A stretch of DNA of 64,000 nucleotides from Ancylobacter tetraedralis (GTDB taxonomy: Bacteria > Pseudomonadota > Alphaproteobacteria > Rhizobiales > Xanthobacteraceae), in assembly GCF_014195655.1 (NCBI RefSeq), contig NZ_JACICD010000008.1, forward strand, positions 62,001 through 126,000, in the 5' to 3' direction. Each line of letters opens with the position of its first letter. Position 1 is the first letter of the stretch. The position numbers and the translations under genes were made by a program. The notes beneath the pieces are model-generated. The model did no database searches, was not told the DNA's origin, and was given only the letters and a program-made list of their open reading frames with translations. Below are positions 1 through 64,000 of the stretch, one piece after another.

Positions 1-95
1 CGCAGCGTCGACAGGGCGAGATCGGCGACCGGGAACGTATCGGCCTCGATCCGCGGGTCGAGCTGGAAAGTCGTGCCGTTGGAAAGCTCGTTCAT
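1..95 (-). CDS. HIT family protein, 5' part only (cut by window start)
   Basis: The leftward reading frame starts at ATG (93-95) and gives 31 codons before the window edge. The peptide starts MNELSNGTTF, then a segment QLDPRIEADTFPVADL. That segment resembles the start of the small alphaproteobacterial HIT-domain (histidine triad, nucleotide hydrolase-like) proteins, which open with a conserved LDPRL-x-ADT-x-PVGDL-type stretch. The histidine triad itself lies outside the window, so the family call rests on the N-terminus alone. The gene diverges from the MFS exporter to its right, and the roughly 200 bp between them must hold both promoters. Confidence 0.55.
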   Translation of the reverse strand, partial: MNELSNGTTFQLDPRIEADTFPVADLALSTL

Positions 96-302
96 CGTGG
101 CGTGTCGTCTGCCCAAGGCCCGGCCTCGATGCGGGCGGTGACAGCTATAGCCGCGCGGTGGCGCGCGCGCCACCGCGACGGTGGACCCGGGACCAGGATG
201 CATCTGCCGTTTGCCGTTGGCCCGCAATTGCACTAGTTGATCCGCGAAAGTTGATCCGCGAAAGTGCGTGCCGCACGCGCGCGAAAAGGTCCCGAGACGG
301 CC

Positions 303-2542
<2,240 letters not shown>

Positions 2543-2704
2543 GGGGGCGGCGACGCAGCGGCGGCGCGCGGCGTCACCTCAACGACGCAGCGCGGTAATT
2601 TCCGGCCGCCCGGGCGGGGAACCGCTTCCCCTCGCCCGGGGCGCGATGGCATAAACCTGTCGTCGGCCGCTTCCCTCGTGCGCCCTCGAAACTTGCGTTG
2701 CATC

Positions 2705-3790
2705 ATGCATCTGCGCTGGGTTCTCGCTCTCCTTCTGCTGCTTGCCCTCGGCGTTGGGGCAAGCGCGCAACAGGCTGCGCCCACCGATAGCGGCAAGACG
2801 CTCAAGGTCGGCGTCTATGTCGAGCCGCCTTTCGTCGAGCCGGGACCGAATGGCTATCGCGGACTGGCGGTCGAGCTGTGGGAATGGACGGCCGACAGGA
2901 ACGAACTGGACTTCGCCTATCAGGCCCTTCCCACCATCCACGACCTGCTGCAGGCGGCGGAGAAGGGGGAGATCGACGTCGCGGTGGCGCCGCTCACCAT
3001 TACCGAGGACCGGCTGAAGCGGGTCGACTTCACCCAGCCATGGTTCAATGGCGGGCTGCGCGTAATGATCGAGGAAAGCCGCTCATACGGCATTCGCGAG
3101 ATCCTGCGCGGCCTCGTCGACGCCGGGCATGTCCGGATCTACCTCTGGATCGCCGCCATCGTGTTCGGCGCCACGGTACTGCTTACGGCCGTGGATCGGC
3201 ATTTCGACCAGGACTTTCCCCGTCGCTGGCACGAGGGGATGGCGGAGAGCTTCTACCATGTCATGTCGGTGGCGACCTCCGGCAAGGCCGCCCACAAGCA
3301 GATGTTCGGCGTGTTCGGGCGGATACTCGCCGCGCTGTGGATGGTCTGCGGCGTGACGCTCGTGGCCTACGTCACCTCATCGATCACCACCGTCATGACC
3401 ACCAACGCCCTCACCAACCAGATCGCCGGTTTTTCCGACCTCAACGGCAAGACCGTGGGCGTGCTCAAGGGCAGCGTGGCCGAGGCCTATTCCCGTGACC
3501 GGGGTATCGGGACGGTGTCCTATGGCGACCTCCCGCAGGCCGTGCAGGGGCTGCTGGGCCGCGAGGTGAGCGCGCTGGTGGGCGACGCGGCGGCGCTCGA
3601 ATTCTACGACCGCAGCCATCCCCAGCTGCCGATCACCGAGGTCGGCGGCATCGTGCACCGGGAGATGCTGGGCTTCGCCCTGCCGCAGGGCAGCCCGCTG
3701 GTACACGAACTCTCCCTCGCCATCATCGCCGCGACCGAGGAGGGCCTGCTGGACCGGCTGCGGCTGAAATATCTCGGCTCCAGCAATTAG
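2705..3790 (+). CDS. Periplasmic binding domain fused to a two-TM ion channel (prokaryotic ionotropic glutamate receptor-like)
   Basis: The 361-residue product has a signal peptide (residues 1-22, ending GASAQQ). The first half of a family-3 solute-binding domain covers about 32-125, with LKVGVYVEPPF and VAPLTITEDRLKRVDFTQPW. Then come TM1 (about 144-163), a pore-loop segment (about 181-195) and TM2 (about 204-232). The second half of the binding domain (about 243-355) contains LNGKTVGVLKGS. This split-lobe order is that of GluR0-type bacterial receptors. The pore loop reads YHVMSVATSGK and lacks the potassium filter TVGYGD found in GluR0. An upstream in-frame GTG would add nine polar residues before the signal peptide, so I prefer this ATG. 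Ligand and ion are unknown. Confidence 0.8.
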   Translation: MHLRWVLALLLLLALGVGASAQQAAPTDSGKTLKVGVYVEPPFVEPGPNGYRGLAVELWEWTADRNELDFAYQALPTIHDLLQAAEKGEIDVAVAPLTITEDRLKRVDFTQPWFNGGLRVMIEESRSYGIREILRGLVDAGHVRIYLWIAAIVFGATVLLTAVDRHFDQDFPRRWHEGMAESFYHVMSVATSGKAAHKQMFGVFGRILAALWMVCGVTLVAYVTSSITTVMTTNALTNQIAGFSDLNGKTVGVLKGSVAEAYSRDRGIGTVSYGDLPQAVQGLLGREVSALVGDAAALEFYDRSHPQLPITEVGGIVHREMLGFALPQGSPLVHELSLAIIAATEEGLLDRLRLKYLGSSN

Positions 3791-3821
3791 CGCGGATTCG
3801 CTGTCGGTACGCCCGCCATGC

Positions 3822-3861
3822 GCGAGCCCCCGCGCGGGAGGGGTCTCGCGCGGGGGCTCGC
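3822..3861. terminator. Bidirectional hairpin terminator between convergent genes
   Basis: A perfect 15-bp GC-rich stem (3822-3836 with 3847-3861) and a 10-nt loop sit between the 3' ends of the channel gene and the leftward small exported protein. There is no T-run, so termination strength is uncertain, but position and symmetry suit a shared terminator. Confidence 0.6.
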
Positions 3862-3884
3862 CTGTCAGCGGATGCGGCGCGCTG

Positions 3885-4232
3885 TCAGCCGATGGTCGGG
3901 CAGCCCGGCTCGTTGGCGAAGCGCATCTGTTCGGCGCCGCGACGGGTCATGCCCTGCACCGTGACCGAACGCGGCGTCACGCGCACCACCTCGGCATTGC
4001 GCAGGCCTTCCTCGCGCGCGGCGCTGCGGGCCTGCCGCTCCGAGCAGCCCATGCGCGGCCCGCGCTGGTCATAGCGCGGCGCATCGGGCGGAACCGCGCG
4101 CACACCGCCCGGACCGACTTCGATATTGAAGCCCTGCGCCTGCGCGCTCGACAACATTCCGCTCGACGCACCAAGCACAGGCGCGAGCACCAGCGCCGCA
4201 ACAACGGACGTGATCCGTATCATCTTAGCCAT
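3885..4232 (-). CDS. Small exported protein of unknown function
   Basis: A 115-residue product with a clear N-terminal signal peptide (MAKMIRITSVVAALVLAPVLG..., cleavage likely after SSAQA). The mature part is short and basic and carries two cysteines, in RMGCSERQA and NEPGCPTIG, that could form one disulphide. AGGAGG lies 5 nt upstream of the chosen ATG and decides this start over an upstream one. The segment CSERQARSAAREEGLRNAEVVRVTPRSVTV recalls small secreted proteins of Rhizobiales that I cannot name further. The gene is divergent from ffs-dnaX. Confidence 0.75.
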   Translation of the reverse strand: MAKMIRITSVVAALVLAPVLGASSGMLSSAQAQGFNIEVGPGGVRAVPPDAPRYDQRGPRMGCSERQARSAAREEGLRNAEVVRVTPRSVTVQGMTRRGAEQMRFANEPGCPTIG

Positions 4233-4457
4233 TCCTGCCTCCTGACAGCGAACCAACAAATCGTTCATTGCCTCTACAAGCGACAGAGAACGATATGGTT
4301 CCTTTTCCCGGACGCGTTACATATTCACGTAGTGTTTTTTCGTATTCCCTGGGAGCCTATGCTTCATTCGCACTTGAGCCAGGTCCGGCGGCTTGTCGAT
4401 GCACCGAGGCCCGGCCGACGCGATGCCCCAGCTGGATCCCCGGCCGGGTAGCTGGCC

Positions 4458-4493
4458 GGATACCCGGCGGGATACCCGGCGGGATACCCGGCG
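4458..4493. repeat. Three perfect 12-bp tandem repeats upstream of ffs
   Basis: The unit GGATACCCGGCG occurs three times in direct succession, with degenerate copies just before (from about 4440). The array ends 10 bp before the -35 element of the ffs promoter. It lies in non-coding DNA and each unit contains the self-complementary core CCGG. It may be a simple slippage product or a spacing/binding element for the SRP RNA promoter; nothing in the sequence decides between them. Confidence 0.8.
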
Positions 4494-4503
4494 ATGTACC
4501 CCC

Positions 4504-4532
4504 TTGCATCCCTCGCCCATCTGCCCGATATA
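4504..4532 (+). promoter_or_regulatory. Sigma70-type promoter of ffs
   Basis: The -35 element TTGCAT (4504-4509) and -10 element GATATA (4527-4532) are 17 bp apart. They would start transcription near 4539, exactly where the RNA's terminal helix begins (GGGAGG). Confidence 0.7.
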
Positions 4533-4538
4533 GGCGCC

Positions 4539-4636
4539 GGGAGGTTGGCGGTGGACGAGCCACTCGCCAACCGGGTCAGGTCCGGAAGGAAGCAGCCCCA
4601 ACGAGCCCGTCTCGGGTCGCATGTCAGCCTCCCACC
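4539..4636 (+). ncRNA. ffs: Signal recognition particle RNA (4.5S-type)
   Basis: The invariant SRP domain IV core GGTCAGGTCCGGAAGGAAG followed by CAGCC is present at about 4574-4597. It holds the GGAA tetraloop and the asymmetric loop that binds the Ffh M domain. The ends pair: GGGAGG at 4539-4544 with CCTCCC at 4628-4633, and the 5' arm GGTTGGCG can fold back on CGCCAACC. This is the roughly 100-nt form lacking the Alu domain, as in other Proteobacteria. The RNA works with Ffh and FtsY in co-translational membrane targeting. Placement immediately upstream of dnaX is conserved in many alphaproteobacteria. Exact ends are inferred from pairing and promoter position. Confidence 0.93.
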
Positions 4637-4817
4637 CTTTGCCGCGCCGTCCATGTCGCGCTGCCCGCATGGCGGGTGCGTTTGGTGGCTGGCGCGCCAC
4701 CGCGTGGGCGCGCTGGCATGAAGCCGCGGCCCGATCTCCCGCCTTCCCCGGATTTTTCGCCGCACCGCTCCCTGCGACGTTGCCCTTGGCACACAAGGCG
4801 ATGCTATGAAGGGACCC

Positions 4818-6779
4818 ATGAGCGCGGACCTCACCGATCCCACGACCGCAGCGTCGGCCACCCCTGACCTTGCCCTCGGCGGCACCCCGGCGGCGACCCC
4901 GGCCGTGCCGGCCGCGCCCTATCGCGTACTCGCCCGCAAGTACCGCCCGCAGACCTTCGCCGACCTGATCGGTCAGGAGGCGATGGTGCGCACGCTGAAG
5001 AACGCCTTCTCCTCCGGGCGCATTGCGCAGGCCTATATCCTCACCGGCGTGCGCGGCGTGGGCAAGACCACCACCGCCCGCATCCTCGCCCGCGCGCTGA
5101 ACTACGAGCCGATGGACGGCCCTCCCGGCGGCGGCGCCCCCACGCTCGACATGCCGGTGCTCGGCCGCCACTGCCGCGACATCATCGAGAGCCGCCATGT
5201 CGACGTGCAGGAGATGGACGCCGCGTCCAACACCGGCATCAGCGATATCCGCGAGATCATCGAGGCGGCGCGCTACAAGCCGGTTCTGGCGCGCTACAAG
5301 GTGTTCATCATCGACGAAGTGCACATGCTCTCCACGGCGGCCTTCAACGGGCTGCTGAAGACGCTGGAAGAGCCGCCAGAGCATGTGAAATTCATTTTCG
5401 CCACCACGGAAATTCGCAAGGTTCCCGTCACCGTGCTCTCGCGCACGCAGCGCTTCGACCTGCGCCGGGTGGATGCCGGCACGCTGGCGCGGCACCTGCG
5501 CGGTATCTGCGAAGCGGAAGGCGTCGGCATCGACGCGGAGGCGCTGAGCCTGGTCGCCCGCGCGGCGGAAGGCTCGGTGCGCGATGCTCTCTCGCTGCTC
5601 GACCAGGCGATCGCCCATTCCGGCGCGCAATCGGCCGGCGGGCAGGCGGCCGGCCACAGCGTGCATGGCGAGCAGGTGCGCTCGCTGCTGGGCCTCGCCG
5701 ATCGCGGCCGCGTCATCGACCTGTTCGAGGCCCTGATGAAGGGCGATATCGGTCAGGCGCTCACCGAACTGCGCGAGCAGTATGATTCCGGTGCCGACCC
5801 GGCCGTGCTCATCACCGATCTGGCCGAGTTCACCCATCTCGTCACCAAGCTGAAGATCCTGCCCGAGACAGCGGACGATCCGGCCCTCGTCGAGGCCGAG
5901 CGCACGCGCGGGCGCGGCTTCGCGCAGACCCTGTCGATACGCGTGCTGGCGCGCGCCTGGCAGATGCTGACAAAAGGCCTCGGCGAAGTGCAGCAGGCCG
6001 CCAAGCCGATGCAGGCGGCCGAGATGGTGCTGGTGCGCCTCGCCTATGCCAGCGACCTCCCGACCCCGGACGAGGCGCTCCGGCGCCTGCGCGACGGGGC
6101 GGGCGATGAGCCCGCCGGGCGCCCGGCCCCGGCACCGTCCGGCGGCGGGTCGAGCGGCGGGTCGGGAGGCGGCGGGTCGGCGATGGCCGCCATGGCGCCG
6201 CGCAGCTTCAGCGCGCCCGCGCCAGGCGCAGCGCCCGCATCCGCCCCGAGCCACCTGTCTCTCGCCGCGCGCGGCACGCCGCGCCCCGCAAGCGCTCCGC
6301 AGCCGGCGACGCAGGAGAAGCCGACGGTGAGCGTCGGCAATCTCACCGAGCTGGTGGCGCTCGCGGTCACCAAACGCGATCTCAAGCTGAAATTCGCGCT
6401 GGAAAACCATGTCCGGCCGGTCGCCTTCGAGGATGGCAAGCTGGAGCTCGCGCTGGCGCCCGGCGGCTCGTCCAGCCTGCTGCAGGAACTGCAGACCAAG
6501 CTGTCCGACTGGACCGGCAAGCGCTGGCTGGTCGCGCTCTCCCGCGAGGAGGGCGAGGCGACCCTTGCCGAGCAGACCCGCTCGGCCCGCGAGAGCCTTT
6601 TGACCGACGTGCGCGCCGACCCGCTGGTCGCCGCCGTGCTGGAGCGCTTTCCCGGCGCCTCCATTGTCGACGTGCGCACGCAAGTGGTGGACGAGGGTCC
6701 CCCGCCCGGCGCGCTCGACGAGTATGAGATGATGGCCGCGCGGGACGAGCCCGGCCTGGACGATGACCTCGAATTCTAA
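4818..6779 (+). CDS. dnaX: DNA polymerase III subunits gamma/tau
   Basis: The AAA+ clamp-loader ATPase of the replicase, 653 residues from this start. Walker A is GVRGVGKT at about 77-84, Walker B is IIDEVH at about 164-169, and sensor 1 and arginine-finger region TEIRKVPVTVLSRTQRFD follows. After domain III comes a Gly/Ser/Pro-rich linker (about residues 360-460), then a tau-type C-terminal domain. The zinc module between Walker A and B is shortened: only one cysteine (in RHCRDIIE) remains of the four in E. coli DnaX. I prefer this ATG to one 12 bp upstream because AAGGGA precedes it at proper spacing. ybaB follows after 12 bp, as in most genomes. Confidence 0.96.
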   Translation: MSADLTDPTTAASATPDLALGGTPAATPAVPAAPYRVLARKYRPQTFADLIGQEAMVRTLKNAFSSGRIAQAYILTGVRGVGKTTTARILARALNYEPMDGPPGGGAPTLDMPVLGRHCRDIIESRHVDVQEMDAASNTGISDIREIIEAARYKPVLARYKVFIIDEVHMLSTAAFNGLLKTLEEPPEHVKFIFATTEIRKVPVTVLSRTQRFDLRRVDAGTLARHLRGICEAEGVGIDAEALSLVARAAEGSVRDALSLLDQAIAHSGAQSAGGQAAGHSVHGEQVRSLLGLADRGRVIDLFEALMKGDIGQALTELREQYDSGADPAVLITDLAEFTHLVTKLKILPETADDPALVEAERTRGRGFAQTLSIRVLARAWQMLTKGLGEVQQAAKPMQAAEMVLVRLAYASDLPTPDEALRRLRDGAGDEPAGRPAPAPSGGGSSGGSGGGGSAMAAMAPRSFSAPAPGAAPASAPSHLSLAARGTPRPASAPQPATQEKPTVSVGNLTELVALAVTKRDLKLKFALENHVRPVAFEDGKLELALAPGGSSSLLQELQTKLSDWTGKRWLVALSREEGEATLAEQTRSARESLLTDVRADPLVAAVLERFPGASIVDVRTQVVDEGPPPGALDEYEMMAARDEPGLDDDLEF

Positions 6780-6791
6780 AAGGAGCCGTGC

Positions 6792-7112
6792 ATGAAAGAC
6801 CTTCTCGGGATGATGTCCAAGGTGAAGGAGATGCAGGGGCGCATGGAGCAGCTGCAGGCCGAGCTGGAGAGCACCGAGGTCGACGGCGCCTCCGGCGGCG
6901 GGCTCGTCACCGTGCGGCTCTCCGCCAAGGGCACGCTGAAGGCGCTCCGCATCGATCCGAGTCTCTTGGTTCCGGAAGAGGCGGAAATCCTCGAGGACCT
7001 CATCGTCGCCGCCCATGCCGAGGCCCGCGCCAAGGGCGAACGGCTGATCCAGGAAAAGACGCAGGCGCTCACCGCCGGCCTGCCCATCCCGCCCGGCCTG
7101 AAGCTGTTCTGA
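6792..7112 (+). CDS. ybaB: YbaB/EbfC family nucleoid-associated protein
   Basis: A 106-residue DNA-binding protein that starts [22 protein letters not shown], the family's N-terminal amphipathic helix, and includes [23 protein letters not shown] in the central sheet. Family members dimerise into tweezer-like structures that bind DNA without strong sequence specificity. The Shine-Dalgarno AAAAGGAG lies 7 nt from the ATG, and the gene is co-transcribed with dnaX (12-bp gap). In most alphaproteobacteria recR is the third gene of this operon. Here the next gene is leftward and unrelated, so recR is displaced. Confidence 0.95.
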
Positions 7113-7163
7113 TCTTCGGAACGTCCGGCACATTTTATTTGCCGGCATATTATTCCATGCCGC

Positions 7164-7187
7164 GGCCCCGCCCGTTCAGGCGGGGCC
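7164..7187. terminator. Hairpin after dnaX-ybaB
   Basis: A perfect 9-bp stem, GGCCCCGCC with GGCGGGGCC, and a 6-nt loop (CGTTCA) sit between the convergent ybaB and TetR genes, 51 bp past the ybaB stop. No T-tract follows. The rest of the roughly 240-bp gap shows only weak local symmetry. Confidence 0.5.
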
Positions 7188-7356
7188 GAGCGAGGCATTC
7201 GCTGCCGTGGCGGTCGACATCGGCCGGGTTGCCCGGCCCATGTCGCGGCTGTCGGGACGAGCCCGCTGCGTACCTCGCGCGCCCTTGCCGGCCGTGCCCG
7301 GCCTCGTGATGCCGGGTGGCGAGCTCCGCTCGAGCGAACTGAATCTCAAAGCGCGG

Positions 7357-7989
7357 TCACGCCCCCCGCGCTCCCTCGACAATCCCCGTCACCGCCCGCG
7401 CGATTTCGTCCGCCCGCGCGGCAAGCGGGCCATCGAGCCGTCCATAGAGCGCGAACACCGCCGGCTGCACCACGCAGCCGAGCGCCATGGCGCTGGCCAG
7501 CGCCGCGCGCTCGGGGGTAAGGCCGGCGTCGCGCAGCAGCAACGCCACCGCCTCCACCACATTGGCATCGGGCGTCGCCGGCACATGGCGCAGATGGTCG
7601 TGCTGGTGGATGAGCAGATAGGCGAACAGCGCCGGCTCTTCGTCGAACAGCCGGCAGGCGAGCGCCACCACGTCCCGCAGCTTCTCGGCAAGGCCGACAT
7701 CGCGCGCGTCGACCGCGCAGATCGCCCGCGCCAGCGCCGCGTAATGCGAGAGGAACAGCTCGCGCGCCAGTTCCTCCTTGGAGGGAAAATGCCGATAGAG
7801 CGCGCCCTCGCTCAGCCCCGCGCGCAGGGCGATGTCGCGCACGCTGGTGCCGTCTATGCCCTTCTGCGCGAACAGCGCCAGCGCTTCCGCCTCGATACGC
7901 GCGCGGGTCGCGGTGCCGTCGCGGCCACGGCGCGGCACGGCGGCGCGCGGCGCGCGGCGTGCCGGCGCGGCCTGGCTGCGCGCGCTCAT
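7357..7989 (-). CDS. TetR/AcrR family transcriptional regulator
   Basis: A 210-residue repressor-type protein. A basic, disordered N-terminus (about 1-25) precedes a TetR_N helix-turn-helix at about residues 46-70 (GTSVRDIALRAGLSEGALYRHFPSKEEL, with the classic YRHFPSKEEL recognition-helix end). A helical ligand-binding domain follows (LRDVVALACRLFDEEPALFAYLLI). Its ATG overlaps the stop codon of the acyltransferase gene (ATGA), so the two are translationally coupled and belong to one operon. A palindrome typical of TetR operators lies at that operon's promoter. The simplest reading is that this protein represses its own operon and is released by a lipid or acyl ligand. Confidence 0.92.
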   Translation of the reverse strand: MSARSQAAPARRAPRAAVPRRGRDGTATRARIEAEALALFAQKGIDGTSVRDIALRAGLSEGALYRHFPSKEELARELFLSHYAALARAICAVDARDVGLAEKLRDVVALACRLFDEEPALFAYLLIHQHDHLRHVPATPDANVVEAVALLLRDAGLTPERAALASAMALGCVVQPAVFALYGRLDGPLAARADEIARAVTGIVEGARGA

Positions 7990-10900
7990 GTCCCGCCCGC
8001 CGCTGCCGCCGGCCCGCGCGCGGCGATCGCCTCCAGCGCGATGACCCGGGCGCGGGTGAAGTCCACCTTGCCGGAGCCGAGCAGCGGCAATTCGTCCATG
8101 GGCAGAATCTCGGCCGGGATCATCAGATCGGTCACGCCCAGCTCGCGGCCCCGCGCCTGCAGCGCCGCGCGGGTGAGATCGGAGGCGGTGGTCAGCAGCA
8201 GGATGCGCTCGCCGCGCTTGGCATCGGGAACCGTCACCGCGACATGCTCGGCATCCGGCCGCAGCCCGGCCACCATGGCGTCGATCGCCGCCAGCGAAAT
8301 CATTTCGCCGGCGATCTTGGCGAAGCGCTTGGCGCGGCCGCGAATGGCGACGAAGCCCTCCTCGTCCAACGCGACGATGTCGCCGGTGTCGTACCAGCCA
8401 TTTTCCGGCGGCTCGAGCACGCCGGGCGCCTCGGCGCGCAGATAGCCCAGCATGATATTCGGCCCCTTCACGTTGAGCCGCCCGCCCTCGTCGATGCCCG
8501 GCACCGGATCGAGCCGGTGCTCGATGCCCGGCAGCAGGCGGCCGACCGTGCCGGCGCGGTTGAACATCGGCGTGTTCACCGCCAGCACCGGCGCGCATTC
8601 GGTGACGCCGTAGCCCTCCAGGATGCGGTGGCCGAACTTCTCCATCCACACGCGCCGCGTCTCGGTCTTCACCGGCTCGGCTCCCGCCACCACGAAGCGC
8701 AGCGAGCGGAAATCATAGGGGTTGGCGGTGCGGGCATAACCCATGAGGAACGTGTCGGTGCCGACGATGGCGGTGGCGTTGGTGGCGTAGACCAGCTCCG
8801 GAATGATCCGGTAATGCAGCGGCGAGGGATAGAGGAAGCATTTCAGCCCCGAGACCAGCGGCAGCATCAGCCCGCCGGTGAGCCCGAAGGAATGGAACAC
8901 CGGCAGCACGTTGAACATGATGTCGGCGGGCGAGAAATCGATCCGCGCCGCCACCTGCGCCACATTGGTGAGGATGTTGCGGTGGGAGAGCACCACGCCC
9001 TTCGGGCTTCCCTCCGAGCCGGAGGTGAACAGGATGAAGGCGGGTTCGTCCGGTTTGGCGAGCTTCGGCGCGCCGCCCGCCACCAGCCATTCCGGCAGCA
9101 CGGCCTTCACCTTGTCGCCGGTGGTGACGCCGGCGCGAATGTCCTCGCTCATCAGCACGCGGACATGCTTGGAGAGCTCGGCCACTTCCGATTCCAGCTT
9201 GGCCTTCTCGACGAAGGCGCGCGAGCAGACGACGATCTTCACCTGCGCCGCCACGCAGGCCGCCACCAGGTTCACCGCGCCGGCGGTATAGTTGAGCATG
9301 ACCGGCACCCGGCCAAAGCGCGACAGGCCCATGAGCACGACCGCGACACCGGCGGCATTGGGCAGCAGCACGCCCACATTCTCGCCCGGCTGGGTGAGCG
9401 CGGCGAGCTTGCCGCCGAGGATCCTCGCCCCCATCAGCAGCTTGCGATAGGTGAGCGAGGTGCCGAGCGGGTCCTCCACCACGGTCCGCCCCATGCCGAG
9501 CCGCACCGCCGCCTCCTCCACCGCCTGGTAGACGGTGATGTTGGTGTGGGAGGTCTCGAACATCAGGTCGGACATGATGTTGTAGAGCGCCGTGCCCGCC
9601 GCGCGCCGGCGCTTGCGGCCGAACAGCTCGGGATCGATGGCGATGCGCTCCGGCGGCAGGATGGTCACGCGCACCTTGGGAAACAGCCGCTTGCGCGTCT
9701 GGTCCGGGGTGAGGCGGGAGAAGGGGGTCTGCTCCAGCCCCTCGATGCGCACCGGCACCACCGCGGCCTGCGCGCGGTCGGCGACCAGCGCCGAGCCGTC
9801 ATAGATCTTCATGATCGAGCCGGTGACGGTGATGCGCCCCTCGGGGAAGATCACCAGTTGCTCGCCTTGGCTGACCAGCTTGATCAGGTCGCGCGTCGCC
9901 AGCGGCCGGGTCGGATCGAGCGGGAACGCCCGCACCAGCTTGAGGAAGGGCTTGATCCACCAGCGCTCGGCGATGCTGGCATCCACCGCGAAGACGGGGT
10001 CATTGTCGAGCAGCGCCATGATCAGAGGCGCGTCGAGGAAGCTCACGTGATTGATGGCGATCACCGAGCCGGGACCCGCCGCCTTGAGATGCTCGGCGCC
10101 CTTCACCTCGACGCGGAAGGCGACCCGGAACACGATGCGGATGAGATCGCGCAGCACATGGCCGCGAAAGGCGCGCGCCACTAGGAGCGCGACCAGCAGG
10201 CTCGTCCCGCCGATGACGAAGAGCAGCGTGGGGGCGCCGGCACCGGCGAGCTGCAGGCCGGCCACCACCACCGCGCCCACCACCATGAAGGCGGCATTGA
10301 GCACGTTGTTGCCGGCGATCACCCGCGCCCGCCGGTCCTCGCCCGCCTCGGCCTGGATATAGGCGAAGGTCGGCACCACGAAGGCTCCGCCCGCGGCGGC
10401 CATGCCCATCAGGCCCACCGCCGCGTGGAAGCCGCCGACAGAAAACAGGAAGTCGCGCCAGCCGATACCCGCCGCGACCGGTGTCGCGCTCTCCAGATAC
10501 AGGCCGAAATAGATGGCGAAACCGCTCATCAGCACCCCGGCAAGGGGCACCAGCGCCAGCAGGATGCGCCCTTCCGACGCCTTCGCCGCCAGCGTCGAGC
10601 CCAGCGCGACGCCGACGGTGAACATCACCAGGAACAGCGTGACCACGCTTTCCTCGCCGCCGATATTCTCCTTCACCAGCGTCGGCAGCAGCGACAGCAC
10701 GACCGCCCCCACCAGCCAGAACCACGAGACGATGAGCGCGCCCTTCCAGATGTTGGGCGTGGCGCGCAGCTCGGCGATCAGCTCGTTCGTGCCGCGCCAG
10801 ATGTTGCGGTCGATCGTGAGATCGGGCGCGCCCTCATGGGTGTGGGGAATGGCGCGGGCGGACAGCCAGGAAATGACCGCCAGTACGAAGGTGAAGCCCG

Positions 10901-11399
10901 CCACCGACCATTGGCCGGTATGGGTGACAGCGATGCCGCCCGCCACCGTGCCGCCGAGGATGGCGGCGAAAGTCGCGGTCTCCACCAGCGCATTGCCGGA
11001 AACGAGTTCATCCTTGGCGAGATGATCGGGCAGGATGCCGTATTTCACCGGCCCGAACAGTGCGCTGAGCGTGCCCATGAAGAACAGGCCGACGAACAGC
11101 ATGGGCAGCGATTGCAGCACGAAGCCGGAACAGGCCAGCAACACGATCCAGATCTCGGCGAATTTCAGCCGCCGGGCGATCAGCGCCTTGTCGTAACGGT
11201 CGGCAAGCTGGCCGCCGAGGCTGGAGAACAGGAAGAAGGGCAGGATGAACACGCCGCCCGCCAGCGTGACCAGCGCGCCGCCATGGGTCTCGCCGAGCCC
11301 GTAGAGGATCAGCAGCGCCATCGCGTTCTTGACGAAATTGTCGTTGAACGCCGAAAAGAACTGGCACCAGAACAGCGGAGCGAAGCGCCGAGCCGACAT
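7986..11399 (-). CDS. aas: Fused lysophospholipid transporter / acyltransferase / acyl-ACP synthetase
   Basis: A 1137-residue three-module protein. Residues about 1-415 form an LplT-like MFS flippase (QFFSAFNDNFVKNAM, SLGGQLADRYDK). Residues about 430-640 form a PlsC-type acyltransferase with the HX4D motif NHVSFLD and FPEGRITVTG. Residues about 650-1125 form an AMP-binding acyl-activating domain with FTSGSEGSPKGVV and GYGVTECAP. In E. coli, LplT and Aas are separate proteins that import lyso-phosphatidylethanolamine and re-acylate it with an ACP-bound fatty acid; here all steps sit on one chain in the inner membrane. I chose ATG (MSARRFAP); a GTG five codons upstream is possible. It forms an operon with the downstream TetR gene. 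Confidence 0.9.
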   Translation of the reverse strand: MSARRFAPLFWCQFFSAFNDNFVKNAMALLILYGLGETHGGALVTLAGGVFILPFFLFSSLGGQLADRYDKALIARRLKFAEIWIVLLACSGFVLQSLPMLFVGLFFMGTLSALFGPVKYGILPDHLAKDELVSGNALVETATFAAILGGTVAGGIAVTHTGQWSVAGFTFVLAVISWLSARAIPHTHEGAPDLTIDRNIWRGTNELIAELRATPNIWKGALIVSWFWLVGAVVLSLLPTLVKENIGGEESVVTLFLVMFTVGVALGSTLAAKASEGRILLALVPLAGVLMSGFAIYFGLYLESATPVAAGIGWRDFLFSVGGFHAAVGLMGMAAAGGAFVVPTFAYIQAEAGEDRRARVIAGNNVLNAAFMVVGAVVVAGLQLAGAGAPTLLFVIGGTSLLVALLVARAFRGHVLRDLIRIVFRVAFRVEVKGAEHLKAAGPGSVIAINHVSFLDAPLIMALLDNDPVFAVDASIAERWWIKPFLKLVRAFPLDPTRPLATRDLIKLVSQGEQLVIFPEGRITVTGSIMKIYDGSALVADRAQAAVVPVRIEGLEQTPFSRLTPDQTRKRLFPKVRVTILPPERIAIDPELFGRKRRRAAGTALYNIMSDLMFETSHTNITVYQAVEEAAVRLGMGRTVVEDPLGTSLTYRKLLMGARILGGKLAALTQPGENVGVLLPNAAGVAVVLMGLSRFGRVPVMLNYTAGAVNLVAACVAAQVKIVVCSRAFVEKAKLESEVAELSKHVRVLMSEDIRAGVTTGDKVKAVLPEWLVAGGAPKLAKPDEPAFILFTSGSEGSPKGVVLSHRNILTNVAQVAARIDFSPADIMFNVLPVFHSFGLTGGLMLPLVSGLKCFLYPSPLHYRIIPELVYATNATAIVGTDTFLMGYARTANPYDFRSLRFVVAGAEPVKTETRRVWMEKFGHRILEGYGVTECAPVLAVNTPMFNRAGTVGRLLPGIEHRLDPVPGIDEGGRLNVKGPNIMLGYLRAEAPGVLEPPENGWYDTGDIVALDEEGFVAIRGRAKRFAKIAGEMISLAAIDAMVAGLRPDAEHVAVTVPDAKRGERILLLTTASDLTRAALQARGRELGVTDLMIPAEILPMDELPLLGSGKVDFTRARVIALEAIAARGPAAAAGGT

Positions 11400-11434
11400 C
11401 AACCGCGTGAACACCGGGCGACCCCCATATTATG

Positions 11435-11475
11435 TTAGTGAACGATCACTTACATAAACACGCGGCACCGGTCAA
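11435..11475 (-). promoter_or_regulatory. TetR-type operator within the promoter of the acyltransferase-tetR operon
   Basis: The inverted repeat TTAGTGA-ACGA-TCACTTA (11435-11452) has 6 of 7 positions symmetric, the usual form of an AcrR/FadR-like TetR operator. On the leftward strand a -35-like TTGACC (complement of 11470-11475) lies 17 bp from TAAGTG (complement of 11447-11452), so a bound repressor would cover the -10 region. The start codon follows at 11399. The remaining bases up to 11620 show nothing further that I can identify. Confidence 0.6.
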
Positions 11476-11620
11476 GCGCCCCGCGCGTGCCCGAAGGTGG
11501 CGAATTCAGGTACCAAGGTGGGAAGGGCGGTAGAGGTCGCCGGAGCGATGGGGGAGACTCACATCGCCGCGAACGGTGTCGGGCGACCGGGCAAGGCCTG
11601 TCACGATAGCGCCGCGCGGC

Positions 11621-12793
11621 TCACGCGAACACGCCGGCCAACGCGGCGAGCAGCAGCACCCCGTCATGGACCGCCAGCTGCAGCCGCGAGGGCACGCCCT
11701 GCTCGTGCAGGCGCAGCGTCGCGGCCAGCGTGGCGAGCGACCAACCGGCGCCGACCGCGAGAAAAGCCGCGCCGATGGCCGCCGCATCCGGCAGCAGGCG
11801 CACGGCCAGCGCCGCACTGAGGCAGACGGCGAGCGCGAGACCGGCGAGCGGCAGGCTGCCGAGGCGGCGGGCCAGCATCCCCCCCGCCAGCGCCGGCGCA
11901 TACATCGCCACCACATGCCAGGCGACCACGCCGGAAATCAGCGGCACGCCGAGCCCGCAGCCGGCCAGCGCCAGTGGCGCCCCGGCCATGGCGGAAGTCA
12001 TCGCCCCCCAGGCCAGCGCGCCAACCAGCACCGGCCCGGCCATGGCGCGCCACGCGAGGGGGCGCGGAAGCTCCGCATGTGCCGCGGCCTGCGCCATCGC
12101 CTCCACCGTCCATTCGGCATGGGAGAGGCGCGCTTCCGGCAGGCTCACCGCGAAGGCGAGCGTGCCCAGCTGGGCCAGCGCGGCGAGAAGGAGCATGCCG
12201 GCAAACGTGTAGGGCACGGCAAGCGCCTCCGCCTCCCCCGCCAGCACGGGACCGACGAGACCGGCGAGTGCCCCGGCGCCGAGCACGCGCGCGACCGCCC
12301 CGGCCCGGCCCTGCGTGCCAGCCCCGAAGGCGGCGGCGTGCCGATAGAACATGCCGAAGCCCTGCGCTGCCCCCAGCCAGCCCGCGCCGAGCACCAGCAG
12401 GGGAAAGGCGGCGATCATCATCGCGTAGGCGGCGATCAGCCCGCCCGCGACGCCGAGACTGGCGCCAAGCGCGAAGCCGGCCCGCCGACCGAACGCATCG
12501 AGCAGGAAGCTCGCCGGCAGACTGGCCACCGCCGCGCCGGCCAGCAGGGCGGCGAGCGGCAGCACGCCGAGTTCGGGGCGCGGCGCCAGCATCGCCCCGG
12601 CCAGCGGCAATACGCCCAGCGTCAGCGCCTGCGCCAGCACGACCAGCGCGAAGCCGGCCGCGAGCCGCCCCTCGCCCACCGGCCGGCGCAGCGCGCGCGG
12701 GGCGTCCTCCGGGCAGGCGCAGCCCAGCCGGCCGAGCCGCGACGCCTCGGTTTCGGCCTCCAGCAGCGCGCGGGGGAAATCGGTCGCGCTCAT
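11621..12793 (-). CDS. ccoA: CcoA-like MFS copper importer for cbb3 oxidase assembly
   Basis: A 390-residue MFS protein with about 12 transmembrane segments, overlapping ccoS by 4 bp (ATGA) at the end of the cbb3 cluster. It carries M265-x3-M269 (MTSAM) and H293-x3-M297 (HVVAM), with exactly 28 residues from the first Met to the His. In Rhodobacter capsulatus CcoA the copper-binding motifs M233-x3-M237 and H261-x3-M265 have the same 28-residue spacing. The N-terminus has a CxC pair (GCACPED, C25 and C27), a possible extra metal site. Family knowledge: CcoA brings copper into the cytoplasm for loading cbb3 oxidase. General MFS annotation is certain; copper import is strongly suggested by motif plus neighbourhood. 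Confidence 0.8.
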   Translation of the reverse strand: MSATDFPRALLEAETEASRLGRLGCACPEDAPRALRRPVGEGRLAAGFALVVLAQALTLGVLPLAGAMLAPRPELGVLPLAALLAGAAVASLPASFLLDAFGRRAGFALGASLGVAGGLIAAYAMMIAAFPLLVLGAGWLGAAQGFGMFYRHAAAFGAGTQGRAGAVARVLGAGALAGLVGPVLAGEAEALAVPYTFAGMLLLAALAQLGTLAFAVSLPEARLSHAEWTVEAMAQAAAHAELPRPLAWRAMAGPVLVGALAWGAMTSAMAGAPLALAGCGLGVPLISGVVAWHVVAMYAPALAGGMLARRLGSLPLAGLALAVCLSAALAVRLLPDAAAIGAAFLAVGAGWSLATLAATLRLHEQGVPSRLQLAVHDGVLLLAALAGVFA

Positions 12794-12963
12794 TTGCGCC
12801 CTGCCGCGCCCGGCGCGTCCACGAGGTCATCGTCGCTGAGCACCCGCACGGCGGCGCCGTCGAGATCGTCATACTGGCCCGAGCGCAGCGACCACATGAA
12901 GGCGGCGAGGCCGACAAGGCCGAGGCTGAGCGCCGCCGGCACGAGATAGAGCAGCACGTTCAT
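12790..12963 (-). CDS. ccoS: cbb3-type cytochrome oxidase assembly protein CcoS (FixS)
   Basis: A 57-residue membrane protein with one N-terminal transmembrane helix (LLYLVPAALSLGLVGLAAFMWSL). The family signature follows: SGQYDDLDGAAVRVLSDDD, equivalent to the usual QFDDLEGPAxRIL motif. CcoS is needed for cofactor (heme b and copper) insertion into CcoN. The ATG overlaps the ccoI stop codon by 4 bp and its own stop overlaps the next ATG by 4 bp, so three genes are translationally coupled. Length is typical for the family (45-70). Confidence 0.92.
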   Translation of the reverse strand: MNVLLYLVPAALSLGLVGLAAFMWSLRSGQYDDLDGAAVRVLSDDDLVDAPGAAGRK

Positions 12964-15224
12964 GACGCCTCCTTCGCTCGGGCGGGCCCGCCGGAGCGGG
13001 CGCGCAGCGCATTGAGCGTGACGATGACCGACGAACCCGACATCGCCACCGCCGCCACCAGCGGCGTGACCTGACCGGCGATGGCCAGCGGCACGGCGAT
13101 GAGATTGTACACAACCGCGATCATCAGGTTCTCACGCATCAGCCGCCGCGCATTCGCCGCGACATCGAGCGCGATGCGCACCGGCGCCAGCCGCTCGCCG
13201 AGAAAGACCGCATCGGCATGGGCGCGGGTGACATCGGCCGCAGTGATGGGCGAGAGCGAGACATGCGCGCTGGCGAGCGAGGGCGCGTCATTGAGCCCGT
13301 CGCCGACCATCAGCACGCGGTGCCCCTGCCCGCTGAGGCTCTCCAGCACGCCGATCTTGTCGGCCGGACGGGCCTGCGCCCACCAGTCCTCGATCTCCAG
13401 CGCGGCCGCCACCGGCGCCACCGCCGCCGCCCGGTCGCCGGAGAGAATGACGATGCGGCGGCCCGCGGCCCGCAGCGCGTCGATCACCGCCCGCGCGTCC
13501 GGCCGCAGCACCTGGCGCAGTTCGATCAGCGCCCGCACCGGCCCATGGCGCACCGCGACCAGCGAGGCCTCCGGGCTGGCGGCGGCAACGAGGTCCTCGC
13601 AACCGCAGAAGGCGGCGCTGCCGAGCCGGGCCACCTCGCCGTCGATCAAGGCCTCCACGCCCGCGCCGGGGGTCTCGCGCGCGCTCGCCACCGGCACCAG
13701 GCCGGGCCGCGCCGCCGCCACCGCCCGCGCCAGCGGATGCGTGCTGGCCAGGGCGAGGCGCGCCGCGATCTCCAGCAGCGCCGCCGGCACCTTCTCGGCA
13801 TTGGCAACGGCGGGTTCCGGCAGGGTCAGCGTGCCGGTCTTGTCGAAGGCGACGGTGTCGACCTCGGCCAGCCGCTCGAACGTGTCGCCGGCATTCAGCA
13901 GGATGCCGTGGCGCATCAGCGTGCCGGCCGCCACCACCTGCACCGCCGGCACGGCGAGCGCCAGCGCGCAGGGGCAGGTGATGATGAGCACCGCCACAGC
14001 GATCAGCACCGCCTGGTGCAGCGACGCCCCGGCAATGAGCCAGCCGGCCAGCGAGAGCAGCGCGGTGAGGTGCACCATGGGCGCGTAGAGCCTCGCCACC
14101 CGGTCGGCGAGGCGGACATAGCGCCCGCGCGCGGTGGAGGCCTTGTCGAGCAGCCGCTCGATCTCGGTGAGGAAGGTGTCCTCGCCCACCGCCGTGGTGC
14201 GCAGGCGCAGCGTGCCGTCATGGACCAGCGCGCCGGCATGCACCGCTTCGCCCGCGATCAGCCGGCGCGGCAGGGTCTCGCCGGTGATCAGGCTCTCGTC
14301 CACCGCCGCCGTGCCGGCCAGCACCAGCCCGTCCACCGGCGCCCGCTCGCCCGCGCGCACCAGCACCTCGTCGCCCGGCACGATGGCCGCGGCGGGAACG
14401 GTGACGAGCGTGCCGTCCGGCTCGACCCGATTGGCGCTCAACGCCTTCAGCGCGGCGAGGTTGCCGGCCTCCGTGCGGGTGCGCCGGCGCATGGCATGGT
14501 CGAGATAGCGGCCGGTGAGCAGGAAGAACAGCAGCATGACCGCCGAATCGAAATAGGCATGCTCGGCATGGTGCAGCGTCTCGTAGAGCGACACGGCGAG
14601 CGCCAGCCCGACGCCCAGCGTGATCGGCACGTCCATGTTGAGCGCGCGCGCCCGCACGGCCCGGTAGGCGCTCTGGAAGAAGGGCTGGCCGGCATAGGCG
14701 GCGGCCGGCAGGGCGATGAGCGCGGATAGCCAGTGGAACAGGTCGCGCGTCTCCGGCGTGATGTCGGACACGTTGCCCGACCACACCGAGACCGACAGCA
14801 GCATGATGTTCATCGCCGCGAAACCCGCCACGGCGAGGCAGCGCAGCAGATGGCGGGCGGTCGCGTTGTCGATCTCCTCCAGCCGGTCGGCCTCGAACGG
14901 ATAGGCACGGTAGCCGATGCGCGCGAGCGCGTTGATGAGTTCGCCCGGCCGTGCCTCGGCGCCCGCCGCCCAGCCGACGGTGAGCCGGTGCGTGGTGTAG
15001 TTCAGCCGCGCCCGCACGATGCCGGGCAGCGCCTCGGACAGATCCTCGATCTCGTCGATGCAGGCGGCGCAGTCGACGCCCTCGACCGCGAAGGCCATCT
15101 CCTTCGCGCCACCGGCATCCTCGCGCAGGAACAGCGAATAATCCTGCGCGCCCTCGCCACCGGCGGCGGAGGCGACCGGCGCGCGCCGCGGCGACGCGGG
15201 GAGGACGAGTACCTCGGCGCCCAT
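12960..15224 (-). CDS. ccoI: Copper-translocating P1B-type ATPase CcoI (FixI)
   Basis: A 754-residue heavy-metal ATPase. The N-terminal metal-binding domain has VDCAACIDEIE (C52, C55), followed by transmembrane helices. The actuator motif TGE is at 314-316, the metal-transport motif CPC at 417-419, the phosphorylation site D461KTGTLT, then STHPLARA and GDGLNDAPSL. CcoI exports cytoplasmic copper for cbb3 oxidase assembly rather than for detoxification. It lies in the leftward run ccoG-H-I-S, 9 bp after ccoH and overlapping ccoS. With a likely copper importer two genes downstream, uptake and delivery sit in one transcription unit. Confidence 0.95.
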   Translation of the reverse strand: MGAEVLVLPASPRRAPVASAAGGEGAQDYSLFLREDAGGAKEMAFAVEGVDCAACIDEIEDLSEALPGIVRARLNYTTHRLTVGWAAGAEARPGELINALARIGYRAYPFEADRLEEIDNATARHLLRCLAVAGFAAMNIMLLSVSVWSGNVSDITPETRDLFHWLSALIALPAAAYAGQPFFQSAYRAVRARALNMDVPITLGVGLALAVSLYETLHHAEHAYFDSAVMLLFFLLTGRYLDHAMRRRTRTEAGNLAALKALSANRVEPDGTLVTVPAAAIVPGDEVLVRAGERAPVDGLVLAGTAAVDESLITGETLPRRLIAGEAVHAGALVHDGTLRLRTTAVGEDTFLTEIERLLDKASTARGRYVRLADRVARLYAPMVHLTALLSLAGWLIAGASLHQAVLIAVAVLIITCPCALALAVPAVQVVAAGTLMRHGILLNAGDTFERLAEVDTVAFDKTGTLTLPEPAVANAEKVPAALLEIAARLALASTHPLARAVAAARPGLVPVASARETPGAGVEALIDGEVARLGSAAFCGCEDLVAAASPEASLVAVRHGPVRALIELRQVLRPDARAVIDALRAAGRRIVILSGDRAAAVAPVAAALEIEDWWAQARPADKIGVLESLSGQGHRVLMVGDGLNDAPSLASAHVSLSPITAADVTRAHADAVFLGERLAPVRIALDVAANARRLMRENLMIAVVYNLIAVPLAIAGQVTPLVAAVAMSGSSVIVTLNALRARSGGPARAKEAS

Positions 15225-15233
15225 GGCCGGCGC

Positions 15234-15752
15234 CTAGCGGACGACGACGCGGTTGGTCGAGCGGAACAGGCGCTCGCCGTCGCGGCTGATCTCAAGCACC
15301 AGTTCCCACTGGCCGGCCACGACCTGATCGGTCGCCCGCCACTGGCCCGCCGCCAGCGAAACGGGATCGAGCGTCACGTCGAAGCGCCGGTCGGTCGGGT
15401 GATGCAGCGCCGCGCTCAGCGTCACGCCGGTCAGCGGGCGCCCGTCGGCATCGCGCGCGGCGATGTCGAGCCGGCCCGGTTCGATATGCGCATCGACCTT
15501 CCAGCGGAGCGAATCCTGCGCCGCCGCCGCCGCGTTCTCCTTCGTGTAGGTGAGGCCGGCCTGATAGGAACTGTCGGTCTCCACCCCGCCAAAGGTCGAC
15601 ATCGCCATGCGGGCCATGAAGAAATTCACGCCGAAGACGACGCCGAAAAAGGCGACGATGTAGAGCAGCACCGCGCGACCGGTCAGCGGGCGGCCGGGAC
15701 GCTCCTTCACGCGCGGGATGGAAAGCGGGGCGGCGGAAAGCGGGGCGGCCAT
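15234..15752 (-). CDS. ccoH: FixH/CcoH family cbb3 assembly protein
   Basis: A 172-residue protein with one N-terminal transmembrane helix (AVLLYIVAFFGVVFGVNFFMARMAMSTFGG) and a periplasmic beta-rich domain. The motif ETDSSYQAGLTYTKE is typical of FixH. CcoH binds CcoN and CcoP and stabilises the oxidase during assembly. It starts 17 bp after ccoG and ends 9 bp before ccoI. The first residues are rich in Ala, Pro and Arg and would face the cytoplasm. Confidence 0.92.
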   Translation of the reverse strand: MAAPLSAAPLSIPRVKERPGRPLTGRAVLLYIVAFFGVVFGVNFFMARMAMSTFGGVETDSSYQAGLTYTKENAAAAAQDSLRWKVDAHIEPGRLDIAARDADGRPLTGVTLSAALHHPTDRRFDVTLDPVSLAAGQWRATDQVVAGQWELVLEISRDGERLFRSTNRVVVR

Positions 15753-15769
15753 GGGGGGTGTCCCTCCGG

Positions 15770-17233
15770 TCAGGGGCCTTTGAAGTGGTCGGGCGCCGCA
15801 CTGGTCTCGCCGCCGGCCACGTCGGTGATGTGGAAGGTCACGGGCAGCGAGGCGCTCGCGGGCAGCTTCGCGTGGGTGGAAACCAGCACGCGCAGCTCAT
15901 AGGTCTGGTCCGGGCCGACCTCGACCACGGGACGGCCGTCCTCCACCGTGCTCACGGCACCCGCCACCTCGACCTGCGCCTCCGGCACGCCCTCGACGGC
16001 GATAGCGAAGCGGCGTGGCAGCGGCTGCTTGTTGACGAGGCGCACAGTATAGGCATTGCGGATCGAGCCGTCCGAGAGCTGGACGAAGAGCGGGTTGCGG
16101 TCATGGATGACGGCGACGCCTTCCGAGCCCCGCGTCGCCAGCGTCGCGACCATGATGCCGCCGATGACGAGGATGAGCGCGACATAGAGCACGGTCCGCG
16201 GGCGGACGAATTTGTGCACCGGCGGCAGGCCCTTGAGGCGGCGATCGATATTCGTCTCGGTGTCGTAGGCGATCAGCCCGGTCGGCCGGCCGACCTTGTT
16301 CATCACGCTGTCACAGGCATCGATGCACAGGCCGCACTGCACGCAGGAGAGCTGGCTGCCGAGACGGATGTCGACCCCGGTCGGGCAGGCCGCCACGCAT
16401 TGGCGGCAATCCACGCAATCGCCGGCCGGCAGCCCCTGGAGCTTGAGCGCCTCGGTCTTCTTCAGCGAGCCGCGCGGCTCGCCGCGATCATAGCGATAGG
16501 TGACGTTGTAGGCGTACTCATCGGTGAGCGCTGCCTGGATGCGCGGCCAGGGGCACATATAGGTGCACACCTGCTCGCGCATGTGGCCGGCGAGTACATA
16601 GGTGGTGAAGGTGAGGATGCCGATCCAGAGATAGGCGACGAGCGGCGCCTGACCCTTGAGCAGATCCATGGCGAGGGTCGGCGCGTCGGCGAAATAGAGC
16701 ACCCAGGCGCCGCCGGTCCACCACGCGATCATCAGCCAGAGCGTGTGCTTGGCGGCGGCCTCGAAAGCGCGTTGCGCCCGGGAGGCGTGCTTCAGCTTCT
16801 CGCGGCGCTCGCGCGGATCGCCCTCGACCATGCGCTCGATGGCCTGGAACAGGTCGGTCCACACCGTCTGCGGGCAGAGATAGCCGCACCACAGCCGCCC
16901 GGCGACCGCGTTCATGAGGAACAGCGTCAGCGCGGCAAGAATGAGCAGACCGGTGAGGTAATAGATCTCCTGCGGCCAGATCTCGATGAAGAAGAAGTAG
17001 AACCGGCCATTGGCGAGATCGACCAGCACCGCTTGCGAGGGCGCGTTCGGGCCCCGGTCCCAGCGCACGAAGGGCAGCAAGTAGTAGATGCCGAGGGTGA
17101 TGACCAGCAGCGTCCATTTGATGCGGCGGAACGTGCCATGCACCGCGATCGGATAGATCTTCCGGCGCGCCTCGTAGAGCGGGCGGTCATCGTCTCCGCC
17201 CGCGGCGGGCTGCACCTTGGTCGCTATGTTCAT
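15770..17233 (-). CDS. ccoG: Polyferredoxin-type cbb3 assembly protein CcoG (FixG)
   Basis: A 487-residue membrane protein with about five transmembrane helices, a cytoplasmic ferredoxin-like part and a C-terminal periplasmic Ig-like FixG domain. Two Fe-S motifs are visible: CVDCRQCVAACPTG and CVQCGLCIDACDSV. WCGYLCPQTVWTDLF and MREQVCTYMCPW hold two more Cys-containing segments in membrane loops. CcoG is a cupric reductase in the Cu(I) delivery chain of cbb3 oxidase. The ATG giving MNIATKVQP was chosen; longer frames upstream run into low-quality, non-conserved sequence. A 288-bp gap separates it from ccoP, so it probably has its own promoter. Confidence 0.95.
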   Translation of the reverse strand: MNIATKVQPAAGGDDDRPLYEARRKIYPIAVHGTFRRIKWTLLVITLGIYYLLPFVRWDRGPNAPSQAVLVDLANGRFYFFFIEIWPQEIYYLTGLLILAALTLFLMNAVAGRLWCGYLCPQTVWTDLFQAIERMVEGDPRERREKLKHASRAQRAFEAAAKHTLWLMIAWWTGGAWVLYFADAPTLAMDLLKGQAPLVAYLWIGILTFTTYVLAGHMREQVCTYMCPWPRIQAALTDEYAYNVTYRYDRGEPRGSLKKTEALKLQGLPAGDCVDCRQCVAACPTGVDIRLGSQLSCVQCGLCIDACDSVMNKVGRPTGLIAYDTETNIDRRLKGLPPVHKFVRPRTVLYVALILVIGGIMVATLATRGSEGVAVIHDRNPLFVQLSDGSIRNAYTVRLVNKQPLPRRFAIAVEGVPEAQVEVAGAVSTVEDGRPVVEVGPDQTYELRVLVSTHAKLPASASLPVTFHITDVAGGETSAAPDHFKGP

Positions 17234-17404
17234 GTCGGTCCCCGTCACCCGGTCCCGGGAGTGCGCTCGTTGTAGAGAATCGAAACTACGGCTTCGATCC
17301 GGGCCTTGCCGGGCGGAAAAATGCTTATGCGGCGGCACGTCGCTGGGACGTGCTGCCGCATTGGACGCGCGACCGCAGGGGCTTCAGCCGCTCCCCGTGT
17401 TCCG

Positions 17405-17515
17405 GCTCCCTCTCCCAGATGAGGAGAGGATTGGGGTGAGGGGCCCCTTGGATCGGCGGTCTCCCCTCACCGACCCGCGTCGCGGGCCACCTCTCCCCGA
17501 TGGGGAGAGGATTTC
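17405..17515. repeat. Palindromic intergenic repeat (CTCTCCCC/GGGGAGAG type) between ccoG and ccoP
   Basis: Two hairpins of the same kind stand back to back. CCTCTCC (17409-17415) pairs with GGAGAGG (17423-17429), and CCTCTCCCC (17490-17498) pairs with GGGGAGAGG (17502-17510). GGGGTGAGG between them can pair with CCCCTCACC. Elements of this type are dispersed in many Rhizobiales genomes between genes. Here it sits just after the ccoP stop codon and may end or stabilise the ccoNOQP transcript. The remaining gap up to ccoG contains TCGAA-N8-TTCGA (about 17279-17296) and no recognisable FNR box. Confidence 0.7.
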
Positions 17516-17521
17516 AGGGAC

Positions 17522-18421
17522 CTACTTCCCCCCGCCCAGCGAGTGGACATAGACGGTCAGCGCCTTGACGGTGCCGGCGTCGAGCCGCCCGGCCCAGGCC
17601 GGCATGATGCCGCCACGGCCATTGGTGATGGTGGCGATCACGCTGGCGCGGTCCGAGCCGTAGAGCCAGATGCCGTCGGTCAGGTTCGGCGCGCCCAGTT
17701 CCTGGTTGCCCTTGGCGTCCGCTCCGTGGCAGGCGGCGCAATTGGCCTCGAACACCTCCTGGCCCTTGGCGAGGTCGGCCTTGGCCTCGGGCGGCGCCGG
17801 CAGGTTGGACAGCGAGCGCACATAGTCGGCCACGGCGACGATGTCGGGCCGCTGCAGAATGCCGTCGCGGCCAAAGGCGAGCATGTCGCCGACATGCGCG
17901 TCGGGATCGGTCGAGCGGATGCCATGCAGGATGGTCTGCTGGATCTGCTCCAGCGAGCCGCCCCACATCCAGTCGTCATCGTTCAGGTTCGGATAGCCCT
18001 TCGATCCGGCGGCACCGGCGCCGTGACAGGGCGCGCAATTGTCGCCGAAGGCGGCCCGGCCCTGCGCCCGGGCGAAGGAGAGCAGTTCGGGCGTGCTCTC
18101 GATCTGTTCGAGCGAGGCGGCCGCCAGCTTGTCGGCGAACACGGCGCGCTGGGCGCGCAGGTCCGCCAGTTGCACCTGCACCGCATCGCGCGATTTCCAG
18201 CCGAGCGCGCCCGCCGTGTATCCGGAGACCAGCGGCCAGGCGGGATAGACGACCCAGTAGATCACCGCCCAGACGATGCAGGCATAGAAGGTCCACAGCC
18301 ACCAGCGCGGCAGCGGATTGTTCAGCTCGCGAATGCCGTCCCACTCGTGGCCGGTCGTCGCGACGCCGGTGACGGCGTCGACCTCGTGCTTGTGCGCATC
18401 GGGCGCGGGAATGTCGGCCAT
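17522..18421 (-). CDS. ccoP: cbb3-type cytochrome c oxidase subunit III (diheme cytochrome c)
   Basis: A 299-residue subunit with one transmembrane helix (about 40-62) and two periplasmic cytochrome c domains. The heme motifs are C129APC132H133 and C228AAC231H232, with likely axial Met residues in later loops (HVGDMLAFG and GGIMPAWAG). The N-terminus KHEVDAVTGVATTGHEWDGIRELNNPLPRWW is the conserved cytoplasmic start of CcoP. It passes electrons from soluble cytochrome c or bc1 to CcoO. Its ATG comes 5 bp after the ccoQ stop. Confidence 0.97.
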   Translation of the reverse strand: MADIPAPDAHKHEVDAVTGVATTGHEWDGIRELNNPLPRWWLWTFYACIVWAVIYWVVYPAWPLVSGYTAGALGWKSRDAVQVQLADLRAQRAVFADKLAAASLEQIESTPELLSFARAQGRAAFGDNCAPCHGAGAAGSKGYPNLNDDDWMWGGSLEQIQQTILHGIRSTDPDAHVGDMLAFGRDGILQRPDIVAVADYVRSLSNLPAPPEAKADLAKGQEVFEANCAACHGADAKGNQELGAPNLTDGIWLYGSDRASVIATITNGRGGIMPAWAGRLDAGTVKALTVYVHSLGGGK

Positions 18422-18426
18422 GATGT

Positions 18427-18582
18427 TCAGTCCTCGCTCAGAGGCATACGGGCGGCATCTTCGAACTGGCGCTTGCGGCTGGGGGACAGCGCATAGATCA
18501 GCACGCAGACGAAGAGCCCGACGAAGTAGATGAGCCCCCAGGTCTGGGCGAACTCGGCGACGGCGCGATAGGTCTCGTTCAT
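18427..18582 (-). CDS. ccoQ: cbb3-type cytochrome oxidase subunit IV (CcoQ)
   Basis: A 51-residue protein: one transmembrane helix (WGLIYFVGLFVCVLIYAL) followed by SPSRKRQFEDAARMPLSED. The FxxAARMPL ending is the usual CcoQ signature. It stabilises the association of CcoP with the CcoNO core. It sits between ccoO and ccoP with gaps of 10 and 5 bp, the standard order, and is shorter than many gene finders' cutoffs. Confidence 0.93.
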   Translation of the reverse strand: MNETYRAVAEFAQTWGLIYFVGLFVCVLIYALSPSRKRQFEDAARMPLSED

Positions 18583-18592
18583 CTCATGTCCC

Positions 18593-19378
18593 TCAGCGTA
18601 TGTTCGCCTTGTCGTCGTAGAGCTTGAAGTCGACCATGGTGCCGAGCGTCTGGAGATAGGCGATCAGCGCATCCGCTTCCGAAATGACCTTGGGATTGCC
18701 GTCGAAGTCGCGCACCTGCGCGCCGGGATAGCGCTTCTGCAACTCGCCGGCATCGCCGTCGGGCGTTGCCTGCAGGCGCAGGTCCGCGATGGCACCGGCC
18801 ACCATGTCCGGCGAATAGGGCACGCCCAGCAGCGCGTTGGTCGCGAGGTCCTCGCCGATATTCTCGTAGCGCAGCGGCGTGTGGGCGAGGAACGGATAGC
18901 CCGGCATGATCGAGCCCGGCACCACCGAGCGCGGATCGGCGAGGTGCTGGCGCTGCCACTCGTCGGAATACTTGTTGCCGACGCGCGACAGGTCCGGCCC
19001 GGTGCGCTTGGAGCCCCACTGGAACGGCCGGTCATACATGCTCTCGGCCGCCAGCGAGTAGTGGCCGTAGCGCTCGACCTCGTCGCGCAGCGGGCGGATC
19101 ATCTGCGAGTGGCAGTTATAGCAGCCCTCGCGGACATAGATGTTGCGGCCGGCCAGTTCCAGCGGCGTCCAGGGACGCACGCCGGAGACCTGCTCGATGG
19201 TGCTCTTCAGATAGAAGAGCGGCACGATCTCCACGAGCCCGCCGATGGCGACCACGATCAGGATGCCGATCAGCAGCCAGATCGAGTTCTTCTCGAAGAA
19301 GGCGTGCCGGGCCCAGAGCGAGGGCTTGTGGGGCAAGGGCTTGTGGGGCGCGGGGTTGGTCGCGGTTGAGTCCGCCAT
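18593..19378 (-). CDS. ccoO: cbb3-type cytochrome c oxidase subunit II (monoheme cytochrome c)
   Basis: A 261-residue protein anchored by an N-terminal transmembrane helix (about 33-57), with one heme c site at C86YNC89H90. The context [25 protein letters not shown] is nearly invariant in CcoO. The heme-ligand Met is likely in [10 protein letters not shown]. The extra N-terminal stretch has a short repeat (HKPLPHKPS). It sits 10 bp after ccoN and forms the catalytic core with it. Confidence 0.97.
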
Positions 19379-19388
19379 TGTCGTGTCC

Positions 19389-21110
19389 TCACTCAGCCGG
19401 CACGAGGGACGGGGTGCGTGCGCCGGTATCGGCCGCGACCGTGCCCGGCTGGCGGATGGTCATGTAGACGTTGAAGGCCATGATCAGCCCGCCGATCAGG
19501 AACAGCACGCCGCCCAGCGCGCGGATGATGTAGAAGGGGTGCATCGCCTCGACGGTCTCGATGAACGAGTATTCGAGGAAGCCGAGCGAGGTGTAGGCGC
19601 GCCACATCAGGCCCTGCAGGATGCCCGCCACCCACATCGACGAGATGTAGAAGACGATGCCGATGGTCGAGATCCAGAAGTGCCAGTTGACGAGGCGCAG
19701 CGAATACAGCTCGCGCTTCTGCCAGAGCCAGGGCACCAGGCAGTAGATGGCGCCGAAGGAGATGTAGGCGACCCAGCCCAGCGCGCCGGAATGCACGTGG
19801 CCGATGGTCCAGTCGGTGTAGTGCGAGAGCGAGTTCACCGACTTCACCGACATCATCGGCCCCTCGAAGGTCGACATGCCGTAGAAGGCGACCGAAACCA
19901 CCATCATGCGCAGCACCGGGTCGGTCCGCAGCTTGTCCCACGCGCCCGACAGCGTCATCAGGCCGTTGATCATGCCGCCCCAGGAGGGCATCCACAGCAT
20001 GATCGAGAAGGTCATGCCCAGCGTCTGCGCCCAATCCGGCAGCGCGGTGTAGTGCAGGTGGTGCGGACCGGCCCAGATATAGAGGAAGATCAGAGCCCAG
20101 AAGTGGATGATCGACAGCCGGTAGGAATAGACCGGCCGGTCGGCCCGCTTGGGGATGAAGTAATACATGATGGCGAGGAAGCCGGCGGTCAGGAAGAAGC
20201 CGACCGCGTTATGGCCGTACCACCACTGCACCATCGCATCCTGCACGCCCGACCAGACGATGTAGGACTTCGGCGAGAACACCGAGATCGGCACGCTGGC
20301 ATTGTTGCCCAGATGCAGCATGGCGATGGTGACGATGAAGGCGAGGTAGAACCAGTTCGCGACATAGATGTGCGGTTCCTTGCGGCGCCACAGCGTGCCG
20401 AGGAACACCAGCAGATACGTCACCCAAACCACGGTCAGCCACAGGTCGGCATACCATTCGGGCTCGGCATATTCCTTGCCCTGGGTAATGCCGAGCAGAT
20501 AGCCCGTGCCGGCGATGACGATGAAGAAATTGTAGCCGAGCACCACGAACCACGGCGCGAGATAGCCGACCAGTCGCGCCCGCGAGGTGCGCTGCACCAC
20601 ATAGAACGAGGTGCCCAGCAGCACGTTGCCGCCAAAGGCGAAGATCACCGCCGAGGTGTGCAGGGGCCGCAGCCGGCCGAAGGCGGTCCAGGGCAGGTCG
20701 AAGTTCAGCACCGGGAAGGCGAGCTGGAAGGCGATAATGACGCCGATCAGGAAGCCGGCAATGCCCCAGAACACCGCCGCGAGGGTCGCGAACTTCACCG
20801 GGCCGAAATTGTAGTTCGGCTTGCCGTCGATCTCGAGCGCGGGCAATTGCGCCGGCCGGTCGATATAGCGGTTGAGAATGACGAACACCGTCGCCAGGCT
20901 CGCGAAAGCCGAGAGATAGGCGTGGAAGGCATAGGCGCTGTCCTGCGCCTTGGCGGCCACCGTGATGCAGGCAAGCGCCAAGACGCCAAAGACGAAGGCG
21001 AGACCGCCCTCGCCAAACGTCATCTTTTTCCGGCCGGACTGATCGACACCCGGCTCGGTGGCGCCCGAACCGCTGATCCCCTGCCCGGCGGAGCTGTTTA
21101 GCTCAGTCAT
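19389..21110 (-). CDS. ccoN: cbb3-type cytochrome c oxidase subunit I (catalytic)
   Basis: A 573-residue heme-copper oxidase subunit with 12 or more helices. Visible ligand motifs are [15 protein letters not shown] (low-spin heme His), [12 protein letters not shown] (CuB His), [13 protein letters not shown] (CuB His pair) and [11 protein letters not shown] (heme b3 and b ligands). It reduces O2 to water at very low oxygen and pumps protons. The start codon has GGAGGG 5 nt upstream. A much longer open frame continues upstream but runs through the FNR box and non-coding DNA, so I reject it. The first 30 residues ([11 protein letters not shown]...) are a polar cytoplasmic tail. Confidence 0.97.
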
Positions 21111-21215
21111 GCGACCCTCCACGTCCCGATCATTCGCGATCCAGCCGATCGCCTTGGATCTGGAACGACTCCATTTCTCCGGATCGACCATTCGCCTTGC
21201 GGAAGCGGTGAGGCG

Positions 21216-21229
21216 TTGATGCACATCAA
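21216..21229. promoter_or_regulatory. FNR/FixK box (anaerobox) controlling ccoN
   Basis: TTGAT-GCAC-ATCAA is a perfect match to the TTGAT-N4-ATCAA consensus of FNR, FixK and Anr. Its centre is about 112 bp upstream of the ccoN start codon. If it acts at -41.5, transcription would begin near 21181 and leave a 70-nt leader. cbb3 clusters are classically induced this way at low oxygen. The rest of the 21111-21422 gap shows no other motif I recognise; the box could also serve the rightward gene at 21423. Confidence 0.88.
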
Positions 21230-21422
21230 GGCTAAGGGTCTTCACGGACCCGCGAGGTGGGCGACCGAATGCCGCGCCGCACAAATCGGCGCGGCAGTGC
21301 CCCGTCCGTTCGACACGGATGCCCCCGGCAACCCTTGCGGGGGTTCGGCGATGGCGTCTAAGAGGGGAGCGGCGCCGCCCCCTTCGGCGCCGGGGCACCT
21401 CACCGAGGGACAAGGCCGGCGC

Positions 21423-21725
21423 ATGATCCGTTTCCTGTTGCGTTTCACCGGCATGTGGGTGCTGGCAGGCGGCTTCGTGGCGCTGGTGCTGGACGGCGTG
21501 CGCTCCATCGCGGCATCGCAGGTCGTCATGACCCCGCTCGGCGTCGCCTGGCTCGTCACCAGCGAGGCGAGCCTCAATCACGTGCAGGCCTTCATTTCCG
21601 AGACGCTGTCGCCGCGCATGTGGGACCTTCTCGCCCCACCGCTGCTGCAGGCCCCGCTTTTCCTCGTGCTGGGCGTGATCGGCGCGGCGCTGCTGGCGCT
21701 CGGCTGGCGCCGACCGGCGCACTGA
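21423..21725 (+). CDS. Small two-helix membrane protein of unknown function
   Basis: A 100-residue protein with two hydrophobic segments: [25 protein letters not shown] at the N-terminus and [23 protein letters not shown] near the C-terminus. A polar 45-residue loop lies between. I do not recognise a family. The frame continues upstream through in-frame starts (for example ATG at 21351), but that part is Pro/Gly-rich and begins at the FNR box, so the internal ATG before the helix is preferred. Divergent from ccoN; possibly under the same oxygen control. Confidence 0.6.
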
Positions 21726-21777
21726 ACGCAAAGGCTGGAACGCGAGGTCTGGAACGCAAGGTCTGCAACGCAAGGGC
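21723..21777. repeat. Four imperfect 14-bp tandem repeats
   Basis: The units TGAACGCAAAGGC, TGGAACGCGAGGTC, TGGAACGCAAGGTC and TGCAACGCAAGGGC follow each other directly, starting at the stop codon of the small membrane protein. A similar GGAACGC-rich stretch occurs near 35430-35510 upstream of the FAD oxidase gene. They look like a slippage-derived spacer; no function is evident. Confidence 0.8.
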
Positions 21778-21891
21778 GTGATCGCGCGTACGCCTCCCGC
21801 CAGTGCCCTCGCGGCGCGGCCCGGCAATGATTACATTGGGGCCATCCGAACGAGCCGATCGCCGGCAAGGCGATCCGAAAGAGGGCTTGCC

Positions 21892-22545
21892 ATGTTCTTT
21901 CTGAAAAAGGGTCTCGACCTGCCCACCGCCGCCACGGCGCTGCCCGGCCGCGCCCAGCCGCTGCCCACCGCCCTGCGCCATTTCGTCAACGGCCACGCCC
22001 TGAAGGGCCCCTATCCCGACGGCTTCCGGACCGCGATCTTCGCGCTGGGCTGCTTCTGGGGCGCCGAGCGCAAGTTCTGGCAGACGCCGGGCGTGTGGTC
22101 GACCGCGGTTGGCTACATCAACGGCATCACGCCGAACCCGACCTATGAGGAAACCTGCACCGGGCTGACCGGCCATGCCGAAGCGGTGCTGGTGGTCTAC
22201 GACCCCGCCAAGGTCTCCTACGAGGAACTGCTGAAGCTGTTCTGGGAAAGCCACGACCCGACGCAGGGCATGCGCCAGGGCAATGATGTCGGCACCACCT
22301 ATCGTTCCGGCATCTACCTCACCGCCCCGGAGCAGCGCGCGCCGGCGGAGCGCACCAAGGCGGCCTTCGAGGCGGCGCTGAAGGCCAAGGGCTTCCCGCC
22401 GATCACCACCGAGATCGTCGACGCCCCGGTCTTCTACTTCGCCGAGGACTACCACCAGCAATATCTCGCCAAGAACCCGAGCGGTTATTGCGGGCTGGGC
22501 GGCACCGGCGTCTCCTGCCCGATCGGCACCGGCGTCGCCGCCTGA
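21892..22545 (+). CDS. msrA: Peptide-methionine (S)-S-oxide reductase
   Basis: A 217-residue cytoplasmic repair enzyme that reduces methionine-S-sulfoxide. The active-site motif GCFWG places the catalytic cysteine at C54. [15 protein letters not shown]-type sequence follows (here [27 protein letters not shown]). The C-terminal [15 protein letters not shown] supplies resolving cysteines. The length is that of the long proteobacterial form. The ATG follows a purine-rich GAAAGAGGG. It stands alone, with no msrB in the window. Confidence 0.96.
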
Positions 22546-22708
22546 TGACGGCGGGCGCGGATGGAGGCCCCGCCACCACCGCGCCCGCGCTCCTCAGGAG
22601 GGCTGGACAGCCACGCGACGAATTTTGACCGCATCCGCTTTGCGCCTTCCGCCGTGGATGAACTCGGTCGTAGTGTGCCGCCGCATCCACCTGCGCTGAG
22701 GGTCTTCC

Positions 22709-23437
22709 GTGAACATCTCCCGCCTCGCGATCCGCGCCGTCACGCTTCTGGGCGGCGCCAGCCTGTTTCTCGCCGCGCCGGCCGGTGCGCAGGAGACACC
22801 CCCGGCGCCGGCGGCGAAAGTGCCGTCCGTCATCCGCAACGCGCGCTATTGCGAGATCCTGCCGATCAGCCTCACCACGGAGGGGCTCAAGGCCGTAGTC
22901 TACAACACGCTCGGCTTCGACGACTGTCCAGCCGACAAGTGGAAGGCGATCACGGAGGGCGATCTGCGCCGGCAGTTCGACGTGTTCAAGATCGTCATGA
23001 ACGGCCCACGCTTCTTCCTCATGGACAAGATCGCCGCCTTCGATGCCACCAAGGCCGGCGAGGTGATCAGCATCGGCGGCATCGCCATGGCCAAGCGGGC
23101 GGAGGTCTCGCTCTCCATCCGTCAGGCCACCGAACCCGCCTTCACCGAGCAGACCATCGACCGCGACACCAGCTACCAGTTCGATGCCGGCAAGCCGGTA
23201 TTCCAGCTGACGGCACCCGACGGCGCGGTCTATGTGATGCAGTCCTATGCGCAAATCGTCGATCCCGCGCTGACCTATGACGATCTGGCCACGCTCGGCC
23301 CGCGCCTGAAGCTGCCCGCCGGCTGGAGCTACACCACGCGCACGCCGGACACCGACCTGATGATGGTCGCCCATGGCAAGGCGATCGTGATTCAGGACAA
23401 TTTCAAGAACACCTACCAGAAGGTCGTGCCAAACTAG
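22709..23437 (+). CDS. Exported protein of unknown function
   Basis: A 242-residue protein with a signal peptide (MNISRLAIRAVTLLGGASLFLAAPAGAQ, cleavage after AGAQ). The mature domain opens with VIRNARYCEILPI and contains two cysteines (RYCEIL and FDDCPADKW). It has a mostly beta-type pattern with YVMQSYAQIVDPALTYDDLATLGPRLKLPAGW near the end. The ATG-less start region uses GTG at the first residue. I do not recognise a named family. It lies alone between msrA and a membrane protein, both on the same strand but separated by gaps over 150 bp. Confidence 0.75.
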   Translation: MNISRLAIRAVTLLGGASLFLAAPAGAQETPPAPAAKVPSVIRNARYCEILPISLTTEGLKAVVYNTLGFDDCPADKWKAITEGDLRRQFDVFKIVMNGPRFFLMDKIAAFDATKAGEVISIGGIAMAKRAEVSLSIRQATEPAFTEQTIDRDTSYQFDAGKPVFQLTAPDGAVYVMQSYAQIVDPALTYDDLATLGPRLKLPAGWSYTTRTPDTDLMMVAHGKAIVIQDNFKNTYQKVVPN

Positions 23438-23591
23438 CGGATCGCCACCGGCCTCGCGCCAGCCTCCGGCTTCACCCGGGCCGTCCTGTCCTGCGGCCGC
23501 GCGGTCCTGTCTTGCCTATTGAAGCGGCCGCGCGGGCGTGGCACCCATCTCGCACTCGCGAAATGCGAAGGGAAGGACGGGGTCACGGCGC

Positions 23592-24089
23592 ATGGAAAGG
23601 CTCATCGAACGCTTCATCTTCATCAGCCGCTGGATTATGGCGCCGTTCTATATCGGGCTGGTCATCGCCCTGCTGGTGCTGCTGTTCAAATTCGGCGCCG
23701 AATTGTTCCACTTCGTCACCCACTCCCCGCAATTCGACGAGAGCGATACGATCCTCGGCATCCTGTCGCTGATCGACCTCGCCTTCACCGGCAGCCTCGT
23801 CATCATCGTCATCTTTTCCGGCTACGAGAATTTCGTCTCGAAGATCGACGCCACCGGCCATTCCGACTGGCCGGAATGGATGACCAAGGTCGACTTTGCC
23901 GGCCTCAAGCAGAAGCTGCTGGCCTCCATCGTCGCCATTTCCGCCATCGCCCTGCTGAAGGCCTTCATGAATCTCGATCGCGGCGTCGACGAGAAGCAGC
24001 TCATGTGGCTGGTCATCATCCATGTCGTGTTCGTGCTGTCCGGCGTCGTGCTGGCCTGGACCGACCGCCTGTCGGAAAAGTCGCACTGA
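23592..24089 (+). CDS. UPF0114 (YqhA) family inner-membrane protein
   Basis: A 165-residue protein with three to four transmembrane helices. The N-terminal MERLIERFIFISRWIMAPFYIGL and the middle SGYENFVSKIDATGHSDWPEWMTKVDF are signatures of the UPF0114/TIGR00645 family. LKQKLLASIVAISAIALLKAFMNL follows. Molecular function is not established. The ATG before MERLIERF was chosen because homologues start there; an 18-residue extension upstream is basic and unconserved. Confidence 0.9.
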   Translation: MERLIERFIFISRWIMAPFYIGLVIALLVLLFKFGAELFHFVTHSPQFDESDTILGILSLIDLAFTGSLVIIVIFSGYENFVSKIDATGHSDWPEWMTKVDFAGLKQKLLASIVAISAIALLKAFMNLDRGVDEKQLMWLVIIHVVFVLSGVVLAWTDRLSEKSH

Positions 24090-24228
24090 AGCGGACGGCG
24101 ACGCGCTCCGAACAGCGCGCGGAGCCTAATTCCGCACGATCGCCGTTTATTGACTTCAATGGACGCGGATTTCGTGTGATAAGGCACGCCGGTTCATCCA
24201 GCCCACGCACCCGGATCCGCCCCGCCCC

Positions 24229-25764
24229 ATGAGCGACGACGCCGCCTCCTCCCTCTCCCCTTCGCCGCGCAAGGCGAGCCCGGCCGGCTCGCGCATGGCG
24301 CCGCTGGCCCGCCTGCCGGTGTTCTTCGCGCTCGACGGTCGCCGGGTGGTGCTGGCCGGCGGCTCGGAAGCGGCGAGCTGGAAGGCGGAGCTGCTCTCTG
24401 CGGCAGGAGCCATGGTCGAGGTCTATTCCCCGGCCCCCTGCGAGGACCTCATAGCCCTCAAGGAGCATCCGCCGGGCGGCGTGGTGCGGCTGATCGGCCG
24501 CGACTGGCAGGAGGGTGACCTTGCCGGCGCAGCGCTGGCCATCGGCGCCATCGAGGACGATGCGGAAGGCGAACGCTTCGCCGCCGCCGCCCGGACGGCC
24601 GGCGTGCCGGTCAACGTGGTGGACAAGCCAGCCTTCTGCGACTTCGCCTTCGGCGCCATCGTCAATCGCTCGCCTCTCGTGGTCGGCATTTCGACCGACG
24701 GCGCCGCCCCGGTTTTCGGCCAGGCGGTGCGCGCCAAGATCGAGGCGGTGCTGCCGCAGGGATTCAAGCGCTGGGCCGAGGCCGCGCGCAGCTGGCGCCC
24801 GGCCGTTTCCGCGCTGGCGCTGTCCTATCCGGGCCGCCGCCGCTTCTGGGAGCGCTTCACCGCCTGCGCGCTGGAGACGCCCGAGGCCGAGCCCTCCCCT
24901 GCCCTGCGCGAGGAATTGCTGGCGCGGGCGCAGAGCGAGCGCGCGGATGCCCCGCGCGGCTCGGTGGCGCTGGTCGGCGCCGGGCCGGGCGATCCGGAAC
25001 TGCTCACGCTGAAGGCGGTGCGCGTGCTGCAATCGGCCGATGTCGTGCTCTATGACGACCTCGTCGCCCCCGCCGTGCTGGATGTGGCCCGCCGCGAGGC
25101 GCGCAAGATGCTGGTCGGCAAGACCGGCTATCGCCCCTCCTGCAAGCAGGACGACATCAATGCGCTGATGGTCGCGCTGGCCCGGCAGGGCAAGCGCGTG
25201 GTGCGCCTCAAGGGCGGCGATCCCATGATGTTCGGTCGCGCGGGCGAGGAGATCTCCGCCGCGCGGGAGGCCGGCATTCCGGTGGAGGTGGTGCCGGGCA
25301 TCAGCGCCGCGCAGGGTGCCTCAAGCCGGCTCGCCGTCTCGCTGACCCACCGCGATCACGCCCGCCGGCTGCAATTCATCACTGCCCATGCCCGCGACGG
25401 CAAGCTGCCGCGCGATCTCGACTGGACCGCGCTGGCGGATCCCGCCGCCACGACCGTGGTCTATATGCCCCAGCGCACATGGACCGAGCTGGCGGCCAAG
25501 GCGATGGCGGCCGGGCTCGACCCCGCGACGCCCGCCATCGCGGTGTTCTCCGCCACCCGTCCGGACGAGCGGCAGGTGCCGGCCACCGTGGCGACGCTGG
25601 CGGCAGCGCTGGAGCAAGCGGTGGCGGCCGGCGCCTCGGGCCCGTGCCTCATCCTGTTCGGCCATGCCATGGGCGAAGCCGCCGCCTTCGCCGAGGCTCT
25701 GCCAGCCGCCGCCGACGCCGCTGACGCGCAGATCGGCGCCGAGACGCAGTCCGCGCGGGGCTGA
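24229..25764 (+). CDS. cysG: Siroheme synthase (multifunctional CysG)
   Basis: A 511-residue fusion. The N-terminal Met8-like part (about 20-225) is precorrin-2 dehydrogenase/sirohydrochlorin ferrochelatase, with the NAD-binding start LDGRRVVLAGGSEAASWKAELL and SPLVVGISTDGAAPV. The C-terminal part (about 240-500) is uroporphyrinogen-III C-methyltransferase, with VALVGAGPGDPELLTLKAV, YDDLV and LKGGDPMMFGRAGEE. It makes siroheme for sulfite and nitrite reductases. The NAD-loop reads AGGSEAAS rather than the more usual GGGxVAxRK, a minor deviation. In many Rhizobiales cysG is followed by sulfite-reductase genes; here only a repeat-rich gap follows. Confidence 0.95.
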   Translation: MSDDAASSLSPSPRKASPAGSRMAPLARLPVFFALDGRRVVLAGGSEAASWKAELLSAAGAMVEVYSPAPCEDLIALKEHPPGGVVRLIGRDWQEGDLAGAALAIGAIEDDAEGERFAAAARTAGVPVNVVDKPAFCDFAFGAIVNRSPLVVGISTDGAAPVFGQAVRAKIEAVLPQGFKRWAEAARSWRPAVSALALSYPGRRRFWERFTACALETPEAEPSPALREELLARAQSERADAPRGSVALVGAGPGDPELLTLKAVRVLQSADVVLYDDLVAPAVLDVARREARKMLVGKTGYRPSCKQDDINALMVALARQGKRVVRLKGGDPMMFGRAGEEISAAREAGIPVEVVPGISAAQGASSRLAVSLTHRDHARRLQFITAHARDGKLPRDLDWTALADPAATTVVYMPQRTWTELAAKAMAAGLDPATPAIAVFSATRPDERQVPATVATLAAALEQAVAAGASGPCLILFGHAMGEAAAFAEALPAAADAADAQIGAETQSARG

Positions 25765-26120
25765 CGCCGTTTCCCGGACAAGCCGTGCGCAGCACGGCGC
25801 CGATCCGGGACCCAGCGCAGAACTGCGCGAAGCGGCTGAATAACGTCAGCAGATTCGAAAGTGCCTTCGGCCGAATCGTGCGCTGGATCCCGGCTCGGCG
25901 CTTCGGCTTCGCCTCCGCTGGGCCGGGAAACCGCCAGCCGTCATCCCGGCCCAGCGAAGCGCAGAGCCGGGATCGTCATCAAGGTTGGCAAACGATCCCG
26001 GATCGGCCTGGGGCCGTCCGGGATGAAGACTGAATTGCAAGGCGAAGCTCTACACACGGGCTTGGTCGAGCCGGTCGCCGTTCCGGGATGACGACAGGAT
26101 TGCAGGGCGAAGCCCTACCC
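25765..26120. repeat. Repeat-rich intergenic region between cysG and hisG
   Basis: The 350-bp gap has no gene but several repeat arms. ATCCCGGCTC and GGGCCGGGA flank a GC-rich hairpin near 25889-25928. TCATCCCGGC and GCCGGGAT face each other at about 25943-25979. A direct repeat of about 42 bp occurs at 26014-26055 and 26078-26120; both copies contain a CCGGGATGA core and a GGCGAAG motif. The second copy includes the hisG stop codon. CATCCCGG-type palindromes are common dispersed elements of Rhizobiales genomes. Confidence 0.75.
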
Positions 26121-27089
26121 GATCTTCTCTTCCAGCTTCGCGTAGAGCGGGTTCGACGCCGCGAACACATAGTCGAGCGGGCCGACCGAGACGGTGGCCG
26201 CCCCCTTCTCGCGCAGGAACACGGCCAGCGCGTGCAGCGTGTCCGGCGGGCAATGCAGCGTGACCATGCCCGAGGAGGTCGGCGCCCCGAACGGCGCGGA
26301 GGCCCGGAAGCGGCGCACCGCCTCCTCCACCACGGCGCCGTCGCAGGCGACAAACCGCGTCTTCACCTCGCGCATGGTGGCGGCGAGCTTGGCCGAGGTC
26401 ACGCGATCGAGCAGCGCCCGCGCCGCCGCCCGCGCGCCCGGGTTCCAGTCGGCGTTGAGCGAGGCGACGAGATTGGCTTCCGAGCGCAGGATCACCCCGT
26501 CCTCCACCACTTTCAGCGCATTGGCCGCCAGCGTGGAGCCGGTAGTGGTGATGTCGACGATCAGCTCCGCCGTGCCGGCCGCCGGCGTGCCCTCGGTGGC
26601 CCCCAAGCTTTCGACGATGCGGTAGTCGACGATGCCGTGGCGGGCGAAGAAGCCCCGCGTCAGGTTGAGATATTTGGTCGCCACCCGCACGCGCCGGCCG
26701 CGCGTGGCGTGGAAATGCGTCGCCACGTCGTCGAGGTCGCGCATGGTGCGCACGTCGATCCAGGCCTGCGGCACCGCCACCACCACATTGGCGTGGCCAA
26801 AGCCCAGCCCTTCCACCAGCAGCACCTTGGCATCGGCGTCCGGGATGCTCTCGCGCACCAGGTCCTCGCCGGTGACGCCCAGATGCACGGCGCCGGCGGC
26901 GAGCTGGCTGGCAATCTCGGAGGCCGAGAGATAGGCGATCTCCACCCCTTCGACGCCGGTCAGCGTGCCGCGATAGTCGCGCGCGCCGCGCGACTGGGTA
27001 AGGTTCATGCCGGCGCGGCCGAAGAAGGCACCGGCATTTTCCTGCAGCCGCCCCTTGGAGGGCACGGCGACGATGAGCGGCGTGTTCAT
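26115..27089 (-). CDS. hisG: ATP phosphoribosyltransferase catalytic subunit
   Basis: A 324-residue enzyme for the first step of histidine synthesis (ATP plus PRPP). The N-terminal [17 protein letters not shown] and the middle LTGEDLV-type and [14 protein letters not shown] segments are typical, as is the PRPP loop in [14 protein letters not shown]. HisZ-dependent HisG proteins are usually about 210-230 residues and lack the regulatory C-terminus. This one has an extra roughly 85-residue C-terminal part ([13 protein letters not shown]...), the length seen in other Rhizobiales. The stop codon lies within an intergenic repeat copy. Its ATG overlaps the hisZ stop by 4 bp. Confidence 0.95.
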
Positions 27090-28216
27090 AGGCGGGCCTC
27101 CACCGCGTCGAGCCGGTCGAGCCAGACCGCGAACCCCACGGCGGGGATCGGCTCGGCCGCGCCGAGCCGGGCCAGCAGCCCGTCATAGCGCCCGCCGGCG
27201 ACCAGCGGCGCACAATCACGGGCATCGCCCCGGCCGTTCTCGTGCAGCTCGAATACCATGCCGCTGTAATAGTCGAGCGGACGGCCGAAGGCGGTGGCGA
27301 AGCTCAGACGCTCCGCCTCGATGCCCTGCGCGACGATGAAATTGGTGCGGCTGTCAAAGGCATCGAGCGCCGCCGACAGATCGATCCCCGCATCCTGCGC
27401 CAGCGCGCGCAGCGCGGTCGCGGCGGCGTCCGGGTGGCCCTGTACCGCGAGATAACGCTCCAGCACGGCGATTTTTTCCGGCGCCAGCCCTTCGGCATCG
27501 CCGGGGGCCGCCTGTTCGAGAAAACGCTCGGCAATCTCGGACACGGTGCGCCCGCCCACCGTCGAGATGCCGGCGATGGAGAGCAGGTCGGTCACCAGCG
27601 CGCGCGCCGCCGCCGGGTCGGAACCCGCCAGCGCCGATAGCACGCCGGCATGCGAGGCGACGCCGCCGCCATCGGGCCGCTTCAGCGCGGCCAGATCGGC
27701 CCCGAGATCGCCGGAGCGGGCGAAATCCTTGATCAGGCGCCGCCGCCAGCCGGGCGGCAGATCCAGCGCATCGAGCAGCGCGGCGAACAGCCCGGCATCG
27801 CCGAGCCGGATGGTCGGGTCGATCACGCCCCACAGCGTCGCCGTCTCCAGGCCGAGCGCGAGCAGCTCGGCATCGGCCGCCTCGCGATCCGTGCGGCCGA
27901 GCGATTCCACGCCGGCCTGCAGCAATTCGCCCGCCGGCACGTCGGAGCGGAACACCGGGCCGAGATAGGCGAAGTCGCGCGGCTGGGCGGCGCCCTCGCT
28001 CAGATATTGCCGGCACACCGGCAGCGTCAGGTCCGGCCGCAGGCACAGTTCATGGCCTTGCGGGCTGGTGGTGATGAACATGGTGCGCCGCATTTCCTCG
28101 CCCGAGAGGTCGAGAAACGCGTCGGCGGGCTGCAGTACCGGCGGCTCGACGCGCGAGAAGCCGGCGCGCGCATAGAGCGCCAGCAATTCCTCGGCGTGGC
28201 TGATGTCGGCGATCAT
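27086..28216 (-). CDS. hisZ: ATP phosphoribosyltransferase regulatory subunit
   Basis: A 376-residue paralogue of histidyl-tRNA synthetase that lacks aminoacylation function and forms an octamer with HisG to give histidine feedback control. Class II synthetase-like segments are visible: [49 protein letters not shown] and [13 protein letters not shown], plus the C-terminal [22 protein letters not shown]. It is translationally coupled to hisG (ATGA). In many alphaproteobacteria the order is hisS-hisZ-hisG; here an oppositely oriented transporter gene lies between hisS and hisZ. Confidence 0.94.
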
Positions 28217-28402
28217 GGGTCTCGGGTCCGGTCTGCGGAACGGGGGCGCCGTACAGGCAGGGCGCTTCTAGCAAAGGGGGCGGGCCGGGTCCATGCGGGG
28301 GCGGCGACATGGTTTCCCGGCATCGGGGCGCCGGGGCCCTCGCCGCCGGGCAAGCCGGCAAGAGGCCGCCCAATGGCGCTTGACCGCGTGAGACTTTTTA
28401 TT

Positions 28403-28431
28403 TTGTATCCCAGAAATGAAGCGCCTAGATG
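28403..28431 (+). promoter_or_regulatory. Candidate promoter for the AEC transporter gene
   Basis: TTGTAT (28403-28408) and TAGATG (28426-28431) are 17 bp apart in an AT-rich island (agactttttattttgtat). They lie about 30 bp upstream of the start codon. Confidence 0.4.
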
Positions 28432-28460
28432 GGCGCGCGACCTAGCGTTCGGATATCGTC

Positions 28461-29381
28461 ATGCACGCCATCATACAGGACATCGTTTCAATCTTCTTCG
28501 TCTTGGCGCTGGGTTATCTCGCGGGAAAGCAGACGAAATTCACCCAGGACCAGGCCGGCGGCTTTAACCAGCTCGTGCTGAATTACTGCCTGCCCGCGCT
28601 GCTGTTTTCCTCCATCGCGAATTCCTCGCGCGACACGCTGTTTTCCGACACGCGCACGCTCACGGCCGCGGTGTGCGTGCTGCTCGGCTGGTATATCCTG
28701 GCCTTCGTGGTGGCGAAGGTCGTGTTCGGCCACGATCGGCGGGAGGCCGGCATTGCCGGGCTGAGCGCGGGCGCGCCGACCGTTGGCTTCCTCGGCATGG
28801 CGGTGCTGATGCCGCTGTTCGGCGGCACGGCGGCGCTCAGCGTGGCCATCATGGCGCTGGTGGTGAATGTGGTGCTGGTGCCGCTCGGCATGTTCTTCGT
28901 CGCCCCCGCCGGCACGAGACCGGCCGCCGCCATCCTGCACGCGGTGAAGGAGCCGGTGGTGCTCGCCCCGCTGGCGGCGGTGCTGCTGGTCATCTGCGGC
29001 TTCCGCGCGCCGGAGATCGTGCAGGCGCCGCTGGCGCTGATCGGTCACGCCACGTCCGGCGTCGCCGTTTTCGCGGCGGGGCTGGTGCTGTCGGCGCACA
29101 GGTTCGAGCTGGACCTGGAAGTGGTGTGGAACGCGGTGGTGAAGATCATCCTGATGCCCGCGACCATGCTGGCGGTCGCGCTGTGGCTCGGCATCGCGCC
29201 CGAGAAGGTGGAAGAGGTGGTTCTGCTCGCCGCCCTGCCGCCGGCCTTCTCCGGCATCGTCATCGCCGGCCGTTTCCAGACCTATGTGTCGCCCGCCTCG
29301 TCCACGCTCATCGTCTCGGTGCTCGGCTTCGCCGTGGCGGCGCCGATCTGGATCGCCCTCGTCAAGCACATCGTGGGATAG
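28461..29381 (+). CDS. AEC family transporter (auxin efflux carrier / MdcF type)
   Basis: A 306-residue inner-membrane carrier with about ten helices in two five-helix repeats. The N-terminal half has DIVSIFFVLALGYLAGKQTKF and NQLVLNYCLPALLFSSIA, and the second half has LPPAFSGIVIAGRF, both typical of the AEC (PF03547) family. Bacterial members move malonate, malate or other dicarboxylates. The substrate here is unknown because no metabolic gene is adjacent: hisZ lies to the left (divergent) and hisS to the right (convergent). Confidence 0.88.
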   Translation: MHAIIQDIVSIFFVLALGYLAGKQTKFTQDQAGGFNQLVLNYCLPALLFSSIANSSRDTLFSDTRTLTAAVCVLLGWYILAFVVAKVVFGHDRREAGIAGLSAGAPTVGFLGMAVLMPLFGGTAALSVAIMALVVNVVLVPLGMFFVAPAGTRPAAAILHAVKEPVVLAPLAAVLLVICGFRAPEIVQAPLALIGHATSGVAVFAAGLVLSAHRFELDLEVVWNAVVKIILMPATMLAVALWLGIAPEKVEEVVLLAALPPAFSGIVIAGRFQTYVSPASSTLIVSVLGFAVAAPIWIALVKHIVG

Positions 29382-29400
29382 CGCACGGGGGCACGGAAGA

Positions 29401-29424
29401 CGGCCGGCGGAGACACGCCGGCCG
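29401..29424. terminator. Bidirectional hairpin between AEC gene and hisS
   Basis: A 9-bp perfect stem, CGGCCGGCG with CGCCGGCCG, and a loop GAGACA lie 20 bp past the transporter stop and 8 bp before the hisS stop. No T-run follows on either strand. Confidence 0.5.
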
Positions 29425-29431
29425 GGCCCGT

Positions 29432-31087
29432 TCAGGCCAGCGCCGCGCCATGCGGCACGCCGTGATGGTCGAGCACCTCGCGCACCTTGGCGACAAGCTC
29501 GGCTTCCGCGCAGGCGAACTGAGCCGGGCGGCTCTCGCGCCACTCGGCATTGTCCGCGATGGCCGCGGCGGCCTTGGCGCCCTCGATCAGGTCCTTGATC
29601 TGCACGGTGCCGGCGGCGCGCTCGTCCGAGCCCTGGATGACCACGCACGGCGAGTTGCGGCGGTCGGCATATTTGAACTGGTTGCCGAGATTCTTCGGGT
29701 TGCCGAGATACATCTCGGCGCGGATGCCTTCTTTGCGAAGCTTCGCGACCAGCCCCATGTAATGGGCGGTCTCGTCGCGATCCATCACCACCACGACGAC
29801 TGGACCATAAGCCGGCTTTGCATCGGCGGTATTCAGATAGGACAGCGCCGAGGCGAGGCGCGAGACGCCGATGGAGAAACCGGTGGCCGGCACCGGCTCC
29901 GAGCGGAAACGCCCGACCAAGCCATCATAGCGCCCGCCGCCACCCACCGAGCCGAAGCGGACGGGACGGCCTTTTTCGTCCTTCACCTCGAAGGTGAGCT
30001 CGGCCTCGAAGACCGGGCCGGTGTAATATTCAAGGCCGCGGACGACGGAGGGGTCGATGAGGATGCGGTCGGCATAATTCGCGGCATCCACCAAGGCCGC
30101 AATCTCCTTAAGCTCTTCAATTCCCGCTTTGGCCGTGTCACTGCGGCCGCCGAAGAGCAATTGCAACGCGTCGAACAGGTCGAATTTCTGATCTGGCCTT
30201 ATGTCAACGCGAACTCCATCCGCGATGACATAGCCATGATATTCTGCCGGCTCACCTGAGGCCTTCCGTTTGTTCGCGTCTTCGAACGACGCCAACACTT
30301 CGCGGATGAAGGGAAGAGCGTTTATAAACCGGCAGACAAGGCCGATCCCTTCCTCATCCAGCCCCGCGCCCTTGGTGAAATCCCCGCTCTTGGCCTCCGG
30401 GTTCTCCCAGCGGCCCTCGCCCAACAGGTCGCGGACACCGGCGATGCCCACCTTGTCGAACTTGTCGATGGCCCGCAGCACGGTGAGCCGGCGGCCGGCA
30501 TTGTCCTCGCCCCCTAAGCCGATGGCCTCCAGCACGCCATCCAGCACCTTGCGGTTGTTGACCTTGATCACATAGTCGCCGCGCTGGATGCCGAGCGCTT
30601 CCAGCGTATCCGCCGCCATCATGCAGATCTCGGCATCGGCCGCGACGCTGGGGGCGCCCACCGTGTCGGCGTCGAACTGCATGAACTGGCGGAAGCGGCC
30701 GGGGCCGGGCTTCTCGTTGCGGAACACCCAGCCCGCGCGGTAGGAGCGGAAGGGCTTGGGCAGCTTGTCGAAATTCTCCGCGACATGGCGGGCGAGCGGG
30801 GCGGTCAGGTCGTAGCGCAGCGAAAGCCACTGCCCGTCATCGTCCTGGAAGGAGAACACGCCCTCGTTCGGCCGATCCTGGTCGGGCAGGAATTTTCCCA
30901 GCGCCTCGGTATATTCGATGAACGGGGTTTCCAGCGCCTCGAAGCCATAGAGCTCATAGACCTTGCGGATGGTTTCCAGCATCGCGCGCGTGCCGCCCAG
31001 CTCGGCCGGCCCGCGATCGGCGAAGCCGCGCGGCAGATGCGCCTGCGGCTTGCGGGCCTTGAGTTTCGAGGGCTTGTCCTTGGCCAT
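29432..31087 (-). CDS. hisS: Histidyl-tRNA synthetase
   Basis: A 551-residue class II synthetase. Motif 1 lies near [17 protein letters not shown]. Motif 2 is in [28 protein letters not shown]. The histidine-binding segment [14 protein letters not shown] and motif 3 GFSIGVSRL follow, then an anticodon-binding domain ([13 protein letters not shown]). The [13 protein letters not shown] form of motif 2 differs from the E. coli type and belongs to the divergent alphaproteobacterial HisRS that pairs with an unusual tRNA-His. A basic 20-residue N-terminal tail ([17 protein letters not shown]) precedes the catalytic core. Codon use between about 30060 and 30300 is a little less GC-rich than its surroundings. 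Confidence 0.96.
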
Positions 31088-31216
31088 GTCGCGCCGTCCT
31101 TCACAAGATACGGCGCGGGTTTAGAGGAGGGAGGGGACGGGGGCAAGTTTCCCGCCGCAACCACTCCTCAAAGATTGTATCTGATGATATTTTCAATCAT
31201 AGGTTGGAGATATCTC

Positions 31217-31549
31217 ATGCTGCCACAGGGCCATCGATCGACCGCTCGCCGGGTCCGCTTGCCGGCGGGCCTGATATTCGCCACCGGGATCGCCCTCCTC
31301 GGCGGCACGCACACCTCCTCGGCGCAGTTTTACCCCTCGCCCCAGCCTTGGCCGCAGGCGCCGCAGATGGTCGCGCCGCCCAGCTATGGAGGGCCGAATG
31401 CCGGCTATGGCGCCCCGCGCCCGCCGATGATGGGAAGCCGCTGCGCCAGCCAGGCCGGCCTGTGCTTCATCACTGGCGCGGCACCGGTCGGCATGCCCTG
31501 CTACTGCCAGATGTCCTTCGGGCCGGTTCCCGGGCAGATTGTGCCCTGA
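31217..31549 (+). CDS. Small exported Pro/Gly-rich protein with conserved cysteines
   Basis: A 110-residue protein: basic start, hydrophobic signal segment (LPAGLIFATGIALLGGTHTSSAQ), then a Pro/Tyr/Gly-rich stretch (PSPQPWPQAPQMVAPPSYGGPN). The C-terminal domain SRCASQAGLCFITGAAPVGMPCYCQMSF has four cysteines in a C-x6-C-x11-C-x-C spacing that could form two disulphides or bind a metal. Many alphaproteobacteria encode small secreted proteins with this ending, but I know no function. GGAGA lies 7 nt upstream of the ATG. Longer in-frame readings upstream overlap hisS antisense and are rejected. Confidence 0.7.
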   Translation: MLPQGHRSTARRVRLPAGLIFATGIALLGGTHTSSAQFYPSPQPWPQAPQMVAPPSYGGPNAGYGAPRPPMMGSRCASQAGLCFITGAAPVGMPCYCQMSFGPVPGQIVP

Positions 31550-31585
31550 CGCGGCCGCGGCGGCGCGCGCCGTCACCGCGATCCG

Positions 31586-33295
31586 TCAGCCGGCCCCCTG
31601 CGGCGCGACGCCGGACGACGGCGCGGGCGGAACTTCGCGCTCCGCCACTCGCGGGTTGAGATCGGTGAACAGAAGATGCGGCGGCACGCCCAGCACAAGC
31701 GCGATCTTGTCCTGGTATTCGCCCTCGACCGGGCTCCGGAGCGCGCTCCACGCGGCCACGCGATCGTCGCTCACCACGAGACGGCTGGCGAGGTCATGCA
31801 CCGCCATTCCCTCGGCATTGGGCTCCAGCCGCGCGGCAAGGCCCACGGCCCAGCGCGGCGTCTGCCGGATGGAGGCCCCGCCGATCAGACTGCCGGCGGC
31901 ACGGCTGGCGGCGAGGATGACCTGATCCGACATCAGCCCCGCCCCGATCGCGACAAAGGCCACGAAGAACGGGCTGAGCGTGGAGGTCTCGGACGAAGGC
32001 CCGGCGCCGGCGATCACCATCAGGCCCGAGCGGAACAGGATGAACAGAAGCACCGCGCAGACCATGCCCTGCGCCGGCTCGATGAACAGATCGGACCATT
32101 TGATCGTGCGGGCCGGCATGATGTGCCAGAACAGGATCTTCAGCATCGCGCCCATGGCGCCGCCGAACACCAGCAGCCACGCCGCGAGATAATCGGGCGG
32201 GCTCAGCAGGAGAAAGCGGGCCACACCGCCGCTGATGTAGTTGTAGTTGCGCAGTTGATTGACCAGATCGAAGCGATGCTGATCGGTCATTCGGTCCGGA
32301 TTGGCGTTGACCGCTGACGATGAAACCGCCCCCACAGCGCCTTGGCTCGGCCGCTGCGCATCAACCGGTGTTCCCGGAGGTGGTGTTCCTTGAGGCGGTG
32401 TCGCCGGAGGAAGCGTGGCGTTGACCGGTGTCGCCGGGGGCGGCGTGGCGGCCGGGGGAGCTCCCGCGCCCACCATGGGCGGCGCTTGCGATACCGATGA
32501 CGGGATCGCCGTCTCACTCAGGGCCCCGCAGTCGAGATCGCTGGCCCGGCTGTCCTTGATAAGCGAGGCGAGTATCGCGGCTTGCGCGCAGAGGGACGTT
32601 GCCTGCACCCGCGCGGCGTCTTGCTTCTGCATCAGTTCGGTAATGAGACGATGATTGAGTCGGGCGATCTGGACGATATCGTCGGAGAAAAGCCCGATAT
32701 AGGCCTGGTCGCCGCCGGGCCGGCCGAACCCGGCGCGGGCCGGCCCGTCAGCGGCCGAACGATTGGCCGCATGCTCCATGTGGTTGACGAAATTCCGGAG
32801 AACGGTGGCGGCAAAGCCGGGGGAATTGGGCGATCCGCTGGAGGGCGGGCGCGAGTGCGACGTCCTGGACAACCCATCGTTCACCGACGCCGACGCGATG
32901 TCGAGGGCCCCATCGAACGGCACGCTGCGCAGGAAGATCCAACACTCCTCCTGCAGGGCGCCCTCATAGCGCGAGCACACGCGATCTGTGCGGCCGAACC
33001 TCTGCGTCTGCGCGTCGAGCAAGCTGCGCCACGCCGCATCGAACTGCGCGCGCAACTCCTTGTATCGTATCACCGTCGCGTCGAGTTGGTCGAGCATTTC
33101 GGCCTGCTCGGTAATCTCGCGCGACTGGATGTTGGGCTGAAAGCTCGCCAGCCGCCCCTGATATTCGATAAAGGCCATCAGCATCGTCACGATGAGCACG
33201 AGGCCGATGCTGATAAAGGCCGCCACGCCGGCGATGATGACCTGGCGCGCCTCGCTCGCAGGCCTGCTCCAAGGCGGTTGAGGAGGTAACACCAT
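31586..33295 (-). CDS. Multi-pass membrane protein with Pro-rich linker and C-terminal HTH-like segment
   Basis: A 569-residue protein I cannot assign to a family. Layout: a transmembrane helix at about 17-43, then a long soluble part with heptad-like stretches (REITEQAEMLDQLDATVIRYKEL). A Pro/Ala/Thr-rich linker follows (about 275-320, repeated PPATP/PPGTP units). Then come three to four hydrophobic helices (about 365-470), including YLAAWLLVFGGAMGAMLKILFW. A cytoplasmic tail at about 497-569 contains LASRLVVSDDRVAAWSALRSP and DKIALVLGVPPHLLF, laid out like a Cro/cI-type helix-turn-helix. Cysteines (VCSRYEG, EECW, LCAQ, DLDCG) are in the presumed periplasmic part. No neighbour explains the role. 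Confidence 0.7.
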   Translation of the reverse strand: MVLPPQPPWSRPASEARQVIIAGVAAFISIGLVLIVTMLMAFIEYQGRLASFQPNIQSREITEQAEMLDQLDATVIRYKELRAQFDAAWRSLLDAQTQRFGRTDRVCSRYEGALQEECWIFLRSVPFDGALDIASASVNDGLSRTSHSRPPSSGSPNSPGFAATVLRNFVNHMEHAANRSAADGPARAGFGRPGGDQAYIGLFSDDIVQIARLNHRLITELMQKQDAARVQATSLCAQAAILASLIKDSRASDLDCGALSETAIPSSVSQAPPMVGAGAPPAATPPPATPVNATLPPATPPQGTPPPGTPVDAQRPSQGAVGAVSSSAVNANPDRMTDQHRFDLVNQLRNYNYISGGVARFLLLSPPDYLAAWLLVFGGAMGAMLKILFWHIMPARTIKWSDLFIEPAQGMVCAVLLFILFRSGLMVIAGAGPSSETSTLSPFFVAFVAIGAGLMSDQVILAASRAAGSLIGGASIRQTPRWAVGLAARLEPNAEGMAVHDLASRLVVSDDRVAAWSALRSPVEGEYQDKIALVLGVPPHLLFTDLNPRVAEREVPPAPSSGVAPQGAG

Positions 33296-33475
33296 TGCAT
33301 GCCCCCGAACGACCCAAGGATGCAGATCGACGCTTCATTTTACCTTAAGTTGTATTTTTGCTCGTTACAAGTCTTGCGCGACCACTCCTTCCCCAGCGGT
33401 GTGAGGCGCTCACATCCGAAGGGGCGGCCCCACCGTCAAGGAGACGGCGGGCGCGTCAAAGCCGATGGGAATCCC

Positions 33476-34288
33476 TCAGGGCCGCAGCCCCGCCGCCAGC
33501 CTGGCCTCGATGGCGTCCAGCACCGGAAGCAGGTCCGCCACCGTGTCGATGACGAAATGCGCGCCCGCCGCGAACAGCGTGGCGGACGCGCGGGCCCGCA
33601 GCGCCGCGCGGTCATCGGGCGCCAGCTGGTCGAGCTCGGCCTTGGACAGGCCCGCCGCATTGCCGGAAAGCGCGAGGCCCACCGTCCAGGTGCCGGCCGC
33701 CAGCCCCTCGGCGATGCCCGGCTCGGTGTCGTCCAGCTTCACGCAGGCCGCCGGCGGCCACACGCCGATATCGGCGAAGGTGCGGTACATCATGAGAGGG
33801 CTCGGCCGCCCGGCGGCGAGATCGCCCGCGCATACCACATTGTCCGGCGCATAGCCGGCGCTGGCCGCCAGCGGCGCCAGCACCTCCAGGATCGGGCGCG
33901 TATAGCCTGTGGTGGAACCGATCTTCATGCCCCGCCGCCGCGCTTCCGCCACCACGTCGAGAAGGCCGGGGATGAGATCGGCGTGGCGCGGGATGACCTC
34001 GACATTCAGCGGCTCGAAAATGGCGAGGACGCGGTCGACATCGGCCTCGGTCGGCGCGGCGCCATGGGCGGCCTGCCAGCGCGCGGCGATGTCCGGGCTG
34101 TGCAGCAGCGCCGCCACATGGTCGCGCTTGGGCAGGCCCATCGGCCCGCGCGCCTCGGGGATCGAGATCGTGACGCCGACCTGCCCGAAGGCCTCCACGA
34201 AGGCGCCCATGGGCGCGCGCGAGCCGAAATCGACGGCCGTGCCGGCCCAGTCGAGAATGAGCGCCTTGAGCGTCGAAGCCTCAGCCAT
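33476..34288 (-). CDS. phnX: Phosphonoacetaldehyde hydrolase (phosphonatase)
   Basis: A 270-residue HAD-superfamily enzyme that splits phosphonoacetaldehyde into acetaldehyde and phosphate. The nucleophile is D13 in ILDWAGTAVD. The Schiff-base lysine is K54 in GPMGLPKRDH, matching K53 of the Bacillus cereus enzyme. GSTTGYTRPILE and AGRPSPLMMYR are also conserved. The ATG giving MAEAS has GGGGAG 6 nt upstream, so the preceding ATG within that sequence is not used. It lies 20 bp after the FAD oxidase gene on the same strand, forming a two-gene phosphonate catabolic unit. No phnW aminotransferase or phosphonate transporter is visible beside it. Confidence 0.93.
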   Translation of the reverse strand: MAEASTLKALILDWAGTAVDFGSRAPMGAFVEAFGQVGVTISIPEARGPMGLPKRDHVAALLHSPDIAARWQAAHGAAPTEADVDRVLAIFEPLNVEVIPRHADLIPGLLDVVAEARRRGMKIGSTTGYTRPILEVLAPLAASAGYAPDNVVCAGDLAAGRPSPLMMYRTFADIGVWPPAACVKLDDTEPGIAEGLAAGTWTVGLALSGNAAGLSKAELDQLAPDDRAALRARASATLFAAGAHFVIDTVADLLPVLDAIEARLAAGLRP

Positions 34289-34308
34289 GTCCATCTCCCC
34301 TGTGTGGT

Positions 34309-35424
34309 TCAGTCGAACAGTTCCGCGATCGCCTCTTCGGCGATAGCGAAGCCGGTGGAGGCGCCGGTGCCGCTGGTCACCACCACCAGCCGGATCGCCT
34401 CGTGCGGCCGGTCGATGAAGGCCAGCCGGTCGGCGGCCGAGGCATAGGTGCCGAGCCAGCGCTCGACCACCGGCGGCCGGCGGCCGAACAGCGCGGCATA
34501 TTCGTCGAGGATCAGCTCGTCGACGAATTCCGGCGCGAACGGATCGGGCGTCGCGCCATAATGGTGACTGTCGCCGACGACCAGCGAACCGTCGGCCGAC
34601 TGCACGACGATGAGATGAACGCCATGGGCGAGGTGCTCGGCCTGCTCGGTTTCGAGCCGGCGCCGGAGCGGCTCGGCCTGCGGCAGTTCGGCATAGCCGA
34701 GATAGCGCGCGAGCGAGAGGTCGGTCATGACCGAGCCGGGCAGCCGCCCCGCCGCGGGATCGCTGACGCGCAGCATGTGCAGCTTGCAGCGGGTAACGCC
34801 GTAGAGCTTGAAGCGATCCTCGAACAGCGTGTGGAAATCATCGCCCGGCGCCACCACGATGCGGGCGGCGCTCACCATGCCGCCCGAGGTGACGACCCGA
34901 CCCGGCTCCACCGCCGTCACCGCGCTCTCGCGCCGGAAGGCGACGCCGTTCGACGCCAGCCACGCGGCAAGCTTCGGGATCGCCTGGCGCGACTCCACGC
35001 GCATGTCGTGCGGGCTCCACAGCGCGCCGGAGAGCTCGCCATTCAGCGCCGGCAGCCGGTCGCGCGCCTCGTCCGCCGTCAGCAGTTCGCAGCCCTCGCC
35101 CATTTCGGTCGCCCGGAAGGCTTCCAGCACGGGCAGCGCCTCGGGCCGGCGCACGGCCACGAGCAGGCCGCGATGAATGACCTCGATACCCGCCTGCGGG
35201 GCGACCTCCGCCCAGATGTCGCGCGAGCGCACTGCCCGCCGCCAGCATTCGCCCCGCTGCTGGCCGGTGACGGTGACGAAGCCGAAATTGCGCACGGACG
35301 CGCCGTTCGCCTGAGCATCACGGTCGATCACCACCACCTTGAGGCCACGGCGATGCGCGGCGATGGCGTGCCCGAGCCCGACGACGCCCGCACCGACAAT
35401 GGCGAGATCGTAGCTGTCCGACAT
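34309..35424 (-). CDS. FAD-dependent oxidoreductase, phosphonate-associated (TIGR03364 type)
   Basis: A 371-residue DAO-family flavoprotein. The FAD-binding Rossmann motif LAIVGAGVVGLGHAIAAHRRG is at the N-terminus. RVESRQAIPKLAAWLASNGVAFRRES lies in the middle, and VVTSGTGASTGFAIAEEAIAELF at the C-terminus. The subfamily is known for sitting next to phosphonatase-like genes and is thought to oxidise amino- or N-methyl-aminophosphonates to phosphonoacetaldehyde. Adjacency to phnX (20 bp) supports this, with the enzyme feeding PhnX its substrate. The exact substrate is inference. The upstream gap (35425-35582) has several GGAACGC repeats and no clear promoter. Confidence 0.85.
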   Translation of the reverse strand: MSDSYDLAIVGAGVVGLGHAIAAHRRGLKVVVIDRDAQANGASVRNFGFVTVTGQQRGECWRRAVRSRDIWAEVAPQAGIEVIHRGLLVAVRRPEALPVLEAFRATEMGEGCELLTADEARDRLPALNGELSGALWSPHDMRVESRQAIPKLAAWLASNGVAFRRESAVTAVEPGRVVTSGGMVSAARIVVAPGDDFHTLFEDRFKLYGVTRCKLHMLRVSDPAAGRLPGSVMTDLSLARYLGYAELPQAEPLRRRLETEQAEHLAHGVHLIVVQSADGSLVVGDSHHYGATPDPFAPEFVDELILDEYAALFGRRPPVVERWLGTYASAADRLAFIDRPHEAIRLVVVTSGTGASTGFAIAEEAIAELFD

Positions 35425-35582
35425 GAGACTGTCCCGGTTGGAAACGAAGGATGGAACGCCCGAAGAGGGAACGCTCCAAGTCGAACGCTCCCGGTTGGAA
35501 CGCTCTTAGCCGCTTCGGCCCCACCGCGCCACGCGACCTTTCGCCAAGCCGGGACAATCTGGGGAGCGCCGGGCCCCGCCGC

Positions 35583-37487
35583 TCAATTGGCTGAGGCGGA
35601 GGATTTCGGCAACGGCAGGCCGAGCTGGACGAGATCGGCGCGCACGCGGCGGGCCACGTCCGGATTGGGGAAGAAACGGGCGATCATCATGTCCGGCTCG
35701 CTGCCCCAGGCCGGCGCCGTCTCGATCAGCTTGCGCAAATCGGCACGCGCGGCCTCGGTTTCGCCGGCCAGTTGATCGGCGAGCGCGCGCGCGAGAAGGC
35801 CCGGCGCATAGCCATCGCCCATCAGTTGGTCGGCCGCTGTCGAAGCGGCCCGCGCATCGCCGCGCAGATAGGCGGCAATGACGCGATGATAATCGACCGA
35901 AGGCGGCATGCCCGGCACGGCCTGCGCGGCGCTGGCCAGCATCGCCTCGCCACGCTCCAGCTCGCCCAGCACGATGAGGCGCCCGCCCACGTCGGCCAGC
36001 ACATCGATATCGTAGGGGTTGAGCGACAGCGCGGTCTCGCCGGCGGAAATCGCTGCGCCACGCTCGCCCCGAAAGAAACGCACGTCCATCAGCGCCCGCC
36101 GCGCATAGGCGCTGGTCGGCGCCAGTTCGACCGCCTGTTCGGCGGCGGCCAGCGCCCGGTTCAGGGCCGGTGTCGCGGCCTGCGGGCTGACGCCGTTGCG
36201 CACCTCGTCGAGGCTCAGCTCCGCCAGCAACGCGTAGCCGAGCGCGAAGGAGCCATCCGCCGCCACCGCCTGCTCAAGGCAGCGATGCGCCCGCTCATGA
36301 TCGGCCGGTAGGTAGGATCGCCAGTAGGAATAGGCCATCAGCGCGCAGCCATAGGGCCCGGCCTTGCCCGGCCCGCCCGCCGCGATGACGCGGGCGCGGG
36401 CGCGGGCCTGGATGATGCCGTAGGGCTCCGCGATGGCGGCCATGATGTCGCGCACCAGCGAGGCCTCGGCGATGCCGGTATCGCCGCCGCGGCGGATATC
36501 GTCGAACTCGTGCGACCAGACGATGGTGCCGTCGCACAGGTCGGAGAGGCGCAGCAGCAGCGAGAGGCTGCCATCGTCATGGTTCTCCACCAGCCCGGCA
36601 AGGGCGAAGGCCGAATCGGGCGAGACGCCTTCCGCGCCGCAATGCAGCGCCGGCCGCGCATCGGGACTCGCCAACACGTCCAGCAGGTCGAAGCGGGCCA
36701 ACGCGTCGCGGATGCGCACTTCGATCGCCCGCGCCGCGAAATCGCCCGCCGTCACCGCATGCGCCGCCCCCGTCACCTCGCTGGGCGGCAGCGGCGTGCC
36801 GCCGGTCGAATCGAAGGTGCGCACCTCGACCATGGGTATGCCGAGGCGGTTGGAGCGGTCCAGCGGCTTCAGCATCGCCCCGGCCACCAGCGCCCGCAAG
36901 CCGCCGGGATCCATCACCTCGACCGTCACGCTGGCCACCACCATGAGCAGGAGGAGGGCGAGCGCGGCAATCATCGTCACCCGGCCGAGGCGCAGCCGCC
37001 GGCGGACAGGCCTTTCCGGCAGCACGATTGTTCCAGCGGCCTCCGGTATCGTGGCCTCGGGCACCGGCGCCTCGCTGGCGGGCTCGCCCAACCGGCGGGG
37101 AACGAATTGCGGCACATAGGAGCCGCGCGGCACGGCGATCTCGATTTCGTCGGCCGCCCCGGCACCGGCATAATAGCGCTCCAGCGCCCGTCGCAGCCGT
37201 GTCGCTTCCACGCGCACGATGGGATCGGCCTGCGGATCGAACGAGGCGTCGCGCCCCAGCGCCTCAACGGCGATCGTATAGCCCTTGATCGCCTCGCGGC
37301 GCCCCTCCAGCGTCGCCTCGACGATGAAGCGCAGGATATTGGACAGTTGCGGGGATGAGCGAAGCTCTTCCGATTCCAGCACGCGCGCCAGGGCCCGGCG
37401 CGCGGAATCGGCACGGGCATCCTCCGACGTTCCCTCCGGCGGCACGAGCCCGGCTTCCGTCAGATCGGCTGATGCGCTGTCGGACAC
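35583..37487 (-). CDS. Membrane-anchored winged-helix-like/TPR protein, probable regulator
   Basis: About 634 residues from a GTG start (MSDSASADLTEAG); the exact start is uncertain because no ATG is near. Residues about 37-128 form a domain seen in many TPR and TolB-like proteins (SPQLSNILRFIVEATLEGRREAIKGYTI, FDPQADPIVRVEATRLRRALERYY, VPRGSYVPQF). It is thought to be a winged-helix DNA-binding fold like that of CadC. One transmembrane helix follows at about 172-190 (MIAALALLLLMVVASVTV). The C-terminal part has TPR-like helices (LAAAEQAVELAPTSAYARRALMDVRFF). The plan fits a CadC-like membrane regulator. Target genes are unknown; the divergent aminotransferase is a candidate. Confidence 0.75.
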   Translation of the reverse strand: MSDSASADLTEAGLVPPEGTSEDARADSARRALARVLESEELRSSPQLSNILRFIVEATLEGRREAIKGYTIAVEALGRDASFDPQADPIVRVEATRLRRALERYYAGAGAADEIEIAVPRGSYVPQFVPRRLGEPASEAPVPEATIPEAAGTIVLPERPVRRRLRLGRVTMIAALALLLLMVVASVTVEVMDPGGLRALVAGAMLKPLDRSNRLGIPMVEVRTFDSTGGTPLPPSEVTGAAHAVTAGDFAARAIEVRIRDALARFDLLDVLASPDARPALHCGAEGVSPDSAFALAGLVENHDDGSLSLLLRLSDLCDGTIVWSHEFDDIRRGGDTGIAEASLVRDIMAAIAEPYGIIQARARARVIAAGGPGKAGPYGCALMAYSYWRSYLPADHERAHRCLEQAVAADGSFALGYALLAELSLDEVRNGVSPQAATPALNRALAAAEQAVELAPTSAYARRALMDVRFFRGERGAAISAGETALSLNPYDIDVLADVGGRLIVLGELERGEAMLASAAQAVPGMPPSVDYHRVIAAYLRGDARAASTAADQLMGDGYAPGLLARALADQLAGETEAARADLRKLIETAPAWGSEPDMMIARFFPNPDVARRVRADLVQLGLPLPKSSASAN

Positions 37488-37768
37488 TCGCGAAATCCCA
37501 TGATCCTGCCTTGGCCCGAGGATGAGGACACTTCTGGGCAAAGCAGTGACGCTAGGTGACTCTAGCACGGCTTGCGGCGAGTTGATGGCCGCGCATGCCC
37601 TTAGGGTCAAGGCGCATCGCGCGGGCGCCGGCCATGGCAGAAGGGAAAGTGATCACATCATCATTATTTCTCGTGAGGCCGCCACTGCCCACGCATTATA
37701 CATGACCGAAAGCAAGCATGACGACGAGAGTGGCCCTGCCGAGGGGCCACCTGCACCGGAGCTCACCC

Positions 37769-39118
37769 ATGTCTGTCGCCTATGATATCGATGCCAGCGC
37801 CGCCGCCAGCCCGAACGACCTCGAGGCGTTCTGGATGGGCTTCACCGCCAACCGGGCGTTCAAGCGCCGCCCGCGCATGGTCTCGCGCGCCAAGGACATG
37901 CACTATTTCACGCCCGAGGGGCGCCCGATCCTCGACGGTTCGGCGGGCCTGTGGTGCGCCAATGCCGGCCATAACCGCCAGCCCATCGTCGAGGCGATCC
38001 AGCGCCAGGCGGCCGAAATGGACTTCGCGCCGACCTTCCAGTTCGGCCACCCCCTCGCCTTCCGCGCCGCCTCGCGCATTGCCGAGCTGGCACCGGGCGA
38101 TCTCGACCATGTGTTCTTCTGCAATTCCGGCTCGGAGGCCGGCGACACCGCGCTGAAGATCGCGCTCGCCTACCATGCGGTGCGCGGCCAGGGCACCCGC
38201 ACCCGCCTCATCGGCCGCGAACGCGGCTATCACGGCGTCGGCTTCGGCGGCATCTCGGTCGGCGGCATCTCGCCGAACCGCCGCTTCTTCGGCAGCCTGC
38301 TGCCCGGCGTCGACCACCTGCCGCATACCTATGACCGCGAGAAGCAGGCCTTCTCCAAGGGCGAGCCGGAATGGGGCGCCGAGCGCGCCGACGCGCTGGA
38401 GAACCTGGTCGCGCTGCACGATGCGCAGACCATCGCCGCCGTCATCGTCGAACCGATGGCCGGCTCCACCGGCGGCCTGCCCGCGCCCAAGGGCTATCTC
38501 AAGCGGCTGCGCGAGATCTGCGACAAATACGGCATCCTGCTGATCTTCGACGAGGTCATCACCGGCTTCGGGCGCCTCGGCACCCCCTTCGCCGCCGAGC
38601 GCTACGGCGTCATCCCGGACATGATCACCTTCGCCAAGGGCGTCACCTCGGGCGCCGTGCCGATGGGTGGCGTGATCGCGCGCAAGGGGATCTACGACAC
38701 GTTCATGAACGGCCCGGACCACGTGATCGAGCTGTTCCATGGCTACACCTATTCCGGGCACCCGCTGGCCTGCGCCGCCGCGATCGCCACGCTGGACGTC
38801 TATCGCGACGAGGGCCTGTTCGAGCGCGCCAAGGCACTGGAGCCGACCTTCGCCGACGCGGCGATGAGCCTGAAGGGCAAGCCCGGCGTGCTCGACATCC
38901 GCACCGTCGGCCTGGTCGCCGCCTTCGACATGGCCCCCAAGGCCGAGGGCCCCGGCAAGCGCGGCTACGAGGCGATGGAGCACGCCTTCCACGAGGAGGG
39001 ACTGATGTTCCGCGTCACCGGCGACACCATCGCGGTAAGCCCCCCGCTCATCATCAGCGAGGCGCAGGTCGGCGAACTGGTGGAGAAGATCGGCCGGACC
39101 ATCGACGCGGTGATGTGA
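37769..39118 (+). CDS. Class III aminotransferase, probable beta-alanine--pyruvate type
   Basis: A 449-residue PLP enzyme. Motifs: NSGSEAGDTALKIALAYH (phosphate-binding loop at about 119-136), DEVITGFGRLG (D261 binds the pyridine ring) and TFAKGVTSGAVPMGG (K290 forms the Schiff base). The sequence around GLWCANAGHNR and QFGHPLAFRAASRIAELAPGDLDHVFF resembles omega-amino acid:pyruvate transaminases that use beta-alanine or other omega-amines. I chose the ATG giving MSVAYDIDAS. It is divergent from the membrane-anchored TPR regulator, with a 280-bp gap between. A factor-independent terminator follows. Substrate range is inferred. Confidence 0.88.
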   Translation: MSVAYDIDASAAASPNDLEAFWMGFTANRAFKRRPRMVSRAKDMHYFTPEGRPILDGSAGLWCANAGHNRQPIVEAIQRQAAEMDFAPTFQFGHPLAFRAASRIAELAPGDLDHVFFCNSGSEAGDTALKIALAYHAVRGQGTRTRLIGRERGYHGVGFGGISVGGISPNRRFFGSLLPGVDHLPHTYDREKQAFSKGEPEWGAERADALENLVALHDAQTIAAVIVEPMAGSTGGLPAPKGYLKRLREICDKYGILLIFDEVITGFGRLGTPFAAERYGVIPDMITFAKGVTSGAVPMGGVIARKGIYDTFMNGPDHVIELFHGYTYSGHPLACAAAIATLDVYRDEGLFERAKALEPTFADAAMSLKGKPGVLDIRTVGLVAAFDMAPKAEGPGKRGYEAMEHAFHEEGLMFRVTGDTIAVSPPLIISEAQVGELVEKIGRTIDAVM

Positions 39119-39137
39119 GGGGGTCTCCCCTCCCGCG

Positions 39138-39187
39138 CCAAGGCGACCCCACCAAGACGACCACCTCCAAGACGACCACCTCCAAGG
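39138..39187. repeat. 15-bp tandem repeat between stop codon and terminator
   Basis: Two perfect copies of CCAAGACGACCACCT (39152-39166 and 39167-39181) are flanked by partial copies. The array lies wholly in the 3' untranslated region of the aminotransferase gene and probably arose by slippage. Confidence 0.8.
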
Positions 39188-39203
39188 CCGCATCCCCTTG
39201 CAA

Positions 39204-39231
39204 CCCGGCGCTCACGCGGCGCCGGGTTTTT
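39204..39231 (+). terminator. Rho-independent terminator of the aminotransferase gene
   Basis: An 8-bp stem, CCCGGCGC with GCGCCGGG-type pairing (39204-39211 with 39219-39226), has a 7-nt loop and is followed by TTTTT on the rightward strand. This is the clearest intrinsic terminator in the window. Confidence 0.85.
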
Positions 39232-39329
39232 GCCGGCCAAGAATCAACCAAGGCGATCTATAAGAAAGTTTGCTATTTAAGGTTGCATATCCTAGCGTGA
39301 CCTCGCTTTTCTGCTGAGCGGGGGCTCCC

Positions 39330-40703
39330 ATGCATGAGATCATCGACGTGCCGCAGAATGTCGCGCCTTTCGCACGGCGCCTGGCCGATAGCGGCGTCAA
39401 GACAGTGATCCGCTATTACACCAACAGCAACAGCTCGACCTTTCCCAGCAAATGCCTGTCAGCCGGCGAGCTCGCGGCGCTGCATGCCGCCGGGGTCTCG
39501 GTCGCCGTGGTGTTCCAGCAACGCGGCGGGGCGGGCGGCAGTATCGGCGACCTCAGCGCTGCCAATGGCACGCGCGACGGCCGGCGGGCGCTCGAACTCG
39601 CCACCGCTTTGGGGCAGCCGCACGGATCGGCCGTCTATTTCGCGGTCGATCATGACTATACCGCACCCGCCGACCTCGGCCGTATCGCCGATTACTTCCG
39701 CAATGCCGGCGCGGCCCTCGGCCCGAACTATCAGGTCGGCGCCTATGGCTCGGGAACGGTGACAGGACACCTGAAGGCGCTCGGTCATATCGCGCATGTC
39801 TGGCTGGCCGGGGCGACCGGCTGGTCCGGCACGCGCCGCGCGCTGGAGGCGGGCGAGTGGTCGCTGTTCCAGAACGCGCTCGACAGGCAGTCCCCGATCG
39901 GCGGCTTCGGCTATGACGGCAACATCGCCAATCCGGCCCTCGGCGGCTTTGGCCAGTTCGGCGCCGCCGCCCCGCTCGACACGCCGCGCGGCGTCGGCGC
40001 GGCCGCCCTGTTCCGCGTCGCCGCCCGCTCCGGGCTCAACCTGCGGGCGGGGCCGGGCGAGAGCTTCCGCAGCTTCGCCTCGCTACCCGCCGACACGCTG
40101 GTGCGCGGGCTCGGCGTCGACGGTGACTGGATCAAGGTCGATCTCGACGGCGACGGCCTGGCGGACGGGCACATGTTCGCGCGCTTCCTTGCGGCGGTGT
40201 CTGGCGGGTTGCCGGCCAGCGTGCCCCTGCCCGCCGGCGCGACCATCCGTCGTCCGATCGACGTGGCCCGTGCGGAACTGGCGCAGAATGTCGCGGAAAT
40301 TCCGGGGCCGCAGGCCCATCCCCGAATCCTGATGTATCACGCCACCACGACGGGCCGCTTCCGGAGCGACGAGACGGCGTGGTGCTCGTCCTTCGTCAAT
40401 TACTGCGTCGAGCAGGCCGGCATGCATGGCACGGACAGTGCCGCCGCCCGCTACTGGCACGACACAGGGTGGGGACGCGACGTCACCGCAGCGCCGATGG
40501 AGGGCGATATAGTGGTGTTTTCGCGCACCGGCGGCGGCGCCGAGCCCGGCAGCGGCCATGTCGGCTTCTATCTCGACGCCGACGCGAGCTCCCTGCGCAT
40601 CCTGGGCGGCAATCAGGGCAACCGGATCAGCATCGGCCGCTACCCCAAGGACGGCCAGCTGGGGTCGTTCCATTACAAGCAGCTGTCGATCCGACGCGGC
40701 TGA
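39330..40703 (+). CDS. Three-domain lysin-like protein: DUF1906 glycoside-hydrolase-like, SH3, NlpC/P60-like
   Basis: A 457-residue protein without a signal peptide. Residues about 1-205 match the DUF1906 glycoside-hydrolase-like TIM-barrel domain (VKTVIRYYTNSNSSTFPSKCLSAGEL, HGSAVYFAVDHDY, YQVGAYGSGTV). Residues about 228-290 form a bacterial SH3 domain (SGLNLRAGPGESFRSFASLP). Residues about 305-455 match TIGR02594-type peptidases, with C352 in TAWCSSFVNYC and H410 in SGHVGFYLD as likely catalytic residues. A sugar-cleaving plus peptide-cleaving architecture suggests a peptidoglycan hydrolase. With no export signal it could be a toxin-like effector, or an endolysin relic without other phage genes. 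A low-GC region (about 39240-39300) precedes it. Confidence 0.8.
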   Translation: MHEIIDVPQNVAPFARRLADSGVKTVIRYYTNSNSSTFPSKCLSAGELAALHAAGVSVAVVFQQRGGAGGSIGDLSAANGTRDGRRALELATALGQPHGSAVYFAVDHDYTAPADLGRIADYFRNAGAALGPNYQVGAYGSGTVTGHLKALGHIAHVWLAGATGWSGTRRALEAGEWSLFQNALDRQSPIGGFGYDGNIANPALGGFGQFGAAAPLDTPRGVGAAALFRVAARSGLNLRAGPGESFRSFASLPADTLVRGLGVDGDWIKVDLDGDGLADGHMFARFLAAVSGGLPASVPLPAGATIRRPIDVARAELAQNVAEIPGPQAHPRILMYHATTTGRFRSDETAWCSSFVNYCVEQAGMHGTDSAAARYWHDTGWGRDVTAAPMEGDIVVFSRTGGGAEPGSGHVGFYLDADASSLRILGGNQGNRISIGRYPKDGQLGSFHYKQLSIRRG

Positions 40704-40730
40704 CCTCTCCACCGGCGGCGAGGGCTGGCC

Positions 40731-43250
40731 ATGGTCAGGCGGGCGGGCTATCCCGTCGCCATGTCCGCCCCTTCCCCTTCCTCCCTCCCCATTGACGACG
40801 CCCTGCCGGCGCTCACCGCCGCGCTGCGCGCGGGCTCGTCCGCTGTCCTCGTCGCCCCGCCCGGGGCGGGCAAGACGACGCGGGTGCCGCTGGCGCTGCT
40901 GGAGGAGCCGTGGGTGGCGGGGCGCAAGATCCTCGTGCTGGAGCCGCGCCGCATCGCCGCGCGGGCGGCGGCCGAGCGCATGGCCCTGAGTCTCGGCGAA
41001 AAGGCGGGCGAGCGCGTGGGCTACCGCGCCCGCTTCGGTTCGAAAATCGGGCGCCACACCCGCATCGAGGTGATCACCGAGGGCATTTTCACGCGGATGA
41101 TGCTCGACGACCCCGAACTGTCCGATGTGGCGGGCGTGCTGTTCGACGAGTTCCACGAGCGCAGCCTGGACGCCGATCTCGGCCTTGCCCTCGCTCTCGA
41201 TTGCCAGTCGGCGCTGCGCGAGGACCTGCGCCTCCTCGTGATGTCGGCCACGCTCGATGGCGCCCGCGTCGCCGCGCTGCTCAACGGCGCGCCGGTGATC
41301 GAGAGCCTGGGACGCGCCTATCCGGTCGAGACGCGTTATCTCGGCCGTGATCCGCGCGAGCCGATCGAGCGGCAGATGGCGGGGGCGATCCAGCGCGCGC
41401 TCGCCGCCGCGCCGGGCTCCATCCTCGCCTTCCTGCCCGGCGCCGCCGAAATCCGCCGCACCGAGCGGGCGCTGCGCGAGGGCGTGCGCGATCCCGCCGT
41501 CGATATCGCTCCGCTCTATGGCGCTCTTCCCCCCGCCGAGCAGGACCGCGCCATCGCCCCCGCCGCGCCCGGCCGGCGCAAGGTGGTGCTCGCCACCTCC
41601 ATCGCCGAGACCAGCCTGACCATCGAGGGGGTGCGGCTGGTGGTCGATAGCGGGCTCGCCCGCGTGCCGCGCTTCGAGCCGGATGTCGGGCTGACGCGGC
41701 TGGAGACGGTGCGCGTCTCGCGCGCCGGTGCCGACCAGCGTCGCGGCCGCGCCGGCCGCACGGAACCCGGCCTCTGCTGGCGGTTGTGGAGCGAGCCGGA
41801 AACGGCGAGCCTGCCCGCCTTCGCGACGCCGGAAATCCTCGCCGCCGATCTCTCGCGCCTCATGCTCGACCTCGCCATGTGGGGCGTGCGAGACCCCGCG
41901 ACGCTTTCCTTCCTCGATCCCCCGCCCGCGGCGGCGGTTAGCGAGGCGAAGGCCCTGCTGGTTGCGCTGGGCGCGCTGGATACGGATGGGCAGGTGAGCG
42001 AGCGGGGCCGCGCCATGGGCCGGCTGCCGCTGGAGCCGCGCCTCGCCCGCATGGTGATCGACGGCGCGCGGCGCGGCGCGGGCGAGGTGGCTGCGCTCAT
42101 CGCCGCCATCGTCTCCGAGCGCGGGTTGGGGGGCGATGCGCCGGATCTCCTCCACCGCCTCGACGATCTGCGCCGCGACCGCTCGCGCCGCGCCGACGAG
42201 GCCCGCCGCCTCGCCGGGCGTTGGGCCGAGGAGGGCGAGCGCGCCGCCGGACGCCTGCCGGGCCGGGCCGGGGCGGACATGCCCTCCCCCGCCGTGCTGC
42301 TCGCCCTCGCCTTTCCCGACCGGCTCGCGCGCGGCCGTGGCGATGGCAGTCGCTTCGTGCTGGCGAATGGGCGCGGCGCCCGGCTCGACCCCACGTCCCC
42401 GCTCGCCCGCGCCCGGTTTCTCAGCGTCGCCGAACTGACCGGAACGGCGGACGAGGCGCGCATCCTGCTGGCGGCGGAACTGGATGAGGCCGAACTCGAA
42501 GCGGAATTCGGCATGGCGATCACCGAGGGCACGGAGACCGGCTTCGATGCCGCCTCCGGCGCCCTGCGCGCCCGCCGGGTGCGTCGGCTCGGCTCGCTGG
42601 TGCTGGCCGAGCGCACCGCCCCGGTGACCGTCGGGCCGGAGGCGGCACGCGCGCTGGCGGACGCGGCGGCGGCGCGCGGGCTGGAGCGCCTGCCCTGGTC
42701 GGATCCCCAGCGCCAGTTGCTGGACCGCGTCCGATTCCTGCACGCCAGCGCGCCCGGTATCTGGCCGGACCTGTCGGCGGGCACACTCACGGCCACGGTC
42801 GAGGCCTGGCTGGCGCCCGCGCTGGAAGGACTGACCGCGCTGGGCCAGATCGATGCCGACCGGCTGGGCCGCGCACTTGCCGGGCTGCTGCCCTGGGAGC
42901 TGGCCCGCCGGCTGGAGGAGGACGCGCCGACCCATTTCGAGGTGCCGACCGGCTCGCGCCTGCCCATCGACTACGCCAGCGAAGGCGGACCCACGCTGGC
43001 CGTGCGGGTGCAGGAACTGTTCGGCCTCACGACGCACCCCGCCATTGCCGGCGGGCGTGTGCCGCTCACCCTCGCCCTGCTCTCGCCGGCCCACCGGCCG
43101 ATCCAGTTGACGCGCAACCTGCCGGCCTTCTGGAGCGGCTCCTGGCGCGACGTACGCGCCGACATGCGCGGGCGCTACCCCCGGCACCCCTGGCCGGAAG
43201 ATCCGGCGGCCGCCGAGCCGACCCGGCGCGCCAAGCCGCGCGGCAGCTGA
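40731..43250 (+). CDS. hrpB: ATP-dependent helicase HrpB
   Basis: An 839-residue DEAH/DExH-family helicase. Walker A is APPGAGKTTRV and motif II is FDEFHERS. Motif III is MSATLDGARV. Motifs V and VI are ATSIAETSLTIEGVRLVVDSG and QRRGRAGRTEPG. The long HrpB-specific C-terminus is present (FVLANGRGARLDPTSPL, PTHFEVPTGSRLPIDYAS, LLSPAHRPIQLTRNLPAFW). It is cytoplasmic; the biological role of HrpB is poorly defined. The chosen ATG has GAGGG upstream. An ATG ten codons later (MSAPSPSSLPIDD) is also plausible because conserved sequence starts there. It follows the lysin-like gene by 27 bp. Confidence 0.95.
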   Translation: MVRRAGYPVAMSAPSPSSLPIDDALPALTAALRAGSSAVLVAPPGAGKTTRVPLALLEEPWVAGRKILVLEPRRIAARAAAERMALSLGEKAGERVGYRARFGSKIGRHTRIEVITEGIFTRMMLDDPELSDVAGVLFDEFHERSLDADLGLALALDCQSALREDLRLLVMSATLDGARVAALLNGAPVIESLGRAYPVETRYLGRDPREPIERQMAGAIQRALAAAPGSILAFLPGAAEIRRTERALREGVRDPAVDIAPLYGALPPAEQDRAIAPAAPGRRKVVLATSIAETSLTIEGVRLVVDSGLARVPRFEPDVGLTRLETVRVSRAGADQRRGRAGRTEPGLCWRLWSEPETASLPAFATPEILAADLSRLMLDLAMWGVRDPATLSFLDPPPAAAVSEAKALLVALGALDTDGQVSERGRAMGRLPLEPRLARMVIDGARRGAGEVAALIAAIVSERGLGGDAPDLLHRLDDLRRDRSRRADEARRLAGRWAEEGERAAGRLPGRAGADMPSPAVLLALAFPDRLARGRGDGSRFVLANGRGARLDPTSPLARARFLSVAELTGTADEARILLAAELDEAELEAEFGMAITEGTETGFDAASGALRARRVRRLGSLVLAERTAPVTVGPEAARALADAAAARGLERLPWSDPQRQLLDRVRFLHASAPGIWPDLSAGTLTATVEAWLAPALEGLTALGQIDADRLGRALAGLLPWELARRLEEDAPTHFEVPTGSRLPIDYASEGGPTLAVRVQELFGLTTHPAIAGGRVPLTLALLSPAHRPIQLTRNLPAFWSGSWRDVRADMRGRYPRHPWPEDPAAAEPTRRAKPRGS

Positions 43251-43467
43251 AAAGCGGCTAGCCGGCCGCCGGGCCTCGCCTTCCTTGGAGTGTCCGGACA
43301 CCACCTCCGACTGCAAAACATTAACCACGGACCCAGTCTTGCCGATGGGCACCGGCCCGGCGGGAGCGTTTTAACGCCCGATCAACATCTCGGGCTCAAG
43401 GTGCCTCCACAATAAAAGCTGTCCCGAGACAGATGTGGATGCAGTCAAACGCAAGAAGAGTACGCCC

Positions 43468-43695
43468 ATGAGAGAGTTGGCGGACAGGGAACTGGCGGGA
43501 GGCGATGTGGTGCGCCGGCGGCGCGGGGCGGTAGCCCGTCGCCCGCACGGCACCGGCCTCGAATACGGCCTTATCGCCGCCGCGCTGGCGGTGGCCATCG
43601 TCACCGTCGTCGCGGGTCTTGGCACGCGATATGGCGGTGCGCCGCTCAGCCCGACGAGTTCCATGGCGAGCGGTCTGGAGCGCAACCTGCGCTGA
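43468..43695 (+). CDS. Flp/Fap-type type IVb pilin-like protein (orphan)
   Basis: A 75-residue protein. The core HGTGLEYGLIAAALAVAIVTVVAGLGTRY matches the hydrophobic helix of Flp pilins (usual form GATAIEYGLIAALIAV...LG). The glutamate before YGLIA is kept. The basic leader is long (about 30 residues, RRRRGAVARRPHG). The residue at -1 relative to the usual cleavage point (five before E) would be His rather than Gly, so processing by a prepilin peptidase is doubtful, or shifted to G|TGLE. No tad/cpa genes are nearby. It may be a structural orphan or a small membrane protein derived from a pilin. Confidence 0.65.
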   Translation: MRELADRELAGGDVVRRRRGAVARRPHGTGLEYGLIAAALAVAIVTVVAGLGTRYGGAPLSPTSSMASGLERNLR

Positions 43696-43734
43696 CCGGC
43701 TGCGCGCTCCTGCCGAGGAGACGCGCCCGAATCG

Positions 43735-43780
43735 AAACGGGGCCGCCGGGGTGAGCTTTTTCACCCCGGCGGCCCCGTTT
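43735..43780. terminator. Strong bidirectional terminator
   Basis: A perfect 20-bp stem (43735-43754 with 43761-43780) has loop GCTTTT. The arms begin AAAC and end GTTT, so each strand ends in a short T-run. It separates the rightward pilin-like gene from the leftward CorC/HlyC gene. Confidence 0.85.
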
Positions 43781-43833
43781 CTCGTTTCACGACGGCATCG
43801 GGCGCGTGGCCGAAGCCGAGCGCGCCCAACGTC

Positions 43834-45153
43834 CTACCCCATGATCGGCGCCCGCCGGCGCGGCACCACGGCGCGGCTGACCAGGATCTTGTCGACGCGC
43901 CGCCCGTCCATGTCGACGACCTCGAAGCGCCAGCCCATCGCCTCGAACGCGACGCCTTCCTGCGGCAGCGCCTTGAGCTCGTGCAGCACATAGCCGGCCG
44001 CCGTATGGAAGCCGGCATCCTGCGGAATGCGGATGCCGAGCACGTCGGCCAGTTCGTCGATGGGCGTCGAGCCGGCGATGAGGAAGCTGCCATCGGCGCG
44101 CTCCACCACATCCGGCTTCACCTGGCCGGCCTCATCCAGCACCACCGAGCCGGCAATGGCGTCCAGCAGGTCGGCGGGGGTGAGAATGCCGACCATCGAG
44201 CCATATTCGTCCACCACCAGCGCCAGCGGCGATTCCGCGTGGCGCAGCACCTTCATGGCGATGAGCGCGCCGGCGGTCTCCACCAGCACGGCGGCCGGCT
44301 TGACGAACTGGCGCGGGTCCGGCGTCTTGCCGTTGAGATAGGCTTCGAGCAGGTCGCGAATGTCGATGACGCCGACCGCCTCCTCCACCGTGCCCTCGCA
44401 GGCCGGCATGCGGGTGTGGCGGGTTTCGCGGATCGTCTGGCGCACCGCCTCGGGATCCTCGGAAAGGTCGATCCAGTCGATATCGGTGCGCGGCGTCATC
44501 ACCGCCCGCACCGGACGGTCGGCGAGGCGCATGACGCCGGCGATCATCCGCCGCTCGTCGGGGTCGATCACACCGGCGGTCTCGGCCTCGGCGACGATGG
44601 CGCGGATTTCCTCGTCGGTGACATTGCTCTCGTCGCGCTTGCCGCTTTCGCCCAGCAGGCGCAGCACCACGCGGGAGGAAATATCGAGCAGCCAGACCGC
44701 CGGAAGCGAGATGCGCGAGAGCAGCATCATGGCCGGCGCGATGAAGCTCGCCAGCTTTTCCGGGCTCTGCAGCGCCAGCCGCTTGGGGATGAGTTCGCCG
44801 ATGATGAGCGAGACATAGGTGATGGCCGCGACGACCAGCGAATAGCCCAATCCACCGGCAAGGCCGGGCGCCATGCCCTGCTCGCGCAGCCATTCGCCCA
44901 GCATGTCGCCAAGCGTGGCACCGGAAAAGGCGCCGGCCAGAATGCCGATCAGCGTGATGCCGATTTGAACGGTGGAGAGGAAGCGGCCGGGGTCGCCCGC
45001 CAGCGAAAGCGCGATGCGCGCGCCGGCCGAGCCGTTGTCGGCCATGGCGCGCAGGCGCGCCGGGCGGGCGGAAACGACGGAAAGCTCGGCCATGGCGAGA
45101 ACGCCGTTGATCAGGACGAGCAGGATGACGATGGCGATTTCAAACAGGGGCAT
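43834..45153 (-). CDS. CorC/HlyC (CNNM-like) family membrane protein
   Basis: A 439-residue protein. The N-terminal DUF21 membrane domain (about 1-185) has IAIVILLVLINGVLAMAELSVVSARPARL, YVSLIIGELIPKRLALQ. Two CBS domains follow (about 210-335; VMTPRTDIDWIDL, SPLALVVDEYGSMVGILTPADLLDAIAG). The C-terminal CorC_HlyC domain (about 350-439) ends at FEAMGWRFEVVDMDGRRVDKILV. Family members are called hemolysins for historical reasons; close relatives are linked to magnesium/cobalt efflux. Located in the inner membrane. It is divergent from aroC with a 200-bp gap. Confidence 0.92.
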   Translation of the reverse strand: MPLFEIAIVILLVLINGVLAMAELSVVSARPARLRAMADNGSAGARIALSLAGDPGRFLSTVQIGITLIGILAGAFSGATLGDMLGEWLREQGMAPGLAGGLGYSLVVAAITYVSLIIGELIPKRLALQSPEKLASFIAPAMMLLSRISLPAVWLLDISSRVVLRLLGESGKRDESNVTDEEIRAIVAEAETAGVIDPDERRMIAGVMRLADRPVRAVMTPRTDIDWIDLSEDPEAVRQTIRETRHTRMPACEGTVEEAVGVIDIRDLLEAYLNGKTPDPRQFVKPAAVLVETAGALIAMKVLRHAESPLALVVDEYGSMVGILTPADLLDAIAGSVVLDEAGQVKPDVVERADGSFLIAGSTPIDELADVLGIRIPQDAGFHTAAGYVLHELKALPQEGVAFEAMGWRFEVVDMDGRRVDKILVSRAVVPRRRAPIMG

Positions 45154-45353
45154 AGGGTTTGGGTTGGCAACCTCGTGTCGGCATTATGTACCACGGATAC
45201 CGCCAATCGCTATGCGCTCCGGCCATTTTCCGTCGCAGCATCAGGCGCCCCACAGGTTTGACGCCTGCCGCGCGGACGCCTAGAAGCGCCGGGAACACGC
45301 GCCACGCCGCCGGCCCGCCGCGCGGCCGACGGCTTCATCCCCGGATCGCCCCC

Positions 45354-46466
45354 ATGTCCTTCAACACCTTCGGCCATCTGTTCCGCGTGACCACGTTCGG
45401 CGAGAGCCACGGCCCGGCGATCGGCGGCGTCGTCGACGGCTGCCCGCCCGGCATCCGCTTTCGGCTGGAGGAGATCCAGGCGGCGCTCGACAAGCGGCGC
45501 CCGGGCCAATCGCGGTTCACCACCCAGCGTCGCGAGCCCGACGAGGTGAAGATCCTCTCCGGCGTCCTCGCGGAGGCGGACGGCATGCTGACCACGACCG
45601 GCACGCCGATCGCCCTGCTCATCGAGAATGTCGACCAGCGCTCGAAGGACTATGCGGCGATTTCCGAGAGCTACCGCCCCGGCCATGCCGATTATGCCTA
45701 TGACGCGAAATACGGCCTGCGCGACCATCGCGGCGGCGGGCGCTCCTCGGCGCGCGAGACGGCGGTGCGCGTCGCCGCCGGCGCCATCGCGGCCAAGGTG
45801 CTGGAGGGCGTCACCCTGACCGGGGCGCTGGTGCAGATGGGCGACATCGTCATCGACCGCGCCAACTGGGACAGCGCCGAGATCGGCCGCAACCCGTTCT
45901 TCTGCCCGGATGCGGCGGCGGCTACGCGCATGGAGGCCTATCTCGACGGCATCCGCAAGGCCGGCTCCTCGGTCGGCGCGGTGATCGAGGTGGTGGCCGA
46001 AGGCGTGCCGTCGGGCCTCGGCGCCCCGCTCTATGGCAAGCTCGACGCGGATCTCGCAAGCGCGCTGATGAGCATCAACGCGGTGAAGGGCGTCGAAATC
46101 GGCGAAGGCTTCGCCAGCGCCGCCCTCACCGGCGAGGCCAATGCCGACGAGATGCGCATGGGCAATGACGGCCGGCCGGTCTTCCTCGCCAACCATGCTG
46201 GCGGCATTCTCGGCGGCATTTCCACCGGCCAGCCGGTGGTGGTGCGCTTCGCGGTGAAGCCCACCTCCTCCATCCTCACCCCGCGCCACACGGTGACGCG
46301 CCATGGCGAGGATGCCGACATCGTCACCAAGGGCCGCCACGACCCGTGCGTGGGCATCCGGGCCGTGCCGGTGGGCGAGGCGATGGTGGCCTGCGTGCTG
46401 GCGGATCATCTGCTGCGCCATCGCGGGCAGGTCGGCACGCCGCCGGTCTGGCCGTTTCCACGCTGA
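45354..46466 (+). CDS. aroC: Chorismate synthase
   Basis: A 370-residue FMN-dependent enzyme of the shikimate pathway. The N-terminal [33 protein letters not shown] is the family signature 1. [39 protein letters not shown] is signature 2. [11 protein letters not shown] and the C-terminal [19 protein letters not shown] complete the enzyme. The ATG before MSFNTF is decided by homology; an upstream open stretch is non-conserved. In many Rhizobiales fabI precedes aroC; here the divergent CorC/HlyC gene does. The family needs reduced flavin, which the riboflavin gene 0.7 kb downstream indirectly supports. Confidence 0.97.
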
Positions 46467-46599
46467 CGACATTTCCGCGCTGAAGGCGTGCGCAGCGGCA
46501 AGATCGGCGTGCGCCACCCCATATAGGGTGCACGCAGGGGGGAACTGGCGGCTCGGCCCGAGCGGCCGCCCCCTTAGCGTTCGACCATGAGGCTTTGCC

Positions 46600-46998
46600 A
46601 TGACCAGCCCGTATCATGCCGTTATCTGGATCGACCACCACGAAGCCCGGATCTTCCATTTCGACAGCACCAGCGCCGAACGTGTGGTGATCCATCCCGA
46701 GCACCCGGTGAAGCACGTTCACCACAAGGCGAACGCCGTGGGCGATGGCCGCTCGGCGGAGGACCAGGCCTTCTTCCATCACGTCGCCACCGCCATCGCC
46801 GATGCGAAGGCCGTTCTCGTGACTGGCCCGGGTGGCGAAAAGGACCTGTTCGTCAAGCATGTCGAGCATCACGACCCAAAGCTGAAGGCGCTGATCGCCG
46901 CCGTCAAAACGGTGGATCACCCCACCGACAACGAGTTGGTCGCGCTGGCGCGCGCCGCCTTCCATGCCGACCACCAGTCGCCGCAACGCTCGGCCTGA
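46600..46998 (+). CDS. Small His-rich eRF1-domain-like protein
   Basis: A 132-residue cytoplasmic protein: YHAVIWIDHHEARIFHFDSTSAERVVIHP, then VKHVHHKANAVGDGRSAEDQAFFHHVATAIADAKAVLVTGP and VKTVDHPTDNELVALARAAFHA. It matches the family annotated as translational machinery protein in Rhizobiales, related to the third domain of archaeo-eukaryotic release factor eRF1. It has 15 or more histidines, mostly within the first two thirds. GAGG lies 7 nt from the ATG. Function is unproven; ribosome-associated or stress roles are only suggestions from the fold. An imperfect inverted repeat, GCGTGC...ACCC-N6-GGGT-GCACGC, lies upstream (about 46505-46534). Confidence 0.75.
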   Translation: MTSPYHAVIWIDHHEARIFHFDSTSAERVVIHPEHPVKHVHHKANAVGDGRSAEDQAFFHHVATAIADAKAVLVTGPGGEKDLFVKHVEHHDPKLKALIAAVKTVDHPTDNELVALARAAFHADHQSPQRSA

Positions 46999-47007
46999 CA
47001 GGCCCAT

Positions 47008-47033
47008 CCGCCGCCGGTGCAGGCCGGCGGCGG
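47008..47033. terminator. Hairpin after the His-rich protein gene
   Basis: A 10-bp stem, CCGCCGCCGG with CCGGCGGCGG, has loop TGCAGG. It begins 9 bp after the stop codon and is not followed by a T-run. It isolates the riboflavin gene's promoter from upstream transcription. Confidence 0.5.
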
Positions 47034-47057
47034 CTTCCGATACGGGCGGAAATGTCA

Positions 47058-47119
47058 TTTCAGTATCGCTGAAAATGCAATAATCTTTTATTGCAGCTGA
47101 AAAATGCCGATCCTATACT
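47058..47119 (+). promoter_or_regulatory. Promoter and palindromic operator of the HTH-RibB gene
   Basis: The -35 element TTGCAG (47091-47096) and -10 element TATACT (47114-47119) are 17 bp apart, the best promoter match in the window. A perfect palindrome, TGCAATAA-N4-TTATTGCA (47076-47095), overlaps the -35 element. A second inverted repeat, TTTCAG-N5-CTGAAA (47058-47074), lies just upstream, and GCTGAAAATGC recurs as GCTGAAAAATGC over the spacer. The expected start of transcription (about 47126) coincides with the ATG at 47127, so the message would be nearly leaderless. I see no conserved FMN-riboswitch elements here. Confidence 0.75.
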
Positions 47120-47126
47120 GCTGCGC

Positions 47127-48431
47127 ATGAAGCTTGCGGATTGGTTGACCCTCACCGGCACGACGCGCAGCGCCTTCGCGCGCGCCGCCGGCCTGTCGCC
47201 GGCCAGCATCACCGCATTGTGCAACGACCAGCAGGCCTGGGTCTCCCGGGAAGCGGGCGCGCGCATCGCCGCCGCAACAAGCGGGGCGGTGACGCCGAAC
47301 GACTTTCTCGGAATTGATAGCGTCGAGGTGGCATTGATGAGCGACAATCTGCAAGCCCGCGTGGAAGCGGCGATCGAGGCCTTTGCGCGGGGCGAGATGC
47401 TGGTCGTCACCGATGACGACGACCGCGAGAACGAGGGCGACATCATCGTCGCCGCCCAGTTCGCCACGGCGGAAAAGCTCGCCTTCATCGTCCGCCACAC
47501 GTCCGGCATCGTCTGCACGCCGCTGCCGGCGGAATACGCCAAGCGGCTGCGCCTCAGCCCGATGGTCACGGACAATGACGCGCCGCATTCGACCGCCTTC
47601 ACCATCTCCGTCGATTACAAGCACGGCACCACGACCGGCATTTCCGCCGAGGACCGCACCGCCACGGTGCGCGGCCTCGCCAACCCCAATGCCGGCGCCG
47701 CCGATTTCGTCCGCCCCGGCCACATCTTCCCGCTGATCGCGCGCGAGGGCGGGGTGCTGATGCGCTCGGGCCATACCGAGGCGGCGGTCGACCTGTGCAA
47801 GCTGGCCGATCTGGAGCCGGTCGGCGTCATCTGCGAGCTCGTGAATGATGACGGCACGGTGATGCGCGGACCGAAGGTTGCCGACTTCGCCGCCCAGCAC
47901 AAGCTGACCCGTATTTCGGTGGCCGACCTCATCGCCTATCGCCAGCTGCGCGAGAAGCTGGTGACGCGCACCGCCGAGTTCACCGCGCCCACCGCGGTCG
48001 GCGACATGCACGCTATCTCCTATGTCACGCCGTTCGAGCCGGTGAATCATATCGCGCTCGTGCACGGCAAGATCGGCGACGGGCGCGACGTGCTGGTGCG
48101 CCTGCACCGCGCCGACCCGATCGGCGACGTGTTCACCGGCGGCAAGGCGATCCGCGCCTCGCTGGAGCGCATCAAGGCCGAGGGGCGCGGCGTGCTGGTC
48201 TATCTGCGCGACGGCACCACCGGCGTGCCGGTCAACACAATCGGCAGCGACGAGAAGCAGGAAAGCTCCCGGCTGCGCGACGAGAACTGGCGGGAGATTG
48301 GCCTCGGCGCCCAGATTCTGCGCGATCTCGGCATTTCCTCGATTCGCCTCCTCGCCTCGCGCGCCCGCACCTATGTCGGCGTTGCCGGCTTTGGAATCGA
48401 GATCCTCGGCACCGAGACGCTGGACGTCTGA
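47127..48431 (+). CDS. ribB: 3,4-dihydroxy-2-butanone-4-phosphate synthase with N-terminal HTH and degenerate GTP-cyclohydrolase-II-like domain
   Basis: 434 residues. Residues about 1-62 look like a Cro/YdaS-type helix-turn-helix (TRSAFARAAGLSPASITALCND, then SREAGARIAAATSGAVTPNDFLG). Residues about 75-275 are the RibB domain, with catalytic DDDDRENEGDII, HSTAFTISVD and RPGHIFPLIAREGGVLMRSGHTEAAVDL. Residues about 283-430 resemble GTP cyclohydrolase II, but the zinc cysteines (C-x10-C-x-C in RibA) are absent, so only RibB activity is expected. There are two possible starts: the ATG used here, next to the promoter with no leader, and an ATG at 47337 preceded by GAGGTG at 6 nt that would make the enzyme without the HTH. 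Codon use in the HTH part is as GC-rich at third positions as the rest. Confidence 0.9.
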   Translation: MKLADWLTLTGTTRSAFARAAGLSPASITALCNDQQAWVSREAGARIAAATSGAVTPNDFLGIDSVEVALMSDNLQARVEAAIEAFARGEMLVVTDDDDRENEGDIIVAAQFATAEKLAFIVRHTSGIVCTPLPAEYAKRLRLSPMVTDNDAPHSTAFTISVDYKHGTTTGISAEDRTATVRGLANPNAGAADFVRPGHIFPLIAREGGVLMRSGHTEAAVDLCKLADLEPVGVICELVNDDGTVMRGPKVADFAAQHKLTRISVADLIAYRQLREKLVTRTAEFTAPTAVGDMHAISYVTPFEPVNHIALVHGKIGDGRDVLVRLHRADPIGDVFTGGKAIRASLERIKAEGRGVLVYLRDGTTGVPVNTIGSDEKQESSRLRDENWREIGLGAQILRDLGISSIRLLASRARTYVGVAGFGIEILGTETLDV

Positions 48432-48580
48432 CGCCGTACCGGGGTAACGGGCGCTCACGCGAACGGCATCGCGCGGCGCCCGCTGCCCGCAATTTCAACT
48501 TCTGGCCACCGAAGGGGCGTGTCACCATTCATGGGACGCGTCTTTGACACGTCGAGGTCCCGTCACCGACGGAGGTCGCG

Positions 48581-49429
48581 ATGTCGTGCATGCGTGTGTG
48601 CCGTGCCGTGCCGTCGCTTTCCGCAACCGCGGCGATACGCGCCGTGCGTCTGCTGACCCTGCTGTGTTTGGCCGTAGCCGCCGTCACCCCGGTGCAAGCC
48701 GACGATCCGGTGGATGTCGAACTCGTGCTGGCCGTCGACGTTTCCTACTCGATGGACCTCGACGAACTGGCGCTCCAGCGCGAGGGCTATGTCGCCGCCG
48801 TCACCTCCCCCGAATTTCTCAACGCGCTCAAGCTCGGCCCCCATGGCCGCGTGGCCATCGCCTATGTGGAATGGGCCGGGGTCGAGGAGCAAAAGCTGGT
48901 GGTGGACTGGACCTTCATCGCCGGCCCGGCCGACGCGCAGCGCTTCGCCGCGGCGATCCGCGACGCCCCGCTGCGGCGCGTCTACCGCACCTCCATTTCC
49001 GGCGCGATGGAATATGGCGCCGACCTGATCGAACACAACGCGATCAAGGGCCTGCGCCGCGTGATCGACATCTCGGGCGATGGCACCAACAATCAGGGGC
49101 CGCTGGTGGAAGCCGCCCGCGACGAGGTGGTGGCACGCGGCATCACCATCAATGGCCTGCCGCTGATGCTGAAGGAACCCGCCGGCTCGATGCTCGATAT
49201 CGGCCAGCTCGATATCTATTACGAAGACTGCGTGATCGGCGGCCCGGGCGCCTTTGTCATTCCCGTGCAGGGCAAGCATGAATTCGCCGACGCGATCAAG
49301 ACCAAGCTGGTACTGGAGATCGCCGGCGTGGTGCCGCCGCAGCGCCAGTTCGTGCACCACGCCGCGGATGCGCCGCGCATTTCCTGCACCGTCGGCGAGC
49401 GCATGTGGATGGAGCGCTGGGGCAACTGA
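48581..49429 (+). CDS. DUF1194 exported von Willebrand factor A-like protein
   Basis: 282 residues. A long signal region (about 1-41, ending TPVQA) precedes a vWA-like domain: VELVLAVDVSYSMDLDELALQREGY with the MIDAS pattern DVSYS, TSISGAMEYGADLIEH, and RRVIDISGDGTNNQGP with the later Asp. DUF1194 is common in alphaproteobacteria and has no known function; a metal-dependent binding role in the periplasm is likely from the fold. GGAGGT lies 4 nt upstream of the ATG. It is convergent with the methyltransferase gene, with only 6 bp between stop codons. Confidence 0.88.
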   Translation: MSCMRVCRAVPSLSATAAIRAVRLLTLLCLAVAAVTPVQADDPVDVELVLAVDVSYSMDLDELALQREGYVAAVTSPEFLNALKLGPHGRVAIAYVEWAGVEEQKLVVDWTFIAGPADAQRFAAAIRDAPLRRVYRTSISGAMEYGADLIEHNAIKGLRRVIDISGDGTNNQGPLVEAARDEVVARGITINGLPLMLKEPAGSMLDIGQLDIYYEDCVIGGPGAFVIPVQGKHEFADAIKTKLVLEIAGVVPPQRQFVHHAADAPRISCTVGERMWMERWGN

Positions 49430-49435
49430 AGCCGC

Positions 49436-50686
49436 TCAGCGCCGGAACACGCCGACCAGTTCCACATGGGCCGAATAGAGGAACTGGTCGACCGGCGTGA
49501 CGCATTCCAGCCGATACCCGCCCTGGACGAGGATCGCCGCGTCGCGCGCGAAGCTCTGGGGATCGCAGGACACGCCGACCACCAGCGGCACCTTGCTGGC
49601 CGCCAGTTGCTGCGCCTGCGCCTCCGCACCCTGCCGTGGCGGATCGAACACCACGGCGTCGAACGCCTTCAGCTCCAAGGGCAGCAGCGGCCGGCGGAAC
49701 AGGTCGCGCACCTCGGCCGTCACCGGCTTGAGCCCGGTGATGCCGCGCGTGGCCTTGAGCAGCGCCTCAACCGCCGGAGCCGACGATTCATAGGCCGCCA
49801 CGCGCGCCCGCTCGGCGAGCCGTAGCGCGAAGGTGCCCACACCCGAAAACAGATCGGCGATGCGCGTCGCCCCCGCGCTGGCCTCACCGACCAGCCGCGC
49901 CAGCGTTTCCTCGCCAAGTTCCGTCGCCTGCAGGAAGGAACCCGGCGGCAGCGGGACACGGGCGCGTCCCATCGTCACCACGGGCGGCTCGCGCTGCAGC
50001 ACCAGTTCGCCATGGCGGGTGAGGCGGGCGAGGCGATGGCGTCCGGCAATCTCCGCCAGCGTCGCGACCATCCGGGGCTGAAGCGGCCCCGAGCCGCGCA
50101 CATCCATGTCGAGCCCGGTCGACGTCGCCGTCACCTGAAGGTCGAGCGGCTTCATCAGCGGCACCAGCGCCTGCGCCACCGCCCAGGCGGCGGCCAGCGC
50201 GCCGTCGAGTTCGGGCGCGAGGATGGGACAGGTATCGATGGCGACGATCGCATGGCTGCGCCGGCCGGCGAACCCCACGGTCAGCACATCCTCGCCCCGG
50301 CGCGGATTGCCCCCGGTCGAGCGGGCATGGAATACCGCACGGCGCCGGCCCTTGCCGTGGGCCGGCACCAGCGGGGCGACCGGCGCCTCCAGCCCGGCCC
50401 GCGCCAGCGCGTCCACCACCATCTCCCGCTTCCACGCCTCATAGGGCGCGGCCCGCCAGTGCTGCAGCGAGCAGCCCCCGCAGGCGCCGACATGGCGGCA
50501 GATCGGCGCGATACGATCGAGGCTCGGCGTCGCCACCGCGATCAGCCGGGCGCGGTCCTGCGAGCGCTCCACCTCCACCGTCTCGCCGGGCAAGGTGAGG
50601 GGCACATAGACCGCACCGTCAGGTGTCTGGGCGACCCCGTCGCCGCGATGGCCGATATGGTCGATCTGGAGCAGCACGGCACTCAT
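49436..50686 (-). CDS. TrmA/RlmD-family 23S rRNA/tRNA (uracil-5-)-methyltransferase
   Basis: A 416-residue SAM-dependent enzyme. A short TRAM-like N-terminal domain precedes a 4Fe-4S site (C63, C69, C72 in [10 protein letters not shown], and C153 in IDTCPILAP). The Rossmann SAM site is [13 protein letters not shown] (about 276-288), DPPRQG is at 348-353, and the catalytic nucleophile is C374 in GVSCDPQSF. It methylates C5 of uracil in RNA; whether the target is 23S rRNA or tRNA is unclear. The ATG at MSAVLLQ is preferred over one nine codons upstream, which lacks a ribosome-binding site. In related genomes it usually directly follows tlyA; here a rightward gene separates them. Confidence 0.92.
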
Positions 50687-50786
50687 CGCGGGAGGGATCC
50701 TGACATGAACCATGAAATATTATGTATTGGCGGGGTGCTCATCGATTTCCAACCATCACCTTCTGCGCAACAACATGGAACTCGCA

Positions 50787-50792
50787 TATAAT
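50787..50792 (+). promoter_or_regulatory. Candidate -10 element for the DUF1097 gene
   Basis: A perfect TATAAT hexamer lies in a 180-bp AT-rich gap, the most AT-rich stretch of the window. The matching -35 position (TGCGCA at 17 bp) is poor, so the call is weak. The leader to the DUF1097 start would be about 100 nt. Confidence 0.35.
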
Positions 50793-50898
50793 GTCTGTAT
50801 TCTAATCGAGGCTGATTCCTATTTTTCAAAAGGACAGCCAAATTTACTTAACAAGCGCACATAATAATAAGCCTCGAAGCGCACGCAAAGGGGGAAAT

Positions 50899-51438
50899 AT
50901 GTCGATAATCTCCGCACTTGCAATCACGATCGGGGTATTGGGGGGCGTCGCCACCTGGCTTTTCCTCGGACCACTCGCCGGCGGCCTGCAGATATGGGCC
51001 GCTTTCATCGCCTGGGCCTGCTTCTTCCACTGCGGAGGCAAGGAGGCCGGACTGAAGGCCACCATCCTGGCCAATGTCGCCGGCGCCGTCATGGCGTGGC
51101 TCACGCTGCTCGCCGTCAGCCGTGGCGGGCTGGGTGAGAGCCTCGGCCTGCCGGTCTGGGCGGGCATCTGCGTCGGCGTCGGCGTGCTCGTGATGATCCT
51201 GCTCGCCAACCTGCCGGCCTTCGCCGCGATTCCGGCCCTGGTCTACGGCTTCGCCGCCACCGCCGGCTTCGCGCTGCTGGCGACGGACGGACTGGCCAAC
51301 CTGACGGCGGCGAGCCTCGCCAACCCGCTGCCGACCATCATCGTCTCGATGATCGTCGGTGCCATTTTCGGCTATGTCTCGGAAAAGGTCGCCGGGGCGC
51401 TCGTGGCCAGCCGTGGCCCGGCGCGCCGCGCCGCCTGA
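50899..51438 (+). CDS. DUF1097 inner-membrane protein
   Basis: A 179-residue protein with about five to six helices, starting MSIISALAITIGVLGGVATWLFLGPLAGGLQIWAAFIAWACFFHCGG. The ACFFHCGG and LLANLPAFAAIPALVYGFA stretches are typical of DUF1097. Function is unknown in all members. AAAGGGGG lies 5 nt from the ATG. Its AT-rich upstream region contrasts with the GC-rich neighbourhood. Together with its orientation against the flanking leftward RNA-methyltransferase genes, this suggests later insertion into that locus. Confidence 0.85.
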   Translation: MSIISALAITIGVLGGVATWLFLGPLAGGLQIWAAFIAWACFFHCGGKEAGLKATILANVAGAVMAWLTLLAVSRGGLGESLGLPVWAGICVGVGVLVMILLANLPAFAAIPALVYGFAATAGFALLATDGLANLTAASLANPLPTIIVSMIVGAIFGYVSEKVAGALVASRGPARRAA

Positions 51439-51471
51439 CGGGAAGCGGGACAACATCGGCGCGGGCGGCTC

Positions 51472-52245
51472 CTATTCCGTCCGCGTCGCCACCAGCAGGA
51501 ACTCCTCATTGCCGTCCCCGCCCAGAATGGGCGACGCGAGGCGATGCGTCACCCGCCAGCCGAGCGCCCCGATCCGCGCCGCGATCCGGTCCGCCGCCCC
51601 GGCCCGCGCGGAGGCGTCCTTGACGATGCCGCCCTTGGCGAGCTTGTCGCGCCCGACCTCGAATTGCGGCTTCACCAGCGCCACCAGATGCGCCATCGCC
51701 CCGGCATGCGCCAGCGCGGCGGGCAGCACCGGCTCCAGCGAGATGAAGCTGACATCGATGGTGATGATGTCGACCGGCGGCAGCGTGCCGGGGGCCAGGT
51801 CGCGAATGTCGGTCGCCTCGCGCGAGACCACGCGCGGATCGGCGCGCAGCCGGGCATGCAACTGGTCGCGCCCGACATCGATGGCGTGCACCCGCCGCGC
51901 GCCGCGCGCCAGCAGCACCTCGCTGAACCCGCCGGTGGAGGCCCCGACATCGAGCGCCTCGGCGCCGGACACGTCCAGCCCCGCGGCATCCAGCGCGGCC
52001 TCCAGCTTGAGGCCGGCCCGCGACACCCATTCATAAGCCTCGCGCGCCTCGATCTCGGCATCCGGCGCAATGGTTTCGGACGGCTTGGCGACGATGCGGC
52101 CGCCGACGCTCACCAGCCCCGCCTGGATCGCGGCCTGGGCGCGGGCGCGGCTGTCGAACAGGCCACGCTCGACCAGCACGCGGTCGGCCCTCGCCCGCCG
52201 CGCCCCCGCCGGGCCGGGCGGCTCCCCCTCGCTCATGTCGGCCAT
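51472..52245 (-). CDS. tlyA: TlyA family rRNA (cytidine-2'-O)-methyltransferase
   Basis: 257 residues. The N-terminal S4 RNA-binding domain is RADRVLVERGLFDSRARAQAAIQAGLVSVGGRIV. An FtsJ-like Rossmann methyltransferase domain follows, with SAM motif ALDVGASTGGFSEVLLARGA, DIITIDVSFISLEPVLPA and LVKPQFEVGRDKLAKGGIVKD. TlyA proteins 2'-O-methylate 16S and/or 23S rRNA; earlier hemolysin labels are historical. The gene follows dxs by 60 bp on the same strand, a pairing conserved in many alphaproteobacteria. The start could instead be the ATG three codons on (MSEGE). Confidence 0.94.
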   Translation of the reverse strand: MADMSEGEPPGPAGARRARADRVLVERGLFDSRARAQAAIQAGLVSVGGRIVAKPSETIAPDAEIEAREAYEWVSRAGLKLEAALDAAGLDVSGAEALDVGASTGGFSEVLLARGARRVHAIDVGRDQLHARLRADPRVVSREATDIRDLAPGTLPPVDIITIDVSFISLEPVLPAALAHAGAMAHLVALVKPQFEVGRDKLAKGGIVKDASARAGAADRIAARIGALGWRVTHRLASPILGGDGNEEFLLVATRTE

Positions 52246-52305
52246 CCCGTGACGATGCCGCGCGACCCGCCGCCCGAACGGCCATCCATGGCGCGCGACA
52301 CCGCG

Positions 52306-54246
52306 CTAGCCGCGCAGCAGCGCGGGCGCATCGTTTTCCGCCCGCCCGAGCGCGGCGAACACGCCGCGCACGATGCCATCCGCATCCAGCCCCGCCTCGC
52401 CGAGTTGCACGGCAGGGGCATCGTGGTCGATAAAACGGTCCGGCAAGGCGAGGCTGCGCACCTTCAGACCACGGTCGAGTGCGCCGGCTTCCGCCAGCAG
52501 GGTGAGCACATGGCTGCCGAAGCCGCCCGTGGCGCCCTCCTCGACGATCACCAGCACCTCATGCTCGCGGGCAAGGCGCAGCACCAGATCGCGGTCGATC
52601 GGCTTGGCGAAGCGCGCATCGGCCACCGTGGTGGAGAGCCCGAAGCCGGCCAGCTGGTCCGCCGCCGCGAGACAGGGCGCGAGCCGCGTGCCGAAGGACA
52701 GCAGGGCGATCTTCGAGCCTTCGCGCACCACCCGCCCGCGTCCGATTTCCAGCGGGATGCCGCGAACCGGGCGCTCCACGCCGACGCCCTCCCCGCGCGG
52801 ATAGCGGAAGGCGATCGGCCCTTCGTCATAGGCGGCGGCGGTCGCCACCATGTGCACCAGTTCCGCCTCGTCGGCGGGCGCCATCACCACCATGCCCGGC
52901 AGGCAGGCCAGCATGGGCACGTCGAAGGCGCCGACATGCGTCGCCCCATCCGCGCCGACCAGACCGGCGCGGTCGATGGCGAAGCGCACCGGCAGCTTCT
53001 GGATCACCACGTCATGGACGATCTGGTCATAGGCGCGCTGCAGGAAGGTGGAATAGAGCGCGCAGAACGGCTTGTAGCCCTCGGTCGCCAGCCCCGCCGC
53101 GAAGGTCACGGCATGCTGCTCGGCAATCCCGACATCGAAGCTGCGCGCGGGGAATTCGCGGCCGAACAGGTCGAGCCCGGTGCCTGCCGGCATGGCGGCG
53201 TTGATGGCGACGATGCGGTCGTCGCGGCGGGCCTCGTCGATCAGGCTGTCGGCGAAGACGCGCGTATAGGAAGGGGCGTTGGAAACCGCCTTGGTCTGCG
53301 CGCCGGTGGCGACATCGAAGCGCTGCACGCCATGATACTTGTCGGCCGAGGCTTCGGCTGGCGCGTAGCCCTTGCCCTTCTGGGTGACGACATGAACCAG
53401 GATCGGCCCGGTATCGGTGTCGCGCACATTGCGCAGCACGGGCAGCAGATGATCGAGATTGTGCCCGTCGATCGGGCCGACATAGTAGAAGCCCAGTTCC
53501 TCGAACAGCGTGCCGCCGGTCCAGAAGCCGCGCGCGAATTCTTCCGCCCGGGCCGCCTGGCGGCCGAAGAACTTCGGCAGGCTGCCGGCCAGCTGCTTGG
53601 CGGTCTCGCGCAGGGACCGATAGGTGCGCCCCGAGATCAGCCGCGCCAGATAGGCCGACATGGCGCCCACCGGCGGGGCGATCGACATGTCATTGTCGTT
53701 GAGAATGACGATGAGGCGGGAATCCATCGCCCCTGCATTGTTCATCGCCTCATAGGCCATGCCGGCCGACATCGCGCCGTCGCCGATCACGCATACGACA
53801 TTGCGCCGCGCGATAGCCGGGTCCTTCGCCGCCTCGAAATCGCGCGCCACGGCCATGCCGAGGCCGGCGGAAATCGAGGTTGAGGAATGGCCGGCGCCGA
53901 ACGGGTCAAAGACGCTCTCGGTGCGGTTGGTGAAGCCGGACAGCCCGCCCCCCTGGCGCAGCGTGCGGATGCGCTCGCGGCGGCCGGTCAGGATCTTGTG
54001 AGGATAGCACTGATGGCCGACGTCCCAGATCAGCCGGTCGTCGGGCGTATTGAAAACATGGTGCAGGGCGACGGTCAGCTCGACCACGCCGAGGCCCGCG
54101 CCCAGATGCCCGCCGGTGACGGAGACGGCATCAATGGTTTCCTCGCGCAGCTCCGCCGCAAGCTGCGGAAGCTGGTCCTCCGGCAGCAGCCGCAGATCGG
54201 CGGGCTGTCGAATCCTGTCCAGAAGCGGCGTGGAGGGACGGGTCAA
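52306..54246 (-). CDS. dxs: 1-deoxy-D-xylulose-5-phosphate synthase
   Basis: A 646-residue thiamine-diphosphate enzyme, first step of the MEP isoprenoid pathway. Conserved parts: [43 protein letters not shown], the ThDP motif [18 protein letters not shown]...ILNDNDMSI, and the C-terminal [28 protein letters not shown]. The start is taken as TTG ([15 protein letters not shown]) because GGAGAAG lies just upstream and homologues begin at this point. An ATG 21-25 codons upstream is the alternative and would add an unconserved, Cys/Ala-rich leader. tlyA follows. xseB, the usual upstream neighbour, is 3 kb away. Confidence 0.95.
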
Positions 54247-54470
54247 GGACTTCTCCGGTTGCACGGCCGCCGAGGCAATGGCCGTGCCGCCAGCGGAACA
54301 CAACGGCATACACAATGGCATCGGGACGCGCAACGCGGGCCCGCCACGCGCCTGCGACCGCCGTGCACTGCCGCTAGAAGGAATTTGGCAACACTTTACG
54401 AAGACTTCAATGAGTGCGGAGACAAAGGTTGGATCGCATGGCGGCGTTCCGCTAGAACCACGGCGTATCC

Positions 54471-55736
54471 ATGCAGAGTCGTTTCGGGAGCTGGCCATTG
54501 GTGGACGTAACGCTGGAGCCGGAAATCCCGGCTGCCGGGCGCCGGTTGGTGCTTTTTCTCCCCGGCCACGACCCGACCGACATGGAGTACCATCACGGCC
54601 GGTTCGCCAATCAGGCGACGCGTTTCAGCAAACTCTGGTCCTTTCACGTTGCCGTGTCCGCGCGGCATGACGACGAACAGCAGCATCTCGCCCGATGGAA
54701 CGTGGAATGCAGCGGTCCGAACTGGCGCGAGGAGGTCGATTACTGGATCCTGCGCTGGGACGACATCGTCGTCGCGCTCGACGAGCGCCCGGACCCGGTA
54801 CGTCTGTGGGGCGGTTTCGGCGGCCTGTTTGATTTCTGGGCCGGCGGAGCGACCAGCCGCTATGTCGAGGCCAGCATCCAGTATGTCGGCTTCTTCCTGT
54901 TTCCCTTCGTGCTGGTCGGCCTGTTCGCCGCGGGTGGACTGCTGGCGGGCTGGTTCGCCGATCATCTTCTCGCGGAGATCGTGCCCTCCCCGGTCGCCTG
55001 GCTCATCGGCATCGTGGCCGCCATCGCCGTCTTCTTCGGCCTGTTCCGGCAGCCCGGGCGCTACTGGCGCCTGCACCAGGCGCTCGACGACTGGGACCTG
55101 GCGCGCAATTACCTGCACGACAGGACGCCGGAACTGAACGCGCGCCTCGACCAGTTCGCCGACGAACTCGTCGAAGCCGTGCGATCGAAGCGCTATGACG
55201 AGGTGCTGCTGGTCGGCCATAGCCTTGGTGCGACGCTGATGCTGGGCGTGCTCGACCGTGCACTGGACCGCGAGCCTACCCTCGCCGAGGGGCCGGCGCG
55301 GCTGGCGCTGCTGACCTGCGGCGCGACCATCCCGAAATTCGCCCTCCATGCCAAGGGCGACACGGTCCGCCGACAGGCCCGGCGCGTGGCGGACACGCCC
55401 GGCCTGACCTGGGTCGAATTCCAGTCGCGGCACGATGTGATCAATTTCTTCGAGTACCACCCGGTCACGCTGCGCGACGTCGCCTTCGACGTCGACACCG
55501 ACGGCGCGCCGATGCTGCGCGATGCCAATATCAAGCTGATGCTCTCCGAGGAGAAATACGCGCGCATCCGCCTCAACGCGCTTCGCCTGCATTACCAGTT
55601 CCTGCTGGCGAACGAGCGCAAAGCTCCGTACGACTATTTCATGTTCGCGCTGGGGCCGCTGGCCTTTGCCGACATCACGTCGCGGCCTGAGGGGCCGATC
55701 GGCCGCTTCGCGCCGGACGGGTCCCTCATCACCTAG
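54471..55736 (+). CDS. Alpha/beta-hydrolase-like protein with an internal two-helix membrane hairpin
   Basis: 421 residues. The N-terminal part has a hydrolase-like strand ([14 protein letters not shown]). Two transmembrane helices sit at about 137-161 and 173-191 ([40 protein letters not shown]). The nucleophile-elbow motif [15 protein letters not shown] puts S251 at the centre, and candidate acid and base residues lie in [16 protein letters not shown]. The core resembles a lipase/esterase fold interrupted by a membrane hairpin between the first strand and the elbow. I do not know a named family. It is divergent from dxs with a 224-bp gap and heads a rightward block with the two genes that follow. 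Confidence 0.75.
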
Positions 55737-55744
55737 TGCCCTTT

Positions 55745-55846
55745 CCGATCCGGTGACATCACCGGATCGGCACGAATGGGCTCTGGATTCGATAAACTGG
55801 AGCGTTTTCCGCGAGAGACGGTCAACTGTCGCGGAAACCGCTCCAG
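55745..55846. repeat. Two adjacent palindromic elements
   Basis: A perfect 12-bp inverted repeat with a 2-nt gap (55745-55756 and 55759-55770; arm CCGATCCGGTGA) stands beside an 18-bp inverted repeat with one mismatch (55797-55814 and 55829-55846; arms starting CTGGAGCG and ending CGCTCCAG). The second resembles the GGAGCGTTTTC-type dispersed hairpins of Rhizobiales. They fill the gap between the hydrolase-like gene and the methyltransferase gene and could end the upstream transcript. Confidence 0.75.
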
Positions 55847-55907
55847 ACGCATTGTTCCCCGTCATTTCCCGCCTGGACATTTTCCCCATCGCCTGAACGG
55901 ACGCTTC

Positions 55908-56495
55908 ATGGACCTCATTATCGCTGCAAAAATCGTCTGGGCCGTCGGCGTGGTCGGTTGGTACGTCATCCGCATCCCCTTCGAGCAGAAGGTGAAGCGC
56001 GAGCGCATTGTCGACGCCCGCCACCGGCTCCGTGAATTGATCCTTCTGTCCTGCTCCACGCTCGGCCTCGGCATCATCCCGATGTTCTGGGCCACCTCGC
56101 CGCTGTTCAGCTTTGCCGATTATCCCTATTCCGTGGTGCAGTTCGGCCTCGGCACGGCGGTGTTTGCCTTCGCGCTGTGGCTGTTCCGCCGCACGCACGA
56201 GGATCTCGGCCGCAACTGGTCGGTCACGCTGGAGATCAAGGACGAGCACAAGCTGATCACCGGCGGCGTCTATCGCTATGTGCGCCACCCGATGTACTCG
56301 GCCTTCTTCCTGTGGGCGGTGGCCCAGCTGATCCTGGTTCCCAACTGGATTGCCGGGCCGGCCGGCATCGTCGGCTTCGGCATTCTCTATGCCTTCCGCA
56401 TCGGCAAGGAAGAGCGGATGATGCTCGACACGTTCGGGGAAGAGTACCGCGCCTACAGCGCGCGCACGGCGCGCCTGCTGCCCGGCATCTACTGA
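55908..56495 (+). CDS. Isoprenylcysteine methyltransferase-like (ICMT/PEMT family) membrane protein
   Basis: A 195-residue protein with about five helices. The C-terminal half carries the family signature: FRRTHEDLGRNWSVTLEIKDEHKLITGGVYRYVRHPMYSAFFLWAVAQ, then RIGKEERMMLDTFGEEYRAYSARTARLLPGIY. RHPMY and EE-x-Y bind SAM in the family. Bacterial members methylate small lipophilic thiols, isoprenoid or phospholipid substrates; the substrate here is unknown. The chosen ATG precedes the first helix (MDLIIAAKIVW). An open frame upstream crosses the palindromic repeats and is rejected. DUF1272 follows after 16 bp. Confidence 0.88.
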   Translation: MDLIIAAKIVWAVGVVGWYVIRIPFEQKVKRERIVDARHRLRELILLSCSTLGLGIIPMFWATSPLFSFADYPYSVVQFGLGTAVFAFALWLFRRTHEDLGRNWSVTLEIKDEHKLITGGVYRYVRHPMYSAFFLWAVAQLILVPNWIAGPAGIVGFGILYAFRIGKEERMMLDTFGEEYRAYSARTARLLPGIY

Positions 56496-56511
56496 TCCGG
56501 CGGAGCGGGCC

Positions 56512-56760
56512 ATGCTGGAACTCAGGCCGAACTGCGAATGCTGCGACCGCGATCTCCCGCCGGAGACGCGGGAGGCGGTGATCTGCACCTTCGAATGCAC
56601 CTTCTGCGCGGATTGCGCGCGGGAGGTGCTCGGCGGCATCTGCCCCAATTGCGGCGGCGAGCTGGTGCGCCGCCCCATCCGCCCGACGGCCGCCCTCGCC
56701 CGCAACCCGGCCTCGACGACACGGGTCTTCAACCCCGACTGCCGCCGCGCCGCCGGCTGA
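56512..56760 (+). CDS. DUF1272 cysteine-rich small protein
   Basis: 82 residues with ten cysteines in the first 50: CECC, CTFECTFCADC and CPNC motifs, typical of DUF1272. They probably bind two zinc ions in a RING/FYVE-like treble fold. The C-terminal tail (RRPIRPTAALARNPASTT) is basic and likely disordered. Function is unknown for the family. It ends only 6 bp before the convergent DUF1284 gene. Confidence 0.9.
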   Translation: MLELRPNCECCDRDLPPETREAVICTFECTFCADCAREVLGGICPNCGGELVRRPIRPTAALARNPASTTRVFNPDCRRAAG

Positions 56761-56766
56761 GCCGCC

Positions 56767-57189
56767 TTATCCGCCGGTGAAGCGCGCCGCGGTGAAACCC
56801 GACGCGGCGACATCGCTGCAGAGCGGCGACCACTGGCAGGCCTCGCAGGCGCGGCGGATGGTGCCGGCGGCGAAGGCCGCGCGCAGCCGCGCCACGCTTG
56901 CCGTGGTGAGCGGCACCTTCGCACCGGCAACCAATTCGTTCCCGGTCAACGCCGACAGCGCGGCGAGCGCCTGCGCATCGCGGGCGGCGATGCGCGGTTT
57001 CAGGCAATGGTGCCCGCCTTCCAGCATCGGCGCGCAGATCTCGTCCGGCCCCTCGACGAGGATCGCCTCCTCACCCGCGTTCAGCCGGGCGACGACGCGC
57101 TCGTAATGGGCGACGAAGGCGGGCGTGTAGCCCCGGCCGACATAGGTGAGCAGGCAGAGGAGATGATGGGCGCGCAGCCGGATCGTCAT
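56767..57189 (-). CDS. DUF1284 protein, predicted iron-sulfur binding
   Basis: 140 residues. The start MTIRLRAHHLLCLLTYVGRGYTPAFVAHYERVVARLN is the family signature. Cysteines in HHLLCLL, DEICAPM, GGHHCLKP and CEACQWSPLC could hold a cluster or zinc. Several bacteria and archaea have it in diverse settings without a defined role. It lies 13 bp after xseB on the same strand and so is inserted between xseB and its usual follower dxs. The ATG is chosen at the family's conserved start; the longer frame upstream is basic and unconserved. Confidence 0.88.
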   Translation of the reverse strand: MTIRLRAHHLLCLLTYVGRGYTPAFVAHYERVVARLNAGEEAILVEGPDEICAPMLEGGHHCLKPRIAARDAQALAALSALTGNELVAGAKVPLTTASVARLRAAFAAGTIRRACEACQWSPLCSDVAASGFTAARFTGG

Positions 57190-57202
57190 GCCCGCCCGTG
57201 CC

Positions 57203-57448
57203 CTACTCTCCGTCCAGCGGCACGGTTCCCGCCGGCTTGCCGTCGAGCCCGAGGGTGATCCGCTCGACCCGCGCCTCGGCATCCTTCAGCAGCGCGTCGC
57301 AGCGGGCCTTCAGCGCCTCGCCGCGCGCATAGAGCGCGATGGATTCCTCCAGCGGAACATTGCCGCCCTCGAGCTTGCCGACGATCGCCTCAAGCTCGAC
57401 GAGCGCCGTCTCGAAGCTCAGCGTGTCCACCGTCGCCGCATCGGTCAT
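57203..57448 (-). CDS. xseB: Exodeoxyribonuclease VII small subunit
   Basis: An 81-residue helical protein: LSFETALVELEAIVGKLEGGNVPLEESIALYARGEALKARCDALLKDAEARVERI is the full family signature. It forms the ExoVII complex with several XseB copies per XseA; xseA is not in the window. AAGGAG lies 6 nt from the ATG. The histone-deacetylase-like gene precedes it by 67 bp on the same strand, the common alphaproteobacterial order. Confidence 0.95.
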   Translation of the reverse strand: MTDAATVDTLSFETALVELEAIVGKLEGGNVPLEESIALYARGEALKARCDALLKDAEARVERITLGLDGKPAGTVPLDGE

Positions 57449-57515
57449 CGCGTTCTCCTTGCCGTGAGTCGCGCCCCTTATACAGGCTCGCGGGCGCGCG
57501 CTCATCCCCCTGCCG

Positions 57516-58445
57516 TCACCCGCGCATCAGCGCCATGACATGGGCCGAGGCGGAGCGGGCCAACCCTTCGAGGTCGTAGCCGCCTTCCAGCACCGAGACG
57601 AGCCGGCCGCCGCAGCGCCGGTCGGCCACGTCCATCAGCTTCTTGGTGACCCAGCTGAAATCGTCCTCCAGCAGGTTGATGTTGGCGAGAGGGTCGCGTG
57701 TGTGGGCATCGAAACCGGCCGAGATGATGATGAGCTCGGCGCCGAACGCCTCCAGCCGCGGCAGGATGCGGCTCTCGAACGCCTCGCGGAACGCCTCGCC
57801 GCCATCGCCCGAGCGCAGCGGCGCGTTGACCACGTTGTCCGTGGTGCCGCGCTCACCCACCGCGCCGGTGCCGGGGAAGAGCGGCATCTGATGGGTGGAG
57901 GCGTAGAGCACGCTCGGGTCGGACCAGAAGATCTCCTGCGTGCCATTGCCGTGATGCACGTCGAAATCGACGATGGCGACGCGGTCCAGCCCGTGCACCG
58001 CCTGCGCATGCCGGGCGGCGATGGCCACATTGTTGAACAGGCAGAAACCCATCGGCGTGCGCGTCTCGGCATGGTGGCCGGGCGGGCGCATGGAGACGAA
58101 GGCGTTGCTCACCTTGCCCGTGAGCACCTCGTCCACCGCCATCACCGCGCCGCCGACCCCGCGCCAGATCGCCTCGCCGGTGCCGGGCGACATCACCGTG
58201 TCGCCGTCGATCCGCACCAGCCCCTCGTCCGGCATGGCGGCGTCGAGCGCGGCGACGAAATCCTCCGGGTGCACGCGCACGATATCCTCGCGGCTGGCGA
58301 TCGGGGCCTGCTCGCGGGCCAGCGTGGCGAACGCCTCGGCCTCGAACACACGATTGAGCACGCGCACCCGATCCGGCCGCTCGGGATGGCCGGCCGGCGT
58401 GAGATGTTCGAGGCAGGCGTCGTGCGCAACAAGCAGCGTGGTCAT
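57516..58445 (-). CDS. Histone deacetylase-like amidohydrolase
   Basis: A 309-residue arginase/deacetylase-fold enzyme. Visible: [53 protein letters not shown] (catalytic His pair), the zinc ligands in [15 protein letters not shown], and the active-site loop [11 protein letters not shown]. Bacterial members act on acetylated polyamines or other small amides, not histones; the substrate here is unknown. It is divergent from tsaC with a 220-bp gap that holds no feature I can name beyond the two promoters presumed there. Confidence 0.93.
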
Positions 58446-58666
58446 GGCGTTCCTTGGGATTTGACCGATCTGTCGGCGGGGTTCTTGGTCGGAACAGGCT
58501 TTTCATTGTTCCAACGACGATTGATTGTAGACGATATGCCACGTGGGAACGGCGAGCCAGCGCGGCAAGCCTGTGGCCCACGAATTTCCCCGCCGCTCCA
58601 TCGTCAACCCGCCGGTTGACCGGCACGAGCGGACACCTTATCCGAGCGCGGGACCCCGGAGGAATG

Positions 58667-59680
58667 ATGAGCGCAGGCGGCCAGGCGACCGAACGCGCGA
58701 CACGGAGGATGGCGGCGGATGCGGCCGGCATCGATGAGGCCGCGCGCGTGCTGGTGGCCGGGGGTCTCGTCGCCCTTCCGACGGAGACGGTGTATGGCCT
58801 CGCCTGCGATGCCACCAACCCGCGCGCGGTCGCCAGCCTCTATGCCGCCAAGGGTCGGCCGACCTTCAATCCGCTCATCGCCCATGTGCCCGATCTCGCC
58901 GCCGCCCGCCGGGTCGGCCGGCTGACAGCGGCGGCGGAAGTGCTTGCCGCCCGCTTCTGGCCCGGCCCGCTGACGCTGGTAGTGCCGGCGATCGAACACG
59001 CGACAAGCGAGCTTGCCCGCGCGGGGCTTTCGAGCGTCGCCATCCGCGTGCCGGCCCATCCGGTCGCGCAGGCCGTGCTGGCGGCGGCCGGCCGGCCCAT
59101 CGCCGCGCCCAGCGCCAACCGCTCCGGCCATGTCTCGCCGACGCGGGCCGAGCATGTGCTGGCCGATCTCGACGGGCGGATCGACCTCGTGCTCGATGCC
59201 GGTCCCTCGCGCGTGGGGGTCGAATCCACCATTCTCGACTGTACCGGCGACCGGCCCGTGCTGCTGCGGCCGGGTGGCCTGCCACGCGAGGCGATCACGG
59301 CGGCGCTGGGCTTTGCCCCCGCCAGCCCCGCGCCACGGGCTCCGGGCGAGCCCGCCGCCGAAGTCGCCCCGCTCGCGCCCGGCATGCTGGCCTCGCATTA
59401 TGCGCCCGCCCTACCGGTGCGGCTCGATGCGCGGGAGGTGCGCCCGGGCGAGGCGCTGCTGACCTTTGCCGGCACCCGCCCGCCGGGAACAGAGCGGGCG
59501 CTGGCCATTCTCGACCTCAGTCCGGCCGGTGATCTCGTCGAGGCGGCGGCGAATCTGTTCGACCATCTGCGCCGGCTGGACCGCAGCGGCGCGCAGGCCA
59601 TCGCCGTCATCGCCCTGCCACATGAGGGACTGGGCGAGGCCATCGCCGACCGGCTGTCCCGCGCCGCCGCGCCTCGCTGA
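58667..59680 (+). CDS. tsaC: Threonylcarbamoyl-AMP synthase (Sua5 type)
   Basis: 337 residues. The YrdC domain (about 10-200) has LVAGGLVALPTETVYGLACDATNP and the nucleotide-binding AAKGRPTFNPLIAHV. A linker follows and then the Sua5 domain (about 225-337; APLAPGMLASHYAPALPVRL). It makes threonylcarbamoyl-AMP for the t6A37 modification of ANN-decoding tRNAs. Two ATGs stand in tandem directly after GGAGGA; the second gives workable spacing. The long Sua5 form rather than the short TsaC form is usual in alphaproteobacteria. Confidence 0.95.
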   Translation: MSAGGQATERATRRMAADAAGIDEAARVLVAGGLVALPTETVYGLACDATNPRAVASLYAAKGRPTFNPLIAHVPDLAAARRVGRLTAAAEVLAARFWPGPLTLVVPAIEHATSELARAGLSSVAIRVPAHPVAQAVLAAAGRPIAAPSANRSGHVSPTRAEHVLADLDGRIDLVLDAGPSRVGVESTILDCTGDRPVLLRPGGLPREAITAALGFAPASPAPRAPGEPAAEVAPLAPGMLASHYAPALPVRLDAREVRPGEALLTFAGTRPPGTERALAILDLSPAGDLVEAAANLFDHLRRLDRSGAQAIAVIALPHEGLGEAIADRLSRAAAPR

Positions 59681-59861
59681 CGCCACATCCCCTCCCCGCC
59701 CGCGACATGCTCCCGCCGCCCCTGCCGGCCATTAACCGGTGGGCAAGGTTAATGCGCGATAACCATAAGGCGCGCCCCGCGAAGGCTTGCCCGTCACCGG
59801 CGGGCCACGCGACGGGGGGCGACGTTTTGTACAGGCGTTGGGAATGTGGGCTGGGGCGCGG

Positions 59862-61184
59862 ATGGATAGCCATAGGGCGAAGGCGGCCCTGCTGATTGCC
59901 CTTCTCGTGGGTGGCAGCAGCACCATCGGGCCGCAGGACATCACCGGCCGCATGGCTCACCGGCCCGGCATCGCCGAGCGTGCACGCCTCACCATTCTGT
60001 CCAATTCGCTGCACACCCTGAAATTGGCCAGCTTCGCCTGGCCGGCCGGGCCGTCGCTGATTTCGGGATCCGTCATCGGCGAACCTCCGGCCGCGTCGCT
60101 GCAGCGCGCCGACGCGAACCATCGCGACAAGACCGACCTTTTACCCCTTGACGAGGGCACGCGATCGGGCGCCGGCCCGCTCGGCCTCGCCGGCCGCTCG
60201 ACCGGTGCCGGCACCGACGGGGTAAGCCTTGTCGGCTCGGGCAGCAGCACCGGTGGAACCGGTACCGCCGGCACCGGAAAGGCCGGGCTCGGCACCGCGG
60301 GCGCGGGAACCACCGATCAGCCGGACATGGCCGGCATCGGCACGGAAATCGAAGAACCGGAGAGCAGCGAAGAGGAAACGCCGGATATTGCCGCCCGACA
60401 TAACGAGGGCATCTATTCGCTGTCCGCCGGCGATCCGACCGGCGACCCCACCCAGCTGGAAGCCGACGGCCCCGCCGTGGCGCTGGGCGGGGACACGGAT
60501 GCCGAGGATGCCACGATCGGCGTGACGGGGCGCGGCGAGGGCGCCGAGACCGGAACCGCTGCGGCGGCCGATGAGCAGCTTCCCCTCTATCGGCAGTCAG
60601 CCTTCATCTTCGGCTATGATAGCTCCGCCCTGCCGCCGCAGCCCTTCCTCCATCTCGATGGTGGCGGGAGCGAGGATGGTGGCACCGGCACGACCGCGCG
60701 GGGCGAGGGGGATGCCCCCGCCCGCGTGTCGAGCGGCCCGAGCCCGGCCGAACGGCTTGGCCTGGACGGCAAGCGCCGCGAGCGCTCGGAGAAATGCCTG
60801 GCCGAGGCCGTCTATTTCGAAAGCCGCGGCGAACCGGTGCGCGGGCAGGTCGCCGTCGCGCAGGTGGTGATGAACCGGGTGTTCTCCGGCTATTACCCCG
60901 CCGATATCTGCCGCGCCGTGTACCAGAACGCCAACCGCAAATTCGCCTGCCAGTTCACCTTTGCCTGCGACAATGTGCGGGACGTTGTGACCGAGCCGCG
61001 CCTGTGGAAACAGGCCCGGCAGATCGCCGCGGATATGCTCGATGGCCTGATCTGGGACGAGAAAGTGGGGCGCGCGACGCATTATCATGCGCAATCGGTG
61101 CACCCGAGCTGGATCCGCGAGATGCGCCAGCTCGACCAGATCGGCGAGCACACCTTCTACCGCCCCCGCCGCTGGACAGGGTGA
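59862..61184 (+). CDS. SleB-like cell-wall hydrolase with long low-complexity region
   Basis: 440 residues. A basic start and hydrophobic signal/anchor (AALLIALLVGGSSTIG) precede a long Gly/Thr/Ser/Asp/Glu-rich, probably disordered region (about 80-300). The C-terminal hydrolase_2 (SleB) domain (about 310-440) has CLAEAVYFESRGEPVRGQVAVAQVVMNRVFS with the likely catalytic Glu, then NRKFACQFTFACD and ATHYHAQSVHPSW. SleB-type enzymes cleave peptidoglycan glycan strands; in non-sporulating alphaproteobacteria they act in wall remodelling. The start is chosen for the nearest GGGG; an ATG six codons upstream is the alternative. Confidence 0.87.
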   Translation: MDSHRAKAALLIALLVGGSSTIGPQDITGRMAHRPGIAERARLTILSNSLHTLKLASFAWPAGPSLISGSVIGEPPAASLQRADANHRDKTDLLPLDEGTRSGAGPLGLAGRSTGAGTDGVSLVGSGSSTGGTGTAGTGKAGLGTAGAGTTDQPDMAGIGTEIEEPESSEEETPDIAARHNEGIYSLSAGDPTGDPTQLEADGPAVALGGDTDAEDATIGVTGRGEGAETGTAAAADEQLPLYRQSAFIFGYDSSALPPQPFLHLDGGGSEDGGTGTTARGEGDAPARVSSGPSPAERLGLDGKRRERSEKCLAEAVYFESRGEPVRGQVAVAQVVMNRVFSGYYPADICRAVYQNANRKFACQFTFACDNVRDVVTEPRLWKQARQIAADMLDGLIWDEKVGRATHYHAQSVHPSWIREMRQLDQIGEHTFYRPRRWTG

Positions 61185-61842
61185 GGCTCGGGCGGGCGCC
61201 GTCGCCCATGTGCGGTTCGCTGCCGCGCCGACTGCCGGCCGAATGCCGGCCGAATGCCGGAACACTCCAAGGCTTCTGCCGGCGGGTCCCGGTGGCAAGC
61301 CCAGAGCCGGCGCGAAGCCTGTGGGGGCCGCACGGGCGAAAAGCCGAATGGCGCGTCAGCCCCCCAAGTGGGCGGTTCCCGACGAGGGCTGGTCACGCGT
61401 TCGGCTCGGCGCATTGGGAGCCGGCCAACGCCCTTTTCAATGCCCCCGGCTCAGGTCGCGCGCGAGGCATCGGTAGAATACGCCCTGGGGGAAAATGCCT
61501 GGGGCGCTGTGCGGGACATGGACATGGACATGGACAGGAGCGGGACAGCCATGACGCGCCGTCGCCCGGTCCGTTGGTCCAGCGCGCCCGCTGCGCGCGG
61601 GTCTTGAGCCCGAGCATCGTCCAGCGGGCCGCCTCGGCGAGGCTCTCCGGCCAACCGCCTCGCGCCCGCTGGCCGGATATCAGCCGCGAGCGAGCCGATC
61701 GCCCGCGCTCCCCACGTGCCGCCGCATGCCTTGCTCGATCGCCCTTGGCGACGGATCCGGTCGGCGATGCCGATCATCCCGCATTGCGCCACCCGCCGTC
61801 CTTCCGTGCAAGGCATGCGAGACGGCGGATCGCCAAAAACGA
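61185..61842. other. Gene-free region with short tandem repeats
   Basis: This 660-bp stretch lies between convergent genes. I see no convincing coding sequence: the open frames present lack family resemblance and ribosome-binding sites. It has two microrepeats. TGCCGGCCGAA occurs two and a half times at 61233-61262, and GGACAT four times at 61514-61537. The right part has many GCG-rich palindromic fragments. It may hold remnants of decayed coding sequence, but I cannot trace a source. Confidence 0.6.
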
Positions 61843-61868
61843 AAAGGCCCGGCGCGAGCCGGGCCTTT
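61843..61868 (-). terminator. Terminator of the F0 ATP synthase operon
   Basis: An 11-bp stem, AAAGGCCCGGC with GCCGGGCCTTT, has loop GCGA. On the leftward strand it is followed by TTTTCGTTTTT, a good T-tract. It sits 39 bp past the subunit b stop codon. Confidence 0.85.
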
Positions 61869-61906
61869 CGTGATCAGATCGAGAGAGGCGAAGGTGCGCG
61901 CCCGGC

Positions 61907-62389
61907 TCAGTTCAGCTTCGACTTCACCTCGGAAACCGCCGAGGTCAGTATCCGGTCCGCCGTCGCGCCCACCACATTGGCGGTGAGCAGCGTCTCGGCG
62001 GCCTTGACGGCGGCCTCGGCGGCCGCAGCCTTTACATCCGCCACCGCCTGCTGCTCGGCCTGAGCGATCTTCTGCTCGGCCATCTTGGTGCGGCGGACGA
62101 TGAGGTCGTCGAGCTTCTGCTTCGCTTCCGACGCCAGCCGCTCGGCCTCGGCCTTCGCGGTGGTGATGATGGCCTCGGCTTCGGCCTCGGCCTCGCGCTG
62201 GCGGCGCTTGTATTCGGCCACCAGCTTGTGCGCCTCGTCCTTCAGCCGGCGAGCCTCCTCCAGCTCCTGCCGGATACGGTCGCCACGCGAATCAAGCTTG
62301 GCCGCCATGCTCGAAAAGCCGCCGGCCCGGACGACGATCGCCATGAAGACGATGAAGGCCACGGCGACCCAGAAAGTATCGCTACCCAT
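61907..62389 (-). CDS. atpF: F0F1 ATP synthase subunit b
   Basis: 160 residues. An N-terminal membrane helix (TFWVAVAFIVFMAIVV) precedes a long, charged amphipathic helix with Lys/Glu/Ala-rich heptads (SRGDRIRQELEEARRLKDEAHKLVAEYKRRQREAEAEAEAI), forming the peripheral stalk with subunit b'. It is the last gene of the leftward F0 operon, 9 bp after b', and is followed by a strong terminator. The F1 genes are not in the window and, as in other alphaproteobacteria, lie in a separate operon. Confidence 0.95.
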   Translation of the reverse strand: MGSDTFWVAVAFIVFMAIVVRAGGFSSMAAKLDSRGDRIRQELEEARRLKDEAHKLVAEYKRRQREAEAEAEAIITTAKAEAERLASEAKQKLDDLIVRRTKMAEQKIAQAEQQAVADVKAAAAEAAVKAAETLLTANVVGATADRILTSAVSEVKSKLN

Positions 62390-62398
62390 GGCGCGTCC

Positions 62399-63013
62399 TC
62401 AGCTCTTGATGGCGGTGTCGACCGCCGCCTCGACCGCGCCCGGGGCGGGCACGGTGCCGATCAGCTCACCCACGATGGCGCCGGCCGCGTCCACGGCGAT
62501 GCCGCGCACATTGGACATGGCCGCCGTCTTGGTCGTCGCGATCTGCTGTTCGGCCGCCGCCAGCTTGGCCGACAGCTCGGCCTCCAGCGACTTGCGGCTC
62601 GCATCGGCATCCGCCGTGAGCTTGTCGCGCGTCTCGGTGGCGATGCCTTGGGCCTTGTTGCGGGCACCGGCGAGCGCCTTCTCATAGGCCACCGCCGCCG
62701 CTTCGCTCTCGGCCTTCAGCTTGCCGGCCTCCTCGAGGTCGTCGGCGATGCGATCATGCCGTTCCTCGAGAATATTGGCGATGCGCGGCAGTGCGATGCG
62801 GCTCATCAGCAGGTAGAGCGCGCCGAACGCGATCGCCAGCCAGACAAGCTGCGAGGGAAAGGTATGAACGTCAAAGGGCGGAAACCCGCCGCCATGCGCT
62901 TCCGCTGGAGGCACTGCAATCTCCACGCCGCTCTCCGCCGGCAACGTGCCCGGCGCAGGCGTTCCCGCCTGGGCTATGACGAATGTACCGGCCGGACCTT
63001 GGGCCTCGGACAT
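62399..63013 (-). CDS. atpF2: F0F1 ATP synthase subunit b'
   Basis: 204 residues. An unusual Ala/Pro-rich N-terminus (about 1-50, FVIAQAGTPAPGTLPAESG) precedes the membrane helix (QLVWLAIAFGALYLLMSRIALPRI) and the long stalk helix (RHDRIADDLEEAGKLKAESEAAAVAYEKALAGAR). The LPRIANILEERHDRI junction is the b' signature. Two different b-type subunits are typical of photosynthetic and other alphaproteobacteria. It lies 79 bp after atpE and 9 bp before atpF. Confidence 0.94.
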   Translation of the reverse strand: MSEAQGPAGTFVIAQAGTPAPGTLPAESGVEIAVPPAEAHGGGFPPFDVHTFPSQLVWLAIAFGALYLLMSRIALPRIANILEERHDRIADDLEEAGKLKAESEAAAVAYEKALAGARNKAQGIATETRDKLTADADASRKSLEAELSAKLAAAEQQIATTKTAAMSNVRGIAVDAAGAIVGELIGTVPAPGAVEAAVDTAIKS

Positions 63014-63092
63014 GGTTCAGGCTTCCTCAGTCAATGGGGACGTCGTGCGGCACGAGGGCATGTCGCGAGCGCCACGCCCTCGCGGCAGGGCG

Positions 63093-63320
63093 TCAGACCA
63101 CGAACAGCAGAACCAGCGCGACGACCAGCGCGAAGATGCCGAGACCTTCGGCGAGCGCCGCACCGATGAAGGCGCGGGCGAACTGGCCATCGGCCGCCGA
63201 CGGGTTGCGCAGCGCGCCCGAGAGGAAGCTGCCGAAGATGTTACCCACGCCGATGGCGGCAAGGCCCATGCCGAGACAAGCGAGACCGGCGCCGAGGAAC
63301 TTGGCGGCAATCGGATCCAT
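63093..63320 (-). CDS. atpE: F0F1 ATP synthase subunit c
   Basis: 75 residues: two helices forming a hairpin ([32 protein letters not shown] and [25 protein letters not shown]). The polar loop is [13 protein letters not shown], and the proton-carrying acid is E58. The glycine-rich first helix [15 protein letters not shown] is typical of c-rings. AGGAGAAG is close upstream of the ATG. It lies between atpB and the b' gene. Confidence 0.97.
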
Positions 63321-63384
63321 GGTCTTCTCCTATTTGAATTCGCTGAGTGAGTTGAAGGCTGGATGAGGTCCCGCGACGCGCCGA

Positions 63385-64000
63385 TCAGTGGCCCGGATGC
63401 AGAGCGTCGTTGAGATAGATGCAGGTCAGCACCGCGAAGACGTAGGCCTGCAGGAAAGCGACAAGGAATTCGAGCGCGGTGAGCGCCACGACCATGGCAA
63501 GTGGCAGCACGGCGCCGAGCCAGCCGGCGATGCCCGCGCTGGTCATCATCACGATGAAGCCCGCGAACACCTTCATGGCGATGTGGCCGGCCAACATGTT
63601 GGCGAACAGACGCAGCGACAGGCTGATGGGCCGCGAGAGGAACGAGATCAGCTCGATCACGATCATGAAGGGCAGCAGGAAGGCCGGCACGCCCGAGGGC
63701 ACGAACAGGTGCAGGAAATGCGTGCCGTGGCGGACGAAGCCGTAGATGATGACCGTCAGGATCACCAGCAGCGCCAGCGCGGCGGTGACGATGAGATGGC
63801 TGGTGACGGTGAACGAATACGGGATCATGCCGACGAAATTCGCCGTCAGCACGAAGATGAAGAGCGAGAACACGAGGGGGAAGAACTTCATCCCCTCATT
63901 GCCGGCCGTGCTGCGCACGGTCGAGGCGACGAATTCGTAGGACAGCTCGGCGAGCGACTGCAGGCGGTTGGGCACCAGCGTGCGGCCGCGCGTCGCGAAG
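63385..64000 (-). CDS. atpB: F0F1 ATP synthase subunit a, partial (5' part beyond window)
   Basis: The C-terminal roughly 204 residues of subunit a; the frame stays open to the window edge. Visible: [28 protein letters not shown], then PIMLVIE-type and [28 protein letters not shown] with the essential arginine in SLRLFANM. The terminal helices are [29 protein letters not shown]. It forms the proton half-channels beside the c-ring. An internal GTG near 63975 could look like a start but is inside the conserved protein. Confidence 0.95.

Follow-up and report, generated by a model that had tools for sequence, protein, structure and literature searches.

A probable autogenous repressor-enzyme: RibB fused to a Cro/C1-type DNA-binding head with a predicted operator at its own promoter

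Described regulator-enzymes and the HTH-RibB gene

Riboflavin synthesis in bacteria is explained mostly by the FMN riboswitch. In autogenous enzyme-regulators such as PutA, NadR and BirA, a DNA-binding domain is fused to an enzyme and governs genes of the enzyme's own pathway. Within flavin metabolism, RbkR is an archaeal HTH-riboflavin kinase, reportedly described by Rodionova in 2017; neither an internal start nor a leaderless arrangement is known to us for it. A related enzyme architecture is that of RibBX, which we take to be RibB with an inactive RibA-like domain. RbkR is tabulated as a bifunctional regulator and enzyme, and an HTH-less orthologue exists (PMC8305020). In Wolbachia, the XRE-type proteins wBmxR1 and wBmxR2 are described as activating ribA and binding promoters of secretion genes as well (PMC3518464).

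Here we analyse a gene of Ancylobacter tetraedralis, HTH-RibB, within a 64,000-nucleotide stretch of DNA (the window). The plus strand of the window carries, in this order, a chorismate synthase gene (aroC, 45348-46466; identified with Pfam), an open reading frame of 132 residues without a Pfam family over the cut-off (46600-46998) and the HTH-RibB gene (47127-48431), which encodes 434 residues from the ATG at 47127. The protein consists of an HTH-like head (residues 1-62), a linker, a RibB (DHBP synthase) domain (residues 80-271, at 47364..47939; PF00926, E 4.5e-84) and a degenerate, RibX-like GTP cyclohydrolase II domain (residues 281-428, at 47967..48410; PF00925, E 2e-30), and is 100% identical (rounded) to a protein of another genome, G016. 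Elsewhere in the window, a bacterial small SRP RNA was found at 4540-4635 (Rfam RF00169, 53.8 bits).

The original prediction had called this protein a RibB enzyme, which is borne out by scores far above the cut-offs (PF00926, 281.2 bits versus 26.4; TIGR00506, 241.5 versus 177.45), but it had missed the second enzyme domain. The stretches DDDDRE-EGD and RSGHTEAA are invariant among 25 aligned proteins, and because no second RibB match was found in the genome of the window, HTH-RibB is probably its working RibB copy. Homology of the C-terminal domain to GTP cyclohydrolase II is clear (PF00925, 106 bits, over the cut-off of 23.3), yet the RibA equivalog model TIGR00505 scored 44.9 bits against a cut-off of 205.85, and when 2bz0, a GTP cyclohydrolase II of known structure, was used as the alignment partner, the cysteine positions that we take to be the zinc site of that enzyme were replaced or deleted in the window protein. 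For these two reasons the enzyme body is read from its sequence as RibB followed by a dead RibA-like domain. An AlphaFold model of the full-length protein (pLDDT 65.8, pTM 0.46) was of little use.

Past residue 77 the architecture is that of RibBX, and the structure 6mnz aligns over both enzyme domains, whereas RibBX and 6mnz lack the HTH head. With PutA, NadR and BirA, HTH-RibB shares the joining of a DNA-binding domain to an enzyme of metabolism and, from comparison only, a specific site at its own promoter; it differs in that those enzymes are unrelated and have established ligands, and in that its predicted target is its own gene alone. RbkR and HTH-RibB both join an HTH and a flavin-synthesis enzyme in one polypeptide, but RbkR is archaeal and contains another enzyme, and the domain matches of the window protein were limited to RibB, a RibA-like domain and weak HTH hits, without the riboflavin kinase domain that marks RbkR. 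By analogy, HTH-RibB would operate in the manner of PutA, NadR or archaeal RbkR, but on the basis of a different enzyme. The Wolbachia proteins resemble it in that they, too, are XRE-type HTH proteins of an alphaproteobacterium with a riboflavin gene among their targets, and differ in being separate proteins that activate and have additional targets among secretion genes. An enzyme controlling its own pathway through a fused DNA-binding domain is thus already known, and among the titles and abstract openings listed from the open-access literature no description of HTH-RibB was found; a term search for helix-turn-helix returned zero occurrences in three riboflavin papers (PMC13028884, PMC4418817 and PMC12542839).

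The N-terminal head and its distribution

The head (47127..47312, plus strand; recognition helix at about residues 25-33) had been proposed to be an HTH domain of the Cro/YdaS type. A profile search with residues 1-70 showed similarity to the HTH families YdaS, HTH_31 and HTH_3 (E 0.002-0.005), but all matches fell below the cut-offs (18.1 bits versus 30 for YdaS, PF15943; 18.3 versus 27 for HTH_31; 17.3 versus 23 for HTH_3), and no HTH model of Pfam or NCBIfam exceeded its cut-off for the window protein. A profile built from 20 relatives retrieved YdaS/Cro proteins from the PDB at E of about 0.009-0.012, the closest solved sequences being the YdaS/Cro-type phage regulators 8c7k and 8co2 (E 0.0086-0.012), which are stand-alone phage proteins, in contrast to the fused head with its score under the Pfam YdaS cut-off. 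From the alignment of the 20 relatives, AlphaFold produced a confident five-helix head (pLDDT 88.5), and with this model Foldseek gave Cro/C1-type DNA-binding domains as the best PDB matches at TM scores of about 0.73-0.75, among them CapH, DNA-bound HigA and DNA-bound SinR, with a best E of 0.05 and none at or under 0.001; 8c7k was among the fold matches as well. The modelled head has a Cro/C1-type HTH fold, so that the proposed HTH is upheld by the model, by its structural matches and by its presence in all 30 genomes of the genus, while its scores stay below the curated profile cut-offs.

The full HTH-RibB fusion occurs in 30/30 genomes of the genus that were searched, the window's included, in several further families among the matches listed for 199 genomes of the order, and, among the matches listed for 241 genomes of the class, in one family outside the order (f84). 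When named genomes were searched with the HTH part only, 80/80 of the best coding stretches out of 270 were fused to RibB; many of these genomes are the same as those in the other samples. Genera with the fusion within these best 80 of 270 include Ancylobacter, Xanthobacter, Aquabacter, Azorhizobium, Bosea, Labrys, Stappia, Pannonibacter, Roseibium, Breoghania, Prosthecomicrobium and others. In total, 182 HTH-RibB loci were collected, of which 149 were unique after removal of duplicates; L103, a stub of 10 bases, was excluded. A FastTree tree of 183 proteins, from which 11/49 HTH-less and 4/149 HTH loci were left out, requires at least 10 changes of HTH presence, at least six of them forced by supported branches, and on this ground the head is read as having been gained or lost repeatedly.

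Operator, promoter and the recognition helix

Upstream of the gene the original prediction had noted a perfect palindrome overlapping the -35 element, a second inverted repeat and repeated GCTGAAA motifs, and had taken the palindrome as the operator. The palindrome, TGCAATAA-N4-TTATTGCA at 47076..47095, is real and does overlap the -35 element, which is the case for it as the operator in the window; comparison across loci, however, makes that role barely credible. It is private to the genome of the window and exact in 1/149 unique loci, and relatives that keep the HTH head with the same recognition helix are without it; the form CAATAA-N4-TTATTG was present in 2/149 unique loci and the looser GCAAT-N4-8-ATTGC in 8/30 members of the genus. 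The palindrome was therefore rejected, and the predicted conserved operator is TTTCA-N7-TGAAA. The second inverted repeat, TTTCAGTATCGCTGAAA at 47058..47074 (centre -61 from the HTH ATG), turned out to be a perfect copy of it, putative operator site 1, and is the only exact match of the site-1 consensus in the genome. Putative site 2, TTTTATTGCAGCTGAAA at 47086..47102 (centre -33), has one mismatch and covers the -35 hexamer; neither site has a strand. The GCTGAAA repeats are present as well, as half-sites of the same motif.

Within the genus, the upstream site lies at -60/-61 in 30/30 members (perfect in 27, one mismatch in three). A weaker copy with up to two mismatches is recognisable at -32/-33 in 23/30. 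Allowing one mismatch, an operator was found in 58/68 HTH loci, 30 of which come from one genus, versus 0/49 HTH-less relatives, for each of which 330 bp were scanned, at a chance rate of 0.13% in shuffled 100-bp upstream regions; the proposal that the gene has an operator at its promoter is thus supported in the sense that the site accompanies the head. The exact core of either operator type described below was likewise seen in 0/49 of the HTH-less relatives, and in the named genomes an operator was located between -80 and -20 in 78/80 loci (the best 80 of 270). Counting only independent events, six supported pairs were available for HTH presence against operator, with on average 3.8 for the association, 0 against and 2.2 without difference (median p 0.125), where the operator labels on this tree score family f23 as without a site.

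Regarding site positions, 111 loci with alanine at residue 30 of the recognition helix were compared at up to two mismatches. The upstream site was present in 102, the -35 site in 93 and both in 85, leaving 17 with the upstream site alone and eight with the -35 site alone, and the positions form sharp clusters at -60/-61 and -32/-33. In 99/99 loci with both a site near -33 and a placed -35 hexamer the two overlap, a count that is largely built in, as sites were counted only if centred between -42 and -26; the real result near -35 is the sharp position of the site rather than the overlap. In a search for further targets with the site-1 consensus, seven genomes gave nothing above background outside the locus (four matches, all with two mismatches, versus four for the reversed control). 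A wide regulon is thus not supported at the control level of these matches, and in the seven genomes the sole predicted target is the HTH-RibB gene itself.

The promoter proposed earlier, TTGCAG-17-TATACT, is in place on the plus strand, with the -35 hexamer at 47091..47096, a spacer of 17 bp, the -10 hexamer at 47114..47119 and the HTH ATG at 47127, 7 nt beyond TATACT. Its near-leaderless character agrees with the comparison: a TANNNT box ends 5-9 nt upstream of the HTH start in 112/149 loci (9.4% in shuffles), exactly 6 nt from it in 91 of the 149, and the best -35 lies at 17 bp in 88/112 loci with a placed -10 when spacers of 16-18 were tried. A Shine-Dalgarno sequence of at least four letters precedes the HTH start in only 5/149 loci and none in the other 144. 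From this geometry we infer that the HTH-RibB transcript would be leaderless.

The operator itself varies with the recognition helix. Residue 30 is alanine in most loci and glutamine in most of family f41, in f84 and in f23. Loci with Ala-30 carry TTCA-N7-TGAA in 110/111 cases and the T-type core in none; the 62 loci with Gln-30 carry [AT]TTA-N7-TAA[AT] in 48 cases, the TTCA type in five, both in one and neither exactly in eight. This T-type pattern is a broadened one, extended to take in f23 once that family had been inspected; before widening, the 32 Gln-30 loci were divided into 19 T, five C, one with both and seven with neither, and with a first, stricter definition of the site the expected type was found in 105/111 Ala and 13/32 Gln loci. 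In f23 (30 of the 38 matches that start at residue 1 or 2 were counted), the palindrome is nearer the start and lies over the presumed -10, with at most one mismatch to TTAGC-N3-GCTAA in 27/30 (0.08% of shuffles). We initially considered it as a separate operator and dropped this, as it has the same TTA-N7-TAA core. The sole Ala-30 locus without the TTCA-N7-TGAA core is that of Pseudovibrio hongkongensis (L187), a fusion with no core operator in 85 bp and an upstream region that looks different.

Independent events are few, with five residue changes and six operator changes on a tree that omitted 16/175 loci (those with a residue other than Ala or Gln, those with both operator types or with none, and those of insufficient length); there were two independent residue-operator pairs on supported branches, never in the opposite direction, which is not significant. 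Within f41 as labelled, p was 0.24, with one Ala locus left and hence no power. With these few independent changes, base 4 of the operator appears to follow residue 30 in the recognition helix of the fused head. In the 434 repressor, Gln33, the equivalent residue, contacts bases, so that pairing of Gln-30 with a T:A pair would be chemically sensible, and the pairs of recognition helix and operator would constitute a natural specificity series. These data also bear on whether another transcription factor binds TTTCA-N7-TGAAA while the head has a different role, e.g. in oligomerisation. Binding of the operator by the head is a prediction from comparison, which leaves room for such a factor, but the operator is absent where the head is absent (0/49), the site-1 consensus occurs at this promoter only in the seven genomes, and base 4 tracks a residue of the fused helix, and we regard another factor as very improbable.

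The internal start and the proposed mechanism

A second in-frame start had been pointed out at the junction between head and enzyme, and both of its elements are in place on the plus strand: GAGGTG at 47325..47330, an internal Shine-Dalgarno sequence 6 nt before the ATG at 47337 (Met71), from which a candidate second product, an HTH-free RibB enzyme, would extend to 48431. A junction ATG or GTG with a Shine-Dalgarno of at least four letters was retained in 130/146 unique loci (146 of the 149 were counted) versus 6.5% of control windows of equal length inside the HTH; at six or more letters, the values were 37/146 and 0.0%. In linkers without an ATG, GTG makes up 29/44 Val codons versus 373/1091 overall, and in the larger f23 set the start with its Shine-Dalgarno was found in 22/30. 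Such persistence across families speaks for use of this candidate start. It might also be an unused relic of the ribB start from before the fusion, a reading compatible with autoregulation: many HTH-less relatives have their first Met just upstream of the RibB domain, at about the same place as Met71, and a recognisable Shine-Dalgarno is absent at the junction in 16/146 loci, including the close relatives of the window L004, L005, L007, L008 and L013. Its retention together with the Shine-Dalgarno in 130/146 loci, across families with differing linkers and often as GTG, makes a relic rather unlikely.

Head, operator, their association, the covariation of residue and base, the promoter geometry and the conserved second start emerge from the comparison of sequences, and the reading that we favour as likely is that of an autogenous repressor-enzyme fusion able to yield an HTH-free enzyme as well. 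Transcription would begin at or beside the HTH ATG, giving the full-length protein from a leaderless mRNA. RibB forms dimers, and the RibB part of the fusion is expected to do so too, which would set two HTH heads on TTTCA-N7-TGAAA. Because site 2 covers the -35 hexamer, its occupancy should block RNA polymerase, and site 1, located 28 bp upstream of site 2, could take a second dimer. As RibB rises, ribB mRNA would fall, and the internal Shine-Dalgarno and junction start may supply HTH-free enzyme from the same mRNA, with the consequence that output of enzyme and repressor could differ; a leaderless and internal-start layout of this kind would be a simple route to unequal amounts of regulator and enzyme from one gene. 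The RibB active site and the dead cyclohydrolase domain are candidates for small-molecule sensors.

The head may also bind the same operator and activate, or serve as a homeostat, with activation from site 1 and repression from site 2. Activators work from positions such as -60/-61, where site 1 is centred, and the 17/111 Ala loci with the upstream site alone (at up to two mismatches) do not fit repression from -35 only. For the XRE-type wBmxR1/2 of Wolbachia, activation of a ribA promoter reporter is described (PMC3518464). On the other side, the -35 site is present in 93/111 Ala loci, the best site of family f20 sits at -35 and the f23 palindrome covers the presumed -10. Owing to the 17 loci and to the largely built-in overlap count we weighed repression lower and activation higher, and still hold activation or a homeostat to be improbable next to autogenous repression.

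Beyond repression, a more far-reaching scheme is conceivable, in which one leaderless mRNA gives both the repressor-enzyme and the enzyme without a head, and a pathway metabolite such as ribulose 5-phosphate, GTP or a flavin is sensed by the enzyme body, either at the RibB active site or in the dead cyclohydrolase domain, and causes the HTH head to be released. HTH-RibB would then be the protein equivalent of an FMN riboswitch, gained or lost several times in Alphaproteobacteria; we consider this scheme possible, if doubtful. No FMN riboswitch was detected in the window or in its genome, and among 80 genomes one was present in 19, where by-eye comparison of coordinates always put it more than 150 kb from ribB or on a different contig. 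Because these riboswitches lie away from ribB, absence of one says little about ribB control. By our assignment of these 80 genomes, riboswitches were found in 3/41 genomes with the HTH versus 16/39 HTH-less genomes; a replacement of the riboswitch by the HTH was considered and set aside, since none lies at the ribB locus and any link is indirect. In Alphaproteobacteria, members of numerous genera (Ancylobacter, Xanthobacter, Azorhizobium, Bosea, Labrys, Stappia and others) appear to control the RibB step through the enzyme's own DNA-reading head.

Two further fusions were observed. In one genome (G064, locus L080, around oriented position 610), RibB is joined to an XRE-type HTH of another kind, possibly an independent fusion, with an upstream palindrome GTTGCCA-N3-TGGCAAC that is equalled by 29/1000 shuffles; the only other genome of its family is without the fusion, and the locus was left out of all operator counts. 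In f84 genomes (L243, L244, L246, L248 and L249), a related HTH head of about 40% identity precedes another enzyme of ~520 residues that resembles glutamine synthetase (by eye only), with a GTG start just downstream of a -10-like box, so that the layout of HTH-RibB recurs in another HTH-enzyme fusion.
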